The position numbers and the translations under genes are program-made. Positions 1 to 64,000 of a stretch of DNA of 64,000 nt are shown here, in pieces. This stretch comes from Streptomyces marianii (lineage in GTDB: Bacteria > Actinomycetota > Actinomycetes > Streptomycetales > Streptomycetaceae). The first letter of the stretch is position 1. The number at the start of each line of letters is the position of its first letter. Location of the stretch: assembly GCF_005795905.1 (NCBI RefSeq), contig NZ_VAWE01000001.1:7629501-7693500 (forward strand), read 5' to 3'. The notes under the pieces were generated by a model. The model ran no database searches. It was not told the origin of the DNA and saw only the letters and a program-made list of their open reading frames with translations.

Positions 1-542
1 AGGCCGGTGAGTTCGACGGTGATCTCCTCGTGGCGTCCGAGCGCGAGGTCGGCGGCGATCCGGTGCTCCAGGGTGCCGGCGCGCGCCTCCGTCAGGCAGG
101 GGACCTCGGCGGCCGCGAGATGGTCCGTGGTGTTCGCCAGGGGAGGGCCGTTCCACCGCGCGAGGGCGCCCCGGAGAAGATCCCCGGCCTTTTCGTGGTC
201 CTGTGCTGAAAACGCTTCCCGGCCCTCCCGATCGAGTTCCTCGAATTCGATCAGATCGAGCGAGGAATTGCCTATGGCCATGGCATATCCGGGTGGCCTG
301 CGGTCGATGAGTATGTCGTCGCCCAGGATTTTCCGCAGCCTCGACACGTAGGTGTACAGCTGGGCGCTCGCGGTGGCGGGCGGCGTCCAGCCCCAGAGCA
401 GCCGGCTCAGCCGGTCGTCGGAGACGACCTCCTCGCGGGCCATCAGCAGCGCTGCCAGCACGGTGTGCAGCTTGGTGCCGGAGAGCGGCACTCTGCTCCC
501 GTGCCGGCGGACCTCGACCGGCCCGAGCACTCGGAATTCCAT
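1..542 (-). CDS. SARP-family transcriptional regulator, N-terminal part (cut by window edge)
   Basis: Reading the minus strand from the ATG at 542 gives an open frame of 180 codons that runs off the left edge. It starts MEFRVLGPVEV, the standard opening of the OmpR-type winged-helix domain of SARPs, and continues through recognition-helix-type sequence (YTYVSRLRKILGDD) into a BTAD-like helical region after about residue 95. SARPs bind heptameric direct repeats overlapping the -35 of target promoters and activate secondary metabolism genes; that is family knowledge. The gene is divergent from the small peptide gene at 742 and shares its 199-bp upstream region. Whether it ends as a small SARP or continues into NB-ARC/TPR modules cannot be seen. 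Confidence 0.85.
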   Translation of the reverse strand, partial: MEFRVLGPVEVRRHGSRVPLSGTKLHTVLAALLMAREEVVSDDRLSRLLWGWTPPATASAQLYTYVSRLRKILGDDILIDRRPPGYAMAIGNSSLDLIEFEELDREGREAFSAQDHEKAGDLLRGALARWNGPPLANTTDHLAAAEVPCLTEARAGTLEHRIAADLALGRHEEITVELTG

Positions 543-560
543 GGGCAGCCCCGTTCGTGA

Positions 561-647
561 TTCACGCGAAGAATCTCCGGACGACGCTAGAGGGGTGCGT
601 TATTTTCTCGATATCGTGTCGGTTTCACGGGGGTCCCGACGCGTGAA
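561..647. promoter_or_regulatory. Possible SARP operator region with three TTCACG elements
   Basis: The intergenic region between the SARP at 1-542 and the peptide gene at 742 contains TTCACG at 561-566 and 624-629, and its inverse CGTGAA at 642-647. The last two form a short inverted pair. SARPs and other regulators often bind such short repeats, so this is a candidate control region for the divergent pair. It is inference from repetition only. Confidence 0.25.
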
Positions 648-741
648 ATCGGTGGGACAAGGGATCGAAAGGAGGCGTCCCTACTGTCCGTTCGTACCGC
701 AGCAAGCGGCAATGACGGTCCACCGATGAGGGGGAATCGCA

Positions 742-939
742 ATGCGCAGCACTCGGACGGCGAAGCGGGCGACGATGGCCGGTCTGTTCGTACTGGCGGG
801 GCTCATCACGGGCGCCGGCACCGGACTGGGCTTCACCGCGCACTCCACAACGGTCGCGAACGCCGACGACATGCCCTGGGGCATCGTCGCACCGACGGGG
901 CCGACCGCGGCCGCCGACGACGACATGCCCTGGGGCTGA
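742..939 (+). CDS. Small secreted peptide precursor with doubled DDMPWG motif
   Basis: A 65-aa ORF with a good ribosome binding site (GAGGGGG at 728-734, 7 bases before the ATG). Residues 1-12 are basic, about 13-32 are hydrophobic, and an ANA signal-peptidase-like site falls at about residues 39-41. Cleavage there would release a 24-residue peptide that begins DDMPWG and ends DDDMPWG, the same motif at both ends. I do not recognise a named family. The gene sits between two SARP regulators: it is divergent from the one at 542 and convergent with the NB-ARC/TPR one, whose stop is only 24 bp away. This layout suggests an exported signal or regulated peptide, but that role is inference. The signal-peptide logic, good ribosome site and internal repeat argue against a chance ORF. 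Confidence 0.7.
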   Translation: MRSTRTAKRATMAGLFVLAGLITGAGTGLGFTAHSTTVANADDMPWGIVAPTGPTAAADDDMPWG

Positions 940-963
940 GTCCCCGAATCCTCCGGGACCGGC

Positions 964-3900
964 TCAGTCGGACCGGTCCGCCAGGAGCAGTCGCAACGTC
1001 CGGGGTGTGAAGCATCGTTCCGTCCCGGGGACCGCGGCCGCATCCGCCCCGCCCGGCTCGCCGCGCAGCGCGGCGAGCAGCCTCAGCACCCTCTCCCGCC
1101 AGGGCTGGGCCCCGACTTCGCCGAGCGCGGCATGGGCCCGCTCGAACCTCTCCGCCGCTGCCGAGTGCCGGCCGTCCAGCGCCTCCACACAGCCGAGGTC
1201 GGTCTCCACCCGCGCGTACAGGAAGCGGTCGGACAGTTCCTCAGTGATCTCCAGGGCCTGCCTCAGCGTGCTCTCGGCCGCCGGGAGCAGGCCCTGGCTC
1301 CACTGCGTCTCGCCGAGTCCGCGCAGCGCGTGGGCCTCGCCGACCCGGTCGCCCTCCTTGCGGGACAACTGCAGCACCTCGTGGAAGGACTGGGCCGCGT
1401 CGTCCAGTTCACCCGCGCACAGCCGCGCCTCCGCGAGCCGGTACAGGTTCTGCGTCTCCGCGCGCACCGACCCGGACCGCCGGCTGAGCGTCACCGCCTC
1501 CACGGCCAGGGGGAGCGCCTGCCCCACCTGACCGCGGTCCAGCTCGATCTGCGCCAGATAGCCGAGCAGATGGGCCTGGTTGCGGGTGTCGTGCACCTCG
1601 GAGAAGCCCGCCAGCGCAGCCCGGCAGAACTCCAGTGCCCGGTCCCAGTCTCCCTGGAGCCTGGCGCACATCGCCAGGTTCCGCTGGGCGAGCGCCGCCC
1701 CGTGGACGTCGTCGCTGCCCCGCAGGAGGCGCAGTGCGGCCATGTTCCAGCCTTCGGCCTGCTCGTATCGCCGCTGGTAGATGGCGAGCGAGCCCAGCAG
1801 GCGCAGCATGGTGGCCTCGCCCACCCGGTCGCCGACGCGCCGGGCGGACGACAGGGCCGCGTCGGCGCAACGCTGCCAGTCCTCCAGGTAGTTGCGCGTC
1901 TCGAAGTGCGGCACCGTGCTCTCCGTCAGGGCCCACGCGTACCGGGCCCGGCCCGTCTCGGCCGCGTGCGCCACCACGTCCGCGACCGCGGCCCGCTCGG
2001 ACTCGAACCAGTCCAGCGGCGCGGCCAGCAGTTCGTCCGCGGCACCGGGCAGGCAGGCCGGTGCCCGCTGTGCCGGACGGCCCACCGGGAAGTCCCGGCC
2101 GTCCAGCCGCCGATGTGCCTCCTCCGCGAGCCACAGCCAGGCGGCGAACGCGCGCTCCAGCGCGGCGTCGCACTGTTCCTCGGTCTCGTCGGCCTCGGCA
2201 CGCTCGCGCGCGAAGAGCTGGAGCAGGTCCTGGAACCGGTACCGGGCTGGCCTGCCCGGTACCGGTTCCACGGCCTCCAGCAACTGGGCGTCCACGAGCT
2301 GGTCGAGCAGTTCCTCGGCCCGCCACAGGCTGGTGTCCACCGTGGCGGCCGCGGCCCACACCGCGAAGTCCGGGGTGCGCAGCAGTCCGAGCCTGCGGTA
2401 CATCCGGGCCGCCTCCGGAGACAGGTCCCGGTACGTCAGCCGGAAGCCGGCCCGGACCCCGCCCTCCTCCGGGCTCAGCTCGTCCAGCCGCCTCCGCTGG
2501 TCGCGCAGTCTCTCGACCAGCCCGCGCACCGTGAGCCCGGGTTTGGCCGCCAGCCGTGCTCCCGCGATCCGCAGTGCCAGGGGCAGGCAGTCGCACAGCG
2601 CGCTCAGCTGCTCGAGCCCCACCGGGTCGCTGCCGAAGCGGTCGGCGCCGGCGATCTTGGTGAGCAGTGTGGTGGCCTCGGCGGGCGGGAGGACGCGCAG
2701 CCTGATCCGCAGCGCCGTGTAGTCGCCGGTCACATCGTCCAGGACCTCGCGCCCGGTGGCCAGGACGACACTGCGGCCGCCGCCCGGGAGCAGGGGCCGC
2801 AGTTGTGCGAACGACCGTACGTTGTCCAGGAGGACCAGCATTCTGCGCGTGCTGAGCAGGCTCCGGTACAGTGCCGCACGCTCGTCGAGCTCCTCCGGGA
2901 TCTGGGGAGCCGGCACCCCGAGTGCGCGCAGGAAGCGGTCGAGCACGGCGGTGGGGGAGACCGGGGGGTTCTCCTCGTCGTAGCCGCGCAGATCGGCGAA
3001 GAGCTGACCGTCCGGGAAACGGTGGGCAGCCTGGCTCGCCCAGTGGACGGACAGTGCCGTCTTCCCCACCCCGCCCACGCCGACGACCGTGGCCAGAGCG
3101 GGGGCGTGGGGATGGTAAGGCTCCTTGAGCAGCCGGTCGAGCGCGGCCAGCTCCTGCTGTCGCCCGGTGAACCGCATGACGTCCGCGGGCAGTTGGGCCG
3201 GCACCGCCAGGACGCTGACCGACGCGGGCGGAGCGGTGGCGGGCGGGCGGGACAGCTCGGGCGAGTCGCGCAGGATCAGATCGTGCAACTGCTGCAGCGC
3301 GGGCCCCGGTTCGATGCCCAGTTCCTCGTTCAGCAGCCGGCGCCCCAGCCGGAACACCTCCAGTGCCTCGGCGCGCTGTCCCGAGCGGTAGAGCGCCAGC
3401 ATCAGATGCTCGCGCGACTGCTCCCGCAGAGGATGCCGTGCGACGAGTTCGCCGAGTTCCCCGGTCAGCACCCGGTGTCTGCCCAGCTCCAGCATCAGAC
3501 CGGCGCGCTCCTCCATGAGATCGAGCCGGAGCTGCTCCAACCTGGCCGCCTCCGCCTCGATCCGCTCGCCCGCGAGCTTGTCCAGGGCCGCCCCCCGCCA
3601 CTTGCTGAGAGCCTCCTCCAGCAGCGCGCAGGCGTCCTCGGCCCGGCCGTGGCGTGCGGCGTCACGCCCCTGTTCCGCGTGCTGCAGGAACTCCACGACG
3701 TCGATGCGGTGCTCACCGCGGGCGAGTACGTAGCCGGGCGGGGACGTCAGCAGCAGATCGCTGTGGCCGGCCTCCTTGAAGGTCTTGCGCAGAGTGGCGA
3801 CGCAGATGGCGATCTGGTTGCGCGCGGTGGCCGGAGGGCTCTCCGGCCACACCGCGTCCACCAGGGTGTCCACGGACACGATCCGGTCGGCGGAGAGAAG

Positions 3901-4005
3901 CAGCATCGCGAGTACGGTGGACTGGCGTCTGCCTTTGATCCGGACCGGCACCCCGTCTGCCTGAACCAGCAGGGGGCCGAGCATTCTGAAGACTAACTGG
4001 TTCAA
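964..4005 (-). CDS. AfsR-type SARP regulator with NB-ARC and TPR domains
   Basis: About 1013 aa, the length of S. coelicolor AfsR. Order: OmpR-like winged helix (residues 1-95), BTAD (about 100-245), NB-ARC ATPase with the P-loop GVGGVGKTALS near residue 308-318 and a Walker B-like LLDN, then a C-terminal array of TPR helices from about residue 680. Family members couple nucleotide binding and TPR-mediated sensing to activation of secondary metabolism. I chose the TTG at 4005 because an AGGGGG Shine-Dalgarno lies just upstream and it keeps the usual N-terminal strand QLVFRMLGPLLV; the alternative is the ATG at 3984. With the TTG start, codon 4 is TTA (3994-3996), which would make translation depend on the bldA tRNA. 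The gene converges on the small peptide gene and is preceded by a MarR gene in the same direction. Confidence 0.9.
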   Translation of the reverse strand: MNQLVFRMLGPLLVQADGVPVRIKGRRQSTVLAMLLLSADRIVSVDTLVDAVWPESPPATARNQIAICVATLRKTFKEAGHSDLLLTSPPGYVLARGEHRIDVVEFLQHAEQGRDAARHGRAEDACALLEEALSKWRGAALDKLAGERIEAEAARLEQLRLDLMEERAGLMLELGRHRVLTGELGELVARHPLREQSREHLMLALYRSGQRAEALEVFRLGRRLLNEELGIEPGPALQQLHDLILRDSPELSRPPATAPPASVSVLAVPAQLPADVMRFTGRQQELAALDRLLKEPYHPHAPALATVVGVGGVGKTALSVHWASQAAHRFPDGQLFADLRGYDEENPPVSPTAVLDRFLRALGVPAPQIPEELDERAALYRSLLSTRRMLVLLDNVRSFAQLRPLLPGGGRSVVLATGREVLDDVTGDYTALRIRLRVLPPAEATTLLTKIAGADRFGSDPVGLEQLSALCDCLPLALRIAGARLAAKPGLTVRGLVERLRDQRRRLDELSPEEGGVRAGFRLTYRDLSPEAARMYRRLGLLRTPDFAVWAAAATVDTSLWRAEELLDQLVDAQLLEAVEPVPGRPARYRFQDLLQLFARERAEADETEEQCDAALERAFAAWLWLAEEAHRRLDGRDFPVGRPAQRAPACLPGAADELLAAPLDWFESERAAVADVVAHAAETGRARYAWALTESTVPHFETRNYLEDWQRCADAALSSARRVGDRVGEATMLRLLGSLAIYQRRYEQAEGWNMAALRLLRGSDDVHGAALAQRNLAMCARLQGDWDRALEFCRAALAGFSEVHDTRNQAHLLGYLAQIELDRGQVGQALPLAVEAVTLSRRSGSVRAETQNLYRLAEARLCAGELDDAAQSFHEVLQLSRKEGDRVGEAHALRGLGETQWSQGLLPAAESTLRQALEITEELSDRFLYARVETDLGCVEALDGRHSAAAERFERAHAALGEVGAQPWRERVLRLLAALRGEPGGADAAAVPGTERCFTPRTLRLLLADRSD

Positions 4006-4161
4006 AGGTCCCCCTGATGTGACCCTGATCAAGGCGCTGACGGTACAATACGGAAGCACTCGAATTCGGCCATCAACAGCCCCGCCGGCAAGGCGATTTC
4101 CGGCCCTGGCGGGTGGACCGCGGAGCGTGCGGGCGCGATGGCCCACTGGGTTTCCGCGGAC

Positions 4162-4653
4162 TCAGGAACGGGCTTGCGGCGCGACGGCGCACAGGGCCCG
4201 CGACAGTTCCCCCAGCACTTCGATGATCTTGCGGAATCCATCCTCCCCACCCAGCTCTCCGCACAGTCGGCGGGTCAGTTCGGCCTGGCCGGGCTCGATT
4301 CCGTGCAGCACCGCCCGGCCGCCGTCGGTGGCCTCGAGCAGTTTGGCGCGCCGGTGTGCGGGGTTGTCCCGGTAGGCTGCCAGTTTCCGGCTCACCAGCA
4401 CATCGGAGGTACGCTGCACGCTCTGCCGGGTGACGCCCAGGAGGCGGGCCACGGCGGAGACCGGTCGCGGCTCGGTCCCTATGGTGTTGAGGACCTGCCA
4501 CTGGGCCGCGCTGAGTCCGTGCGCCAACGTCAGCCTGTTGAGCTCGGCCGTGAACCTGCCGTTCAGGTGGAGCACCGCGAGTGCGGACCGACTGAGAGCG
4601 TCGACGCTGGTCACGCCACCACGAGCGTCCTCACAGTAGTTGGCGACACGCAA
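4162..4653 (-). CDS. MarR-family transcriptional regulator
   Basis: 163 aa. The MarR winged-helix pattern is clear: SAAQWQVLNTIG, then VSAVARLLGVTRQSVQRTSDVLV as helix-turn-helix and the wing NPAHRRAKLLEATDGG. Such proteins are dimeric repressors that release DNA on binding a small phenolic or hydrophobic ligand. The start is set at a TTG (4653) because GGAGGGGG lies 5 bases upstream; a GTG 13 codons downstream is the alternative. It lies 156 bp upstream of the AfsR-like gene in the same orientation and could control it, but no operator is evident. Confidence 0.85.
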   Translation of the reverse strand: MRVANYCEDARGGVTSVDALSRSALAVLHLNGRFTAELNRLTLAHGLSAAQWQVLNTIGTEPRPVSAVARLLGVTRQSVQRTSDVLVSRKLAAYRDNPAHRRAKLLEATDGGRAVLHGIEPGQAELTRRLCGELGGEDGFRKIIEVLGELSRALCAVAPQARS

Positions 4654-5515
4654 AACGGCCCCCTCCGCAGGAAGTCGACACACTGAGCGTCCGTCGGTCC
4701 GCGGCCCCCGATGGTTCCGGCCACATGTTGCCGCACCGTACCGTTGGCCGAACCCAGTGTCCATGATGTGTTCGATTACCGGAATCTCGCGCGCCGCTTA
4801 TGGTGAATCCGCCTCCACCGAACCCCGGGAACGGAGCAGCGTATTCATGTCTGCACCCGGCCCACGGCGGGCAGATGGCCGCGGCGGGGAGGCGAGACCC
4901 ATGCCGCCCGAGCCGCGGCATCCGGTCGGCGTGAAGCACGTCGGCCCTCCGTGCGGCCGTCGTCGCGCCGACAACAGGCGCGAGCCGCCTGCTGGTCGAC
5001 GTCGGCCCGTCGGAAGGGGCCGCCGGGTGTCTCGTCGGCAGTGCGGGGTCTTCGTAGTCCCTGCGGCACAGCCGCATTCCGCCGTGTAGACGCCCGTGCC
5101 GATGCCGAACCGTCGTGGACGGGGCGGGCGATGCGGCCGACGGACTCGCCGGCGGTCGAGGCGCGGTCGCCGGGCCCCGCGGGTGTGCTGCCGGGTGGGC
5201 GGGGCAACCGTACGTGGGGGAACCGAGGACCGAGGAACGCCACCGGGCCGGGTGCGGAGCGCTGAGCGCCGAGCCGGGAGCACGGACGGCCTTGCGGCGG
5301 GCCCCGGGTCCGCACGGGCCTTCCGGGCGTGGGTCCGTACGGGCCTTCCAGGCGTGGCGTCATCGGTGAGCGGTCGCTCGGCGAGTGGTCGTTCGCCGGG
5401 CGGTGGTCGTTCGGCAGTGGTCACTTGCGGGGCGGCGGTCGTTCGGCGGGCGGTCATTTTTCGGGCGGGCGTTCGGCGAGCGGTCATTCCGGTGACCCGT
5501 GCGGAAATGAGGCCG
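4654..5515. other. Long gene-free stretch with degenerate GGTCGTTCGGC repeats
   Basis: About 860 bp without a convincing gene on either strand; the open frames here are GC-rich shadows with no recognisable protein character. The right part (about 5360-5500) is a degenerate run of short units of the GCGGTCGTTCGGC type, each about 15-25 bp apart. It may be decayed coding DNA or simple-sequence expansion. Confidence 0.5.
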
Positions 5516-5544
5516 GCCCGGTATTCGCGCGGCGAATACCGGGC
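5516..5544 (-). terminator. Rho-independent-like hairpin after csbD-like gene
   Basis: A perfect 12-bp inverted repeat (GCCCGGTATTCG at 5516-5527 against CGAATACCGGGC at 5533-5544) with a 5-base loop, 22 bp downstream of the CsbD-like stop codon. As is common in Streptomyces there is no clear U-tract. Confidence 0.7.
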
Positions 5545-5566
5545 CTCGGGGCCGGAAGCCCCCGCC

Positions 5567-5740
5567 TCAGCGGTGAAAGGCGTCCTTGGTCTTCTCCTTC
5601 GCCTCGCGCATATCGCCCTTCGACTGTTCGGCGCGCCCCTCGGCGGTCATCCGCTCGTTGCCGACCGCGCGTCCCGCGATCTCCTTCACCTTGCCCTTGG
5701 CCTGCTCGATCCTGGCCTGGGTCTTCTCGTTCGCAGCCAT
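5567..5740 (-). CDS. CsbD-family stress protein
   Basis: 57 aa, very hydrophilic and Lys/Glu/Ala rich: an N-terminal EQAKGKVKEIAGRAVGNERM block and a C-terminal AEQSKGDMREAKEKTKDAF block, the pattern of CsbD proteins (general-stress proteins, sigma-B controlled in Bacillus). Usual length for the family is 55-70 aa. The ATG at 5740 has GAAGTGAGAG upstream. The left inverted repeat of the IS701-like element lies 47 bp upstream of this start, so the insertion has probably cut or replaced the native promoter region. Confidence 0.9.
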   Translation of the reverse strand: MAANEKTQARIEQAKGKVKEIAGRAVGNERMTAEGRAEQSKGDMREAKEKTKDAFHR

Positions 5741-5956
5741 GACTCTCACTTCCCGGAAGTCGACGACGGATGCACTGCGTCGACTAATACTCCAGCTGTA
5801 GATCGTGATCTTGCTGGGGGCGTGATCGAGAGCCTCAGCTGGCCGATGTGCGTGTTGCGCTGAGGGGTCTGGGGCGTTGGGCCAGTCTTGAGCCCGTCGG
5901 GACCGTAGCAGTGGGCCCGCGCCCCAGGTGTCGATGGCTGCACGTACGGTCTGCGC

Positions 5957-6637
5957 ATGACTGATCAGTGGTGGGTGGGCGTGCGTCAGCGGCTCGAGGC
6001 GGCGGGTGCAGGGCCTTCCGGCAGCAGGGTGTTTGGGGCATTGGGGCACAGGTGGATCGTGGAGGACCCGCTTACCCAGGGTGAGCTTGCCGAACTCGAG
6101 GCTCAGACGGACGTGCGGCTGCCGGAGGAGTACCGGACATTCCTGCTCCACGTCGGTGCGGGTGGCGCCGGCCCCGCGTACGGCCTGTTCCCAGTTCGGC
6201 GCGTGCAAGGCCGCTGGCGTTGGGAAGGCGACGGCGCGGACCTGGCCGACCTGACGAGACTTGCCGCGCCGTTTCCCGACCAGGGCCCGGACCCGAAACT
6301 GCTCGACGACCTTCTTGCCCAACGCCCCGAGGAAGAGGACTTCGACGACATCGAGGACTTCGACGACGCCATCGAGGCTTGGGACGAGCGGTGGGAGGCC
6401 ATCATGTTCGCCCCGGAGCGCACCGCCGGCGCCATCGTGATCTCCCACCTGGGCTGCGCCCAGAGAGAATGGCTGATCATCAACGGCAGCCACCGTGGCA
6501 CGATCTGGTCCGATTGCCGGGTGGACGACGTCGACCTCGCCCCGCTGCTCGACGACGACGGTACGCCGGTGACGTTCGCCCGCTGGTACACCGACTGGCT
6601 GGAGAAAGCCGAGCGCACAGCCCTGTCGGCACCGTAG
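5957..6637 (+). CDS. SMI1/KNR4-family protein (IS passenger)
   Basis: 226 aa. The conserved SMI1/KNR4 (SUKH) pattern is present: an early LTQGELAELEAQTDVRLPEEYRTFLLHVG segment, here cited in part as ELEAQTDVRLPEEYRTFLL (about residues 44-62), then GAGPAYGLFPV and a GAIVISHLGCAQREWLIING strand region near residues 157-176. Many bacterial SUKH proteins are immunity proteins for polymorphic toxins or contact-dependent effectors; others are uncharacterised. No toxin gene lies beside it. It is inside the inverted repeats of the IS, so it moves with the transposase. An acidic run EEEDFDDIEDFDDAIE lies in the middle. No strong ribosome binding site precedes the ATG. Confidence 0.8.
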   Translation: MTDQWWVGVRQRLEAAGAGPSGSRVFGALGHRWIVEDPLTQGELAELEAQTDVRLPEEYRTFLLHVGAGGAGPAYGLFPVRRVQGRWRWEGDGADLADLTRLAAPFPDQGPDPKLLDDLLAQRPEEEDFDDIEDFDDAIEAWDERWEAIMFAPERTAGAIVISHLGCAQREWLIINGSHRGTIWSDCRVDDVDLAPLLDDDGTPVTFARWYTDWLEKAERTALSAP

Positions 6638-6720
6638 GCCCATCGGCCTGTGCTGTTGAGCGTTACGGTGAAACGGGCTAAGCAGGGCCCTCAGCCAAGG
6701 TGGGCCGGTGTGGAGACGGG

Positions 6721-6777
6721 TGCGGCCACCGTTGATCATCGTGACTTGTGTGGAGTAACGATGAGACGGTGGCCGCA
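6721..6777 (+). promoter_or_regulatory. Stem-loop overlapping the transposase start
   Basis: TGCGGCCACCGT (6721-6732) pairs perfectly with ACGGTGGCCGCA (6766-6777), and an inner TCATCG/CGATGA pair extends it. The GTG start of the transposase (6748) lies in the loop and its first ten codons form the 3' arm. Such structures in insertion sequences can block translation from read-through transcripts; that function is inferred here. Confidence 0.5.
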
Positions 6778-8064
6778 GGTCACAGCATAGATCCCGTCCG
6801 TTGGCGGGATGCGTTCGAGGTGGCCATGGGCCGGATCGCGGGCCGGTTCGTCCGGGTCGAACCACGGCAACGGGCCGGGCGGTTGGTGCTGGGCCTGCTG
6901 GCGGACCTGCCGCGCAAGAACTGCTGGACGATCGCGGAGTGGGCCGGGGAGGCCAGCCCGCACGGCATGCAGCATCTGCTGTGCCGAGCCGTTTGGGATG
7001 CCGACGGCATCCGTGACGACGTGCGCGAATACGTCGTCGAGCACCTCTATGACGAGGCTGCGGTCCTGGTTGTCGACGAGACCGGCGACGTGAAGAAGGG
7101 CACCCACACGGTCGGGGTCCAGCGCCAGTACACCGGCACCGCCGGCCGGATCGAGAACTCCCAGGTCGCGGTCTACCTCGTCTACGCCGGGACGCGCGGG
7201 CACGCGGCGGTCGACCGCGAGCTGTACATCCCGCGCTCCTGGACGTCCGACCCGGACCGCTGCCGGGCAGCCGGACTCGGCCAGGACACCGTCTTCGCGA
7301 CCAAGCCGGAACTGGCCCGCACGATGATCGAACGGTTCCTGGACGCCGGACACCACGTCGGCTGGGTCACCGGGGACGAGGTCTACGGCGGCAACCCAAG
7401 ACTCCGTACGGCTCTGGAGGAACGCGGCATCGGCTATGTCCTCGCGGTGGCCTGCTCGGCCGAAGTGTCCACCGGCGCAGGCAAGTTCCGCGCCGATGCC
7501 CTGGCGGCGAAGGTGCCGAAGCGGGCCTGGCAGAAGCTTTCGGCCGGACACGGCGCGAAGGGGCAGCGATTCTACGACTGGGCCGTCATCGACCTCGCCG
7601 ACGAAGCCCCGGGCCACCACCAGCTGCTGATCCGCCGCAACCGCAGCACCGGTGAACTCGCCTACTACCGCTGTCACTCCACCACGCCGGCATCCCTGGC
7701 CACCCTGGTCAAGGTCGCAGGTTCCAGATGGCGGGTGGAGGAGACCTTCCAAACAGAGAAGGGACTGGCCGGGCTGGATGAGCACCAGGTCCGCCGCTAC
7801 CCCTCGTGGGCCCGCTGGGTCACCCTCGCGATGCTGGCCCACGCCTTCCTCGCCGTCGTCCGCGCCGACGAACACGCACACCGACCCACGCCGGACGACC
7901 TGATCCCGCTGTCCTGCAACGAGATCTGCCGCCTGTTCATCGCGCTCGTCGTCCGGCCCGTCCTCGACGCGGCCCACCGGCTTGCCTGGTCCGACTGGCG
8001 CCGCCGCCACCAGGCACGATCACGCACCAGTCACTACCGGCGGCAAGCCGCATCCCAGACATGA
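6748..8064 (+). CDS. IS701-family DDE transposase
   Basis: 438 aa with the RNase H-like DDE triad visible: Asp110 in VVDETGD, Asp210 in VTGDEVYGG and Glu331/332 in RWRVEETFQTEKG. The segment GVQRQYTGTAGRIENSQVAV is typical of the IS701 family. The protein is full length, with the last residues reading to the right inverted repeat (8064-8088), as in complete IS701 elements. The GTG at 6748 is the first in-frame start; the ribosome site is masked by a hairpin. Confidence 0.93.
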   Translation: MWSNDETVAAGHSIDPVRWRDAFEVAMGRIAGRFVRVEPRQRAGRLVLGLLADLPRKNCWTIAEWAGEASPHGMQHLLCRAVWDADGIRDDVREYVVEHLYDEAAVLVVDETGDVKKGTHTVGVQRQYTGTAGRIENSQVAVYLVYAGTRGHAAVDRELYIPRSWTSDPDRCRAAGLGQDTVFATKPELARTMIERFLDAGHHVGWVTGDEVYGGNPRLRTALEERGIGYVLAVACSAEVSTGAGKFRADALAAKVPKRAWQKLSAGHGAKGQRFYDWAVIDLADEAPGHHQLLIRRNRSTGELAYYRCHSTTPASLATLVKVAGSRWRVEETFQTEKGLAGLDEHQVRRYPSWARWVTLAMLAHAFLAVVRADEHAHRPTPDDLIPLSCNEICRLFIALVVRPVLDAAHRLAWSDWRRRHQARSRTSHYRRQAASQT

Positions 8065-8211
8065 AGATCACGATCTACAGCTGGAGTACTAACCGGAGCC
8101 CGCGCCGTCAAACGCACCGGTCCGCGCGGGAAGAGACGGCGGATTGATCGGCCGAGCCGCAGGTGTGAATTCGCGGAGCCCGGGCAACCGTGGCTTCGGA
8201 GGTTGATAAAC

Positions 8212-8382
8212 ATGGTCCCGTTGCTGCTGGTTCTCATACTCGCCGCGCTGCTTTTCGGTGCTGGATTCGCTCTCGAAGCGCTCTGGTGGATCGCCGCGAT
8301 CGTCCTCGTCGTCTGGCTGCTCGGTTTCGTCATCCGGCCGGCCGGGCCCGGTGGCGGCCGCGGACGCTGGTACCGCTGGTAA
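8212..8382 (+). CDS. Small hydrophobic membrane protein
   Basis: 56 aa, too short for most gene finders. GGAGG lies 8 bases before the ATG. It has two closely spaced hydrophobic segments (residues 3-20 and 24-41, with EALWW between) and a Gly/Arg-rich tail ending RGRWYRW. Such 50-60 aa hydrophobic proteins are widespread in Streptomyces and are often next to CsbD genes as stress-induced membrane proteins; here the CsbD gene lies just across the IS element. A strong terminator follows. Confidence 0.75.
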   Translation: MVPLLLVLILAALLFGAGFALEALWWIAAIVLVVWLLGFVIRPAGPGGGRGRWYRW

Positions 8383-8407
8383 GGCGGCTCCGGCCGCCGA
8401 CTGCCCG

Positions 8408-8448
8408 AACACGGGTGCCCCGGAAGGACCTTCCGGGGCACCCGTGTT
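8408..8448. terminator. Strong bidirectional hairpin terminator
   Basis: An 18-bp perfect inverted repeat (AACACGGGTGCCCCGGAA at 8408-8425 and its complement at 8431-8448) with a 5-base loop. It sits between the convergent small membrane protein gene and the LysR-effector-domain gene, so it can serve both. Confidence 0.85.
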
Positions 8449-8484
8449 CCCGTGTCCGGACGGCGCCCGAACGAACCCCGTGGA

Positions 8485-9282
8485 TCAGGAGCGGCGGCGC
8501 GGCTTGCCGGGCCGGGCACCCTTGCGTCCGGCGGGAGCGCCGCCACGCCCGGTGGCTGCACTGCGCCGTCCCCCGGTCGCGGTCTTGCCGCCGGCCGCCT
8601 CGCGCGCCGGGCGGCCGGAGCGCCGGGCCCTGTCCTTCGGCTGGTCCTTCGGGTGCTCGGCGGGGGAGGGGCGGCGGCCCCGCGTGCTGTTGACGGTCCT
8701 TCCGCGGACGATGCCGATGAAGTCGTCCACCAGATCGGTGGTCCGCTCCTCGGGCCAGGACAGGGCGACGCCAGACTGGGGGGCGTCGGTGACCGGGCGG
8801 TACGTGAGGTCCCTGCGGTGGTGCAGACGGGCGAGGGACTGCGGGACCACCAGCACACCCACCCCCGCGGCCACGAGCTCGATCGCGTCCGCGGTCGTCG
8901 CCGGCCGCTCGATCGCGGGACGTCCCGGGAAGTCCAGCCACTCGAGGGTGTCGTCCAGCGGGTGGAACACGATGTCCTCGGCGAGGTCCTCCAGGGACAC
9001 CTCGTCGACGGCCGCGATCGCGTGGTCCTTCGGCACGACGACCACCGTCGTCTCCGTGTAGAGCGGGATGGCGCTGAAGACGGCGCGGTCGACGGGCAGC
9101 CGCACCACACCGGCGTCGGCGCCCCCGTCGCGCAACAGCCCCGGCGCCTCGGCGGCCGGCACCGCGACGAGGTGCAGCGGGACGTCGGGCAGCCGCTCCT
9201 GCCAGATCCGCACCCATTTGCCAGGAGTCACGCCGGGTACGTAGGCGAGCCTGAACGAGGGGGGAGCTTCCGAGCCAGTCAC
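8485..9282 (-). CDS. LysR-type effector-binding domain protein without HTH
   Basis: 265 aa. Residues 8-205 are a LysR substrate-binding (periplasmic-binding-like) fold: FRLAYVPGVTPGKWVRIWQE, then alternate strands through VVRLPVDRAVFSAIPLY, DDTLEWLDFPGR and AAGVGVLVVPQSLARLH. There is no N-terminal helix-turn-helix. Instead the last ~65 residues are a disordered Arg/Lys/Ala/Gly-rich tail ending ARPGKPRRRS, which could bind nucleic acid nonspecifically. It is divergent from the DUF5997 gene 57 bp away, a pairing I know from other streptomycetes. Ligand unknown. Domain call is firm; function is open. Confidence 0.85.
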   Translation of the reverse strand: MTGSEAPPSFRLAYVPGVTPGKWVRIWQERLPDVPLHLVAVPAAEAPGLLRDGGADAGVVRLPVDRAVFSAIPLYTETTVVVVPKDHAIAAVDEVSLEDLAEDIVFHPLDDTLEWLDFPGRPAIERPATTADAIELVAAGVGVLVVPQSLARLHHRRDLTYRPVTDAPQSGVALSWPEERTTDLVDDFIGIVRGRTVNSTRGRRPSPAEHPKDQPKDRARRSGRPAREAAGGKTATGGRRSAATGRGGAPAGRKGARPGKPRRRS

Positions 9283-9339
9283 CGCTCCAGGTTATCCGGC
9301 GTGGTCGGAGCTCGTGCACGCGCTCGATATCCTTGACCC

Positions 9340-9741
9340 ATGACGTCGCACCACGGCACCCAGACCATGAAGCCCGCCACGGCGGCCAAGAAGCTGGGTG
9401 TGTACCTCGAAGCCACCCCTGCGGAGTTCCGGGAGGGCGTCGTCTCGCGCGACGAACTCAACGCGCTCCAGTCCGACCCGCCCGAGTGGCTCCGCGAGCT
9501 GCGGCGCAACGGCCCGCACCCCCGCCCCGTGGTCGCGGCGAAGCTGGGCGTCTCCATCTCCGGTCTGGCCCGTGGTGGTGTCACCGAGGCCCTGACCACG
9601 GAGCAGATCGAGGCGCTGAAGCAGGAGAGCCCCGAGTGGCTCCGGCGGGAGCGCGCGACCCAGGCCGAGGTGCGCAAGGAGGCCGTGCGCCTCAAGGAGA
9701 AGCGCACCGAGAAGGACACGGAGGCCGAGGGGCGTTCCTGA
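9340..9741 (+). CDS. DUF5997 family protein
   Basis: 133 aa, basic and helical. The core PATAAKKLGVYLEATPAEF, REGVVSRDELNALQSDPPEWL and VVAAKLGVSISGLARGGV resembles a small DNA-binding or HTH-like fold; the last 35 residues are a charged helix (ERATQAEVRKEAVRLKEKR). Molecular function is unknown. Divergent from the LysR-effector protein. ATG 9340 is used; an internal ATG at 9367 (MKPATAAKK) is possible because neither start has a strong ribosome site. Confidence 0.8.
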   Translation: MTSHHGTQTMKPATAAKKLGVYLEATPAEFREGVVSRDELNALQSDPPEWLRELRRNGPHPRPVVAAKLGVSISGLARGGVTEALTTEQIEALKQESPEWLRRERATQAEVRKEAVRLKEKRTEKDTEAEGRS

Positions 9742-9809
9742 CGGCAGGCACGCAGGCGGGCCGGGCGCCCCGGCCGGAGCCGCCCCGCGCCGCCGGGTGA
9801 CCACCGGCG

Positions 9810-10487
9810 TCAGTCCGTGATCCTCGTCCATGCGGTCGTGCCGAGCAGGCCCGTCTCGCCGATGTCGAGGCCGCCTTCCGGCTCCACGGTCTGCCGGTCG
9901 GCACCGACGCTCGGGCCGATCTCCACGTACACCCCGCTGCCCCGCAGGGACGCCGCGTCGACGGCGGAGTAGCGCCAGACGAACACGCTGCGTGCCGACT
10001 CCCCGGGGCGCAGCGGGACCGGGTGCGGACCGGGGTCGTCGAGCCGGGTGATCGGTTCCGGCCCCTTGAGTACCATCACGTCCATGGGCCGGTGGTCCAC
10101 GTCGCGCACCCGGACGTCCGGATAGCCGTTCAGCCGCTGAACGCGAGTGCCGCAGTTGGTGATCGTGACGGGCATGGCGCGCAGGCCCATGGTGGCGCTG
10201 ACCATGCCGGTCGACACCCGTATGCCCGAGGCCGGGCAGTTGTGCGCTCCGGGCGGAGGCCGCTCCACGCCGGCTTCCCGCGAGGGATCCCGCACACCGG
10301 ACGACGGCCGGGAGTCGGGAGGACCGGGTGCGCGAGGACCGGACGCCGGGTGCGGTGGGCGGGCGTCCGCTCCCGTCCGGGCGGGATCGGCCTCGCGGTC
10401 CAGCTCTGCCGACAGCCCGCACCCGGTGGCCAGGACCGCGGCCGACGCCGCGAGGGTCGCCGCACGCCTCAGCTCTCCGCCGTTCAT
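9810..10487 (-). CDS. Secreted lipoprotein, DUF4232-like
   Basis: 225 aa starting MNGGELRRAATLAAS with a lipobox-like LATGC at about residues 20-24, so a membrane-anchored exported lipoprotein is predicted. A Pro/Arg/Asp-rich linker (to about residue 80) leads to a domain with the DUF4232 look: MVSATMGLRAMPVTITNCG, YPDVRVRD, then PLRPGESARSVFVWR and a final VEIGPSVGADRQTVEPEGG. Function of DUF4232 is unknown; many are cell-surface proteins. The ATG at 10487 is chosen because it gives the signal peptide. No partner gene is evident. Confidence 0.8.
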   Translation of the reverse strand: MNGGELRRAATLAASAAVLATGCGLSAELDREADPARTGADARPPHPASGPRAPGPPDSRPSSGVRDPSREAGVERPPPGAHNCPASGIRVSTGMVSATMGLRAMPVTITNCGTRVQRLNGYPDVRVRDVDHRPMDVMVLKGPEPITRLDDPGPHPVPLRPGESARSVFVWRYSAVDAASLRGSGVYVEIGPSVGADRQTVEPEGGLDIGETGLLGTTAWTRITD

Positions 10488-10512
10488 GCCGTGATCATGG
10501 CACGCCGCTGCC

Positions 10513-10858
10513 ACCGTGCGGCGGGGGATTCGGGAGCCCGCTTCCGCAGGGGGCCGGTCCGCGCCCCGACGGTCCGCGCCATCGTGCCGGTGTCGGCAGG
10601 GCCGCTCCAACGGCTCGGCTTCACCGCCGACTTCGCGGGTGGACCGCCCACCGCACGCACCGTCCCACCGGACGCCGTCGCTCGGACCGTGCGGCGGGGG
10701 ATTCGGGAGCCCGCTTCCGCAGGGGGCCGGTCCGCGCCCCGACGGTCCGCGCCATCGTGCCGGTGTCGGCAGGGCCGCTCCAACGGCTCGGCTTCACCGC
10801 CGACTTCGCGGGTGGACCGCCCACCGCACGCACCGTCCCACCGGACGCCGTCGCTCGG
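10513..10858. repeat. Perfect 173-bp tandem duplication
   Basis: The stretch 10513-10685 (beginning ACCGTGCGGCGGGGGATTCG) is repeated without visible mismatch at 10686-10858, and a third copy starts at 10859 (ACCGT) but diverges after a few bases. It lies in the non-coding region upstream of the lipoprotein gene. No gene is evident inside the unit. Perfect identity indicates a recent duplication or a copy-number-variable tract. Confidence 0.9.
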
Positions 10859-10992
10859 ACCGTCCGGCGGGACGGTGCCGCCCGAACCGTCCCGTGGGCG
10901 GGGTGACGGCGTCCGGGGCACCTTGAGGCGGCCCGCGGCGGCGGACCCGGCGGTGGCCCGCGGGGACCCTCGCCGCCGGGGAGCGGTGAGCC

Positions 10993-11210
10993 ATGGCCCG
11001 TTCGCCCGTCGCCACCCGCGTACGGCTGGCCGACGACATCGCGGAGCAGCTCCGGCACCGGGACCCGCCGCGGCGGCGGAGGAGACCGCCGTGCACATCC
11101 GGGACTGCCGTGACCCCCGGACGCGCGCCCGGCCGACCGAGGACGCCGAGGCCGGTCACGGCGGCCGGGATCCCCGATGCCCCCGCCGTCGCCCGGCTGT
11201 CCGGCGGGGG
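10993..11210 (+). pseudogene. Relic of formate dehydrogenase delta subunit (fdsD)
   Basis: From the ATG at 10993 the frame reads MARSPVATRVRLADDIAEQL RHRDP, then loses sense; one base over, it continues AAAEETAVHIRDCRDPRTRA, and a second shift back gives DAPAVARLSG. Joined, these match the ~75-aa FdsD family (RLANDIA ... AVAxHIRxFWDPRMR ... DPVALAAVxRL). FdsD helps assemble NAD-dependent molybdenum formate dehydrogenase. Two frameshifts and loss of the FWDPR core residues mark it as decayed. No other fds gene is in the window. Confidence 0.55.
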
Positions 11211-11775
11211 GTCGGCTTCGGCCGCGCGGCGGGCTCCGCACCGGACGGCGGACCGGGCGTCCGGCGCGGCCGTGCACCTGCCGGGACCGCCGCGGGCCGC
11301 GTGGTCCGTCCCTCCGCCCGGAACCGGAGGGCGGGTGCGGCCGGGAGGGCCCGAGCCGCCGCTCCGGCCGTGCGGACCCGGTCACGCGACCGTCGCCGAC
11401 GGCGCGGGCCGGGGCCAGAGCCGCGTCGGAACGACCGGCGAAGAAGATCCGAATTGCCCCGATTGGTCGATATCGGTCAGGCTTGTACTGGCAGGACGGG
11501 AGCAGACCCGTGCGTGGACGGCAGGAGCAGGCCGCAAGGCGTCCGGGGTACGGCGCCGGAGCAGGCGCGCGGCGCCGGCGCCGGCGGTCCGTGGCCTGCC
11601 GGACCGCCGGACGCGGCGACCACCGGTGCCGTACGGCCGGCGGGCGCGGTGACCACTGGTGCGTACGGCCGCCGGGCGCGGTGTCGCCTCTGCGTATGCG
11701 TGTGCCCGCGCCCACCGACCTGAGTATCCGCTTCCCGACCTGTGAACCGCACGTCGTGCGACGAAGGAGAACCTC
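11211..11775. other. Intergenic region upstream of the dnaK operon
   Basis: 565 bp without a supportable gene. It should contain the promoter of the dnaK operon. I looked for the HspR operator (HAIR, CTTGAGT-N7-ACTCAAG) and the HrcA operator CIRCE and saw neither. AT-richer sequence around 11440-11490 (TTGCCCCGATTGGTCGATAT) is the most promoter-like part. The ribosome site GAAGGAG lies at about 11763-11769. Confidence 0.4.
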
Positions 11776-13683
<1,908 letters not shown>

Positions 13684-13691
13684 GACGGCAC

Positions 13692-14207
13692 ATGACCACC
13701 GACGACGTACCCGTTCCGCCGGAGGAGCCCCCCCGGGCACCGGCCGCGGAGGCACAGCCGGACATCGGGGAACCCGCCGAGGAACTCGACGAGATCCGGG
13801 ACCGCTGGCGGCGCTCCCTCGCGGATCTGGACAACCTCCGCAAGCGCCATGCGCGAGAGCTGCAACGCGAGCGGAGCGACGAACGGGCCCGTACGTCCGC
13901 GGCCTGGCTGCCCGTGGTCGACAACCTCGAACTCGCGCTCCAGCACGCGGGGTCCGACCCGTCCGCCGTGCTGGAGGGAGTCGAGGCCGTGCGCGACCTG
14001 GCCGTCGACGTCCTCCGGGGGCTCGGATACCCCCGCTACGAGGAGACGGGAGTGCCGTTCGACCCGGCCAGGCACGAGGTCGTCGGTCTCGTCGACGACC
14101 CCGAGGCCGCCCCCAACACCGTGGTCCGGGTGCAGCGGCCCGGTTACGGCGAGGGCGACCGGCAGCTGCGTCCCGCGTCCGTCGTGGTGAACAAGCGGCG
14201 GGAGTGA
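13692..14207 (+). CDS. grpE: Nucleotide exchange factor GrpE
   Basis: 171 aa. A coiled-coil N-terminal half (ELDEIRDRWRRSLADLDNLR KRHARELQRE region) leads to the beta domain with WLPVVDNLELALQHAG, GVEAVRDLAVDVLRGLGY and the conserved end PNTVVRVQRPGYGEGDRQLR PASVVV. It exchanges ADP for ATP on DnaK. It starts 8 bp after dnaK and its stop overlaps the next gene's region, so the genes are co-translated. Confidence 0.95.
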   Translation: MTTDDVPVPPEEPPRAPAAEAQPDIGEPAEELDEIRDRWRRSLADLDNLRKRHARELQRERSDERARTSAAWLPVVDNLELALQHAGSDPSAVLEGVEAVRDLAVDVLRGLGYPRYEETGVPFDPARHEVVGLVDDPEAAPNTVVRVQRPGYGEGDRQLRPASVVVNKRRE

Positions 14208-14212
14208 CGCCC

Positions 14213-15163
14213 ATGGCGCGTGACTACTACGACGTGCTCGGCGTCGGCCGTGGCGCCGGTTCCGACGAGATCCAGGCGGCGTTCCGCAAGCTGGCCCGCC
14301 GGCACCACCCCGACGTCAACAGGGACCCGGAGGCCGAGGAGCGGTTCCGGGAGATCAACGAGGCGTACGGCGTGCTGTCCGACCCCGACACGCGCCGCCG
14401 CTACGACCGGTTCGGCGAGCACTTCCGGGACGTCCCGGAGGACTACGACGAGCGTGTCGCGGCCGCCGCGGGTGCCCGGGGCGGCGCCGGACCGGGCGGC
14501 GCCGGCCGCCGGGTCCGCTTCGTGTCCGACTTCGGCGACGGCTACGAGGGCGGCGCGGGCGTGGACTTCGAGGACCTGTTCGGCGGGCTGTTCGGCCGCG
14601 GCGGGACCGGGACCGGGGGGCCCGTGCCCGGCGCGGACCAGGAGGCGGAGCTCCCGCTCCGCGTCGAAGAGGCCTACCACGGCGGCAGACGCGGCATCAC
14701 CCTCTCGGGACCGGACGGTCCGCGGACCTACGACGTGAACGTTCCCCGCGGCGTCCTCGACGGCCAGCGCATCCGGCTGGCCGGAGAGGGCGGCCGGGGG
14801 AGCGGCGGCGGCTCGTCGGGCGACCTGTATCTGCGGGTGCGGATCACACCGGACTCGCGGTTCCGGCTGGAGGGCCGTGACATCCACGTGGTCCTCCCGG
14901 TCACCCCCTGGGAGGCCGCGCTCGGCGCCACCGTGCCCGTTTCCACCCCCGGCGGCACGGCGAAGGTCGCAGTGCCGGGCGGTTCCTCCAGCGGCCGCAG
15001 GCTGCGGCTGCGCGGTGAGGGGATGCCCAACCCCCGCGGCGGCGACGGGGACCTCTACGCGGAGGTCCGGATCATGGTGCCGCCGAAGCTCTCCGAACGC
15101 GAACGCGAACTGTTCGGCCGACTCGCCGCCGACACCACCTTCGACCCGAGGAAGCCAGGATGA
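14213..15163 (+). CDS. dnaJ: DnaJ/CbpA-type J-domain co-chaperone
   Basis: 316 aa from the ATG at 14213 (MARDYYDVLGVGRGAG). The J domain (1-65) has the catalytic HPD in RRHHPDVNRD. A Gly-rich and Phe-containing linker (about 85-145) follows, then two C-terminal beta domains (AELPLRVEEAYHGGRRGITL; VVLPVTPWEAALGATV; RLRGEGMPNPRGGDGDLYAE). There is no CxxCxGxG zinc domain, so this is a type II, CbpA-like J protein. The following gene encodes a CbpM-like partner, which supports that class. A GTG at 14204 overlapping the grpE stop is a possible upstream start. Confidence 0.93.
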   Translation: MARDYYDVLGVGRGAGSDEIQAAFRKLARRHHPDVNRDPEAEERFREINEAYGVLSDPDTRRRYDRFGEHFRDVPEDYDERVAAAAGARGGAGPGGAGRRVRFVSDFGDGYEGGAGVDFEDLFGGLFGRGGTGTGGPVPGADQEAELPLRVEEAYHGGRRGITLSGPDGPRTYDVNVPRGVLDGQRIRLAGEGGRGSGGGSSGDLYLRVRITPDSRFRLEGRDIHVVLPVTPWEAALGATVPVSTPGGTAKVAVPGGSSSGRRLRLRGEGMPNPRGGDGDLYAEVRIMVPPKLSERERELFGRLAADTTFDPRKPG

Positions 15164-15554
15164 CCCACGACCCCCGGTCCGCGGAGCGGGCCCCCGGGCA
15201 CCGCCCGGCGACACCACCGGCCCGGCAGTCGGGCGTGAACGTCGTCGTACGGCGCTACGCGATGGATCCGGTCCCGCGGCTGGACCTGGACGCCGTGGCA
15301 CGCCGCGCCTCCCTCCACCCCGAGGCCGTGCGGCGGTTCGTCGCGCTCGGCCTGATCGACGCGACCCGCGGCGCTGACGGACGGCTGTGGTTCGACCGGA
15401 GCGCGCCTTCGGCACTCGCCCGCATCCAACGCCTACGGGCCGGGCTGCACCTCAACTACGCCTCCCTCGGTCTGGTGCTCGATCTGCTCGACCGGATCAG
15501 CGAACTGGAGGACGCGCTGAGGCGCAGCAACGCCGGCGCCAGGAGTGATGAATC

Positions 15555-15564
<10 letters not shown>
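15160..15564 (+). CDS. CbpM-like chaperone modulator, MerR-type HTH
   Basis: 134 aa; ATGA overlap with dnaJ. After a ~30-residue variable leader it has [32 protein letters not shown] (MerR-like helix-turn-helix, about residues 43-75) and a helical tail ending with [15 protein letters not shown]. This is the CbpM architecture; CbpM binds the J domain of CbpA and blocks it. In the standard actinobacterial operon this position is held by the repressor HspR, so the protein might instead or also bind DNA. No HspR operator was seen upstream. Confidence 0.8.
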
Positions 15565-18199
<2,635 letters not shown>

Positions 18200-18203
<4 letters not shown>

Positions 18204-18658
18204 GCCCGGTGAACCCGACCGACACGGGCGGCAGAACGGTCGCGTGCACCGAGTGCGGCCGCGGGAACCGCGTGCCGGCGGCCGCCGACGGCCGTCCGCG
18301 CTGCGGGAGCTGCAAGGCCCCGCTCCCGTGGATCGCCGACGCGGGCGACGGCGACTTCGAGGAGGTCGCTCAGAGGGCCGCGCCCGTCGTACTCGTCGAC
18401 CTGTGGGCCACCTGGTGCGGACCGTGCCGTACGGTCGGTCCGGCGCTGGAGCAGGTCGCACGGGAACTGGCCGGTCGGATCAAGCTGGTCAGGGTCGACG
18501 TCGACCAGGCGCCGCGCATCGCGCAGAAGTTCCAGGTGCAGGCCGTACCTACCCTGATCCTGATGGACCGGGGAGAGGTGATCGCCCGACAGGCGGGCGC
18601 GGCCCCCGCACCCGCTCTGCGCCAGTGGGTCGAACAGGCCCTGCGAGGCCGCCGCTGA
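18200..18658 (+). CDS. Thioredoxin 2-type protein with N-terminal zinc ribbon
   Basis: 152 aa. CTECG (Cys16, Cys19) and CGSCK (Cys35, Cys38) form a zinc ribbon as in TrxC; the thioredoxin fold has the active site [10 protein letters not shown] (Cys73, Cys76) and the cis-proline loop [12 protein letters not shown]. Zinc-ribbon thioredoxins respond to oxidative stress, which fits the chaperone operon. The GTG start overlaps the clpB stop (GTGA). Last gene of the operon. Confidence 0.93.
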
Positions 18659-18722
18659 ACTCCCGCAAGCCGCCGAACGGAGGCCGCCCGTGAAGGAGAC
18701 CGATCCGCATCTCGACATGGTG

Positions 18723-18748
18723 CGTGCGGTGTCGCCGAACACCGCACG
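18723..18748. terminator. Inverted repeat after the chaperone operon
   Basis: CGTGCGGTGT (18723-18732) and ACACCGCACG (18739-18748) form a perfect 10-bp stem with a 6-base loop. It lies 65 bp after the thioredoxin stop and 18 bp before the next start. It can be a terminator for the operon or an operator for the downstream gene. Confidence 0.5.
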
Positions 18749-18765
18749 GCGGTAGCGTCAGTTCC

Positions 18766-19290
18766 ATGATCGTATGGCTCAACGGCACCCACGGCGCAGG
18801 CAAGACGACGACCAGTGCTCTTGTGCAGCAGCTGATCCCGGATTCACGGGTGTTCGACGCCGAGAAGGTCGGCGAGACACTCATGGACATCACGCCGGGG
18901 CTGCCCGAGACGGACAACTTCCAGCACTGGCCGCCGTGGAGGCCGCTCGTAGTCGAGACCGCTCGCCGCGTACTCGACTACACCGGCGGCACTCTGGTGA
19001 TGCCCATGACTGTCCTGATCGAGGAGTACTGGCGCGAGATCAGCACGGGCCTCGCCAACCATGCCATTCCGATACGGCACTTCGTCCTCCATGCCGACCA
19101 GGTCACCCTCTGTGAGCGCATCGCGGGCGACACTGTTCTTGGCCCCAACTCCCCGTTCCGTCTCAAATACCTTGAGCCCTATGCCGAGGCGGCCCGCACG
19201 TGGCTACACGGTGAGGCCGAGGTCATCGACACCACCCACCTCACGCCCGCACAGGCAGCCCTGCGGATCGCAGAGGCCGTCAAGAGTTGA
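18766..19290 (+). CDS. TmrB-like P-loop ATPase/kinase
   Basis: 174 aa starting MIVWLNGTHGAGKTTTSALV, with the P-loop GTHGAGKTT at residues 7-15 right at the N-terminus, as in TmrB (tunicamycin-resistance protein of Bacillus) and related small AAA proteins. Other fitting elements are VFDAEKVGETL, a PMTVLIEEYWREI strand-helix and a C-terminal EVIDTTHLTPAQAALRIAEA. Substrate unknown; resistance to tunicamycin is family knowledge and need not apply. The start is chosen because the conserved strand begins at the ATG. Confidence 0.85.
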   Translation: MIVWLNGTHGAGKTTTSALVQQLIPDSRVFDAEKVGETLMDITPGLPETDNFQHWPPWRPLVVETARRVLDYTGGTLVMPMTVLIEEYWREISTGLANHAIPIRHFVLHADQVTLCERIAGDTVLGPNSPFRLKYLEPYAEAARTWLHGEAEVIDTTHLTPAQAALRIAEAVKS

Positions 19291-19423
19291 GGCCCGCCCG
19301 CCACACGAAACAGGCCCGGCGAGGATTGGACACGGTTCTGCGGAACGTGTTCGGAGGACACGAGCGCGGAATGCCGAAGCCTCGCAGGTCACGGCGATGC
19401 CGTTGGACACCGAAACGCGGAAC

Positions 19424-19714
19424 CTACACGACGATGGTCAGATCGGGCTCCAGCCCGGCCCGGTGGACCATCCGCAGCAGCGCGGTGGCGAACAGCCCGT
19501 ACAGCGTGCCGATCTCCAGGATGCTCCCGTTCGGTGGTGAGAGCGGTGGAATCGACGCGAGCTTGCCGCACACGTTGGACGTGGACCCGGCGAGCCGGCC
19601 GACCCTGAGCGCCTGCATGGCCACCACCGTGCGGTCGGCGACGACGACGCTGCGGCGGCCGTCCCACCCCGCCGGGACGACGGGTTGCGGATTGCTTTGA
19701 ACACTCCGTGGCAC
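19424..19714 (-). pseudogene. Fragment of a class I SAM methyltransferase
   Basis: 96 codons from a GTG at 19714. The second half, SPPNGSILEIGTLYGLFATA LLRMVHRAGLEPDLTIVV, contains motif I of SAM-dependent methyltransferases (ILEIGTLYG), then stops at the point where the second strand ends with an acid. The remaining two thirds of a methyltransferase are missing, so it is probably a truncated relic. It is divergent from the surface protein gene. Confidence 0.45.
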
Positions 19715-19795
19715 GCGTCCGTATGGAACTCAAGCGGGTCCCCCACAGCCGTTCGCGTTCCACGCGCGAACCGGCAGAGACGCACAGGAGTTCCA

Positions 19796-21937
19796 TTGAG
19801 AAGAAGTGCACGCAGACGCTCAACGGGCGGCAGGAGAGTAGTGGCGGCCTCGATCGCGCTCATGCTGGGCGGGGGCGGTCTGATCGCCGTCAACACCTAT
19901 GCCTCGGCCGGCGAGGGGTGGGGGCAGTCGCAGAACCAGACCCTCGGAGCCGGCGCCGCCGCGTCCACCATCAAGTGCCCGGAGGTCGCGAACGGGCTCT
20001 CGGAGGTGCCGGACGCGGCGCGTTCCGAGGTCGACAAGGAACTGGCCGCGATGGACAGCCAGATCACGGAGGCATACAAGCGGTTTGCCGACCAGAAGGA
20101 ACAGGTCGCGCGGGACCCGAAGTTCGCCGAGAACGCGGTCCTCGGTCCGTTGGAGGACAAACGGACGGCCAGCCTCGACCGCATCTCCACGGCGATCGGC
20201 CGGTCGGGCGAACGCCCCAAGGGCCTCGAGTCCATGGCGGCCTGCGAGTTGCAGGAGGACGACGCCGACAAGGAGGGGCAGGACGGCGGTCAGGGTCAGG
20301 GTCAGGACAACGGCGGTCAGGACCAGGGTCAGGACAACGGCCAGGGCGGCGGGAACGGCGGTCAGGCCGGCAACGGCCCGGAGCAGTCCGACTTCGTCGA
20401 CATCGAGTCCGTCCAGCCGAACGTCGACAACCCGCGCAACCGGCGCGGTGCCTCCCGGGGCACGTTCACGACCAGCTGCGGTGTGAACGAGAACGGGAAG
20501 TTCAACCCGGACAACGTGATCGTCGCTCCCGGTGTCGCCAACGGCGCCCACCACATGCACGACTACGTGGGCAACCAGGCCAACGACGCCTTCGCCAGCG
20601 ACGACGACCTCGCCAACGGCGAGACGACCTGTGTGAACCAGGCCGACAAGTCGACGTACTACTGGCCGGTGCTGCGGCTGCAGAACGGGCAGCAGGAGAA
20701 CGACGCCGACGCCGACGGCGGCGGCAAGGACCAGAACGTCGGCGAGATCCAGACGCCGTCCCAGGTCACGCTGAACTTCGTCGGCAACCCGCGCTCCAAG
20801 GTGACGGCCATGCCGCGGTTCCTGCGGATCATCACCGGCGACGCCAAGGCGTTCGTCAACGGTGACGCGAACGCGAACGCGTCGTGGAGCTGCACCGGGT
20901 TCGAGAACCGCCAGCTGAAGGACAAGTACCCGATCTGCCCCGAGGGCAGCCAGGTGGTGCGGTCGTTCAAGTTCCAGAGCTGCTGGGACGGTCAGAACAC
21001 CGACAGCGCCAACCACCGCACCCATGTCGCCTTCGCCCAGGCGAACGGCGCCTGCCCCAACGGCTTCCGGGCCATTCCGCAGCTCGTGCAGCGCATCGTC
21101 TACGACGTGCCGGCGCCGGTCTTCGACGGGGAGAACCCGAGCGTCTTCGCCGTCGACTCCTTCCCGGAGCAGCTGCACAAGCCCATCACCGACCACGGCG
21201 ACTTCATCAACGTCTTCGACGAGAACCTGATGGAGGAGCTGGTGAGCTGCATCAACGAGGGCCGCAAGTGCGGTCCCGGCGGTGCGGGCGCACCTCCCGC
21301 CGACGGCGGTGACAACGGCGGCGGTGACAACGGTGACGGCAACGGCGGCAACGGCGGTGACGGCAACGGCGGTGACGCCGGCAACGGGGAGAACCCCGCT
21401 GACCCGGCCCCGCCGAACGACGGTGCGACGGGCGGTCAGGACGCTCCCGACGCACCCGGCGAGCCGCAGAAGCCCGGAGGGGACACCCCGCCCGCCGACG
21501 GTGGAGCGGGCGGTCAGGACGCACCCGCTGCACCCGGCGGGGACGAAAAGCCCGGCGCTGCCGCGGGTGCCGGTCAGGACGGCGCCGGGGCCGGCGACGA
21601 CGGTTCAGGGGAGCAGAACGTTCCGCAGGGCGGCGGTGACGTGAAGGACCCCGAGGTCCTCGCCGGTTCGTCCACCGGGGCGAACGGCTCGTCGCAGGCC
21701 GCCGGTGCGGGCGACGGCAAACCCACCGCCACCGCCCAGGCCACGGAGGACGCGGGGGAGAACGATCCCGAGCCCAACGGCGCCGGTCGGCCCGTGGCCG
21801 CGGGACAGGGCGGCGGGCTCGCCGAGACGGGTGCCCAGCTCTGGCCGTCCGCTGCCGGAGCCGCGCTGCTCGTCGCGGGGGGAGTCCTGCTGCTCCGTAC
21901 GCGTCGTCCGCAGCGCGCGGCCGCACGCCGTCACTGA
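19796..21937 (+). CDS. DUF1996 secreted protein with LAETG sortase signal
   Basis: 713 aa from a TTG start (AGGAG 5 bases upstream; the frame extends upstream but with no better start). Residues 1-40: twin-arginine-containing basic region and hydrophobic signal. About 55-145: helical. About 150-185: Gln/Gly/Asn/Asp repeats. About 190-460: DUF1996, with [66 protein letters not shown]. Then a ~200-residue Gly/Asn/Asp/Pro/Ala linker. The C-terminus has LAETG, a hydrophobic span and [13 protein letters not shown], the substrate signature of actinobacterial class E sortase. It should be attached to the cell wall. DUF1996 function is unknown, with similarity to fungal WSC-domain-linked proteins. 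No sortase gene is nearby. Confidence 0.9.
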
Positions 21938-21956
21938 CGCGGCCCCGCACATCGGT

Positions 21957-21990
21957 CCTGGCCGGTCCCGTCGACACGGGGCCGGCCAGG
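21957..21990. terminator. Hairpin terminator between convergent genes
   Basis: CCTGGCCGGTCCCGT (21957-21971) pairs with ACGGGGCCGGCCAGG (21976-21990) with one mismatch and a 4-base loop. It lies 20 bp after the DUF1996 gene and faces the convergent VOC gene. Confidence 0.7.
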
Positions 21991-22045
21991 TCGTTGCGGG
22001 CGCCCGCAGCCCCCGGTCCCGTCCGTCGGACGCAGGACGGCGGGC

Positions 22046-22852
22046 TCAGCGCGGGGAAGGAGCAGCCGCCGGCACGGGACTGTTCGACGTGACGGTGAAC
22101 AGGCCGCCGTCGGGGTCGACGAGGGTGCCCCAGTCCTCCGCCGCTGCCGGTCGGGCCGGTGCGGCGATCCGGCCGCCGAGGCCGACTGCCGTACGGACGG
22201 CGGAGTCCACGTCGGGCACGTAGAAGTACACGTGCCAGCGGGGGCGGATGTGCGGATCGGGGGCCTCGCCGGCCGCCCCGCCGGTGATCCGGGCGACCAC
22301 GTCCCCCTGGTGGCGGAGGACGACATGGTCTTCCTCGTAGGCGACTTGGCAGCAACCGGGCTGTGCGCAGGCCCAGTCCAGTACCTCGGCGTAGAAGATC
22401 GCCGCTTCGAAGGCGTCGCGGGTGCGCAGTTCCAGCCAGGCCGGGGCCTTGTCGGTCCCCATGCTCCAGTCGGGGATGGCCTTGCCCTGCCAGATGCCGA
22501 ACACGGCGCCGTCGCGGTCCGCGGCCAGCGCCGCCCGGCCGGTGCCGAAGCTGAGCGGGCCCACGGCCACCGTGGCGCTGCGCTCGTGTATACGGGCCGC
22601 GGTCGCGTCTGCGTCGTCCACCGCGAAGTACGGCGTCCACGCCACGGCGACCGCGAGGCTGTCCGCGAGCGCCCCGATACCGGCGACCGGAGTGCCGTCG
22701 AGGAAGCCGACGGAGAACTCCTCGCCCAGCCGGGTCGGACGGAACGCCCACCCGAGCACCTTCGAGTAGAACTCCTCCGCCGTCGGCAGGTCACGAGCCA
22801 TGAGGCTCACCCAGCACGGAGCGCCGAACAGCGCATGACTTGACGTAGACAC
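22046..22852 (-). CDS. Two-domain VOC (glyoxalase/bleomycin resistance-like) protein
   Basis: 268 aa. Two VOC repeats: residues 10-125 (LFGAPCWVSLMARDLPTAEE FYSKVLGWAFRP) and 140-260 (PAWLELRTRDAFEAAIFYAE VLDWA, then DPDGGLFTV). Such tandem proteins are common in Streptomyces and lack assigned substrates; the fold binds divalent metals or small hydrophobic ligands. The start is set at the GTG at 22852 because the first conserved strand (HALFGAPCWVSL) begins just after it; an internal ATG 19 codons further would cut that strand. Confidence 0.88.
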   Translation of the reverse strand: MSTSSHALFGAPCWVSLMARDLPTAEEFYSKVLGWAFRPTRLGEEFSVGFLDGTPVAGIGALADSLAVAVAWTPYFAVDDADATAARIHERSATVAVGPLSFGTGRAALAADRDGAVFGIWQGKAIPDWSMGTDKAPAWLELRTRDAFEAAIFYAEVLDWACAQPGCCQVAYEEDHVVLRHQGDVVARITGGAAGEAPDPHIRPRWHVYFYVPDVDSAVRTAVGLGGRIAAPARPAAAEDWGTLVDPDGGLFTVTSNSPVPAAAPSPR

Positions 22853-23062
22853 GACAGCCGCCCATCTCCACTTCGCGCGAGTCCGGACACGCGAGACTGG
22901 AGTTCTCACGCTACTCCGCTCGGCCGGTCCCCGCCGGGCCGCGTCACCTCGAGTGACCGGGGCCCGCCGATACGTGAGGAACCCGGGCTGCCATGACTGA
23001 GGGTTGGGATGGGGGGTACCCGCCGTACCCATCCGTGAAGTCCTGCCGAAGGGGAAGGGATC

Positions 23063-23443
23063 ATGGCGGTTCCCAAGACGGCGATGCTCGCCCTCGACTG
23101 TGCCGAGCCGGAGACGCTCGCCGAGTTCTACGCGGCGCTGCTCGGCGCCGAGGTGAGGAGGACGTCCGACCCGAATCTCTTCGAGGTCGTCGGCCAGGAC
23201 GGTACCGTACTGGGGTTCCAGCGCGACCATGGACTGGCGCCCCCGAGCTGGCCCCGCCCGGAGGACGCCCAGCAGGCCCATCTGCTGGTCCTGCTGAGCC
23301 CGGGAGACCTGGACGAGGCGGAGCGCGAGGCCGTGAGCCTCGGGGCGACCCCGATGGACGTGGCCGACCGGGGAACCCCGCGCGAGGCCCGGCTGCTGTC
23401 CGACCCGGCAGGCCACTCCTTCCTGCTGCGGGCCCGCGAGTAG
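23063..23443 (+). CDS. VOC-family protein
   Basis: 126 aa single VOC domain: AMLALDCAEPETLAEFYAAL LGAEV at the start, AHLLVLLSPGDLDEAEREAV in the middle, and the closing DPAGHSFLL with the metal-ligand-type His. Function unassigned. GAAGGGAAGG precedes the ATG. Divergent from the two-domain VOC gene across a 210-bp gap. Confidence 0.87.
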   Translation: MAVPKTAMLALDCAEPETLAEFYAALLGAEVRRTSDPNLFEVVGQDGTVLGFQRDHGLAPPSWPRPEDAQQAHLLVLLSPGDLDEAEREAVSLGATPMDVADRGTPREARLLSDPAGHSFLLRARE

Positions 23444-23554
23444 CCCGGTCCGCGGTGGCGGGCGGTAGCTCCTCCGGTACCGGGTACGTGTCGGGCGTGC
23501 CCGTTCGTGCGGCGGCCACCTCCCGCACGGCGGCGGACGAGAGGACTCGCGGTC

Positions 23555-23800
23555 ATGAGCACGGTGAGGGAATCCGTCGAGGTCGACGTTCCCGTCAGCA
23601 CCGCGTACAACCAGTGGACGCAGTTCGAGGAGTTCCCGAAGTTCATGGAGGGCGTCAAGGAGGTGAAGCAGCTCGACGACCGTCACAACCACTGGACCGC
23701 CACGATCGGAGGCGTCCACCGGGAGTTCGACACCGAGATCGTCGACCAGCTCCCGGACGAGCGCATCACCTGGCGCACCATCGGCGCCGAGCAGCGCCGC
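23555..23800 (+). pseudogene. Truncated SRPBCC/polyketide-cyclase-like gene
   Basis: From the ATG at 23555 the protein reads as a normal SRPBCC N-terminal half (MSTVRESVEVDVPVSTAYNQ, FEEFPKFMEGVKEV, DERITWRTIGAEQ, about 80 residues). After about 23800 the frame stays open to 24238 but becomes Arg-rich and unlike the family, which normally continues with a strand and a long C-terminal helix. The gene therefore appears cut in the middle, perhaps by a deletion joining it to unrelated DNA. About 400 bp of non-coding sequence follows before the cyclophilin gene. Confidence 0.6.
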
Positions 23801-24203
23801 GTTGGTGACGCGGCCCGGCGGCGGCCACGGGCCGACCGGTGGTCCGGCGGCCGCCCGCGCCGGGCGGCCGAACCGGGGCTGCCCGAAAGGCGATTGGCTC
23901 GACAGGGGCCGTCCTCGCTGAGGCGTCCCGCAGCCGGACGACGCCCGGGCAGCGCCCGCCGGGGTGTGTCGTGGGACGCGGACGGAGACCGAACGCCTCA
24001 CCGCGGCGGAACAGGACACGCCGGGGTGGACGGGCGGACGGGCCATGGGAGTTCGCCGTCCGAGTGCCGGGAGCGACGCGGGACCGGGGCGCACGCGGGA
24101 CCGGTACCCGTCCGTACGGGGGCGGTCGGTGGACGAGGCGTGCCGCCACCCCGCCCCGGCGGGTCGGGACCGTTGCCGGGGCCGGGACGGCTGCGGCCGG
24201 GGC

Positions 24204-24710
24204 TCAGCCCTCGACGACGCCCGACTTGGCGATGGTGATCTTCGCCTGGGTGGCACCGTTGCGCGACCCCAGGGACTCGATCCGCTTCACGACGTCCATG
24301 CCCTCGACGACCTCGCCGAACACGACGTGCTTGTTGTCCAGCCAGTCGGTGACGATGGTCGTGATGAAGAACTGCGAGCCGTTGGTGTTCGGGCCCGCGT
24401 TGGCCATGGACAGCTGACCGGGCTTGGTGTGCTTGATCTGGAAGTTCTCGTCGGCGAACTTGTCGCCGTAGATGCTCTTGCCTCCCGTGCCGTTGCCGGC
24501 CGTGAAGTCACCGCCCTGGAGCATGAAGTCGGGGATGACGCGGTGGAAGCCGGAGCCCTCGTAGCCGAAGCCGTGCTCGCCGGTGGCGAGCTCACGGAAG
24601 TTCCGCGCGGTCTTGGGGACCACGTCGTCGAACAGCGTGAACACGATCCGCCCGGCGGGCTCGTCGTTGATGGTGATGTCGAAGAAAACGTCGTTGCTCA
24701 TGGGGCCCAT
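24204..24710 (-). CDS. Cyclophilin-type peptidyl-prolyl cis-trans isomerase
   Basis: 168 aa, cytosolic (no signal). All landmarks of cyclophilin A are present: [23 protein letters not shown] (catalytic Arg in FHRV), [34 protein letters not shown] and [19 protein letters not shown]. It catalyses prolyl isomerisation in protein folding. The second ATG (24701, MSNDVFFD) is as likely a start as the first at 24710. Confidence 0.95.
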
Positions 24711-24932
24711 GCTGTCATCCGTGCTCGTGGGAGCTCACACCAGACCCCTCCGACCAGGTGCGTGTCCGCACCGGGGGCGCTCGTAGCGGTCCGTCACCAC
24801 CGCGCCGCTCACCTGTTCGTATGCGCTCGGAGCCGAATGCGGCGGAGCCGGCCGCGCATCCGGTCCGATCGGTTGCGCAGGGTCAGCATCAGGCGGATTC
24901 TGGACCTGACGAAGCCGGCCGGTGAGGGCGTC

Positions 24933-27497
24933 ATGGACAACGAGAGAAGGGCGAACGGGGACGCCGACTTCCGCGGACCGCTCGACGTCACGAGCGCTGC
25001 CACGTTCGTGCTCGACGAGCGCGACGTCGTCATCGGCTGGAGCCACGCGGCACAGGATCTGCTCGGCTACCGGACCGACGAGATCATCGGACGGTCCGTC
25101 GCCGTGATCCTGGGGCCCGACGGAGTACCCGGTCCCGGCGCCGCACCGGAACGCCGGGCGGCAGCGGACCGGGCCGTTCGCCCGGGCGGCAGCCCCCTGG
25201 TCCCGCCCTTCCCCGAGCACGACGTGCATGCCGCCATCCACCGGGACGGCCACCGGATGCGGCTCGTGACCGCCGTCTGCCTGCTCTCCGGGACGGGCCA
25301 GGCGGAGCGCGTCGTCGTGGTGGCCGACCGCGACCGGCTCAGGGAATGGGAGTCCCGCCTCGCCATGCTCCAGGGGCTCGCCACCGAGTCGCCCCTGGGG
25401 TTCGCGATATACGACACCGACCTCCGACTCGTCTGGTGCAACGCCGCCTCGGAGCGGGAGATCGGGCGCCCGCTCGCGGAGACCCGCGGCGAGCTCGCCG
25501 AGGACCTCTACCCCAGGGGCAGGTTCGTCACCCCGGGTTACCCGGAGACGCTCCACGCGGTCATGCGTCAGGTGCTGGACACCGGGGAGCCGTTCCTCGA
25601 CCTGCACTTCCGCGCGGAGCAGCCCAGCGATCCGGGCGAGGAACACCTCTGGTCCTGCTCCTACTACCGGTTGCAGGACGCGAGCGGCCATGTGTTCGGT
25701 GTGTGCGAGGACGCCTTCGACATCTCCGACCGCTACGAGGCGCAGCGCCAGGTGAACCTGCTGGTCGAGGCAGGCCGCAGCGTCGGAACGACCCTGGACG
25801 TGCTCGTCACGGCCGGTGAACTCGCCGCGGTGGCCGTGCCGGAGTACGCCGACCGCGTGGACGTGGACCTGGCCCCCGCGGTACTGGAGGGCGAGGTGCC
25901 GGGCGGTACGGGGGCCGGGGCCTCGGATCTGCTCCGCGCCGCCTCCCGTCCGGCGGGGGCTCCGGATTCCGGGACCCCGGGCCCCGGGCCCTCCGCCCAC
26001 GCCACCGCCGACGGGCAGGCCGGTGGCACTCCGGGGGAACCGGGCATCCCCCCGCGGCCGGTGACGTACGCGGAGGGCTCGCCCCAGCACCGCAGCCTCG
26101 CCTCCGGCGGGCTCGTACTGGAGGACGACACCCTGGTCGTTCCCCTGCGCGCCGGGGGAGCCGTGCTGGGGCTCGCCACGTTCGTGCGCGACGGTCGGCG
26201 GAGCTTCTTCGACCGCGGGGCCGTCGCGGTGGCGGACGAACTCGTCGCCCGCGCCGCGGTGTCCGTCGACAACGCCCGTCGCTACACCCGGGAGAGGGAG
26301 TCGGCGCTGGCCCTCCAGCGGCAGCTCCTGCCCCAGCACCTCCCGTCGAACTCGGCCGTCGACCTGGCGTACCGCTATCTGCCCACGGACGATCTCAGCG
26401 GGGTCGGCGGCGACTGGTTCGACGTCATTCCACTGTCCGGAACCCGCGTCGGGCTCGTCGTCGGCGACGTGGTGGGCCACGGTCTGCACGCGGCGGCCAC
26501 CATGGGTCGGCTGCGCACGACCGTACGGGCGCTGGCACCCCTGGACCTGTCGCCCGACGAACTCCTCAAACGGCTCGACGACCTCGTCGGGCAGTCGGCC
26601 CAGGACAGCGCCGACGCTCTCGGCACGCTCACCGGCGACGAGGACGTCGCGGCCGGTGCCACCTGCCTGTACGCCGTCTACGACCCCGTGTCGCGGAGCT
26701 GCACCATGGCGCGCGCCGGACACCTGCCGCCGGCGGTCGTCGAACCCGGGGGCCGCGTCACCTTCCCCGACCTGCCGGCCGGACCTCCGCTGGGGCTCGG
26801 CGGGCTGCCCTTCGAGTGCCTGGAGATCGAGCTGCCCGTCGGCAGTCTGCTCGCGCTCTTCACGGACGGTCTGGTCGAGGCCCGCGACCGGGACATCGAC
26901 AAGGGGCTGGAGACCCTGGCGCATGTCCTCGCAGGCTCGGATCCCGCGGACTCCCTGGAGGACCTGTGCGACCGGGCCATCTCCGACCTGCTGCCCGACG
27001 GCACCACCAACGACGACACCGCGCTGCTGCTGGTGCGGACCCGGGAGCTGGACGACCGCAGGGTGGCCGTCTGGAGCCTGCCGGCGGAACCGGTCGCCGC
27101 GGGCCGCGCGCGCGAGTTCGTCGCGAACCGGCTGCGGTCCTGGGGGCTGGACGAACTGGTCTTCACCACCGAGCTGATCGCCAGCGAGCTGGTCACGAAC
27201 GCGGTCAGATACGCCGAAGGGCCGCTGCACCTGAGGCTCATCCACGACCGCACCCTGGTGTGCGAGGTGGCGGACGCCGGCCACACCGCGCCCCATCTCC
27301 GCCACAGTGCCGACGACGACGAGGGCGGGCGCGGACTGTTCATCGTCGCCCAGCTGGTCCAGCGCTGGGGCACGCGGTACAGCCAGGACGGCAAGGCCAT
27401 CTGGACGGAGCAGGCCCTCCCGGCGCCCTCCCGTCCGCGCCCCCGCGTCGGCGACTCGACCGGCCTCCCGGACGACCCGGTGCTGGCCGGCTCCTGA
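24933..27497 (+). CDS. SpoIIE-family PP2C phosphatase with PAS, GAF and ATPase domains
   Basis: 854 aa. PAS-like domains at about 10-125 and 145-265 (VLDERDVVIGWSHAAQDLLGYR; YDTDLRLVWCNAASEREIG), a GAF-like region about 270-450 with a variable Pro/Gly insert, a PP2C/SpoIIE phosphatase domain about 470-705 (GGDWFDVIPLSGTRVGLVVG DVVGHG; ALFTDGLVEARDRDID; NDDTALLLVRT), and an RsbW-like HATPase domain about 715-840 (ELIASELVTNAVRYAEG; GRGLFIVAQLVQRWG). Such proteins dephosphorylate anti-anti-sigma factors and may also phosphorylate them. No partner STAS gene is adjacent. Start: ATG at 24933 preceded by GTGAGGG. Confidence 0.9.
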   Translation: MDNERRANGDADFRGPLDVTSAATFVLDERDVVIGWSHAAQDLLGYRTDEIIGRSVAVILGPDGVPGPGAAPERRAAADRAVRPGGSPLVPPFPEHDVHAAIHRDGHRMRLVTAVCLLSGTGQAERVVVVADRDRLREWESRLAMLQGLATESPLGFAIYDTDLRLVWCNAASEREIGRPLAETRGELAEDLYPRGRFVTPGYPETLHAVMRQVLDTGEPFLDLHFRAEQPSDPGEEHLWSCSYYRLQDASGHVFGVCEDAFDISDRYEAQRQVNLLVEAGRSVGTTLDVLVTAGELAAVAVPEYADRVDVDLAPAVLEGEVPGGTGAGASDLLRAASRPAGAPDSGTPGPGPSAHATADGQAGGTPGEPGIPPRPVTYAEGSPQHRSLASGGLVLEDDTLVVPLRAGGAVLGLATFVRDGRRSFFDRGAVAVADELVARAAVSVDNARRYTRERESALALQRQLLPQHLPSNSAVDLAYRYLPTDDLSGVGGDWFDVIPLSGTRVGLVVGDVVGHGLHAAATMGRLRTTVRALAPLDLSPDELLKRLDDLVGQSAQDSADALGTLTGDEDVAAGATCLYAVYDPVSRSCTMARAGHLPPAVVEPGGRVTFPDLPAGPPLGLGGLPFECLEIELPVGSLLALFTDGLVEARDRDIDKGLETLAHVLAGSDPADSLEDLCDRAISDLLPDGTTNDDTALLLVRTRELDDRRVAVWSLPAEPVAAGRAREFVANRLRSWGLDELVFTTELIASELVTNAVRYAEGPLHLRLIHDRTLVCEVADAGHTAPHLRHSADDDEGGRGLFIVAQLVQRWGTRYSQDGKAIWTEQALPAPSRPRPRVGDSTGLPDDPVLAGS

Positions 27498-27870
27498 CCC
27501 GCCGAACCTCTCCGCGTCGGGTTGCCCGCACCTGCCGTGGGATGGGCCTGTGTGCGGCCTGCCCGGATCCTCGACGGACGGTCTCTCGCCGCCCCGCCCG
27601 GCCCGGCCCGGCTCCCAGGGCGTGTGGCGAAAGTCCCTCCTGGCCCGCGACGCCTGGCACGCACGCTCGCTGCGGTGTCGGAGTCATCCGAGTACGTCCG
27701 GTACGAGGATGATCCGCCGCCTTGCGATCTTCCCCTCGGCCCGGAGGGCCTGGGGAGTCCCCACCCCCTCGGGCGGAGGGCCTGGGGAGACCCCACCCCC
27801 TCGGGCGGAGGGCCGGGCCAGACCCCATGCACCAGACGCCGCAGGGGCCCCGCCCTGCGGGCGGACGGAG
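27498..27870. repeat. Intergenic region with 32-bp tandem repeat (2.6 copies)
   Basis: Within this gene-free 373 bp, a 32-bp unit (beginning GGAGGGCCTGGGGAG and ending CCCTCGGGC) occurs at 27743-27774 and 27775-27806 with one difference, with a partial copy at 27807-27827. It lies between convergent genes and may fold into GC-rich hairpins acting in termination. Confidence 0.75.
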
Positions 27871-28983
27871 CTACTTTCGCGACACGCCCAAGGGCCGCCT
27901 CACCCCCGCTCCGCCGCGATCCCCGCCGAGCAGGGATCCGAGCCCGTGACGGCGTTCCCCGAGGACGCGCTCCGAGGCCGCCGCCTCGGCCGCCGTGCCG
28001 AACGCCTCCGGGGCGCGGGCCGTCGAGCGGTGAGCCGCGACCGCCGCGGCGGTGTCGGCGGCCACGAGTTCGGCGTTGATCGCCATGGCCGCCTGGGCTC
28101 CCGACGCCGCCGCCACGGCGACGCTCGCCATGAGGTCGGTGACGTTGCCCGCCACCCACACCCCCTCGGCGGCCGTCGCCCCCCGTGCGTCGGACTCCAC
28201 GTAACGGCCCACGCCCATGGGGTGTTCGGCGGTCGTCACGCCGAGTCCGGCGAGCAGATCCCCGCGTGCCGCGAGTCTCGGGCCCACCGCCAGTGCCCGG
28301 ACCGGCACCTGCCGGCCCGATGCCAGCCGCACCCCGCAGAGTCGGTCGTCCTCGACCGAGAGACCGGTCACCTCGCCGTCGACCACGGCGATGCCACGCG
28401 CCGCCAGCTGCTCCCACTGCTCCTCGGCCGGGTCTTCCGCGGTGTGGAGGAACAGGGTCACGTCCGGCGTCCACTGCCGGAACAGCAGCGCCTGGTGCAC
28501 CGCCGCGGGACCGCTCGCGAGCACCCCGATCGGCTCGTCCCGCACCTCCCAGCCGTGGCAGTACGGGCAGTGCAGCACATCCCGGCCCCAGCGCTCGCGC
28601 AGGCCCGGAACGCCCGGCAGCTCGTCGACCAGACCGGAGGTCACCAGCAGGTGCCGTGCCAGGTGGCTGCCGCCGCTCGCGGTCTCCACCACGAAGCGGC
28701 CGCCGTCCCGGCGGATGCCCGTCACCGTGTCCGGCACGATCGTCCCGCCGTACCGGCCGACCTCTTCCCGCCCGGTGCGCAGCAGCTCGCCCGGGGGCAT
28801 TCCCTCCCGGCCGAGGAGGCCGTGGACTCCGGCGGCGGGGGCGTTGCGCGGCTCCCCGGAGTCGACCACCAGCACGGTCCTCCTGGCCCGGGCCAGGGTC
28901 AGCGCGGCGGACAGCCCGGCGGCGCCGCCCCCCACGATCACGACGTCCAGTTCCGCGAGATTCCGCTCTTTCGTCTCGTCCAT
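27871..28983 (-). CDS. Thioredoxin reductase-like FAD/NAD(P) oxidoreductase
   Basis: 370 aa. FAD dinucleotide fold at the N-terminus (DVVIVGGGAAGLSAALTLAR, about residues 13-32), then the CPYCHGWE motif (about 143-150) and a second FAD motif (GVWVAGNVTDL). In TrxR relatives the CxxC is the redox-active disulfide, but in this Streptomyces group the partner is unknown. The C-terminal extension of about 65 residues (ADTAAAVAAHRSTARAPEAF onward) is Ala/Gly/Arg-rich and beyond the usual ~310 aa. Divergently arranged neighbours are absent; the zinc alcohol dehydrogenase lies upstream in the same direction. Confidence 0.87.
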   Translation of the reverse strand: MDETKERNLAELDVVIVGGGAAGLSAALTLARARRTVLVVDSGEPRNAPAAGVHGLLGREGMPPGELLRTGREEVGRYGGTIVPDTVTGIRRDGGRFVVETASGGSHLARHLLVTSGLVDELPGVPGLRERWGRDVLHCPYCHGWEVRDEPIGVLASGPAAVHQALLFRQWTPDVTLFLHTAEDPAEEQWEQLAARGIAVVDGEVTGLSVEDDRLCGVRLASGRQVPVRALAVGPRLAARGDLLAGLGVTTAEHPMGVGRYVESDARGATAAEGVWVAGNVTDLMASVAVAAASGAQAAMAINAELVAADTAAAVAAHRSTARAPEAFGTAAEAAASERVLGERRHGLGSLLGGDRGGAGVRRPLGVSRK

Positions 28984-29072
28984 GGCGCCACCCTGCGACC
29001 CTTCCGGACAGCGAGGCAATGCTTCTTGCCGTTTCGGCAAACCCCCGCTGCCGTGTTCCGTCCGACTCACGC

Positions 29073-30094
29073 TCACGGCGGTACGAGCACGGCCACGCCC
29101 GTGACCTTCCCGGCCGCCAGGTCCGCCAGCGCCCGGTCCGCCTGCCGCATCGGATAGCGCACGGCCCGCACGGTGAGGCGCCCCCGCGCGGCCTCGGCGA
29201 GGAAGGCGCGCCCGTCGTCCCGGGTGTTGGCGGCGACGCTGCGCACGGTGCGCTCCTGGAACAGGTGCCGCTCGTAGTCGAGCGGTGGCACGTCGGTCAG
29301 GTGGATGCCGGCGATCGCCAGGGTCCCGCCCCGGTCCAGGGCCTCGAGCGCCTTCGGTACGAGGGTCCCGGCGGGGGCGAACAGGATCGCGGAGTCCAGG
29401 GGCACGGAGGGGCGTCCGGCCGGGCGGACGCGGCGCCCAGCTCGAGCGCCAGCCGCCGCGCCTTCGGCGAGCGGGTGACGACATGGACCTCGGCGCCCCG
29501 GGCCACGGCGAGCTGGGCGGTCAGATGGGCGGCGGCGCCGAAGCCGTAGACGCCGAGCCGCCCGCCCTGCGGGAGCTCGGCGCGCTCCAGGGCCCGGTAG
29601 CCGATGATCCCGGCGCACAGCAGCGGGGCCGCGTGCTCGTCCGGCAGGCCCTCCGGGAGCCCGTACACGTACCGCGCGTCCACGACCGTGCGCCCGGCGA
29701 ACCCCCCGTGGATGTCCCAGCCGGTGTAGCGCGAGGCGGGGCAGAGGTTCTCCCGCCCGGTCCGGCACCAGCGGCACCGTCCGCAGGTTCCCGCCAGCCA
29801 GGCCGCGCCCACCCGGTCACCGGGAGTGAATCCGCCGGCGGACGGGCCTGCGGCCAGCACCTCGCCGACGATCTCGTGGCCCGGCGTGCAGCGTGGCAGC
29901 CGGGGCGGCAGGTCGCCCTCGGCGAGATGCAGGTCCGTGCGGCAGACACCGCACGCGAGGACGCCGAGCAGCAACTCGCCGGGACCGGGTTCGGGGATCT
30001 CCCGCTCGACGCGGCGCAGCGGACCCGAGGCGATCGGCGCGGGGTGCTCGACCACCCAGGCGTGGGTCGTGCCGGAAGTCGGGAGTGCCGTCAT
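29073..30094 (-). pseudogene. Zinc-dependent alcohol dehydrogenase with a frameshift
   Basis: From the ATG at 30094 (AGGAGAG upstream) the frame encodes an MDR-type zinc alcohol dehydrogenase: [26 protein letters not shown], structural zinc [15 protein letters not shown] and the NAD fold [11 protein letters not shown]. Near 29400-29420 sense is lost and resumes one frame over: [38 protein letters not shown], then the normal C-terminus. The total length (1022 bp) is not a multiple of three. A single-base indel explains it. It may be a sequencing error or a true inactivation; the two halves are otherwise intact and the spliced protein would have the usual ~340 aa. Confidence 0.85.
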
Positions 30095-30319
30095 CGCTCT
30101 CCTGCCGTACCGCTGGAACTCTCCTGCCGTACCGCCGGGACAGGACACATCGTATCGGCGGGCGGCGCGGCCGGACGGGTGAGGACGTCCGGCGGGCCGC
30201 GGCAACGGTTCTGTGGTCTATTCCTAGTGGCATCCCACTCGATGGTGACGCGTACGTATGACGGCGCCGCGACCGGGTAGCCAACGGCGCATAAGCCTCA
30301 CGCAGTGAAGGAGGTCGCC

Positions 30320-30502
30320 ATGAAGCGAGCCAGGCAGCACGGGAAGCCCGTTCCCAAGGCCGAGGAAGAGCTCGACAGGGAAATCATGGATGCCGCGCCG
30401 GAGATGACCGGGCGCCGCCGAGCACGCGGCGGTGCGGGGGACGTTCTCAGGACCAGGCGACAGGCCGGGGAGGGCGTGCCCACCGGCAGCCGGCTGCCGT
30501 AG
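30320..30502 (+). CDS. Small basic hypothetical protein
   Basis: 60 aa from an ATG preceded by AAGGAGG at the right spacing, which is the main support. MKRARQHGKPVPKAEEELDR is followed by EIMDAAPEMTGRRRARGG. Charged, no signal or membrane segment, likely disordered or helical. I do not recognise a family. A strong terminator hairpin follows, consistent with a short transcription unit. An earlier in-frame GTG (30305) has no ribosome site. Confidence 0.5.
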   Translation: MKRARQHGKPVPKAEEELDREIMDAAPEMTGRRRARGGAGDVLRTRRQAGEGVPTGSRLP

Positions 30503-30513
30503 ACGGCCTTGTG

Positions 30514-30551
30514 GCGGCGGGCGTTCCGGCTCCGGCAGGAACGCCCGCCGC
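30514..30551 (+). terminator. Hairpin terminator after small ORF
   Basis: GCGGCGGGCGTTCC (30514-30527) and GGAACGCCCGCCGC (30538-30551) form a perfect 14-bp stem with a 10-base loop, 11 bp after the stop codon. Confidence 0.8.
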
Positions 30552-30890
30552 GGCGTTTCCGGGGCGGCGGCTGGAGGCGGCAAGGGGCGCGGCTCCCGCA
30601 GCGGCGGCGGGCCCGGTCGGCGCGCGCCCCGTGCCGGGCCCTGGACGGGCCCGCGGTCGATCGCTCAGCGTGCCGGTTCGACGGCACACGGTTAATGTGA
30701 TCGGAAGGTGCGTTCCGCGAACGCGGTCCGGGCCGTCGACGGGTCGACGTCCTCGATCAGCGCGGTCCTCCGGTGCGACCCGGGCGTCCGGGAACCGTCT
30801 TGCGTGCACACCTCCTCCGAACGGCTGCCGCCGTTCCCGATCCGGCCCGCCCGCGGCCGTCGGAACTCCGCCGAATCGACAGGCAGGCAG
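30552..30890. other. Intergenic region upstream of the methyltransferase
   Basis: About 340 bp. An open frame continues upstream from the methyltransferase start but has no family resemblance, so I treat it as leader and promoter DNA. No distinct operator or hairpin was seen. Confidence 0.35.
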
Positions 30891-31868
30891 GTGATCGCGT
30901 TGATCGGGTCGAGAAGAACGTCCGCGTACAAAGGCACCTCGTCAGAGGCGATCCTTCATCAGTACGACTTCCTGGGTGAGTTCTACCGGCTGACGCTCGG
31001 CCCCGAACTCGTCTACTCCTACGGCATGTGGGAGGACGGCGACACTCTCGAGTCGGCACAGCTCCGCAAGCTGGACCACCATGTGGAGGCGGCGCGGGCG
31101 GCGGGCGCCGGCCGCGTGCTCGACGTCGGCTGCGGTTGGGGCAGTCTCCTGCAGCGGCTGGTGGAGAACCACGGCGTGGGCCATGCCGTCGGGCTCACGA
31201 TGAGCCCGGGCCAGGCGGCATGGGTCCGCCAGAAGGGCTGGCCGAACTGCGAGATCCTGGCCGAGAACTGGTTCGACCACGAGCCGGACGCCCCCTATGA
31301 CGCGATCATCGCGATCGAGGCGATCGAGCACTTCGCCGGCACGACCATGCTGCGGCGCAAGCGCGTGGCCAGTTACCGCACGTTCTTCGAACGCTGTCAC
31401 ACCTGGCTGCGGCCCGGCGGGCGCATCTCCCTCCAGGCCAATGCCTGGAACGGCGGCGGCTGGTTCACCTCCCTGGTGCTCCCGCCCCGCCGTCCCGCCG
31501 GGCACGAGGGGAACGGCGGCGGGCGGATCCGGACGGCTCTCAAGGACGTCCGGGACGGCTTCGACAACGTCCGCGAAGGCATGCACGCCTCCCGCAAGGT
31601 CTTCCCCGAGGTGTTCCTCCCGACCCGGGGCGAGCTCTCCGAGGCGGCCCGCGGCCTGTTCCGGATCCCGGAGGTGCGCAGCGACCCCGACGACGGTGTG
31701 AAGACCGTGGCGAGCTGGCTGGAGCGGGCGCAGGCCAACCGGGCCAGGGGGGCCGAGCTCATCGGGGCGGACGCGGTCGCCGACATCATCAGGGAGCAGC
31801 GCACCGCGCTGAAGTTCCTGCGCGAGCGCCGCTACACCGCGCTGCGGATGGTCTTCGAGAAGGTCTGA
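30891..31868 (+). CDS. Cyclopropane-fatty-acid synthase-like SAM methyltransferase
   Basis: 325 aa from the GTG at 30891. It has the CFA synthase entry EAILHQYDFLGEFYRLTLGP ELVYSYGMW, motif I VLDVGCGWGSLLQRL, a GLTMSPGQAAWVRQKGW loop and the AIIAIEAIEHFAG motif (bicarbonate-binding Glu region of this family). The family adds methylene or methyl groups to lipid acyl chains or, in specialised members, to natural products. The C-terminal part (EVRSDPDDGVKTVASWLERA) is longer than a bare methyltransferase core. The upstream part of the open frame has no conserved residues; GTG or the TTG three codons on could be used. Confidence 0.85.
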   Translation: MIALIGSRRTSAYKGTSSEAILHQYDFLGEFYRLTLGPELVYSYGMWEDGDTLESAQLRKLDHHVEAARAAGAGRVLDVGCGWGSLLQRLVENHGVGHAVGLTMSPGQAAWVRQKGWPNCEILAENWFDHEPDAPYDAIIAIEAIEHFAGTTMLRRKRVASYRTFFERCHTWLRPGGRISLQANAWNGGGWFTSLVLPPRRPAGHEGNGGGRIRTALKDVRDGFDNVREGMHASRKVFPEVFLPTRGELSEAARGLFRIPEVRSDPDDGVKTVASWLERAQANRARGAELIGADAVADIIREQRTALKFLRERRYTALRMVFEKV

Positions 31869-31898
31869 GCCTCGGGCGGCCCCTCGGTGCGGTCCGAG

Positions 31899-31933
31899 GC
31901 CGGGGCCGGGTCGCCGCGCGACCCGGCCCCGGC
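31899..31933 (+). terminator. Hairpin terminator after methyltransferase
   Basis: GCCGGGGCCGGGTCG (31899-31913) and CGACCCGGCCCCGGC (31919-31933) form a perfect 15-bp stem with a 5-base loop, 30 bp after the stop. Confidence 0.85.
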
Positions 31934-32093
31934 TCGCGCCCTCGTTTGCCGGTTCCGGTGCCTTGGATAGGGTGATTCCTGAGAAAATGCACCCGAAAGG
32001 CTGCACCGGTGCTGGGCGAGCAGCGCTCATCCGGAGTCGCGGGGGAGTTCCCGGCCCGCGCTGCGCCCCCGCTCCCCGGGGTGAGGCGGTCGC

Positions 32094-34166
32094 GTGGACA
32101 TTCACGAGCCGATCAGCAAGCTGCCCGACCAGCCCCTGACAGTGGTCGGGTACGCGGGTGTGCTGCGCGAGCTGCTGCCGGTCGCGCTCTGGCGGGCGGA
32201 CGCGGGCGGACGCATCGTCGAGTGGTCGCTGGCGGCCCGGGACGTCCTCGGTCATTCGCCGGAGGACCTGCTCGGCCGCGACGTCAACCAGGTGCTCGTC
32301 CCGGAGGGCAACCGGGAGCTGGCCGAGCAGCTCGCCCAGCGCGTTCTGGCCGGTGAGACGGTCGTCGGTACCCTCCCCGTGCGCCATCGCGACGGACACT
32401 TCGTGGCGATGGAGATGTGGATCTGCCCCGCGGCGGACCCGCAGGGCGAGACGGGAGTCATGGCGATCGCCGTCGAGACCTCCGCCGTCCTGCGCATGCG
32501 GGACTCACTGGCGGCCATGGAGGGCCTGTTCACCCAGTCGCCCATCGGGCTCGCGATGCTCGGCCCCGACCTGCGCTATCTGCGCGTCAACGAAGCGCTG
32601 GCCCGGATGAACGGCGTGCCCGCGGAAGGCCATCTCGGCAAGCGGCCCACCGAGGTCGTCCCCGGGGTCAACGTCGAGGTCCTCGAGTCGCTGATGCGGG
32701 AGGTCCTGCAGCGGGGCGAGGCGATGGTCGACGTACGGGGCGCCGCCCGCACCCCCGCCGAGCCCGACCGCGACCGCATGTGGTCCTGCTCCTTCGCCCC
32801 GCTCCTCGACATCACCGGGCGCCGGCTGGGGCTGATCGCCTCGCTGATCGACATCAGCGACCAGGAGGAGGCCCGCTCCCAGGCCCGCCGGGCCGAGGGG
32901 CGGTTCGCGCTGCTCGCGGACGCCGGGACGCGCATCGGCACCACCCTGGACCTGCGCCGGACCGCCGAGGAGGTGGTGCAGATGCTGGTGCCGGAGATCG
33001 CCGACTCGGCCGACGTCCAGCTGCTGGAGGAGGTCCTCGGCCCCGACGAGGCCACGGAGTCCAGCAAGGGCATGGTGCGCCGGATGGCGGCCGTGTTCCC
33101 CGAGGCGGACGCTCCCACCGCGACGCTCGTCGCCGGCACCACCTACCAGGTCCCGCTCGGCTCGGTGTACGAGCGGGTCATCGCCGACGGCAGGCCGATG
33201 GACCTCTTCCGCAGCGATCTGCCGACGCTGTTCCCCGGCCCCGGGGACGAGCGGCTGCGCGAGTACTTCGGCGCCCGCATCCGCTCCGCGCGCCTGGTGC
33301 CGCTGGTCGCCCGGGGGAAGGCTCTCGGCGCCGTGGTGCTCACCCGTACCCGGGACCGCGAGCCGTTCGACGAGCTGGACAAGGTGCTGATCGACGAGCT
33401 GGTCGCCCGGGCGGCGCTCAACATCGACAACGCGCGCATGTACACCGGCCAGCGGGAAGCGGCCCTCACCCTTCGGCGCAGCCTGTCGATCGCCGCGCTG
33501 CCGGAGGTGACCGGGCTGGAGCTCACCGGGCGCTATCTGCCCGCCAGCGACCACGAGGTCGGCGGCGACTGGTTCGACGTGATCGCCCTGCCCGACGGCA
33601 GGACCGGACTCGTCATCGGCGACGTGATGGGGCACGGCATGCACGCGGCGGCGGTCATGGGACAGCTCCGCACGGTGGTGCGGACGCTGGCGCGGCACCA
33701 CGTCCCCCCGGCCCGGATGCTCCACTCCCTCGACGCCGCCGTGGCCGATCTCGGGGAGAACGAGATGGCCACCTGCGTGTACGCCGTCCACGACCCGGTG
33801 GCCGGGGACTGCCTGATCGCCCGGGCGGGCCATCCGCCCCCGGCCGTGGTCGCCCCGGACGGCGCGGTCGCCTTCCTCGACCGCTCTCCCGGTACGCCGC
33901 TGGGCACCGGCTGCGCGGAGTTCCGCACCGAGAGGGTGCCGCTGGCACCCGGCGCCCTGCTGGCGCTCTACACGGACGGGCTGATCGAGGCCCGCGGCAG
34001 GGACCTGGACGAGGGCATGCGGGAACTCGCCACGGCACTGCGCCATCTCGACCTGCCCCTGGAGGACACCTGCGACCGCGTCCTCTCCCGGCTGCTGCCC
34101 TCGGCGCCACGCGACGACGTGGCGGTACTGCTGGCCAGACGCTCCCGGCGGCGGGCGGCGCGGTGA
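32094..34166 (+). CDS. SpoIIE-family PP2C phosphatase with PAS and GAF domains
   Basis: 690 aa from a GTG with GGTGAGGCG upstream. PAS at about 25-135 (ALWRADAGGRIVEWSLAARD VLGHS), PAS at about 140-265 (AMLGPDLRYLRVNEALARMN; WSCSFAPLLDITGRRLGLIA), GAF about 280-450, SpoIIE phosphatase about 465-685 (GGDWFDVIALPDGRTGLVIG DVMGHGMHAAAVMG; ALYTDGLIEARGRDLDEGM; RDDVAVLLARR). It has no C-terminal ATPase, unlike the next gene. Acts in partner-switching signal pathways. Its stop overlaps the start of the next phosphatase gene (GTGA), so the two are translationally coupled. Confidence 0.9.
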   Translation: MDIHEPISKLPDQPLTVVGYAGVLRELLPVALWRADAGGRIVEWSLAARDVLGHSPEDLLGRDVNQVLVPEGNRELAEQLAQRVLAGETVVGTLPVRHRDGHFVAMEMWICPAADPQGETGVMAIAVETSAVLRMRDSLAAMEGLFTQSPIGLAMLGPDLRYLRVNEALARMNGVPAEGHLGKRPTEVVPGVNVEVLESLMREVLQRGEAMVDVRGAARTPAEPDRDRMWSCSFAPLLDITGRRLGLIASLIDISDQEEARSQARRAEGRFALLADAGTRIGTTLDLRRTAEEVVQMLVPEIADSADVQLLEEVLGPDEATESSKGMVRRMAAVFPEADAPTATLVAGTTYQVPLGSVYERVIADGRPMDLFRSDLPTLFPGPGDERLREYFGARIRSARLVPLVARGKALGAVVLTRTRDREPFDELDKVLIDELVARAALNIDNARMYTGQREAALTLRRSLSIAALPEVTGLELTGRYLPASDHEVGGDWFDVIALPDGRTGLVIGDVMGHGMHAAAVMGQLRTVVRTLARHHVPPARMLHSLDAAVADLGENEMATCVYAVHDPVAGDCLIARAGHPPPAVVAPDGAVAFLDRSPGTPLGTGCAEFRTERVPLAPGALLALYTDGLIEARGRDLDEGMRELATALRHLDLPLEDTCDRVLSRLLPSAPRDDVAVLLARRSRRRAAR

Positions 34167-36796
34167 CACCGGCGTCGTTCCCGGACATGTGGCCCCCCGC
34201 AGGCCCCGGAGGACCGGGAGAACGGCCGGTGCGGCGGGTGGACGAGTCCCGTGCGGACGCCACCGGCGCCGACCGCGACGACTACCCCTTCGCCGTCGCG
34301 GGCACGGCGGCGGCACTGCTGGACGGCGCCGGTACCGTCGTGGCCCTGACGCCGGCCGCCGAGGTGCTGCTCGGCCGGCGGTCCGCGGACGTCTGCGGGA
34401 GGCCCGTACGGGAGCTGCTGGCGGACGCGGGCGGCTGGGAGGCCCTGCTCGCGCAGCGGATCGGCGTGCCGAGACGGGACGAGGCGCCGGATCCGGCCGG
34501 CGCGACGGCCGCCGGCCGGGGAGAGCAGGGTCCCCCGGATCCGCCGGCGGGCGGCTGGGAGGGCCGGGCGACGCTCCGGCACGGCGCCGGACACGACCTG
34601 GACGTCGGCTTCGGCGTTCTTCCCCTCGACGCGGGCCGTGGCGACGGCACGGCCCGGTTCCTGGTCGTCGGTGCGCCCGCCGACGCTCTCGTGCGGTGGC
34701 GGCAGGACCGCGCCCTCACCCGGGAGCTGTTCCTCCAGGGCCGGGTGGGGCTCGCCCTCTTCGACGCCGGACTGCGGCTGCTTCGGACCAATACCCACCT
34801 GCTGCCCTACACGGGCGTGCCCGTCGATCTCGGTGGCCGGCGCCTCGGGGACTTCCTCCGCGCCGAGGACGCCGACACCATCGACGCACAGCTGAGGGAG
34901 GTCCTGCGTACGGGCGCCCCGCTGATCGGCTTCAACACCGCCGTGCGCACCCTGGCCGACCCGCTGGGCGGCCGGGAACTGTCCTTCTCGGCGTTCCGGC
35001 TGCTGGAGTCCGACGGCCGCGCGATGGGCGTGGCGACGGTCTTCACCGATGTCACCGACCACCAGCGGGCACGCGGCCGGCTGGAGCTCCTGTACCGCGC
35101 CACGGAGGCGCTGAGCGGATCGCTCTCGGTCATGCGCACCGTCGAGGACCTGGCGGAGGTCCTGGCACCCGCGCTCGGGGACCGCGCCGCCGTGGACCTC
35201 GCGGAGACCGTGCTGACGGGCGGCGAACCGCCGGCGGACGGCCGGCACACGCTGGTGCTGCTGCGGATGGCCGTCGCCGGGGCGGAGGACGGCGTACCGC
35301 GGACCGGCACGGCACATGTGGAACCGATCGACGCCCCTGACGGGCGCGACCCCGGGGACCTCGCGGGCAACGGCCGCGGTGTGCTGGTCACCGGACTCGG
35401 CCGGGACGCGGTGCCCCCGGGCGGTGCTCCGGAGTGGACGGCCGCCGTGCCGGGCGCCCACTCGGCGATGGCCGCCCCGCTGCGCGCCCGGGGCATCATG
35501 TTCGGCAGGCTCGTGGTCTGGCGCACCGGGCACCGCCCGATCCTGGACCTGGACGATCTGGTGTTGCTGGAGGAGATCGCCGCACGGGCCGCGCTCGCCG
35601 TGGACAACGCCCGCCGCTACACGAAGGAGCGCCGCACCGCCGTGGGCCTCCAGCGCAGCCTGCTGCCGCCCGCGACCTGCGAGCGGCCCGCGCTGGAGGC
35701 GGCCGGCGCCTATCTGCCGGCCGACGCCGACAGCGGCGTGGGCGGTGACTGGTTCGACGTCATCCCGCTGTCCTCGGCCCGGGTCGCCCTGGTCGTGGGT
35801 GACGTGGCCGGTCACGGACTGCACGCCACGGCCATGATGGGGCGGCTGCGCAGCGCCGTACGGGCGCTGGCCGATCTCGACCTGGAACCCGAGGAACTGC
35901 TCGCGCACCTGGACGACCTGGTCCTCCAGGTCGCCACCGAGGCCGAGAGCGAGGAGCCGGGCAACGGGAACACCGGCATCCCCCTTCCCGGCGGTCCGGC
36001 CGGCGCCACCTGCCTGTACGCCGTCTACGACCCGGTGGCCCGGAGCTGCGTCATGGCGAGCGCCGGGCATCCGCCGCCCGCGGTCGTCGCGCCGGACGGC
36101 ACCGTGGACTGGTTCGACGTGAGCCCCGGCCCGCCGCTCGGTGTCGGCGGCTGGCCCTTCGAGGCCGTCGAGCGCGATCTGGCGCCGGGCAGTGTCCTGG
36201 CCCTCTACACCGACGGCCTGATCGAACGCGGGGAGGGAGACATCGACGAGGGCATGCGGGACCTGGCGGACCGGCTGATTCGTGCGGAGGTGGTGGAGCG
36301 GCCGCTGCGCCACGCCCGCCACGACATCGTGGCGGACCTCCCGCCGGGCCGGCTGAGGGACGACGTCACGCTGCTGCTGGCCCGTACCCGGGAGGTGCCC
36401 GCGGGTTCCACCGCCACCTGGCTGCTCGACGCCGATCCCGCCGTCGTCTCGGACGCGCGCCATCTGGTCCTGGAGCAGCTGACCCGCTGGGACCTCGACG
36501 AACTGGGCTTCACCACCGAGCTGATCGCCAGTGAGCTCGTCACCAACGCCATCCGCTACGCCGGCGGTCCCGTACGCCTCCGGCTGATCCGGACCGACGC
36601 GCTGACCTGCGAGGTCTCCGATCCGAGCAACACCCAGCCCAGAATGCGCCGGGCCCGGACGTCGGAGGAGGGAGGCCGCGGTCTCTACCTCGTCGCCCAG
36701 CTCTCGCGCCGCTGGGGCAGCCGCTACACCAGAGAGGGGAAGACCGTCTGGTCCGAGCAGCCCCTGCCCCTCGTTCTCGCCGGCCACTCACCGTGA
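34163..36796 (+). CDS. SpoIIE-family phosphatase with PAS, GAF and RsbW-like ATPase domains
   Basis: 877 aa. PAS about 35-165 with a Pro/Gly/Glu insert, PAS about 180-295 (ALFDAGLRLLRTNTHLLPYTG), GAF about 310-490, SpoIIE about 510-740 (GGDWFDVIPLSSARVALVVG DVAGHGLHATAMMG; ALYTDGLIERGEGDIDEGM; RDDVTLLLART) and HATPase about 750-870 (TELIASELVTNAIRYAGGPV; GRGLYLVAQLSRRWGSRY). Combined phosphatase and kinase modules suggest it can set the phosphorylation state of anti-anti-sigma factors both ways. It resembles the gene at 24933 in domain order. Coupled to the preceding phosphatase gene. Confidence 0.9.
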   Translation: MTPASFPDMWPPAGPGGPGERPVRRVDESRADATGADRDDYPFAVAGTAAALLDGAGTVVALTPAAEVLLGRRSADVCGRPVRELLADAGGWEALLAQRIGVPRRDEAPDPAGATAAGRGEQGPPDPPAGGWEGRATLRHGAGHDLDVGFGVLPLDAGRGDGTARFLVVGAPADALVRWRQDRALTRELFLQGRVGLALFDAGLRLLRTNTHLLPYTGVPVDLGGRRLGDFLRAEDADTIDAQLREVLRTGAPLIGFNTAVRTLADPLGGRELSFSAFRLLESDGRAMGVATVFTDVTDHQRARGRLELLYRATEALSGSLSVMRTVEDLAEVLAPALGDRAAVDLAETVLTGGEPPADGRHTLVLLRMAVAGAEDGVPRTGTAHVEPIDAPDGRDPGDLAGNGRGVLVTGLGRDAVPPGGAPEWTAAVPGAHSAMAAPLRARGIMFGRLVVWRTGHRPILDLDDLVLLEEIAARAALAVDNARRYTKERRTAVGLQRSLLPPATCERPALEAAGAYLPADADSGVGGDWFDVIPLSSARVALVVGDVAGHGLHATAMMGRLRSAVRALADLDLEPEELLAHLDDLVLQVATEAESEEPGNGNTGIPLPGGPAGATCLYAVYDPVARSCVMASAGHPPPAVVAPDGTVDWFDVSPGPPLGVGGWPFEAVERDLAPGSVLALYTDGLIERGEGDIDEGMRDLADRLIRAEVVERPLRHARHDIVADLPPGRLRDDVTLLLARTREVPAGSTATWLLDADPAVVSDARHLVLEQLTRWDLDELGFTTELIASELVTNAIRYAGGPVRLRLIRTDALTCEVSDPSNTQPRMRRARTSEEGGRGLYLVAQLSRRWGSRYTREGKTVWSEQPLPLVLAGHSP

Positions 36797-36864
36797 GACC
36801 GTGGGCGGGCGGTACTCGGCCGGCTGTGGGGCAGGCCACTGTCGAGAGGGGAGCCGCACCGAGA

Positions 36865-39131
<2,267 letters not shown>

Positions 39132-39190
39132 ACCGCGGGGAGCAGGGACGCCCTCCCGCGTGGGGACGCCCTCGTCCCGGCAGCCCTCCG

Positions 39191-39220
39191 CCCCGTCCGG
39201 TGCACGACCACCGGACGGGG
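39191..39220. terminator. Hairpin terminator between icd and GMC oxidoreductase gene
   Basis: CCCCGTCCGGTG (39191-39202) and CACCGGACGGGG (39209-39220) form a perfect 12-bp stem with a 6-base loop. A second copy with one mismatch sits at 39401-39430 because the region is duplicated. It can serve both convergent genes. Confidence 0.8.
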
Positions 39221-39608
39221 CGGTCCCGTCGGCGGTCCCGGGGAGCCGCGGTGAGGCCCGGCCCGCGTGCGCGGGGAACCTCGCGGTGTTCGGCGTCCTC
39301 CCCGGCGTCGCGGCCGTGCCGGCCGGCGTCCGCCCGGGGCGCTTCCGGACCGCCGCTTCCCGCCGGAGCCCGCTCAGCCGTTCCCCGCGTCGGCGTCGTG
39401 CCCTGTCCGGTGCACGACCACCGGACGGGGCGGACCCGTCGGCGGTCCCGGGGAGCCGCGGTGAGGCCCGGCCCGCGTGCGCGGGGAACCTCGCGGTGCT
39501 CGGCGTCCTCCCCGGCGTCGCGGCCGTGCCGGCCGGCGTCCGCCCGGGGCGCTTCCGGACCGCCGCTCCCCGCCGGAGCCCGCTCAGCCGTTCCCCGCGT
39601 CGGCGTCG
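39191..39608. repeat. 210-bp tandem duplication including the 3' end of the GMC gene
   Basis: 39191-39398 and 39401-39608 are about 98% identical (roughly four differences) with period 210. The distal copy covers the last 25 bp of the GMC oxidoreductase gene (stop at 39584) plus its downstream terminator; the other copy carries the orphaned version of the same coding end (stop-equivalent at 39374). The duplication explains the 452-bp gap between icd and the GMC gene; there is no further gene in it. Confidence 0.9.
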
Positions 39609-41164
39609 GCCTTGATCATGTCGGCGCACTTCTCGCCGATCATCATCGTCGTGATGCACGGGTTGACGGTGGTGAGCAGCGGCATCACCGAGGCGTCGGC
39701 CACCCGCAGGCCCCGTACGCCCTTGACCCGCAGGCGCGCGTCGAGCGGCGACTCCGGATCGTCGTCGCCGCCCATCCGCACCGTGCCCGCAGGGTGGTAG
39801 ACGGTGTTGTGGGTCGCGCGCACATAGGCGAACAGTTCTTCGTCGCTCGTGGTGCCGGGCCCGGGGGCGAGCTCCGCACCGGCCCAGTCCCTCATCGGCG
39901 TGCGGGAGACGATGTCCCGTGCCAGCCGCAGCCCGTACGTCATCACGCGGACGTCGTGCTCGTCGGTGAAGTACCGGGGGTCGACCAACGGCTTGTCGCG
40001 GAAGTCCCGGCTGCGCAGCCGGACCGTGCCCAGCGAGCGGGCCCGGGTCACGTTCGGCGTCAGCGAGAAGGCGTTGTCGGACGTGGGGTAGCCCTGCCGG
40101 TAGGTGTTCAGGTCGAAGGGCACGGAACCGTAGTGGAACATCAGGTCCGGGCGGTCCAGGCCGGGCACGGTGTCCGCGAAGATGCCGATCTCCCACCACT
40201 GGGTGGAGGTGGTCACCATGGGCTGCTTCGCCTCCCACATGATCACTCCCTCCGGGTGGTCCTGCAGATGGGAGCCGACGCCGGGGGCGTCCACCCGGAC
40301 GTCGACCCCGACGTCCCGCAGATGCCCTCCCGGGCCGATGCCCGACAGCATCAGCAGCTTGGGCGAGTCGATCGCCCCGCAGGCCACGACCACCTCGCCA
40401 CGGGCGGTCACCACGGAGGTGTGGACGGTGTCCGGCTCCAGGTACTCGACACCCGTGCACCGGCCGTCGGCCGAGAACAGCAGACGCCGCGCCCGTACCC
40501 CGGTCCGTACCTCCAGGTTCGGCCGGTTGCCGAGCACCGGGTGCAGATACGACACCGACGCGGACGAACGGGTCCCGTCCGGGCGGGCGTTGATCTGGAA
40601 CCAGTTGGCGCCCCGTACCACCGTCGTGCCGGCGTTGAACGGGGTCGTCGGGATGCCCGCCTCGGCGCAGGCCTCCAGCAGGGCCCGCCCGCAGGGGTCC
40701 CTCGGGGGTACCGTCCGCAGCCGCACCGGGCCGGAACGCCCGTGGTGCTCGCCGGGCGCGTCGTTGTTCTCCAGCCGTCGGTACAGCGGGAAGCAGTCCG
40801 CGGCGCTCCAGCCGGTGCAGCCCGTCGCCGCCCACCCGTCCAGATCCTCCGCGGGTGCCCAGAACGCGATGCAGGAGTTGTGCGACGAACAGCCGCCGAG
40901 GACCCTCGCCCGGGCATGGCGGAGGAAACTGTTGCCGTTCACCTGCGGTTCGACCGGGTAGTCCCAGTCGTATCCGGACTCCAGCAGGGCCATCCAGCGC
41001 TCCAGCACCAGGATGTTGTCGTCGCCCACGTCCGAGGGACCGGCCTCCAGCAGGCAGACGCTGACGTCCGGGTCTTCGCTGAGCCGGGCGGCGACGACGG
41101 CGCCGGCCGTGCCGCCGCCCACGACGACGTGGTCGAACTCGGGCGGGGACAGGGGTGAGGCCAT
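39584..41164 (-). CDS. GMC-family choline dehydrogenase-like oxidoreductase
   Basis: 526 aa. FAD fold [20 protein letters not shown] at residues 11-30, GMC signature 1 around [20 protein letters not shown], signature 2 around [20 protein letters not shown], and the C-terminal catalytic region [14 protein letters not shown] and [17 protein letters not shown]. Together with the aldehyde dehydrogenase upstream it forms the choline to betaine aldehyde to glycine betaine pair (osmoprotection), so the choline dehydrogenase role is likely but inferred. ATG 41164 has GGGAG upstream. The last codons lie in a 210-bp tandem duplication. Confidence 0.88.
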
Positions 41165-41413
41165 GGCATCTCCCAAGTCGTCGGGGAGCCGTCGGGCCGT
41201 TTCCGGACGCGTCCGGGCGTGCCTGGAGGGCTCGTCAGGAGCCGCCGGACCACCGGTCGGCGCGGACTCGTACGCGTGCTCGGCGAGCACGCCCGTCCGG
41301 TGGCGCCGGACGCATGGGTTCCGGCTCGTACCCCCGTTCCGCGGTCGACGAGTCGTCGCGGCGGCCGGGGCCCAACGGGTCCCTCGGGTACCGGGCCCGT
41401 CCCGCGTCCGCCG

Positions 41414-42883
41414 TCATGCGAACCACCTCTGCGGGCTCGGCGCGAGATTGCGCCAGATGTGCTTGGCCTCGAGATACTCGGCCAGGCCGGCCAGGCCGAG
41501 TTCGCGGCCGAACCCGGACTGCTTCATCCCGCCCCACTCCGCCTGCGGGACGTACGGATGGAAGTCGTTGATCCACACCGTGCCGGCCCGCATCCTCGAA
41601 GCCACCCGGTGGGCCCGCGCCGGATCCCCGGTCCAGACGGCTCCCGCGAGCCCGTAGACCGTGTCGTTGGCGAGCGCCACCGCCTCCTCCTCGTCGCGGA
41701 ACCGCTCCACGGTCAGCACCGGGCCGAAGGACTCGTCGCGCACCACGGTCATGTCCGGGGTGCACTCGTCCAGCACCGTCGGGAGGTGGTAGAAGCCGTC
41801 GGCGAGCTCCGGGTCCTCCGGTCGGGAGCCGCCGCAGCGCAGGACCGCGCCCTCGGCGACACCGGCCGCGACGTACGCCTCGATCTTCTCCAGATGCCCG
41901 GCGGAGATCAGAGGGCCCGCGCGGGCGTCGTCGTCGAAGGGCCCGCCGAGCCTGATGGACTCCGCCTGCTTGACGAGCTCCGCCACGAACGCGTCGTGCA
42001 GATCCTCCTGCACCAGTAGACGTGCCCCGGCCGAGCAGACCTGGCCGGAGTGCAGGAAGACGGCCGTCGCCGCGTAGTCCACCGCCGCCTCGAACTCCGC
42101 GTCCGAGAACACCACGTTCGGGTTCTTGCCGCCGAGTTCGAGCGCCACCTTCTTCACCGTCGGCGCGGCGGCCGCCATGATGCGGCGGCCGGTGACCAGG
42201 CCGCCCGTGAACGACACCATGTCCACCCTGGGGTCCTCGGTCAGCGGAGCCCCGACGGCACCGCCCGCGCCCAGCACCAGGTTGGCGGCGCCGTCGGGCA
42301 GCCCCGCCTCGGTGAGCAGCCGCATCAGCATCACCGCGGTGTGCGGGGTCAGTTCACTCGGCTTCAGGACGAACGTGTTGCCGGCGCCGAGGGCCGGGGC
42401 GACCTTCCACGACGTCTGGAGCAGCGGGTAGTTCCACGGAGTGATCAGCGAGCAGACCCCGACGGGCTCGTGGACGACCCGGCTGTCCACGTCCGGCAGT
42501 CCGGCGTCGACGACCCGGTCGTGGCCGCCCGCCGCCACGAGATGACCGAACCAGCGGAAGCACTTGGCGATGTCGTCCATGTCGTACGCGCTCTCCACCA
42601 GCCGCTTGCCCGTGTCCAGCGACTCGGCGCGGGCGAGTTCGGCCTTGTCGCGCTCCAGCAGGGCGGCGGTGCGCAGCAGCAGTTCGCCGCGTTCGACGGC
42701 CGGGGTCCGGGGCCAGGGCCCGCTGTCGTAAGCGTCCCGGGCGGCGGCAACGGCGGCGGAGACGTCCTCCGGTCCCGCCTCGTCGACGGTCGCCACCAGT
42801 GTGCCGTCGGCCGGACAGCGGATCTCCCGCTTCCGCCCGCCGGCCGCGGCGGTCCAGGTACCGCCGATGAAGAGCTCTGGCAT
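41414..42883 (-). CDS. Betaine-aldehyde dehydrogenase-like aldehyde dehydrogenase
   Basis: 489 aa. ALDH landmarks: cofactor-binding TPWNYPLLQTSWKVAPALGA, catalytic Glu in ALELGGKNPNVVF, nucleophile Cys in SGQVCSAGARLLVQ, DESFGPVLTV, and the closing MKQSGFGRELGLAGL. Oxidises betaine aldehyde to glycine betaine with NAD(P); substrate inferred from the neighbouring GMC oxidase. The ATG at 42883 has GGAGGTGG 6 bases upstream. The 249 bp separating it from the GMC gene hold no gene. Confidence 0.9.
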   Translation of the reverse strand: MPELFIGGTWTAAAGGRKREIRCPADGTLVATVDEAGPEDVSAAVAAARDAYDSGPWPRTPAVERGELLLRTAALLERDKAELARAESLDTGKRLVESAYDMDDIAKCFRWFGHLVAAGGHDRVVDAGLPDVDSRVVHEPVGVCSLITPWNYPLLQTSWKVAPALGAGNTFVLKPSELTPHTAVMLMRLLTEAGLPDGAANLVLGAGGAVGAPLTEDPRVDMVSFTGGLVTGRRIMAAAAPTVKKVALELGGKNPNVVFSDAEFEAAVDYAATAVFLHSGQVCSAGARLLVQEDLHDAFVAELVKQAESIRLGGPFDDDARAGPLISAGHLEKIEAYVAAGVAEGAVLRCGGSRPEDPELADGFYHLPTVLDECTPDMTVVRDESFGPVLTVERFRDEEEAVALANDTVYGLAGAVWTGDPARAHRVASRMRAGTVWINDFHPYVPQAEWGGMKQSGFGRELGLAGLAEYLEAKHIWRNLAPSPQRWFA

Positions 42884-43142
42884 GTGGGGCCACCTCCGGG
42901 TTCGGACGGGCGGGCGTACCGGAGCGCTTTCCGAGTCGTGCGGTTCTTCGCGTTTCTTCTGCTTCGAGGCTAGAGAGCCCGGGCCCGCTCTGCACCGCGA
43001 GCGTGCCCGGCGCCCGGAAGCCGCCACGCCGGGTGCCCGCACGGCCACCCAGGGTGTGCGCGCCCAGGGGCTCGTCCGTGCTCCGCCGTGTGTCCTTCCC
43101 GGTGTCCGTTCGCCGTGCGGGCCCGCCCGCCCAAGATCGGCG
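42884..43142. other. Divergent intergenic region
   Basis: No gene on either strand. It contains the betB-like promoter (leftward) and, at its right end, the damage-type promoter of the SWIM/vWA/MoxR cassette. Confidence 0.4.
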
Positions 43143-43165
43143 TTGTCAGTGGGCGCCGCTAGGTT
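43143..43165 (+). promoter_or_regulatory. RecA-NDp (PafBC-type) DNA-damage promoter
   Basis: TTGTCAGTG (43143-43151), 8 bases, then TAGGTT (43160-43165). This matches the consensus tTGTCRgtg-N8-TAnnnT defined for the LexA-independent damage promoters of mycobacteria, which are activated by PafBC. It lies 60-70 bp before the first gene of the SWIM/vWA/MoxR cassette, the usual promoter distance. The match is seen directly; damage induction is inferred. Confidence 0.75.
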
Positions 43166-43233
43166 CAGTCGTGTCCCGCCGGCCTCACTCTTCCGGCAGG
43201 GACTTCCCGTGCTGTGCGAAGGAGATGGGTGCG

Positions 43234-43737
43234 TTGTCCGACTGGGAGAAGCGGAGCGCGGCGCGCTTGGTGGCGCCCGCGCGACCGCGAAAGCTCGCCA
43301 AGGTCCCGTTCGTCGAGCTGGCTGACGGACGTCTGCAGGGCGTGGTGTCCAGCGGCTCGGACATCGAGCGGGTCTATGTGTCGTCGGTCGAGGCGGGCAC
43401 GTACGCGTTCGCCTGCAGCACGAACAACAACCGGCCCTGCGGCGGTGCGCGCGGCTCGTACTGCAACCACATCCGGGCCCTGGTCGGCGAAGCCGTGCTG
43501 CAGTACGGTGCCGAGCGCGTCGCCCGATGGCTGCGGGTCGACACGGGAGACGAGGAACCGACGGCGGCCGGCGTCACCGCCGCCATGGCCGCCACCCGCC
43601 CCGCGCAGGCGGAGGCGAAGACCGCCGCTCCCGTGTTCAGCCGGTTCCTGCGCCACCTGGCCTACCTCGAACTGACCCCCGACACGGTGCCGTTGCCCGA
43701 GATGCAGTGGTTCCCGCAGGCCAGGGCGGTGGCGTGA
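43234..43737 (+). CDS. SWIM zinc-finger protein (YehQ N-terminal-like)
   Basis: 167 aa. The SWIM signature is visible in the middle: FACSTNNNRPCGGARGSYCN HIRALVGE, that is Cys...Cys...Cys-x-His. SWIM domains bind zinc and take part in DNA or protein contacts. The start is drawn at a TTG (43234) 9 bases after AAGGAG; an ATG at 43225 directly abuts that site and is the alternative. In E. coli YehQ a SWIM domain and a larger C-terminal part are one protein; here the next gene, overlapping by one base (TGATG), may be the second half. First gene of the five-gene cassette. Confidence 0.85.
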   Translation: MSDWEKRSAARLVAPARPRKLAKVPFVELADGRLQGVVSSGSDIERVYVSSVEAGTYAFACSTNNNRPCGGARGSYCNHIRALVGEAVLQYGAERVARWLRVDTGDEEPTAAGVTAAMAATRPAQAEAKTAAPVFSRFLRHLAYLELTPDTVPLPEMQWFPQARAVA

Positions 43738-45125
43738 TGCGCACCGCCCTGCTCACCGATCCGGTCGACGGGCTCGACGAGGCCCTGGCCGCCGTGGACG
43801 CCTTCGACCGTGCTCTCGTCGGCGGACTCCACCGTCCCCAACCCGCCCAGGCCGGCGGGCTGGCCGAACTCGCCGACGCCGTGGCGGGCACGCCGCTGGC
43901 CTCCCGGGCCGCCGAGGCGGCCGGGAAGGCGGCGGAAGGGGCCGCCGGCGAAGACCACTTCGTCGCCCTGGCCGCCGCGCGCACGGCGCTGCTCGGCTCC
44001 GTCCACGACGCGCTCGTCGCCCGGGTCGACGAGGCGACCGGCCGTTCGCGCCTCGAGGAGACCGCGCCCCCGCCCGCCCAGCGCCCTGCGGCGAACCCGT
44101 CGGCCGCCGCCCGCTCCTGGCTCTGCGACGTGGCCCGCGCCGGATGGCAGGGCATCGACCACGAACTGGTCTCCGGGGCCGCCCAGGTGGTCTCCGCGAT
44201 GCTCCCCGACCCGGCACTGCGCCGGCCCGCGACGCTCCTGGACGGCTTCGCCGCCGAGCTCGCCGCCTCCTGCCCGGGGGCGACGCTCGAACGCGTCCCC
44301 GTGCGCCGCTGGGCCGACCTCTGGTCGCGGGCGATGCTGCTGACGCTGCCCGGTGCGGCCGAGGTGGCCACGCCCGGTACGGCCACCGGCAGGCTGCTGC
44401 CGCTCGGCGTCGACGTCCACGAGCACGCGACCGCCGCGCAGGCCCAGGTCCACGCGGTGTTCGAGCCCGCGGACGGCACTGCGCCCCGGCTGGTGCGCGC
44501 CGCCGTGTCCGCGCCGAAACCGGACACGGTCGTGGGGGCGGGCGTCTGGCAGCTGCTCCGTCCGCACATGGCGCTGCTGGCGGCCGTGAGCGAAGGGAGC
44601 TCGATGGATCTGTCCGGTATGCCGATCACTGCGGAGGGCGACCTGATCTGGGACGACGAGCGAGCGCGCCCCGGTGGGCCCGCCGATGCCCTCGCCACCG
44701 CCCGTGTCGCCCTGGCCGCGGCCGCGGCCACGGCGGCCGCACCGCTGGACCGCCACCCGGCGCGTATCGCCGAGCCGGTGTTCCTGGAGGGCTACACCGT
44801 ACGCAAGGACGGCGGCGTACTGCTGTTCGAGGTCGCCGGGCATCCCGTGGTCGTCGACGCCTGCCGCCTTCCGGCCGCGGGCCCGCTGACGCCGGAGGCC
44901 GTCGAGGTGTCGGGCGCGTGCATCGGGCTGCTCCGTTGGGACGCCGGGGTGTTCAGCGTCCAGCCGCTCGCCGTCGAGACGACCGTGCGGAAGAGGACCG
45001 TGGCGGTGCACGGCGGGGCCTGGGCCGGCGGCACGACCGACAAGGCCGGCCTCAGGGCGGAGAAGGCCGCCACCGACGCCGTGAAGGTGCTGCGCGAGCG
45101 GGCGGGGAGGCTGCTGCGGAAATGA
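43737..45125 (+). CDS. Uncharacterised protein of the SWIM-vWA-MoxR cassette
   Basis: 462 aa, Ala-rich, soluble, no signal peptide. The first ~200 residues are helical; the rest has beta-rich stretches (RLLPLGVDVHEHATAAQAQV, ITAEGDLIWDDERA, EPVFLEGYTVRKDGGVLLFEV). I do not recognise a named domain. Its place directly after and overlapping the SWIM gene and before the vWA gene suggests it equals the C-terminal part of YehQ-like proteins in other bacteria. The overlap at both ends (TGATG, ATGA) indicates tight co-translation. Confidence 0.85.
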   Translation: MRTALLTDPVDGLDEALAAVDAFDRALVGGLHRPQPAQAGGLAELADAVAGTPLASRAAEAAGKAAEGAAGEDHFVALAAARTALLGSVHDALVARVDEATGRSRLEETAPPPAQRPAANPSAAARSWLCDVARAGWQGIDHELVSGAAQVVSAMLPDPALRRPATLLDGFAAELAASCPGATLERVPVRRWADLWSRAMLLTLPGAAEVATPGTATGRLLPLGVDVHEHATAAQAQVHAVFEPADGTAPRLVRAAVSAPKPDTVVGAGVWQLLRPHMALLAAVSEGSSMDLSGMPITAEGDLIWDDERARPGGPADALATARVALAAAAATAAAPLDRHPARIAEPVFLEGYTVRKDGGVLLFEVAGHPVVVDACRLPAAGPLTPEAVEVSGACIGLLRWDAGVFSVQPLAVETTVRKRTVAVHGGAWAGGTTDKAGLRAEKAATDAVKVLRERAGRLLRK

Positions 45126-46879
45126 CCGAGCAGACGACCGCACCCGAGCACAGGGACCGGCACCCCGAGGCGGACGCCCACGACAACCGCCGCCAGGTCC
45201 TCTACTGGCGGCTCCTCGCCCGCCTCTTCGACCGCGAGGAGCAGACGACCCTGGAGTCGGCGAGCCTCGCCGTCGTCGAGGACATCGGGCTGCCGCCCGC
45301 GCTGCTGGACCCGCAGGCGTCCGTCGACTCCGTCGTGCAGCGACACCCGGAGCTGGCCGCCGAGTTCGACGGGCTGATGGCTCCCCGGCCCGACGGCGGA
45401 ACCGGCCGTGGATCCGTTCACCGGCCCGGTCCCGGCGCCGGGACCGTCGACCGGACCGACGGCGGGTCCGCAGCCGAGCCCGGGCCCCGTTCCGCGGCCT
45501 CGTCCGCACCCGAGCAGGAGGCCCCACCCGCCACCGGCAGCGGTTCCGCGGCGGCCGGGCCCGGAGCCGGCGCCGTACCCGAGGCGGGGTCCCCGGCGGG
45601 ATCCGGATCCGGTCGCGCACCCGTGGCAGGGCTCGGTACCGGTTCCGAATCCCCGGCGGCCGGGACCGTCGCGGCACCCGCAGCCGAGCCCGGGGCCGTA
45701 CCCGAGGCGGACGACGCCGACGGGGCGGACGGACGCGACCGCGCCGCCGAAGTGCGCCGCGCCGCACTGGTGTCGAAGGTGCTGCTCAACGTCTTCGCTT
45801 CCGGATCCGGCACGGTCACCGCCGGGCAGCTCTCGCGCTGGCAGTCCGACGCGGGCTGGCTGGAGCGTGCGCTCGGCTGCCGGCCCGGTGAACTGCGCGG
45901 CGGCCGGACCGGCGGCGGCGCGGCCGGCCGGGGCGTCGGTCCCATCGGCACCCGTGGCGGTGGGGCGCCCGACCTCAGCAGGCTCGTCCCGGCGATCGGC
46001 CCGGAACTCGGCGCCATCGAGGCAGACCTCGTGCGGCGCATGCATCTGCGCGAGGTCCTCGCCGATCCCCGGCTCGCCTCGCAGCTCACCCCGAGCATGT
46101 CGCTGATCGAGCAGCTGCTGCGTGACAAGAACAACCTCTCCGGTGTGGCGCTGGCCAATGCCAAGGCCCTGATCCGCCGCTTCGTCGACGAGGTCGCCGA
46201 GGTGCTGCGGACCCAGGTGGAGAAGGCCACGGTCGGTGCCCTGGACCGCTCCGTGCCGCCGAAGCGCGTCTTCCGCAACCTGGACCTCGACCGCACGATC
46301 TGGAAGAACCTCACCAACTGGAGCCCGGAGGAGGAGCGGTTGTACGTCGACCGCCTCTACTACCGGCACACCGCGCGCAAGACGACGCCGCAGCGGCTCG
46401 TCGTGGTCGTGGACCAGTCCGGCTCCATGGTCGACTCGATGGTCAACTGCACCATCCTCGCCTCGATCTTCACCGGGCTGCCGAAGGTGGACGTCCATCT
46501 GATCGCCTACGACACCCAGGCCCTCGACCTCACCCCCTGGGTGCACGACCCCTTCGAGACCCTGCTGCGCACCAACCTCGGCGGTGGTACGGACGGAACG
46601 GTCGCCATGGCGCTGGCACAGCCGAAGATCGCCGAACCCCGCAACACCGTCGTGGTGTGGATCTCGGACTTCTACGAGTGGCGGGGCGAGCAGCTCTTCG
46701 AGTCCATGGCCGCCATCCATCGGTCGGGGGCCAAGTTCATTCCCGTCGGTTCGGTGACCAGCTCCGGCCGCGGAAGCGTCAACCCCTGGTTCCGGGAGCG
46801 CTTCAAGGACCTCGGCACACCGGTCATATCCGGTCACATACGCAAGCTCGTCCACGAACTCAAGACGTTCCTCGCCTGA
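45122..46879 (+). CDS. von Willebrand factor A domain protein (YehP-like)
   Basis: 585 aa. N-terminal helical segment (1-85), a ~120-residue Gly/Ala/Pro/Ser-rich linker (about 88-205), a second helical part, then the vWA domain (about 415-580) with an intact MIDAS: VVVDQSGSM (Asp-x-Ser-x-Ser), the Thr in GGGTDGTVAMAL and the Asp in WISDFYEW. vWA proteins of this type pair with MoxR ATPases in the manner of magnesium or cobalt chelatase subunits. The linker is longer than in E. coli YehP (about 380 aa). ATGA overlap with the previous gene. A 227-bp gap with tandem repeats separates it from the MoxR gene. Confidence 0.92.
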   Translation: MTEQTTAPEHRDRHPEADAHDNRRQVLYWRLLARLFDREEQTTLESASLAVVEDIGLPPALLDPQASVDSVVQRHPELAAEFDGLMAPRPDGGTGRGSVHRPGPGAGTVDRTDGGSAAEPGPRSAASSAPEQEAPPATGSGSAAAGPGAGAVPEAGSPAGSGSGRAPVAGLGTGSESPAAGTVAAPAAEPGAVPEADDADGADGRDRAAEVRRAALVSKVLLNVFASGSGTVTAGQLSRWQSDAGWLERALGCRPGELRGGRTGGGAAGRGVGPIGTRGGGAPDLSRLVPAIGPELGAIEADLVRRMHLREVLADPRLASQLTPSMSLIEQLLRDKNNLSGVALANAKALIRRFVDEVAEVLRTQVEKATVGALDRSVPPKRVFRNLDLDRTIWKNLTNWSPEEERLYVDRLYYRHTARKTTPQRLVVVVDQSGSMVDSMVNCTILASIFTGLPKVDVHLIAYDTQALDLTPWVHDPFETLLRTNLGGGTDGTVAMALAQPKIAEPRNTVVVWISDFYEWRGEQLFESMAAIHRSGAKFIPVGSVTSSGRGSVNPWFRERFKDLGTPVISGHIRKLVHELKTFLA

Positions 46880-47024
46880 GGGCAGCCCCGCCCCGTCCCG
46901 ACGAGAGGCGCGCCGGCAACCGCCCCGCAGCCGTCAGTCTCCCCTCGCGGGCCGTGCCCCCAACCGGCCGCGGCGTCCTCCGCCGGGGCACCTCGGCCAC
47001 GCCGACCTCTCCTCGGGCTGACCC

Positions 47025-47088
47025 GTCTACACGCTCCCACGTCTACACGCTCCCACGTCTACACGCTCCCACGTCTACACGCTCCCAC
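47025..47088. repeat. Exact 4 x 16-bp tandem repeat before the MoxR gene
   Basis: Four perfect copies of GTCTACACGCTCCCAC at 47025, 47041, 47057 and 47073, ending 18 bp before the MoxR ATG (47107). Perfect identity makes it a likely variable-number repeat. It would be in the 5' leader and could change promoter spacing or mRNA folding. The preceding 145 bp (46880-47024) hold nothing else I can name. Confidence 0.95.
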
Positions 47089-47106
47089 GTTCAGAAAGGC
47101 CCTGAC

Positions 47107-48219
47107 ATGTCCGAACTGCTGCGCGCCCCCGCCGAGATCAAGTACGCCGAGGAACTCGACTGGCTGGAGTCGATCGACGACAGCCCCAAGCCCTTCTCCT
47201 GGCGGCTCTCCCCGAGGATGGTCCGGCTGTTCGTCCTGGGGGCGGAGCGCTCCGACGGTCTCGACAGGGACATCTCCCAGAAGTGGTTCGGCGACCGCAG
47301 CTTCGTCGAACGTGCCGTCGTGACCCTGGCCTCCGACCGCGGCCTGCTGCTCATAGGCGATCCCGGCACCGGAAAGAGCTGGCTCGCCGAACTGCTGTCC
47401 GCGGCGATCTGCCGCAACTCCACCCTGGTGGTTCAGGGCACGGCCGGCACCACCGAGGACCACATCAAGTACTCGTGGAACGTGTCCATGGTCATCGCCA
47501 AGGGCCAGTCCCGCGAGTCGATGATTCCCTCGCCGATCATGACCGCGATGGAGACCGGTGCGATCGGCCGCTTCGAGGAGCTCACCCGCTCCACCAGCGA
47601 CGTCCAGGACGCCCTGATCTCCATCCTGTCGGAGAAGTACGTCTCGGTCCCCGAGCTGGACAGCGACGGCATCGTCTTCGCCAAGCCCGGCTTCTCCGTC
47701 ATCGCCACCGCCAACAGCCGTGACCGGGGCGTCAACGACCTGTCCTCGGCGCTCAAGCGGCGTTTCAACTTCGTGCGCATCCCGGTGGTGACGAACAAGA
47801 AGAGCGAGGCGGAGATCGTCCGCTTCCGCACCGAGGAACTGCTGCGCCGCCACCAGATCGAACTGGACGTACCGCCGACGCTGCTGGACGTGCTGTTGCA
47901 GAGCTTCGCCGACCTGCGCGCCTCCTCGGCTTCGGCCGGCAGCGACGACGAGAAGCTGGAGTCCGCGCTGTCGACGGCCGAGCAGATCGGCGTGCTGGAG
48001 GACGCGATCCTGCACAGCAACTTCTTCGGCGAGCGCGCGCTGACCGCCCACACCCTCGCCTCCTCCCTCGTCGGGTCGCTGGCCCGGCGCGAGCCCGAGG
48101 ACCTGGCCATCCTCAACAAGTATCTGCACGGCGTCGTCGAGCCGCGCAGCAAGGAGGAGGGCGGCTCCTGGCCGGAGTTCCTGGAGGGCGGCCGCGACGC
48201 GATCGCCACCCTGTCATGA
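47107..48219 (+). CDS. MoxR-family AAA+ ATPase (YehL-like)
   Basis: 370 aa. Walker A GDPGTGKSWLAELL (about residues 83-96), the pre-sensor insert region ATRSTSDVQDALISILSEKYV-like stretch (TSDVQDALISILSEKYVSVP), sensor 1 VIATANSRDRG and the arginine finger region DLSSALKRRFNFVRIP. MoxR ATPases remodel protein complexes together with vWA proteins. The gene is the fourth in the cassette and ends in an ATGA overlap with the DUF5682 gene. Ribosome site AAAGG 8 bases upstream. Confidence 0.95.
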   Translation: MSELLRAPAEIKYAEELDWLESIDDSPKPFSWRLSPRMVRLFVLGAERSDGLDRDISQKWFGDRSFVERAVVTLASDRGLLLIGDPGTGKSWLAELLSAAICRNSTLVVQGTAGTTEDHIKYSWNVSMVIAKGQSRESMIPSPIMTAMETGAIGRFEELTRSTSDVQDALISILSEKYVSVPELDSDGIVFAKPGFSVIATANSRDRGVNDLSSALKRRFNFVRIPVVTNKKSEAEIVRFRTEELLRRHQIELDVPPTLLDVLLQSFADLRASSASAGSDDEKLESALSTAEQIGVLEDAILHSNFFGERALTAHTLASSLVGSLARREPEDLAILNKYLHGVVEPRSKEEGGSWPEFLEGGRDAIATLS

Positions 48220-51023
48220 GCGCCGCCCAGGAAGGGACGTTCACCGAGCTGCGGTCCCAACTGCAGGCAGCGGCGGCGGCCTTCGCCGACGGCCCGGGCG
48301 CGCTGGAGGGCATCCTGCTCGGCATCGTCGACGACGTGGACCGCGCGGTGCGGGAGCCCCTGGAGATCTTCCCGGTCTGCCACCACTCACCCGCCTCGGC
48401 GCTCGCGATGGCGCGGCGGCTGAGGGAGAAGCAGCCGAAGGTGGTGTACCTCGAGCTGTGCGAGGACATGGCCCCGCTCCTCACCGAACTCCGCAACTGC
48501 AGACTCCCGGTCGCGGTGCAGGCGTTCGCCACCGAGGTCGAGGGTTTCCCGGCTGACTGGTCGCCGCTCTCGGTGGTCGCGCCCATCACCGAGGCGTCGG
48601 CCGAGTACCAGGCGATCGCCTACGCACTGGACACCCCGGGTGTTGAACTCGTTCTCGTCGACCGGTCCTCCGACCATGTGTTCCAGTGGGACGCGCGCGG
48701 TGCGGCACCCTCCGAACCCTCCGAACCGTCCGGTCCGGACGCGCCGGCCGACGAGGAGGCCGCCCTGCACGGGGAGGCGGTCGGCGTCGAGATCGGGGAC
48801 CTCCGGCCCCGCTTCGCCGAACTGGAGGAGCATCTGCTGCGCCACGGCCGGGTCCGCCACTGGTCGGAGTGGTGGCACCAGTACGTGGAACTGCCGCTGG
48901 GGGACAGCGACCACGACACCTACCGGCAGGTCATGCTGCTGATCGGCAGTCTGTTCCGCCGCCTCGCTCCGGGTGACCCCCGGCGGGTGGGCGTGGACGA
49001 GGACCGCGAGCGCTACATGTGGACCCGGATGCGCGAGCACCTGGCCGCCACCGGCACGGATCCCGCGGACTGCCTGTACGTCTGCGGTGCGTTCCACGCG
49101 GCCAGCCGTGTGGCCGAGTTCGGCGTGGACGGTGCCGACGGCTTCGAGATCGGGCCCCGGACCGCGACCAGGTGGCAGCACGGTCTGATTCCGTCCAGCC
49201 ATGCCGCGATCGAGGCGCAGTTCGGCCTCGCCGCCGGCTCGGTCTCCATCGCCTCGACGGTGTGGGCGAAGAACGTCAGGCGCACTCGTGTCGAGCCCTT
49301 CCGGCTGGCGGGACAGGCGGGCACGAAGAAGCGGGCGAAGGCGGCGAAAGCCGGCCCGGCAGCCACCGACACGGCGGAGCCCGCCTCCGACAGGCTCTCC
49401 GGATTTCTGCGGCGGCCACCCGTCCTGGACCGGCTCGACGAGGCCGAACTGCTCGACTGGTCGGTCGAGATCGTGCGAGCGGCGCGTCGCAACGGCTATC
49501 TCGCCTCCACCGCCGACGCCATCGCCGTGTTCGAGACGTCGATCCTCCTCGCCGGGATGCGTGACCGCGCCAAGCCCACCCCGTACGACTTCCAGGACGC
49601 GGCCGTCACCTGCATCGAGAAGGACACCGTGCCGGGCCGGCGCGATGTGCGCCGGCTCGTGGAGATCATGATGGGCGGCGACCGGATCGGCCAGGTCGGC
49701 TACGACGCACTGCCGCCCCTGGCGCGCGACGTGCACGACCGGCTCGCGCCGCTTGGGCTGAAGCTCCAGCAGCGCGGGGTGCAGCGGGCGTTGCTCGACA
49801 TCGCCTCCCGACCGGAGCTGGAGAAGTGCTCCGACCTGCTGTGGATGCTGCGGTACCTGATGCCGCAGGGCGCGGCGCGCCCGATCATGGGGGAGCGGCG
49901 GCTCGGTGAGCGCCCCATCCAGGAGTCCTGGGACCTCGCGCTGGGTACCCACCAGCGTGCGCTGATCGAGCTCGGCTACGAGGGAGTCAGTATCGAGCAG
50001 GTGCTGGAGCAGCGGTTGCGGCGCACGGCATACAGCCCTCGGGCCACGACGGCCGTCGTCCTCGAGGCCGTCGAGGACGCGACGCTCCATCTGCGCAGCC
50101 GGCGCCTCGCCGACGAGCTGGGCACCCGCGCCCTGGAGGTGCTGGCCACCGAGCGCAGCGTCGACGGCGCCCCCGAGGTGCTGCGCCGGGTGCGCGGACT
50201 GCTGGCGTACTACCGGACCGGTCAGCCGGTGCTGCCGCCGTGGGTCGAGTCCTTCGTCAAGACGGGGTACGCGCACTACTGCACCCTGCTGCCGACGGCG
50301 TTCACCGACGAGGACGCGACCGTGCGCCAGGTCGCCGCGATGCTCGGGTTCCTGTTCAGCATGGAGGGCCTGGCGCTGTCCCTGGGCTGCGACCGCAGGC
50401 AACTGGAGCTGGCGGTCGCGGCGTCGCACCCCGAGGAGCCGGCGAAGGTCGCGCTGCTCTGGGCGGCGCGGACCCAGCTCGGCAGCCTGTCCCGGGCGGA
50501 GTTGCGGGCACGCTGCGACGAACTCCTCGGCAACCCCTTGGTGGTCCCGGCCTATCCGCGTTACCTCAGCGGGTTCCTCCAGGCGCTGGAGCCGGTCCCC
50601 GCCCTGGCCGACTTCGTCGTGGAGGCGGTGTCCAACGCCTTCGCCCGGCTGCCGGACGCGGTGCTGCTGCCGTGGCTGCCGACCCTCATCGGCACCCTGC
50701 GGTCCGGCGGCGCGGAGCAGGCGCCGCTGCTGATCCGCGAGGCCGGCCGGATCTTTCCCGGGCGGCTCGGGGCCCTCGACTCATGGGTGCCCCCGTGGCG
50801 TGTGGAGCCGGACCCCCGGGCAGAGCCTGCCGCCCTGCCGGGGGGCGCCGGCCGCGGTGTCCCGCTGCTCGCCGCCCACCCCGTCACCTGCGACGCGGTG
50901 GCGGAGCTGCTGGGCTGCGACGGCGGGTGGGAGACGACGGACCCGGGCCCGCGCGGCGCGGTACTCGTCCACGCCCATCCCGGTACGGCGGCGGCGCTGC
51001 AGGCTCTGCTGGCCCCGCCCTGA
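48216..51023 (+). CDS. DUF5682 family protein (YehM-like)
   Basis: 935 aa, the largest component of the cassette. The N-terminal part shows the DUF5682 hallmark FPVCHHSPASALAMARRLRE, VVYLELCEDMAPLLTEL, and YVCGAFHAASRVAEF near residue 285. The C-terminal half is helical and may be repeat-like. The function of DUF5682 is unknown; it is a constant partner of MoxR/vWA pairs. The conserved CHHS and CGAFH residues suggest a catalytic or metal-binding site, which is inference. Last gene of the unit. Confidence 0.9.
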   Translation: MSAAQEGTFTELRSQLQAAAAAFADGPGALEGILLGIVDDVDRAVREPLEIFPVCHHSPASALAMARRLREKQPKVVYLELCEDMAPLLTELRNCRLPVAVQAFATEVEGFPADWSPLSVVAPITEASAEYQAIAYALDTPGVELVLVDRSSDHVFQWDARGAAPSEPSEPSGPDAPADEEAALHGEAVGVEIGDLRPRFAELEEHLLRHGRVRHWSEWWHQYVELPLGDSDHDTYRQVMLLIGSLFRRLAPGDPRRVGVDEDRERYMWTRMREHLAATGTDPADCLYVCGAFHAASRVAEFGVDGADGFEIGPRTATRWQHGLIPSSHAAIEAQFGLAAGSVSIASTVWAKNVRRTRVEPFRLAGQAGTKKRAKAAKAGPAATDTAEPASDRLSGFLRRPPVLDRLDEAELLDWSVEIVRAARRNGYLASTADAIAVFETSILLAGMRDRAKPTPYDFQDAAVTCIEKDTVPGRRDVRRLVEIMMGGDRIGQVGYDALPPLARDVHDRLAPLGLKLQQRGVQRALLDIASRPELEKCSDLLWMLRYLMPQGAARPIMGERRLGERPIQESWDLALGTHQRALIELGYEGVSIEQVLEQRLRRTAYSPRATTAVVLEAVEDATLHLRSRRLADELGTRALEVLATERSVDGAPEVLRRVRGLLAYYRTGQPVLPPWVESFVKTGYAHYCTLLPTAFTDEDATVRQVAAMLGFLFSMEGLALSLGCDRRQLELAVAASHPEEPAKVALLWAARTQLGSLSRAELRARCDELLGNPLVVPAYPRYLSGFLQALEPVPALADFVVEAVSNAFARLPDAVLLPWLPTLIGTLRSGGAEQAPLLIREAGRIFPGRLGALDSWVPPWRVEPDPRAEPAALPGGAGRGVPLLAAHPVTCDAVAELLGCDGGWETTDPGPRGAVLVHAHPGTAAALQALLAPP

Positions 51024-51322
51024 GCCGGTTGGACGGTGAGTCCGGCCCGCCCGGCCGCGGGGCGGCGCACCGGGCTCACCGCGGCCCCTCGTCGCGACCG
51101 GTTCGGACGGCGGCCGTCGGGCACGGGACGGGACGCCGTCACGGGCGCCCGTCCGTGGTGGGCACGCGGTGTCCGTAGGGGCGGGGTGAGCACGGGCCAG
51201 GTCCAGGCGTCGCCGGAGCTCTCCGTTCCGGTGCCGGCCGCGGAACGGGGTCTCCACCTGCTGGTTCTCGAAGTCGGGTAAGTGAGCGTAGCCATGTGTG
51301 AGTGAGTGTCGTTGTCCAGGGT

Positions 51323-51447
51323 GTGAATCTGACGGGATGGGCGAAGGCGCAGGGTGTGCATCCGCAGACCGCGTATCGCTGGTTCCGTGAGGGGACCCTG
51401 CCGGTACCGGCTCAGCGGGTCGGGCCACGCACGATCCTCGTGGATGG
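51323..51447 (+). pseudogene. N-terminal fragment of an IS607-type serine recombinase
   Basis: Frame from the GTG at 51323: VNLTGWAKAQGVHPQTAYRW FREGTLPVPAQRVGPRTILVD, the MerR-like DNA-binding head of IS607 TnpA resolvases. After about 41 residues the match ends abruptly and the catalytic serine domain is missing. The end overlaps, on the opposite strand, the 3' end of the metallophosphoesterase ORF, so a deletion or insertion joined the two. 51024-51322 contains no gene. Confidence 0.8.
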
Positions 51448-52218
51448 GAGCGAGGGGCACGGGCTGTGGTCGCGTCCGTCCCGTGGGGCGAAGGCTGTGA
51501 GGGCGTCGGCGTCGGTCGCGCGAGCGTGCAGGAAGTAGTCGGCCCATTCGGTGATGTCGGGGTAGGACGAGTCCTGGCTGAGCTGGATGGCTGCTGCTTG
51601 GAGGTCGAAGTGCGTGGTGCGGAGTTCGACGCCCGGGCCCAGGAGGGCCCAGTGTGCTCCGGTTCGTCCGTAGGGCATGCCGATGCTGCCGGGGTTGATC
51701 ACGAGTCGGCCGTGGGCGAGGCGGACGAACGGCATGTGGGTGTGGCCGCAGACCACGGTGCGGATGTCGGTATCGAGTCCGTTGAGGACTTCCTTCCAGC
51801 GGTCGAGGCGGGAGTCGACCAGGACGACCTCCTCGTCGTCGCGAGGGGTGGCATGGCAGAACAGCACCTTTCCCAGGCCGTTCACGGACAGGGAGAGTGA
51901 TCGTGGCAGCGAGCTGAGAAGGTCGAGATGGTCTTCGCGGAGCTGTTCGGCTGACCAGGGGGCGATCGGGTCGGGGATCGTGTCGCGCTGCCCCCGGCGG
52001 TATTCGAGGAGTTCCCGGTCGGCGTTGCCGCTGATCCAGATGACGCGGTCGCCGAGGCTGGCCAGCAGGTCGAGAACCTGGGCCGGTTGCGGGCCGGCGG
52101 CGATGTCGCCGGTCAGCACGATGTGATCGGCGGTGCTGACGTCTGGTTCAGCGAGTACTGCCTCCAGGGCCGGCAGGACTCCGTGAATGTCGGACAGGAC
52201 GGCTACTCGCTTCAGCAT
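51412..52218 (-). CDS. Metallophosphoesterase (YfcE-like)
   Basis: 268 aa from the ATG at 52218. All calcineurin-like metal-binding motifs are present: LSDIHG (residues 8-13), TGDIAAG, SGNADRE, and the C-terminal CGHTHMPF and GSIGMPYG. It should hydrolyse phosphodiesters with two metal ions; the substrate is unknown. The last ~18 residues (HSPCPSLPSTRIVRGPTR) are read from the IS607 fragment on the other strand, so the original C-terminus has been replaced. The body of the protein is intact and probably active. Confidence 0.88.
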   Translation of the reverse strand: MLKRVAVLSDIHGVLPALEAVLAEPDVSTADHIVLTGDIAAGPQPAQVLDLLASLGDRVIWISGNADRELLEYRRGQRDTIPDPIAPWSAEQLREDHLDLLSSLPRSLSLSVNGLGKVLFCHATPRDDEEVVLVDSRLDRWKEVLNGLDTDIRTVVCGHTHMPFVRLAHGRLVINPGSIGMPYGRTGAHWALLGPGVELRTTHFDLQAAAIQLSQDSSYPDITEWADYFLHARATDADALTAFAPRDGRDHSPCPSLPSTRIVRGPTR

Positions 52219-52290
52219 GGTCACCACTGTGCGGCGAAGGCAGCCGAGTGGTGTGACCTTTCGCCCGGCGCGTAGTTCAAGGGGTGCCGT

Positions 52291-52560
52291 TCAGCGTGTG
52301 TGGTCGCCGGGTGCGTAGTTCCTCCAGGAGGCTCCGGCTTCGGTGGCGATGCGGGTGGTGCTCTTGATCGTGGCAGCCCAGTGCCTGGGCGATGACGGGC
52401 GCTGGGGCCTGGAGGACGAGCTGGCGGATGGCGGAGGTGCGGCCCTTCTCGGCCGGGATGCCGAGTTTCCGCAGCGCGTCGCGCAAAGTGCCCGGTTTCA
52501 TCGCCCGGCTCGCCGCACAGCACGAAGAGATTGTCCGACTCCGCGAAGCAGCCGCCGGAG
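52291..52560 (-). pseudogene. Tail of a Streptomyces recombinase/transposase, frameshifted
   Basis: On the minus strand one frame reads LRDALRKLGIPAEKGRTSAI, RQLVLQAPAPVIAQALGCHD, and after a one-base shift continues STTRIATEAGASWRNYAPGD HTR with a stop at 52291-52293. This is the C-terminal end typical of actinobacterial tyrosine recombinases of transposon type. A second decayed copy of the same tail (NYAPGERSHHS) is visible just downstream at about 52240-52280. Only the ends remain. Confidence 0.55.
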
Positions 52561-52619
52561 CAGGCCGCGTCAGCCGCCTTCCCGCGCCCGGAACCACCGT
52601 GATCGGGACCTGCGGTTGA
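52497..52619 (+). pseudogene. Possible 3' end of a plus-strand gene
   Basis: A 40-codon stretch reading FIARLAAQHEEIVRLREAAA then GAGRVSRLPAPGTTVIGTCG before a TGA looks like a real protein tail with a coiled coil, similar in style to accessory proteins of integrase operons. It lacks a start and overlaps the recombinase remnant on the other strand. Assignment is tentative. Confidence 0.3.
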
Positions 52620-52636
52620 AGCGCCTTCTCTGCGGA

Positions 52637-53044
52637 TCAGACAGCCGGCCCCGGGAGGTGACCGAGGCGCTTGGTGACGCGCTCACGCAAGAGGAGGTAC
52701 TCCTCCCGGCGCCGAGGCGGCGGCCCCGGCGGCCGTTTGACGACTCGCGCTGCGGTCACGCTCTGTCCATCCTGGAACTGCTCGCGCGTCAGGTCGAGTT
52801 CCGCACCACTCGGCAGCCGATTCCACCAGTGAAATCCATGCTGTTCCCCGCCGCAATGGACTCTCCCGACCATGAGGTCGCCGCCGAAGACGTCGTTCAC
52901 GACCAAGGCCGTGATGTCACAGTGGCCCCACGCCGGGTTGTCAGGCTGCCACTCGGCGCGGGCAAGGTCGTCCGGGGAACAGGTGTCGGCGGCCCAACTG
53001 GCACGCAGAGCCTCGTCGAAGGTGAGCAGATTCCAAGGGATCAC
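52637..53044 (-). CDS. YunG-like hypothetical protein
   Basis: About 136 aa from a GTG at 53044; the open frame continues upstream to 53143 without conserved residues. Characteristic stretches: [44 protein letters not shown], and [22 protein letters not shown]. These match the YunG family of small proteins with a conserved Cys/His (HCDITALV ... HWWN), whose biochemical role is not established. Followed by a basic tail [11 protein letters not shown]. It is an intact gene in a region full of mobile-element debris. Confidence 0.7.
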
Positions 53045-53324
53045 TTCGGCAGCATGGCAGCCGCCACTGACATTGACGCTGATACTCGGGTTCCGGTGGT
53101 CGTGGCTCTGCCACCGACTGGCGCCCTGCTGGGCTGTCCGCAAGTGTTCTGTCCGGCTGCCGGGACCTGTTCAACGCGGTCCACGAGCACCACAGGAGAG
53201 CGATCTGCGTCACGATCACCCAGCCGGAATGCAACACACCCGGCCACCTGCGTCGCGAAAGCTGCCTCACGACCCGGCCTGCTCAATCGCCACACGAGGT
53301 CATCCGCACACGGCCTCTGCGGAC

Positions 53325-53500
53325 ACAGGGCATTCCTTTCTGACCCACGTCGGCGAGTGGGGCTCGTCGCCCCTGACGCTTACGGCGAAGTCCCGGCACA
53401 AGAAGCCGGAGAACGTCCGCCGCTGCCTCGAGCCGTCCCCAGAGGCGATCAACGAGTTCCCACGAGCCTGCCCGCTCCCGGCGACGGCAGCCGAAGGGCC
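53325..53500 (+). pseudogene. C-terminal remnant of a tyrosine integrase
   Basis: A plus-strand frame reads [40 protein letters not shown], which matches the C-terminal end of Streptomyces tyrosine integrases (usual form [20 protein letters not shown]), then shifts frame into [11 protein letters not shown]. Nothing of the catalytic core is visible. 53045-53324 holds no supportable gene. Confidence 0.6.
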
Positions 53501-53536
53501 TCGTTCCTTCGACAGCAGCCGAAGGGCCTCGTTCCT
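53487..53536. repeat. Direct repeat of 23 bp, period 28
   Basis: GCAGCCGAAGGGCCTCGTTC plus CTT occurs twice, at about 53487-53509 and 53514-53536, at the end of the integrase remnant. Possibly a duplication scar of the decayed element. Confidence 0.7.
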
Positions 53537-53644
53537 TGATGGTTCTCAGCGCCAGCGGTGCCGGCTCCGTTCTCCTTGCGGGGCCGACCCCTTGACACCG
53601 CGGCGCCTTCTTGGCCTTCTCGGCCCTCGGTCATAGTCGGCGCC

Positions 53645-55207
53645 ATGGACTATGACGTAGTGGTGGCCGGAGGCGGCCCGGTCGGACTGATGCTGGCCTG
53701 CGAGCTCCGGCTCGGAGGCGCGCGGGTGGCCGTCCTGGAGCGCCTCACCGAAGTGGACCCGACGATCAAGGGTGGGGCGATCACCACGCCCAGTGCCGAG
53801 GCGCTCTACCGCCGGGGCATGCTGCCCGCGCTGGCCGAGGTGCAGCGGCAGGCGATGGACCGCTTCCAGGCATTCGTGCGCGAACGGAACGGCGGGGACG
53901 GAGGCGGGGCTGCGGGCCAAGGGCTCGGGTTCGTCGGGCACTTCGCCGGAATCATGCTGCGCGCCGACCTGGTCGACCGCATGGAGCCGGGCCTCGGCGA
54001 CGCCGGACCCGCCGCCGAGGTCGCTTTCGTGACGCAGCAGGACATCGAGCGGCTGCTCGGCGGGCGGGCGGACGAACTCGGCGTCGACGTGCGCCGGGGA
54101 GTGGAGCTGACGGGCTTCGACGCGGACGACGGGGCCGTCACCGTGCGGACCAGCCACGGGGCGATACGCGCCGGCTGGCTCGTGGGCTGCGACGGCGGCC
54201 GCAGCGCGGTCCGCAAGCTCGCGGGGTTCGGGTTTCCCGGTACGGAACCGGAGATCACCTGTCACCAGGCGGTGGTGGAGATGACCGGCGCCGAGGACCT
54301 GAAGGTCGGCTGGACCGCCACGGACACCGGGGTGTACGCCCACGGGCCGATGCCGGGCCGCGTCGTCACCGTGGAGTTCGACGGCCCGCCGGCCGACCGG
54401 GACGCGCCGGTCACCACCGAGGACCTCCAGGCGCGGCTGCGCCGCGTGTCCGGCGTGGACGTCACGATCACCGGGGTGCGGACCGCGACCCGCTTCACCG
54501 ACCACGCCCGCCAGGTCACCGGGTACCGCGAGGGCCGGGTGCTGCTGGCGGGCGACGCGGCGCACGTGCACTCCGCGTTCGGGAGCCAGGGGCTGAGCCT
54601 GGGCATCGGGGACGCGATGAACCTCGGCTGGAAGCTCGCCGCGGTGATCGGCGGCCGGGCGCCGGAAGGGCTGCTGGACACGTACACCTCCGAGCGGCAC
54701 CCGGTCGGCGCGTGGGTCCTGGACTGGACCCGGTCCCAGGTCGCGGCCATGCGCCCGGACCCGCAGTCCCGGGCCCTGCGCGAGATCGTCAGCGACCTGG
54801 CGGGGACGGTCGTGGGCACCACGTACCTCACCGCGCGGCTCAACGGTGCCGCGGTGCGGTACGAGCTGCCGGGCGAGCACCCGCTGACCGGCCGCAGCAC
54901 CCCGGACCTCGAACTCACCGACGGCGGCCGCCTCGCGGACCACCTCCACGGCGGCCGGGCGCTCCTGCTCGACCTCACCGACGACGCGGAGCTCCGGGCC
55001 CTCGCTGCGGGGTATGCCGGCCGCGTCGACACCCTGACGGCCGGCTGTCCGTCCCGCCCGGAACTGGCGGCGGTCCTCGTCCGTCCGGACGGTTTCACGG
55101 CCTGGGCGGCCGACGTGGGGGCGCAGGCGCTGACGTCGACGGTCGGGCTGGCGGAGGCGCTGGAGGAGTGGTTCGGAGTGCCGGAGGGTGCAGTGACGCC
55201 GGGCTGA
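53645..55207 (+). CDS. FAD-dependent aromatic monooxygenase (class A)
   Basis: 520 aa. FAD-binding DYDVVVAGGGPVGLMLACEL (residues 2-21), the DG motif CDGGRSAVRKLAGFGFPGTE (about 181-200) and the GD motif VLLAGDAAHVHSAFGSQGLS LGIGD (about 299-323) identify a class A flavoprotein hydroxylase, with a thioredoxin-like C-terminal domain as in polyketide and rifampicin hydroxylases. It inserts one oxygen into a phenolic or aromatic substrate with NAD(P)H. Substrate unknown; it stands alone, possibly with a resistance or catabolic role. Weak ribosome site; ATG fixed by the FAD strand. Confidence 0.9.
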   Translation: MDYDVVVAGGGPVGLMLACELRLGGARVAVLERLTEVDPTIKGGAITTPSAEALYRRGMLPALAEVQRQAMDRFQAFVRERNGGDGGGAAGQGLGFVGHFAGIMLRADLVDRMEPGLGDAGPAAEVAFVTQQDIERLLGGRADELGVDVRRGVELTGFDADDGAVTVRTSHGAIRAGWLVGCDGGRSAVRKLAGFGFPGTEPEITCHQAVVEMTGAEDLKVGWTATDTGVYAHGPMPGRVVTVEFDGPPADRDAPVTTEDLQARLRRVSGVDVTITGVRTATRFTDHARQVTGYREGRVLLAGDAAHVHSAFGSQGLSLGIGDAMNLGWKLAAVIGGRAPEGLLDTYTSERHPVGAWVLDWTRSQVAAMRPDPQSRALREIVSDLAGTVVGTTYLTARLNGAAVRYELPGEHPLTGRSTPDLELTDGGRLADHLHGGRALLLDLTDDAELRALAAGYAGRVDTLTAGCPSRPELAAVLVRPDGFTAWAADVGAQALTSTVGLAEALEEWFGVPEGAVTPG

Positions 55208-55719
55208 TCCGTCGCTCTGCTGACCGACTCGAACGACGAGCCGATCCCACCCACGGCCGCCGCACCCGCCCGGTGTGGCGGCCGTCCGCACCCCGGTCCC
55301 GGCCCAGCAGCAGCCCGGAGCTCTCACCGGCCGCCTACCGCACTCGCCGCCACGTCCCTCGCCGGTGTACCGCTCCCGGCGCCCTACGAGCCGGTGACCA
55401 GTGCAAACGTCACCGCCGGGACAGCCGGCGGTGACGGTCACCCGCACCGGGGTCACACCTGCTCGGCCGAGTCCGGGGCGCGCGGCGGGCGCAGGCCGCC
55501 CGGCAGTTCGGTGGGCTGTAACGGGTACCGGCCAAGCATGTTGACGTGGTGCCGTGCGAACGGGGCAGGCGGGCCGCGTCCTCGTCGCGGACGTCGCATC
55601 CGTCCGCGCGCAGCCGGTTCACCGCGGCGCCGGCCGGTCGTCCCGCGCGGACGGGTGCGGCGGAGGAGTCGGCGCCAGGCCCCGACGGGTGATGCGCCTG
55701 CACCCGATCATGGGCTAGG
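55208..55719. other. Intergenic region between monooxygenase and DUF2470 genes
   Basis: About 510 bp with no supportable gene. The notable element is the hairpin at 55408-55436. Confidence 0.4.
55408..55436. terminator. Perfect 12-bp hairpin
   Basis: CGTCACCGCCGG (55408-55419) and CCGGCGGTGACG (55425-55436) with a 5-base loop, about 200 bp after the monooxygenase gene. A terminator is the simplest reading. Confidence 0.65.
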
Positions 55720-55738
55720 TTAGGTGTGCCTTACCTAA
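55720..55738. promoter_or_regulatory. Iron box (DmdR/IdeR operator) upstream of DUF2470 gene
   Basis: TTAGGTGTGCCTTACCTAA matches the 19-bp actinobacterial iron-box consensus TTAGGTTAGGCTCACCTAA at most positions. It lies 20 bp before the DUF2470 ATG, overlapping the presumed promoter. Repression by iron-loaded DmdR is the expected control. Confidence 0.88.
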
Positions 55739-55757
55739 TCTAGCCGAGGGGTGCGGA

Positions 55758-56504
55758 ATGACTGCTGACGACGTCTGCGCGGGCGAGGAGGCGAGCGCGG
55801 CCGAACAGGTGCGCACTGTGCTGGCCGCCGCCGAATCGTTCACGGTGGTCACCGACGGGCACACCTGCGACCTGGTCGGCGGCGGTCTGCACAGCGTCGG
55901 CGGCGACGGCCGGCTGCTGCTGAGGGTGCCGGCCGACTGCCGACTGGCCGGTGAGGTCGCCCTCGCACCACGCGGCACGCTCGCCGTCGTGCTCAAGTTC
56001 ACCGACGTAGCGCCGGTCGCGGTCCGCGACCGGGTGCGATCCCGCGTCACCGTCGCCGGATGGCTGGCCCCCCAAGGTGCGCCGGGATGCGAGGAGTCCG
56101 GCACCGTCACGTTCCGGATGGTCACGGCACACGTCGCCCTGGAGACCCCGGCAGGGGCGGTCACGGTCGGCCTCGACGAACTCGCCCTGGCCCGGCCGGA
56201 CGTGCTCGCCCTCCACGAGGCCGCCATGCTCACCCACCTCGTCGACGACCACGCCGATGTCGTGGCCCTGCTCACTCGGCTGGTGGACCCCCCGCTGCTC
56301 CAGGGAGTGGTCCGGGTGTGGCCGCTGGCCATGGACCGGCGGGGGATCACCCTCCGCCTCGAACACCCGCACAGCCACCGGGACGTCCTGCTGCCCTTCC
56401 CCGCGCCCGTGCGCGACCCGGGGGACGCGGGCGACCGGGTCCGGGAACTCCTGGCGGCGGCCCGCGCCCGCCGTCGCGGAAGCCGACTGCCGAGCCGGCC
56501 GTGA
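55758..56504 (+). CDS. DUF2470 domain protein, iron-regulated
   Basis: 248 aa. N-terminal half is split-barrel-like (HTCDLVGGGLHSVGGDGRLL, GEVALAPRGTLAVVLKFTDV); C-terminal DUF2470 helical domain (VLALHEAAMLTHLVDDHADV VALLTRL; VWPLAMDRRGITLRLE). DUF2470 is found in haem-utilisation proteins such as HugZ relatives. The iron box directly upstream supports a role in iron acquisition or siderophore handling. It is divergent in function but adjacent to the siderophore operon. Confidence 0.88.
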   Translation: MTADDVCAGEEASAAEQVRTVLAAAESFTVVTDGHTCDLVGGGLHSVGGDGRLLLRVPADCRLAGEVALAPRGTLAVVLKFTDVAPVAVRDRVRSRVTVAGWLAPQGAPGCEESGTVTFRMVTAHVALETPAGAVTVGLDELALARPDVLALHEAAMLTHLVDDHADVVALLTRLVDPPLLQGVVRVWPLAMDRRGITLRLEHPHSHRDVLLPFPAPVRDPGDAGDRVRELLAAARARRRGSRLPSRP

Positions 56505-56680
56505 CCGGCGGACACCCCGAGCGGTTCCCCGCCCGCCACGCCGCGCGTCCCGCCGCGGAGCGCCCGGGCCGGACCGCCGAGGATCCCTCCCCGGAGCCCG
56601 GCACCGACCTGGTCGGCGCGATCATCCGCGCCGCCCCTCGCGCGGCCGTGATCTGCACCCCGCCGGGACCCACGTCCTAG
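56501..56680 (+). CDS. Possible small ORF overlapping DUF2470 gene
   Basis: A 59-codon frame starts at a GTG that overlaps the DUF2470 stop (GTGA), the usual sign of coupling. The product (Arg/Pro-rich start, then DLVGAIIRAAPRAAVICTPP) has no recognisable family. It may be non-coding. Confidence 0.25.
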   Translation: MTGGHPERFPARHAARPAAERPGRTAEDPSPEPGTDLVGAIIRAAPRAAVICTPPGPTS

Positions 56681-57128
56681 TGCCGCGTCGGGCGGGGTTC
56701 GCCCCGTCGCGGCGCCCGGCACGGCGACTCGCGGCGTTGCCGAGTCAAGCGAGCAGGCCCACTACGAGTCGATCCGGCGTCCTGCGCTTCTTCACGGCCC
56801 GGGAGTGCCGGGGAGACCCGGGGACCGGACGCCGCTCCTCGACGGGCACGCCTTGCCCGACGCTGCACTGGCCCGCGTGTGCGAGTGCCGCCCGGCCCGC
56901 GACGCGCATCCGCTGCGTCGTGCGTTCCGTCCGGACGCACTGGTACGAGAGCGGCCGTCCGAGATGTGGGGTCCCCGCGGGAGACGCCGCAAGCCCCGCC
57001 TCGCCGTGGACCACGCCGTTGTGCGGCCAGGAGCCCTCCCGGACGACTGCCGTGACCGGAGCCCGGGCGGACGGCCTCAGTGCGGCGAACGGGCCGCGCG
57101 GGCTGCTCGAAGCGTCCGTGGCCCGCCC
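56681..57128. other. Intergenic region between convergent units
   Basis: About 450 bp with no supportable gene, between the DUF2470 unit and the end of the siderophore operon. I saw no strong hairpin. Open frames here are shadows. Confidence 0.4.
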
Positions 57129-58379
57129 TCACCCGTCGAGGAAGTGGAACCCCGGACGCGGGTGCATGAGGAAGTCGTGGTGCGAGATGTTCCAGGCGTA
57201 CGCGCCCGCGAGCGCGAACACCAGCCGGTCCCCGGCCCGCAGACCCGGCGCCGGCACCCGGCGGGCGAGCACGTCCTTCGGCGTGCACAGCTGCCCCGCC
57301 ACGGTCACCGTGTCGCCCCGGGCCGCGGGGCGCGGCCACGCGTGGGGCCAGCCGGCCACGGTCAGCACGGCACAGGGCTGGTCGTGGCCCTTCGTCGCCG
57401 GGGTGCGCAGATGGTGCGTTCCGCCGCGGACCACGGCGAAGTCCTCGCCGTGGCTGCGCTTCACGTCCAGCACCTCGGTGGCGTACCAGCCGCAGTACGC
57501 GGTCAGCGCGCGCCCCGGTTCGATGCGCAGCCGAACGTCCGGGTGGTCCTCGGTGAGGCCGGCCAGTCCGGCTCCGTAGCCGGCCCAGTCGAACCGGGCG
57601 CCGGGATCCGCGTAGTCGACGGCCATGCCGCCCCCGACGTTCACCTCGTGGAGCGGTACGCCATGGTGCTCGAAGAGTCGTACGGCCCATGACACCACGG
57701 ACTCGGCGACGGCGAGTTGCGCCGCCGCCCCGAGTCCGCTCGCCAGATGGGCGTGTACCCCGTGCACCCGCAGCCGGGGGCAGGACCCACCGGTGAGGAA
57801 CCGCATCACGTCACCGGCCTCGGACGGGTCCAGACCGAACGGTGTCGGGCGGCCGCCCATGGACAGCGCACTCGCCCTCAACGCCCCGTCGGACAGCGGA
57901 AGATTGAAGCGCAGCAGCACCGCGACCGGCGGGGCGGGCGCCGGCCGCTCGGCGGCGAGGGCTGCCAGCATCCGCAGTTCATGGGCGCTCTCGACGTGGA
58001 ACCGGGCCACGCCGGCCGCCAGCGCCGCCGCCGTCTCGGCAGGCGTCTTCCCGGGTCCGCCGAACGCCAGCGGACGGTCCGGTACGGCCTTGGCCGTATG
58101 GGCCAGTTCCCCGCCCGAGGACACCTCGAATCCGTCCACGTGCGGCGAGAGGGCCGTCAGGACCTCCGGTTCGGGGTTGGCCTTGGCGGCGTAGTAGAGC
58201 TCGACCCGCTCCGGCAGTGCCTCCCGTACCGCCGCGGCGTGCCCCCGCAGCGCGCCGAGGTCGTAGAGATAGGCGGGGAGCTGCTCCGCCGGGAGGGAGA
58301 GGGCCCGCTCGCGCACCGGTGCCGTGACGGCGGGGGAGACCGCGGTGGGTGAGGTGACGGCCGTCGGGGAGTCCGTCAT
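57129..58379 (-). CDS. Type III PLP-dependent decarboxylase (SbnH-like)
   Basis: 416 aa. Alanine-racemase-fold decarboxylase: PLP-binding Lys in YYAAKANPEPEVL (about residues 62-74), FEVSSGGEL, the Gly-rich phosphate loop NVGGGMAVDY (about 245-254), EPGRALTAYCGWYATEVLDV and the C-terminal Tyr region AYAWNISHHDFLMHPRPG. Homologues decarboxylate diaminopimelate, ornithine or, in staphyloferrin B (SbnH), a citryl-amino acid intermediate. In an IucA/IucC operon it most likely makes the diamine building block. ATGA overlap with the upstream IucA/IucC gene. Last gene of the operon. Confidence 0.9.
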   Translation of the reverse strand: MTDSPTAVTSPTAVSPAVTAPVRERALSLPAEQLPAYLYDLGALRGHAAAVREALPERVELYYAAKANPEPEVLTALSPHVDGFEVSSGGELAHTAKAVPDRPLAFGGPGKTPAETAAALAAGVARFHVESAHELRMLAALAAERPAPAPPVAVLLRFNLPLSDGALRASALSMGGRPTPFGLDPSEAGDVMRFLTGGSCPRLRVHGVHAHLASGLGAAAQLAVAESVVSWAVRLFEHHGVPLHEVNVGGGMAVDYADPGARFDWAGYGAGLAGLTEDHPDVRLRIEPGRALTAYCGWYATEVLDVKRSHGEDFAVVRGGTHHLRTPATKGHDQPCAVLTVAGWPHAWPRPAARGDTVTVAGQLCTPKDVLARRVPAPGLRAGDRLVFALAGAYAWNISHHDFLMHPRPGFHFLDG

Positions 58380-60127
58380 CGTGCGCTCCGGATGTCGTCG
58401 GCGCGGGCCGCTCCGGACAGTACGTCCTCGGCGAGCGGGGAGGGCAGCCGCACATAGCCCGCGTCACGGTCGGCCGTTCGTGCCCAGCGGGTGAGCAGAT
58501 TGGCCTTGGCGGGCAGCGGAGCGCCCGACAGCAGCGCGTCGAGCCGCGGCTGCGGCCCGTGTTCGGCCGCGTGGCGGCGGAGCGTGTCCCGTACCTCGGC
58601 CCACAGCGCGGCCTCCGCGACCGGGTGCAGATCTGCGAGGGCGGCGAGCATCTCGGACACGTGGTTCACCAGGAGGCAGTAGACCACCCGGTCCCAGCCG
58701 CGCCCGGCGTCGTACGTCATGGGCCCCGCCACGTCCGCCGGCAGCGCGGCGAGCGCGGCGGAGTGCCGGTCCGCCAGGAGTTTGGTGCCCTCCAGGTCAC
58801 GGAACAGCACCTGCCGGGGGCGGCCCCCGTCGTCCACGCACACGAGGACGTTCTGCAGATGCGGCTCCAGGACGAGGCCGTGGTCGAAGTACGCGGCGAG
58901 CACCGGCGGCACCAGCAGCCCGAGGTACGCGCGCCACCAGGACAGCGCCGTGCGCGGGTCCGTGTCCGCCAGGAGGCGGGAGACGTGGGCGGGCCCGGTG
59001 GCGTACTCGTCGGCGACGGCCGCGGCGAGCAGGGGGGTGAGTCCGGGCCGCAGCCTCCGGCCGAGCCCTTCGCGGACGATCACGCCGAAGCCTTCCAGGA
59101 GTTCGCGGACCGGTTCTCCGTCCGGCCCGGGCAGGGCGAGGCTCCGGTACGCGGGTTCGCGCAGCATGTCGCTGCCGGGGAAGCCGGCTGCCAGTTCGGC
59201 GAGGACCGGCTCCAGCAGCCGGGTCAGCGCCACCGCGCCGGACAGTTCGTATCCCGCGTTCTTCCGGAGGCAGTTGGTGATGCGGACGTTGAGGCTGAAC
59301 TTCAGGAAGCCGTTCCCGTCGAACAGGGTGCGGACGGAGGCCGTGGCGGCGAACGGCGTGGCGCCGGGGCCGAGGTCGAGCACCTCACCGCGGGCGAGGG
59401 CCGTACGCAGCCGGGGGTCGTCGCGCAGCAGCGCGTACTGCCAAGGGTGCGCGGGCAGCAGCCGGTAGCCGTCCGGAGCACGTCCCAGCCGGTCCAGCGC
59501 CGCGTCGGCGCCCGGCTCCGCCGACTCCCCGGCGACCAGGTCCTCCCGTACCGCGAGCAGCCGCAGCGGGAACGACGCGCCTGCCTCGGGCGCGTACGCC
59601 GCCCAGGCCGCGGGATCCCCGCCGCGGGCCTTGGGCGTCGGGTGGAAGCGGTGCCCGAGGGCGAGCGACTGCTCCGAGGCGAGATACCCGGTGGGCACGG
59701 CACGCGGGCCGGCGTCCCGGGCGGCCGGGCGGCGCCCGGCGAGCGCGGAGGCGACGCCCCGGTGGCTGGAGGCGACCTGCTCCAGGAACTCCTCGTTGCG
59801 CACGCCCGTGCGCAGTGTCAGTTCCGCGTGGACGTGCTCGGCGAGCCCCTGCCAGCCGACGGGCGACCAGCCGCCGGAGGTCTCCTCGGTGACGGGGCCG
59901 GCGAACCGGTGGGCGCCCAGCAGCGACGTACGGCGCAGCGCGACGCGCAGCAGCACCCCGCGGCGGGGCAGCCGCAGCAGCAGGTGCCCGTCGATGACGG
60001 CGGTCTGCTGCTCGGGTCCGCACAGTTCACGCAGGAGGCAGTTGAGGAGGGTGTGGGCGACCGCCTCGTCGGCCGAGGGCGGGGGCGCCAGCGCGGAGCG
60101 GTGCGCGGAGGGATGTGTGGAGGTCAT
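58376..60127 (-). CDS. IucA/IucC-family NIS siderophore synthetase (second)
   Basis: 583 aa. NRPS-independent siderophore synthetase landmarks: HRFHPTPKARGGDPAAW (the ATP-binding KxR/HPxxK-type segment), LLPAHPWQYALL, LFDGNGFLKFSLNVRITNCL RKN, and LEPHLQNVLVCVDDGGRPRQ VLFRDLEGTKL near residues 430-460. It activates a citrate-type carboxylate as acyl adenylate and joins it to an amine. Two such enzymes in series usually act at the two ends of a citrate or on an intermediate. Starts 6 bp after the previous synthetase gene's stop. Confidence 0.93.
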   Translation of the reverse strand: MTSTHPSAHRSALAPPPSADEAVAHTLLNCLLRELCGPEQQTAVIDGHLLLRLPRRGVLLRVALRRTSLLGAHRFAGPVTEETSGGWSPVGWQGLAEHVHAELTLRTGVRNEEFLEQVASSHRGVASALAGRRPAARDAGPRAVPTGYLASEQSLALGHRFHPTPKARGGDPAAWAAYAPEAGASFPLRLLAVREDLVAGESAEPGADAALDRLGRAPDGYRLLPAHPWQYALLRDDPRLRTALARGEVLDLGPGATPFAATASVRTLFDGNGFLKFSLNVRITNCLRKNAGYELSGAVALTRLLEPVLAELAAGFPGSDMLREPAYRSLALPGPDGEPVRELLEGFGVIVREGLGRRLRPGLTPLLAAAVADEYATGPAHVSRLLADTDPRTALSWWRAYLGLLVPPVLAAYFDHGLVLEPHLQNVLVCVDDGGRPRQVLFRDLEGTKLLADRHSAALAALPADVAGPMTYDAGRGWDRVVYCLLVNHVSEMLAALADLHPVAEAALWAEVRDTLRRHAAEHGPQPRLDALLSGAPLPAKANLLTRWARTADRDAGYVRLPSPLAEDVLSGAARADDIRSAR

Positions 60128-60133
60128 CCCGGG

Positions 60134-61912
60134 TCACACTCCCCGCAGCAGGTAGTTGGGGCCGGTGGTGTAGTGCTTGTTGATGTCGGACGCTCCCGAA
60201 CGTTCCTTGGCGAGCAGGGTTCCCGCGGTCACCATCGCCTTCACGGGGAGCTCGGGTGCGTCCAGCACCCGTGCCCGCAGCACGGCCCCGGGCTCACCCG
60301 GTCCGGTCCCGAGCCGCTCGACCGCCTCGGCCAGCCGATCCCGGACGAGCCGCAGCAGCCGGTCCAGCGGGGCGCGTCCATGGCGGGCGAGGCCGAAGGC
60401 GTAGGCCCCTGCGCACAGATGGACGGTGACGGTGGTGAAGAGGTCGGCGAGCGGAGCGTCGCCGTCGGTGAGTATGCGGCGGTCGTCGAAGCCCCCGGGC
60501 CCGGGGGCGTCCGTGCCGAGCGCCGCCCGCAGCCGGCCGCCGTGGACCCGCGGGCCGTCGTTGTCCTTGAGGAGCAGCCGCAGCCGGGGGCCTCGGCCGG
60601 TCCGGTCCAGTACCAGAGACACGTTCTGCTGGTGGGACTCCAGGGCGATCCCGTACCCGAAGAGCGTGGTCTGGAAGTCCAGCAGCAGCGTGAGAACGGC
60701 GTCCAGCAGCGCGAGCGGATCGCCGCCGTGGAAGCGGTCGGCCAGATGGTCGACGACCAGCCGCCCTCCGGGTGCCCGGGCGAGCAGGGCCGCCATCGGC
60801 ACGACGACGCAGCCGTCGAGTCCTGCGGGCTGGCGGCGCAGCAGTACCGCGAGCAGCTCGTGCCCGGCGTGCGCGAAACGGGTCTCGTCGGCGAGGAGGA
60901 CGGTGTCCCGGAACCGTGGTTCGCGGGCGGTCACGGCCTGGAGCAGACGCTGGACGGCGGCACCGTCGCTCAGGGTCCCGGGTTTGATGGTGCGCCGGTT
61001 GAGCCGGCCCAGTGTGGAGGTGGCGAGCGGCAGTTTCAGATGGACCCCGGGCCGGTCGGCGAGGGCGACCGTCCGCATGGACAGGGTGGGTACGACGTCC
61101 AGATGGGCCCGCGGCGCGGGAACCGCCCGGTCCCCGAGCCCGGCGGCGCGCACCGCCTCGCCGAGCGGGCCCGCTGCCGTGAGCGGATGCACGGGCAGCG
61201 CGACATGGCTGCCGTCGAGGCCGGACAGTCCGAGGGCCGAGGGCGCCGGGCCGAGGAGCGGGCCCACGGCGGTCACGGCCTCGCGTGGCACGGCGAGCCA
61301 GCGCAACGCGAACCGGGGGTGGAACTCCGGCGCGTACGCCCGAAGCGCCGCGCCGGCCAGGCCGGACCTGCCGCGAGCGGTGGGGTACACGGGGTGGTCG
61401 AGCCGGGCGGCGAGGGTGTCCAGGGCGAGGCCCCCCGACAGCCCGGTCCAGTCGGCCGGGTCGGGGCCGTGGCGCTCCGCGAGCGTCCGCAGCACCTCCT
61501 CCTCCGTGGCCTCGTGCAGCCGTACGGTGGCGAGGGTCTGACGGCACTCCTCGGCGAACGCCTCGAAGCCGCCCCGGTCCACCGGCGCGGCGAGGGAACG
61601 GAGTTCGGCCAGGACCGTGTCGGTGTCCGTCAGCCCGGCGCCGTCGGACTCCCGGCGCAGCAGCGGTTCCCTCGCCGCCCACACGTACTGGAAGCCGTCC
61701 TCGCGCACCGGCAGCAGCAGCGCGTCGGGTCCGGGGGTCTCCAGCCGCAGCCAGGTCCCGTCCGCGCGCTCGACGGGGCGGCCGCGGCTGCGCAGCCCCG
61801 CGACGTCCTCGCGCAGCAGGGCGCTCAGCACCCGCAGCAGCAGTTCGCCTCCGGCAGCGGCCGGTCCGGCCGCCCGGGCCCGTGCGGCGGCCCCCGCCGG
61901 GGGGACCGTCAA
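60134..61912 (-). CDS. IucA/IucC-family NIS siderophore synthetase (first)
   Basis: 592 aa from a TTG at 61912 whose TGA overlap (TTGA) with the ATP-grasp stop implies coupling; the open frame upstream is a shadow. NIS motifs are present but more divergent than in the second synthetase: HPVYPTARGRSGLAGA, LPVHPLTAAGPLGEAV, KLPLATSTLGRLNRRTIKPG, GIALESHQQNVSLVL and LRLLLKDNDGPRV. The C-terminus SDINKHYTTGPNYLLRGV is intact. The two synthetases probably act in order on a citrate or related core. Confidence 0.92.
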   Translation of the reverse strand: MTVPPAGAAARARAAGPAAAGGELLLRVLSALLREDVAGLRSRGRPVERADGTWLRLETPGPDALLLPVREDGFQYVWAAREPLLRRESDGAGLTDTDTVLAELRSLAAPVDRGGFEAFAEECRQTLATVRLHEATEEEVLRTLAERHGPDPADWTGLSGGLALDTLAARLDHPVYPTARGRSGLAGAALRAYAPEFHPRFALRWLAVPREAVTAVGPLLGPAPSALGLSGLDGSHVALPVHPLTAAGPLGEAVRAAGLGDRAVPAPRAHLDVVPTLSMRTVALADRPGVHLKLPLATSTLGRLNRRTIKPGTLSDGAAVQRLLQAVTAREPRFRDTVLLADETRFAHAGHELLAVLLRRQPAGLDGCVVVPMAALLARAPGGRLVVDHLADRFHGGDPLALLDAVLTLLLDFQTTLFGYGIALESHQQNVSLVLDRTGRGPRLRLLLKDNDGPRVHGGRLRAALGTDAPGPGGFDDRRILTDGDAPLADLFTTVTVHLCAGAYAFGLARHGRAPLDRLLRLVRDRLAEAVERLGTGPGEPGAVLRARVLDAPELPVKAMVTAGTLLAKERSGASDINKHYTTGPNYLLRGV

Positions 61913-63096
61913 GGCGTGATCTCCCAGCGCTGCGCGGCCAGGAACGCGGTCACGGCGCGGTCCACGGCCGACCGGTCGGTTCCGGTGGCCCGCACCACGC
62001 CGAGGAAGTCCCGGTTGGTGCCGTACACCGGGCGGCGCTCGCCGAGGCCGCGCAGCGGCCGGTACGTCAGTTTCACTCCGTCCGCCTCCACTTCGGTCGC
62101 CCCGGGGGCCGACGTCAGCGTCCCGGCACGGTCGGCGCACGGGTAGTCGAGCCTGGCCGCCCCGTCGGTCCGCGCGCCCAGCGCCGGCGGGAGCGGCTCA
62201 CCGAGATGCGTGCGCAGGACGTGCTCGAAGAGCGGTATGTCCAGCAGCCCGGCGAGCAGCAGATCGCACTGGTCCCCGATGGCACGGTAGTTGACCTCGA
62301 TGATCCGCGCGCGGCCTTCGTGCACCGTGAACTCCGTGTGGCAGGCGCCGAACCCGACGCCGAGCGCGTCGAGTTGGGCGAGCACCTGCGTCTCGATGTC
62401 CCTCGGGTGCCGGGGGACGTAGGTCAGCCGCTCCTCGACGAAGTACGGGGGAGGGGACAGTTCGGTGCGGAACCCGCCCAGCACATGGAGTACCCGCCCG
62501 TCGCCGAGGGTCTCCAGGGTGAACACCTCGCCGGGCAGGTACTCCTCGACCACCAGCGCGGCCCCCGGCCGCCGCGCGCGGATCTCCTCGCAGCGCCGCA
62601 CCAGTTCCGGCGCGTCCCCGACCATGACGACGTCCTCGCTCGCCACGCCCTCGCGCGGCTTGACGACGCACGGGTAGGGGAGGTCGGCGGCGACGGCGGC
62701 GGCGTCCTGCCCGGCGGTCAGTTCCACGGACCGCACGGTGTCGGCGCCCGAGGCGGCCAGCCGGCGGCGCATCTCGGCCTTGTCCTTCGTGCGCAGCGCC
62801 GCCCGCCAGTCCTTCGCGGCCAGCCCGAAGTAGTCGGCGGCGAGCGCGGCCTGGGTCTGCAGGTGGTCGCTGTTGGTGAACACCGCCTCGGGGGTGCCGT
62901 GGGCGGACACGCGGGAGACCACGGCCCGGAAGTCGTGCACGTCGCACTCCAGCACCTCGACGTCCGGGTACACGGCGCGGTGTGCGGCGGGCCGGTCGGT
63001 GAGCAGTGTGACGTCCAGGCCCAGCCGGCGGGCGGCCGGGAGGAATCCCTCGGTGACCGAGTCGGTCGGGTTCAGGGCAAGCAGGTACAACCGCAT
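61909..63096 (-). CDS. ATP-grasp ligase of the siderophore operon
   Basis: 395 aa. N-terminal Rossmann-like part (YLLALNPTDSVTEGFLPAARR), then an ATP-grasp fold: TKDKAEMRRRLAASG, PCVVKPREGVASEDV, VVEEYLPGEVFTLETLGDG and the metal-binding EFTVHEGRARIIEVNYRAIG (Glu/Asn). ATP-grasp enzymes form amide bonds through acyl phosphates, so this one can add an amino acid or amine to the siderophore. First gene of the four-gene operon, with an iron box 61 bp upstream. Confidence 0.92.
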   Translation of the reverse strand: MRLYLLALNPTDSVTEGFLPAARRLGLDVTLLTDRPAAHRAVYPDVEVLECDVHDFRAVVSRVSAHGTPEAVFTNSDHLQTQAALAADYFGLAAKDWRAALRTKDKAEMRRRLAASGADTVRSVELTAGQDAAAVAADLPYPCVVKPREGVASEDVVMVGDAPELVRRCEEIRARRPGAALVVEEYLPGEVFTLETLGDGRVLHVLGGFRTELSPPPYFVEERLTYVPRHPRDIETQVLAQLDALGVGFGACHTEFTVHEGRARIIEVNYRAIGDQCDLLLAGLLDIPLFEHVLRTHLGEPLPPALGARTDGAARLDYPCADRAGTLTSAPGATEVEADGVKLTYRPLRGLGERRPVYGTNRDFLGVVRATGTDRSAVDRAVTAFLAAQRWEITP

Positions 63097-63156
63097 GAGG
63101 GGGCCACTCCGCGCTCGGATCCGGCGATCCGAAGTTCCGGATCACGGGACGAGAGC

Positions 63157-63175
63157 CTAGGTTAGGCACACCTAA
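63157..63175. promoter_or_regulatory. Iron box controlling the siderophore operon
   Basis: CTAGGTTAGGCACACCTAA differs from the iron-box consensus TTAGGTTAGGCTCACCTAA at two positions. It lies in the 190-bp divergent region, 61 bp before the ATP-grasp start on the minus strand. Confidence 0.88.
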
Positions 63176-63231
63176 GTCTGTCAATTCGCGTCAACACGGC
63201 CTCGGTTGGCGCGCGAGATCACTTCTGTGGT

Positions 63232-63250
63232 TAAGGTGAGGCTCGCCTTA
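63232..63250. promoter_or_regulatory. Iron box controlling the FhuF-like gene
   Basis: TAAGGTGAGGCTCGCCTTA matches the iron-box consensus at 15 of 19 positions and is itself a good palindrome. It lies 36 bp before the FhuF-like GTG on the plus strand. Confidence 0.85.
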
Positions 63251-63286
63251 CCTCATTTGTGTCAGTCGTCGTGTCGAGGAGCGCCC

Positions 63287-64000
63287 GTGACCCTGGCTCC
63301 GGTGTACCCTCACGCCTCCGCCGTGAGCTGCTCCGCCCTGGCCGGTTCGGTATTCCGCAGGCTGGTGGTGCTCTGCCCGGCACTCGAGGCGGACGTCGCG
63401 GAGACCGGTTCCCGGACCCCGCAGGGCTGGGTCGACGGCGCCGAGCTTGCCGCCCGCCCCGAGTTCCTGGACGCTCTGGTCGCCGCCGAGACCCTGCGGA
63501 CGGAGCGCGACCACGGCCGTACTCCGCGTCCCGACGTCGCCGCCTCCCGTGCGCTGCACGACTACCTCTGGTCCGTCGGTCTGCTGATGAGCGGCCCCTG
63601 GTGCCTTGAGCGCCGCGTCCCGCGGATCCGGCCCGAGAGTGTCCGCGTCAGCCTCACCACCGGGGCGTACTCCGTCGTACCCGGCGGCTTCGCGTGCCTC
63701 CCCGGCGATCCGGCCGCCGGGCTGCCGGGCGTGAGGGTGCTGCCGCACGAGGAGGCCCTGCGCGCGGAGCTGCGCGCCGCTTTCGCCGACCATGTGCGTC
63801 CGCTGCTGACCGTGATCGCCCCGCTGGTGCGCCGCGGGCCCCGTGCCTTGTGGGGCATGGCGGGCGACGACCTGGTGTCCGGCGTCTGGTACCTCGGCCG
63901 GATGCTGGGGGAGGAGGAGCGCGGTGTGCGGGCCGCGACCGAACTGCTGCCGGAGCCCGTCCCCCCGTTCCCCGGCGGTGCCGACTTCCGCCGGCTCGCC
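63287..64000 (+). CDS. FhuF-like ferric-siderophore reductase, N-terminal part (cut by window edge)
   Basis: Open from the GTG at 63287 (AGGAG upstream) to the right edge, 238 codons visible. It contains LRTERDHGRTPRPDVAASRA LHDYLWSVGLLMSGPWCLE, VSLTTGAYSVVPGGFACLPG and PLVRRGPRALWGMAGDDLVS GVWYLGRMLGEE, the pattern of actinobacterial FhuF-type (2Fe-2S) iron reductases. The four-Cys C-terminal motif would lie beyond the edge. It should release iron from the imported ferric siderophore. Iron box directly upstream. Confidence 0.87.
   Translation, partial: MTLAPVYPHASAVSCSALAGSVFRRLVVLCPALEADVAETGSRTPQGWVDGAELAARPEFLDALVAAETLRTERDHGRTPRPDVAASRALHDYLWSVGLLMSGPWCLERRVPRIRPESVRVSLTTGAYSVVPGGFACLPGDPAAGLPGVRVLPHEEALRAELRAAFADHVRPLLTVIAPLVRRGPRALWGMAGDDLVSGVWYLGRMLGEEERGVRAATELLPEPVPPFPGGADFRRLA

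Follow-up and report, generated by a model that had tools for sequence, protein, structure and literature searches.

In RavA-ViaA, CoxD-CoxE and NorQ-NorD, an AAA+ MoxR ATPase is found beside a vWA protein carrying a MIDAS. Passages of PMC3893208 describe MoxR proteins as maturing dedicated complexes and place YehL in a separate MoxR subfamily; for vWA-MoxR pairs, a restructuring of substrate complexes was proposed in part of PMC7159879. Systems in which MoxR and vWA are joined by a third constant protein, including vWA-MoxR-VMAP, were proposed as conflict systems in sections of PMC7159879 and PMC10910872. The words SWIM, YehL, DUF5682 and DUF4132 were absent from the main text of PMC7159879, and no function of YehL-type MoxR-vWA systems, whether of E. 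coli or of actinobacteria, was found in the papers searched.

The window analysed here was a stretch of 64,000 nucleotides from the genome of Streptomyces marianii. Five genes, encoding a SWIM-like protein, a protein termed P2, a vWA protein, a MoxR ATPase and a DUF5682 protein, were located at 43225-51023 on the + strand, confirming the five linked genes of the original prediction. The cassette has the same pairing of an AAA+ MoxR protein with a MIDAS vWA protein as RavA-ViaA, CoxD-CoxE and NorQ-NorD, but adds DUF5682, zinc proteins and a damage-type promoter. With the ternary conflict systems it shares MoxR, vWA and a third constant protein; however, it contained no recognisable VMAP, iSTAND, FtsH or beta-propeller component.

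The MoxR gene (47107-48219, + strand) encodes a YehL-type AAA+ ATPase that matched Pfam AAA_5 (6.1e-37) and aligned in full length with E. coli YehL, at 41% identity across 340 aa (E 2e-84). Its Walker A (84-91), Walker B, sensor 1 and Arg finger (ALKRRF) were all intact, and the assignment as a MoxR AAA+ ATPase was upheld. So was that of the MIDAS-intact vWA protein (45122-46879, + strand), a CoxE-type protein with a low-complexity linker, which matched Pfam VWA_CoxE (2.5e-29), aligned with E. coli YehP at 30% identity across 311 aa and had all MIDAS DxSxS/T/D elements (DQSGS 431-435, GGGT 487-490 and SDF 515-517). Pfam bpMoxR was seen in the cassette proteins only below the cut-off. The fifth gene (48216-51023, + strand) encodes a probable, divergent, YehM-type member of DUF5682, here P0005, with 29% identity to YehM over 104 aa. 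P0005 did not match Pfam DUF5682 (PF18934) at E 0.1, but PF18934 is listed for some close orthologues, the P0005 family profile aligned with a DUF5682 protein at E 3e-6, and P0005 retained the residues invariant across a 14-row alignment with YehM (family invariants HHxPxxA at 56-62, E80, D149, R264-E265 and CGxxH at 290-294).

The first gene (43225-43737, + strand) encodes a SWIM-like zinc protein of 170 aa and begins with an ATG at 43225 preceded by GAAGGAG. The SWIM zinc finger signature is CxCx(n)CxH. Residues C64, C72, C80 and H82 were invariant and the CxH end was present, whereas CxC was absent and Pfam SWIM did not match at E 0.1, so that the predicted SWIM zinc protein is better called atypical. 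P2 (43734-45125, + strand), an unknown protein of 463 aa, had no Pfam match; in a model of low confidence, its N half appears helical and tandem OB-like folds appear at about residues 211-423. In some relatives P2 and the SWIM-like protein were fused. The original prediction equated the composition of the cassette with that of E. coli yehL/M/P/Q in another order. Counterparts of YehL, YehM and YehP were found; the match was limited to these three of four proteins because neither the SWIM-like protein nor P2 had significant sequence similarity to YehQ. The cassette thus differs from the E. coli yeh cluster in gene order, in having the SWIM-like protein and P2 instead of YehQ, and in the absence of DUF4132.

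A RecA-NDp/PafBC-type promoter, TTGTCAGTG-N8-TAGGTT, was found on the + strand at 43143-43165, exactly where it had been predicted. Half-sites TTGTCRGTG and TAnnnT were 8 bp apart upstream of the first gene and on its strand, in agreement with the RecA-NDp consensus, and the motif ended 59 bp before the ATG. When 85 other cassettes were surveyed, the motif was exact in 74 and present with at most one mismatch in 80, compared with an expectation of 0.24 derived from the remainder of these loci; shuffled upstream regions carried it in 0-2 of 85. Absence of the motif from orthologous cassettes would have counted against the prediction, and the opposite was observed. The spacer was 8 only. The five cassettes beyond one mismatch were two Saccharopolyspora and one Streptantibioticus cassette with 2 mismatches and two from one family (f3) with 3 and 4; a cassette of another family (f15) had no motif within 3 mismatches. 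The LexA box is GAACN4GTTC. None was found between 42700 and 43300, and such boxes occurred in 1/85 cassette upstream regions and in 0/30 and 0/23 of further sets. Judged from these sequences, the cassette promoter is of the RecA-NDp (PafBC) type, with LexA boxes nearly absent. By comparison, no exact CTGTN8ACAG box was present in the 24 kb surrounding the E. coli yeh genes.

In the 9.0 Mb host genome, the motif occurred with at most one mismatch at 79 places, versus 5 for the reversed pattern. It preceded recA, uvrB, dnaX and ung, and the products of the motif genes included RecA, UvrB, DnaX, UDG, HNH_2 and RecD2-HHH proteins. Within 2 mismatches, the motif was absent from six other loci of the AAA_3/MoxR type in this genome. 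A PafB homologue is encoded, matching PafBC structures 7p5x, 9fnd and 6sj9 with E down to 1.8e-55; two WYL genes lie about 1 kb apart and, in our reading, adjoin a PafA-like gene. In mycobacteria, PafBC is activated by ssDNA and acts via sigma adaptation, according to passages of PMC11804915. The cassette shares TTGTCRGTG-N8-TAnnnT with the PafBC/RecA-NDp regulon of one and the same genome; these MoxR systems are not named as regulon members in the passages of the papers searched.

Three further YehL-type systems of Streptomyces carried the same motif: system A (core SWIM/DUF5691), system C (a DUF4132 operon) and system D (a WGR-DUF4132 operon). In system A, the motif was present with at most one mismatch in 30/30 loci toward the SWIM gene, which lay beside it in 30/30, and in 29/30 toward MoxR; five system A loci of family f87 had no motif, and the recA motif there had also diverged. 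For system C, the count was 18/19 at the same threshold, taken over loci with MoxR, DUF5682 and vWA observed downstream. All five system D loci with the full gene set had the exact motif; their gene order was that of E. coli yehI-L-M-P-Q, and a WGR domain was found in the one locus scanned. The predicted connection with DNA damage was strengthened by these three systems, together with the motif at recA, uvrB, dnaX and ung, the PafB homologue and the single LexA box in 85 cassettes. Four Streptomyces YehL-type systems with one DNA-damage-type promoter give the family a concrete and testable context. They bear on a question raised in print, that of a PafBC-type, LexA-independent damage response in Streptomyces. 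According to a passage of PMC9380542, an initial search showed no conservation of the mycobacterial PafBC motif in S. venezuelae; by contrast, the motif was seen here upstream of recA, uvrB, dnaX and ung in one Streptomyces and of MoxR systems in many.

We consider it reasonably probable that the cassette belongs, as an accessory member, to a class of machines that use ATP for remodelling and that Streptomyces have wired into their DNA-damage regulon. Against this reading stand the diverged or missing motifs of some cassettes and of system A in family f87, the S. venezuelae search and the motif genes outside known repair. On the best reading, the core of this machine (YehL-type MoxR ATPase, DUF5682 and CoxE-type vWA) is constant, and its partners are exchangeable and perhaps DNA-binding. 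DNA damage would generate single-stranded DNA, PafBC carrying ssDNA would allow the housekeeping RNA polymerase to use the RecA-NDp promoter, and the five cassette genes would be made together. The products may assemble as one complex, in which the MoxR ring and the vWA MIDAS would grip a target complex and remodel it with ATP, with DUF5682 as the constant subunit, either an enzyme or a client. Bringing the machine to its substrate, which we infer to be probably at damaged DNA, would be the task of the variable partners, SWIM-like protein and P2 here and SWIM with DUF5691 or WGR-DUF4132 in the sister systems; this proposed targeting is based on the WGR domain of system D, the non-canonical SWIM protein and the poor P2 model. 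The same promoter on related Streptomyces clusters points to a role of the machine family in surviving DNA damage. A wider reading, to which we give slightly less than even credence, is that the whole YehL class (MoxR, DUF5682 and vWA with zinc/SWIM, WGR-DUF4132, DUF5691 or P2 partners) is a dedicated DNA-damage remodeller driven by ATP. Its WGR, SWIM or OB-like partners would recruit it to DNA that is broken or single-stranded, PafBC would turn it on in Streptomyces, and promoter and operon would have spread together as one self-contained cassette.

DUF5682 was the one extra protein common to all four systems and has invariant H, E, D and C residues, as would be expected if MoxR-vWA loaded or activated it as a metal-dependent enzyme needed after damage, comparable to the NorQD and CoxDE clients; the maturation role described for MoxR proteins also fits. 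However, a profile search of PDB sequences with DUF5682 gave no credible relative, the structure model was poor and no enzymatic fold emerged. The SWIM, WGR and DUF4132 partners are left unexplained by this reading, and we regard such a cofactor or activation chaperone as rather unlikely.

The distribution of the cassette was patchy, with a long P0005 match in 13/61 genomes (a 14th match spanned 101 residues only), and its neighbours varied, the commonest flanking family occurring in 8/85 loci. Both features resemble mobile defence genes and, with the conflict role proposed for other ternary MoxR-vWA systems, favor a damage-induced anti-phage or conflict system whose promoter would respond to DNA damage inflicted by phage or rivals and whose MoxR-vWA pair would release an effector. 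No effector domain was found in the cassette, however, and PADLOC returned no system match, only partial AAA/vWA matches (best mad8, 4e-6, to MoxR). System A was near-universal (56/61 Streptomyces genomes), unlike a defence island, and the conflict role appears doubtful.

For some motif genes of the host (an ABC transporter and DUF4253) no role in repair is known, but a constitutive or coincidental motif, with the cassette unrelated to DNA damage, is very improbable given counts far above background, a spacing and strand that are fixed across four systems, the same motif at recA, and the fivefold UV induction of the RecA-NDp gene SCO6735 of S. coelicolor described in passages of PMC5087735. 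In M. smegmatis, MoxR1/2 and a von Willebrand protein were lower after pafBC deletion in a table of PMC5656591. A yehI-like gene (G557) also carried the motif, with no MoxR gene nearby.

The RecA-NDp/PafBC-type promoter motif TTGTCAGTGGGCGCCGCTAGGTT of the original prediction occupies positions 43143-43165 on the + strand; the first cassette gene starts 59 bp downstream of it, with an ATG at 43225 that is preceded by GAAGGAG. Homologous cassettes were sampled at 92 loci (12 plus 80), with the window itself left out; the best 80 loci listed for the cassette MoxR were mostly from Streptomyces, with eight from Pseudonocardiaceae. Removal of four loci whose contig lacked a SWIM gene, and of three duplicates, left 85 distinct upstream regions. 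The proposed survey of these regions recovered an exact TTGTCRGTG-N8-TAnnnT in 74 of 85, and the others had one (6 regions), two (3), three (1) or four (1) mismatches; since the 85 cassettes are mutually related, these counts are not independent. All motifs with at most two mismatches were on the coding strand. Of the 80 motifs with no more than one mismatch, 76 were 60-110 bp ahead of the start. The exact half-sites occurred with a spacer of 8 in 74/85 cassettes and with spacers of 3-7 or 9-13 in none. The rest of the same loci (1.7 Mb) held 12 sites within one mismatch, corresponding to 0.24 expected across all upstream regions, and shuffled upstream regions had the motif in 0-2 of 85 cases. 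In this genome the background chance of a motif within one mismatch was approximately 0.0018 per 400 bp of single strand.

No conserved flanking genes were observed in the families called by a simple purpose-made gene caller, the commonest being present at 8 of the 85 loci, indicating that the promoter and the five genes behave as a unit in changing surroundings. Selection on the motif is suggested by the variation of the spacer bases and of the neighbouring genes. Sequences resembling the alkyl-DNA repair proteins Ada and Ogt were noted by eye upstream on the same strand at four of the 85 loci (L074 and three others). The LexA half-site pair GAACN4GTTC was absent from the window promoter and was found in 1/85 cassette upstream regions, 0/30 system A regions (a sister YehL-type MoxR system) and 0/23 DUF4132 regions.

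In the 9.0-Mb genome containing the window, 79 sites matched the motif within one mismatch, compared with 5 for the reversed control. Thirty motif loci of this genome were fetched, and at 11 of them the proteins downstream of the motif were run against Pfam; RecA, UvrB, DnaX (gamma/tau), UDG, HNH_2 and the RecD2 helix-hairpin domain were detected, along with DUF4253, one ABC transporter, one AAA protein and two proteins without a family. An exact motif was present 30 bp ahead of the recA start in all four Streptomyces examined. This genome also has two neighbouring WYL genes, the first of which matches PafBC structures. No motif within two mismatches was present at six further AAA_3/MoxR-type loci in this genome, over approximately 3.3 kb each. 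RecA-NDp is named as the PafBC promoter in the accessible text of PMC6789036 and PMC8223512. The accessible part of PMC2375139 gives the S. rimosus recA promoter as TTGTCAGTGGC-N6-TAGggT, with variants in S. coelicolor and S. avermitilis, and that of PMC5087735 describes a RecA-NDp promoter at S. coelicolor SCO6735, with a fivefold rise after UV. However, conservation of the mycobacterial PafBC motif in S. venezuelae was not detected in an initial search described in the accessible part of PMC9380542. A literature search on MoxR/vWA/SWIM, yeh, TTGTCAGTG, DUF5682 and DUF4132 found no link of these systems to the damage response in the accessible text; the gene list in the additional file of PMC2375139 may include some of these MoxR-system genes.

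The five cassette genes were tightly packed on the + strand, and their order was the same in 88 of the 92 loci, namely those with a contig reaching the first gene. Neither the first gene (43225-43737) nor the P2 gene (43734-45125; 463 aa) encodes a protein with a Pfam family at E 0.1, and in a number of relatives the two reading frames were continuous as a single protein of 642-650 aa. In the first protein, C64, C72, C80 and H82 were invariant in 18 aligned rows and no CxC was found; it is thus SWIM-like, not canonical SWIM. The canonical CxC...CxH was present in five system A SWIM proteins and in YehQ. The vWA protein (45122-46879; VWA_CoxE) and the MoxR ATPase (47107-48219; AAA_5) had complete MIDAS and AAA+ strings, respectively. 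The length of the vWA protein varied among relatives; its residues ~86-205 (45377-45736) formed a long low-complexity linker (74% G/P/A/S/T). In the 227-bp gap between these two genes, a 16-bp unit, GCTCCCACGTCTACAC, was repeated in tandem about four times at 47033-47096, directly before the MoxR start. The fifth protein (48216-51023) was missed by the Pfam model at E 0.1. DUF5682 is the NCBI name for its close relatives, some of which are listed with PF18934, and its family profile aligned at E 3e-6 with a DUF5682 protein encoded in this genome. H56, H57, P59, A62, E80, D149, R264, E265, C290, G291 and H294 were invariant across this protein, YehM and others (14 rows).

The predicted likeness to E. 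coli yehL/M/P/Q held for MoxR (41% identity to YehL over 340 aa), vWA (30% to YehP over 311 aa) and DUF5682 (29% to YehM over 104 aa); for the SWIM-like and P2 proteins, sequence comparison gave no significant match to YehQ.

A phylum-wide search with the cassette MoxR returned further MoxR genes at approximately 45% identity. The sister systems described are three: A, C and D. In system A, SWIM-DUF5691 genes are divergent from MoxR-DUF5682-vWA (complete set in three genomes), and its MoxR was present in 56 of 61 Streptomyces genomes, and also in this one (G000:C1:3281206-3282315). The motif stood beside the SWIM gene in all of the best 30 loci fetched (27 exact, three with one mismatch). At 27 of the 30 loci the motif was followed after 6-7 bp by the start codon of SWIM, the same geometry as recA; at the other three the alignment puts this codon ~40 bp away. 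In this genome the motif, with one mismatch, was 7 bp before the SWIM ATG (L179:10950-10972; G000:C1:3282949). A MoxR-facing motif with one mismatch was present in 29/30 loci; in these (L200-L228, intergenic) CA replaced TA at -10, and the spacer was strongly kept.

The motif pattern fades outside Streptomyces. Twenty of the 22 system A loci listed for four other families were fetched: six had the motif 7-9 bp before the SWIM start (two exact, two with one and two with two mismatches), one had a site with two mismatches 54 bp before that start, seven lacked a motif in its vicinity, and six had a SWIM start that could not be located. In family f87 the system A motif was absent in 5/5, and the family's own recA site was three mismatches off in all four found. 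The best motifs of two family f3 cassettes had three and four mismatches; a family f15 cassette had none within three, and a family f6 cassette had an exact motif.

The system C operon opens with genes for a DUF4132 protein and for a protein of 1683 aa, ahead of MoxR, DUF5682 and vWA. DUF4132 matches were found in 22/61 genomes (23 loci), and 19 of these loci had the three genes downstream and the motif at most 120 bp upstream (12 exact, six with one mismatch, one with two). For two of the other four, the contig ended too early (motif exact and with two mismatches); one was a second DUF4132 gene adjoining a system C (one mismatch), and one had no MoxR downstream (two mismatches). System D has the E. 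coli yehI-L-M-P-Q order in Streptomyces, with 64% identity of its MoxR to YehL and 58% of its vWA to YehP. Nine of 101 genomes had a yehI-like gene; the five with the full set all had an exact motif, as did a locus at a contig end. Two loci lacked MoxR within 9 kb, with an exact motif in one and two mismatches in the other. The G542 locus (L332, L361), perhaps a decaying copy, had MoxR and part of DUF5682 without the motif, and no vWA or YehQ was found downstream of MoxR. The one system D first protein scanned had WGR and DUF4132 domains; WGR domains of PARPs bind DNA breaks. A WGR domain (Pfam 1.2e-16) is likewise present in E. coli yehF (L117:475-1299), which lies upstream of yehI.
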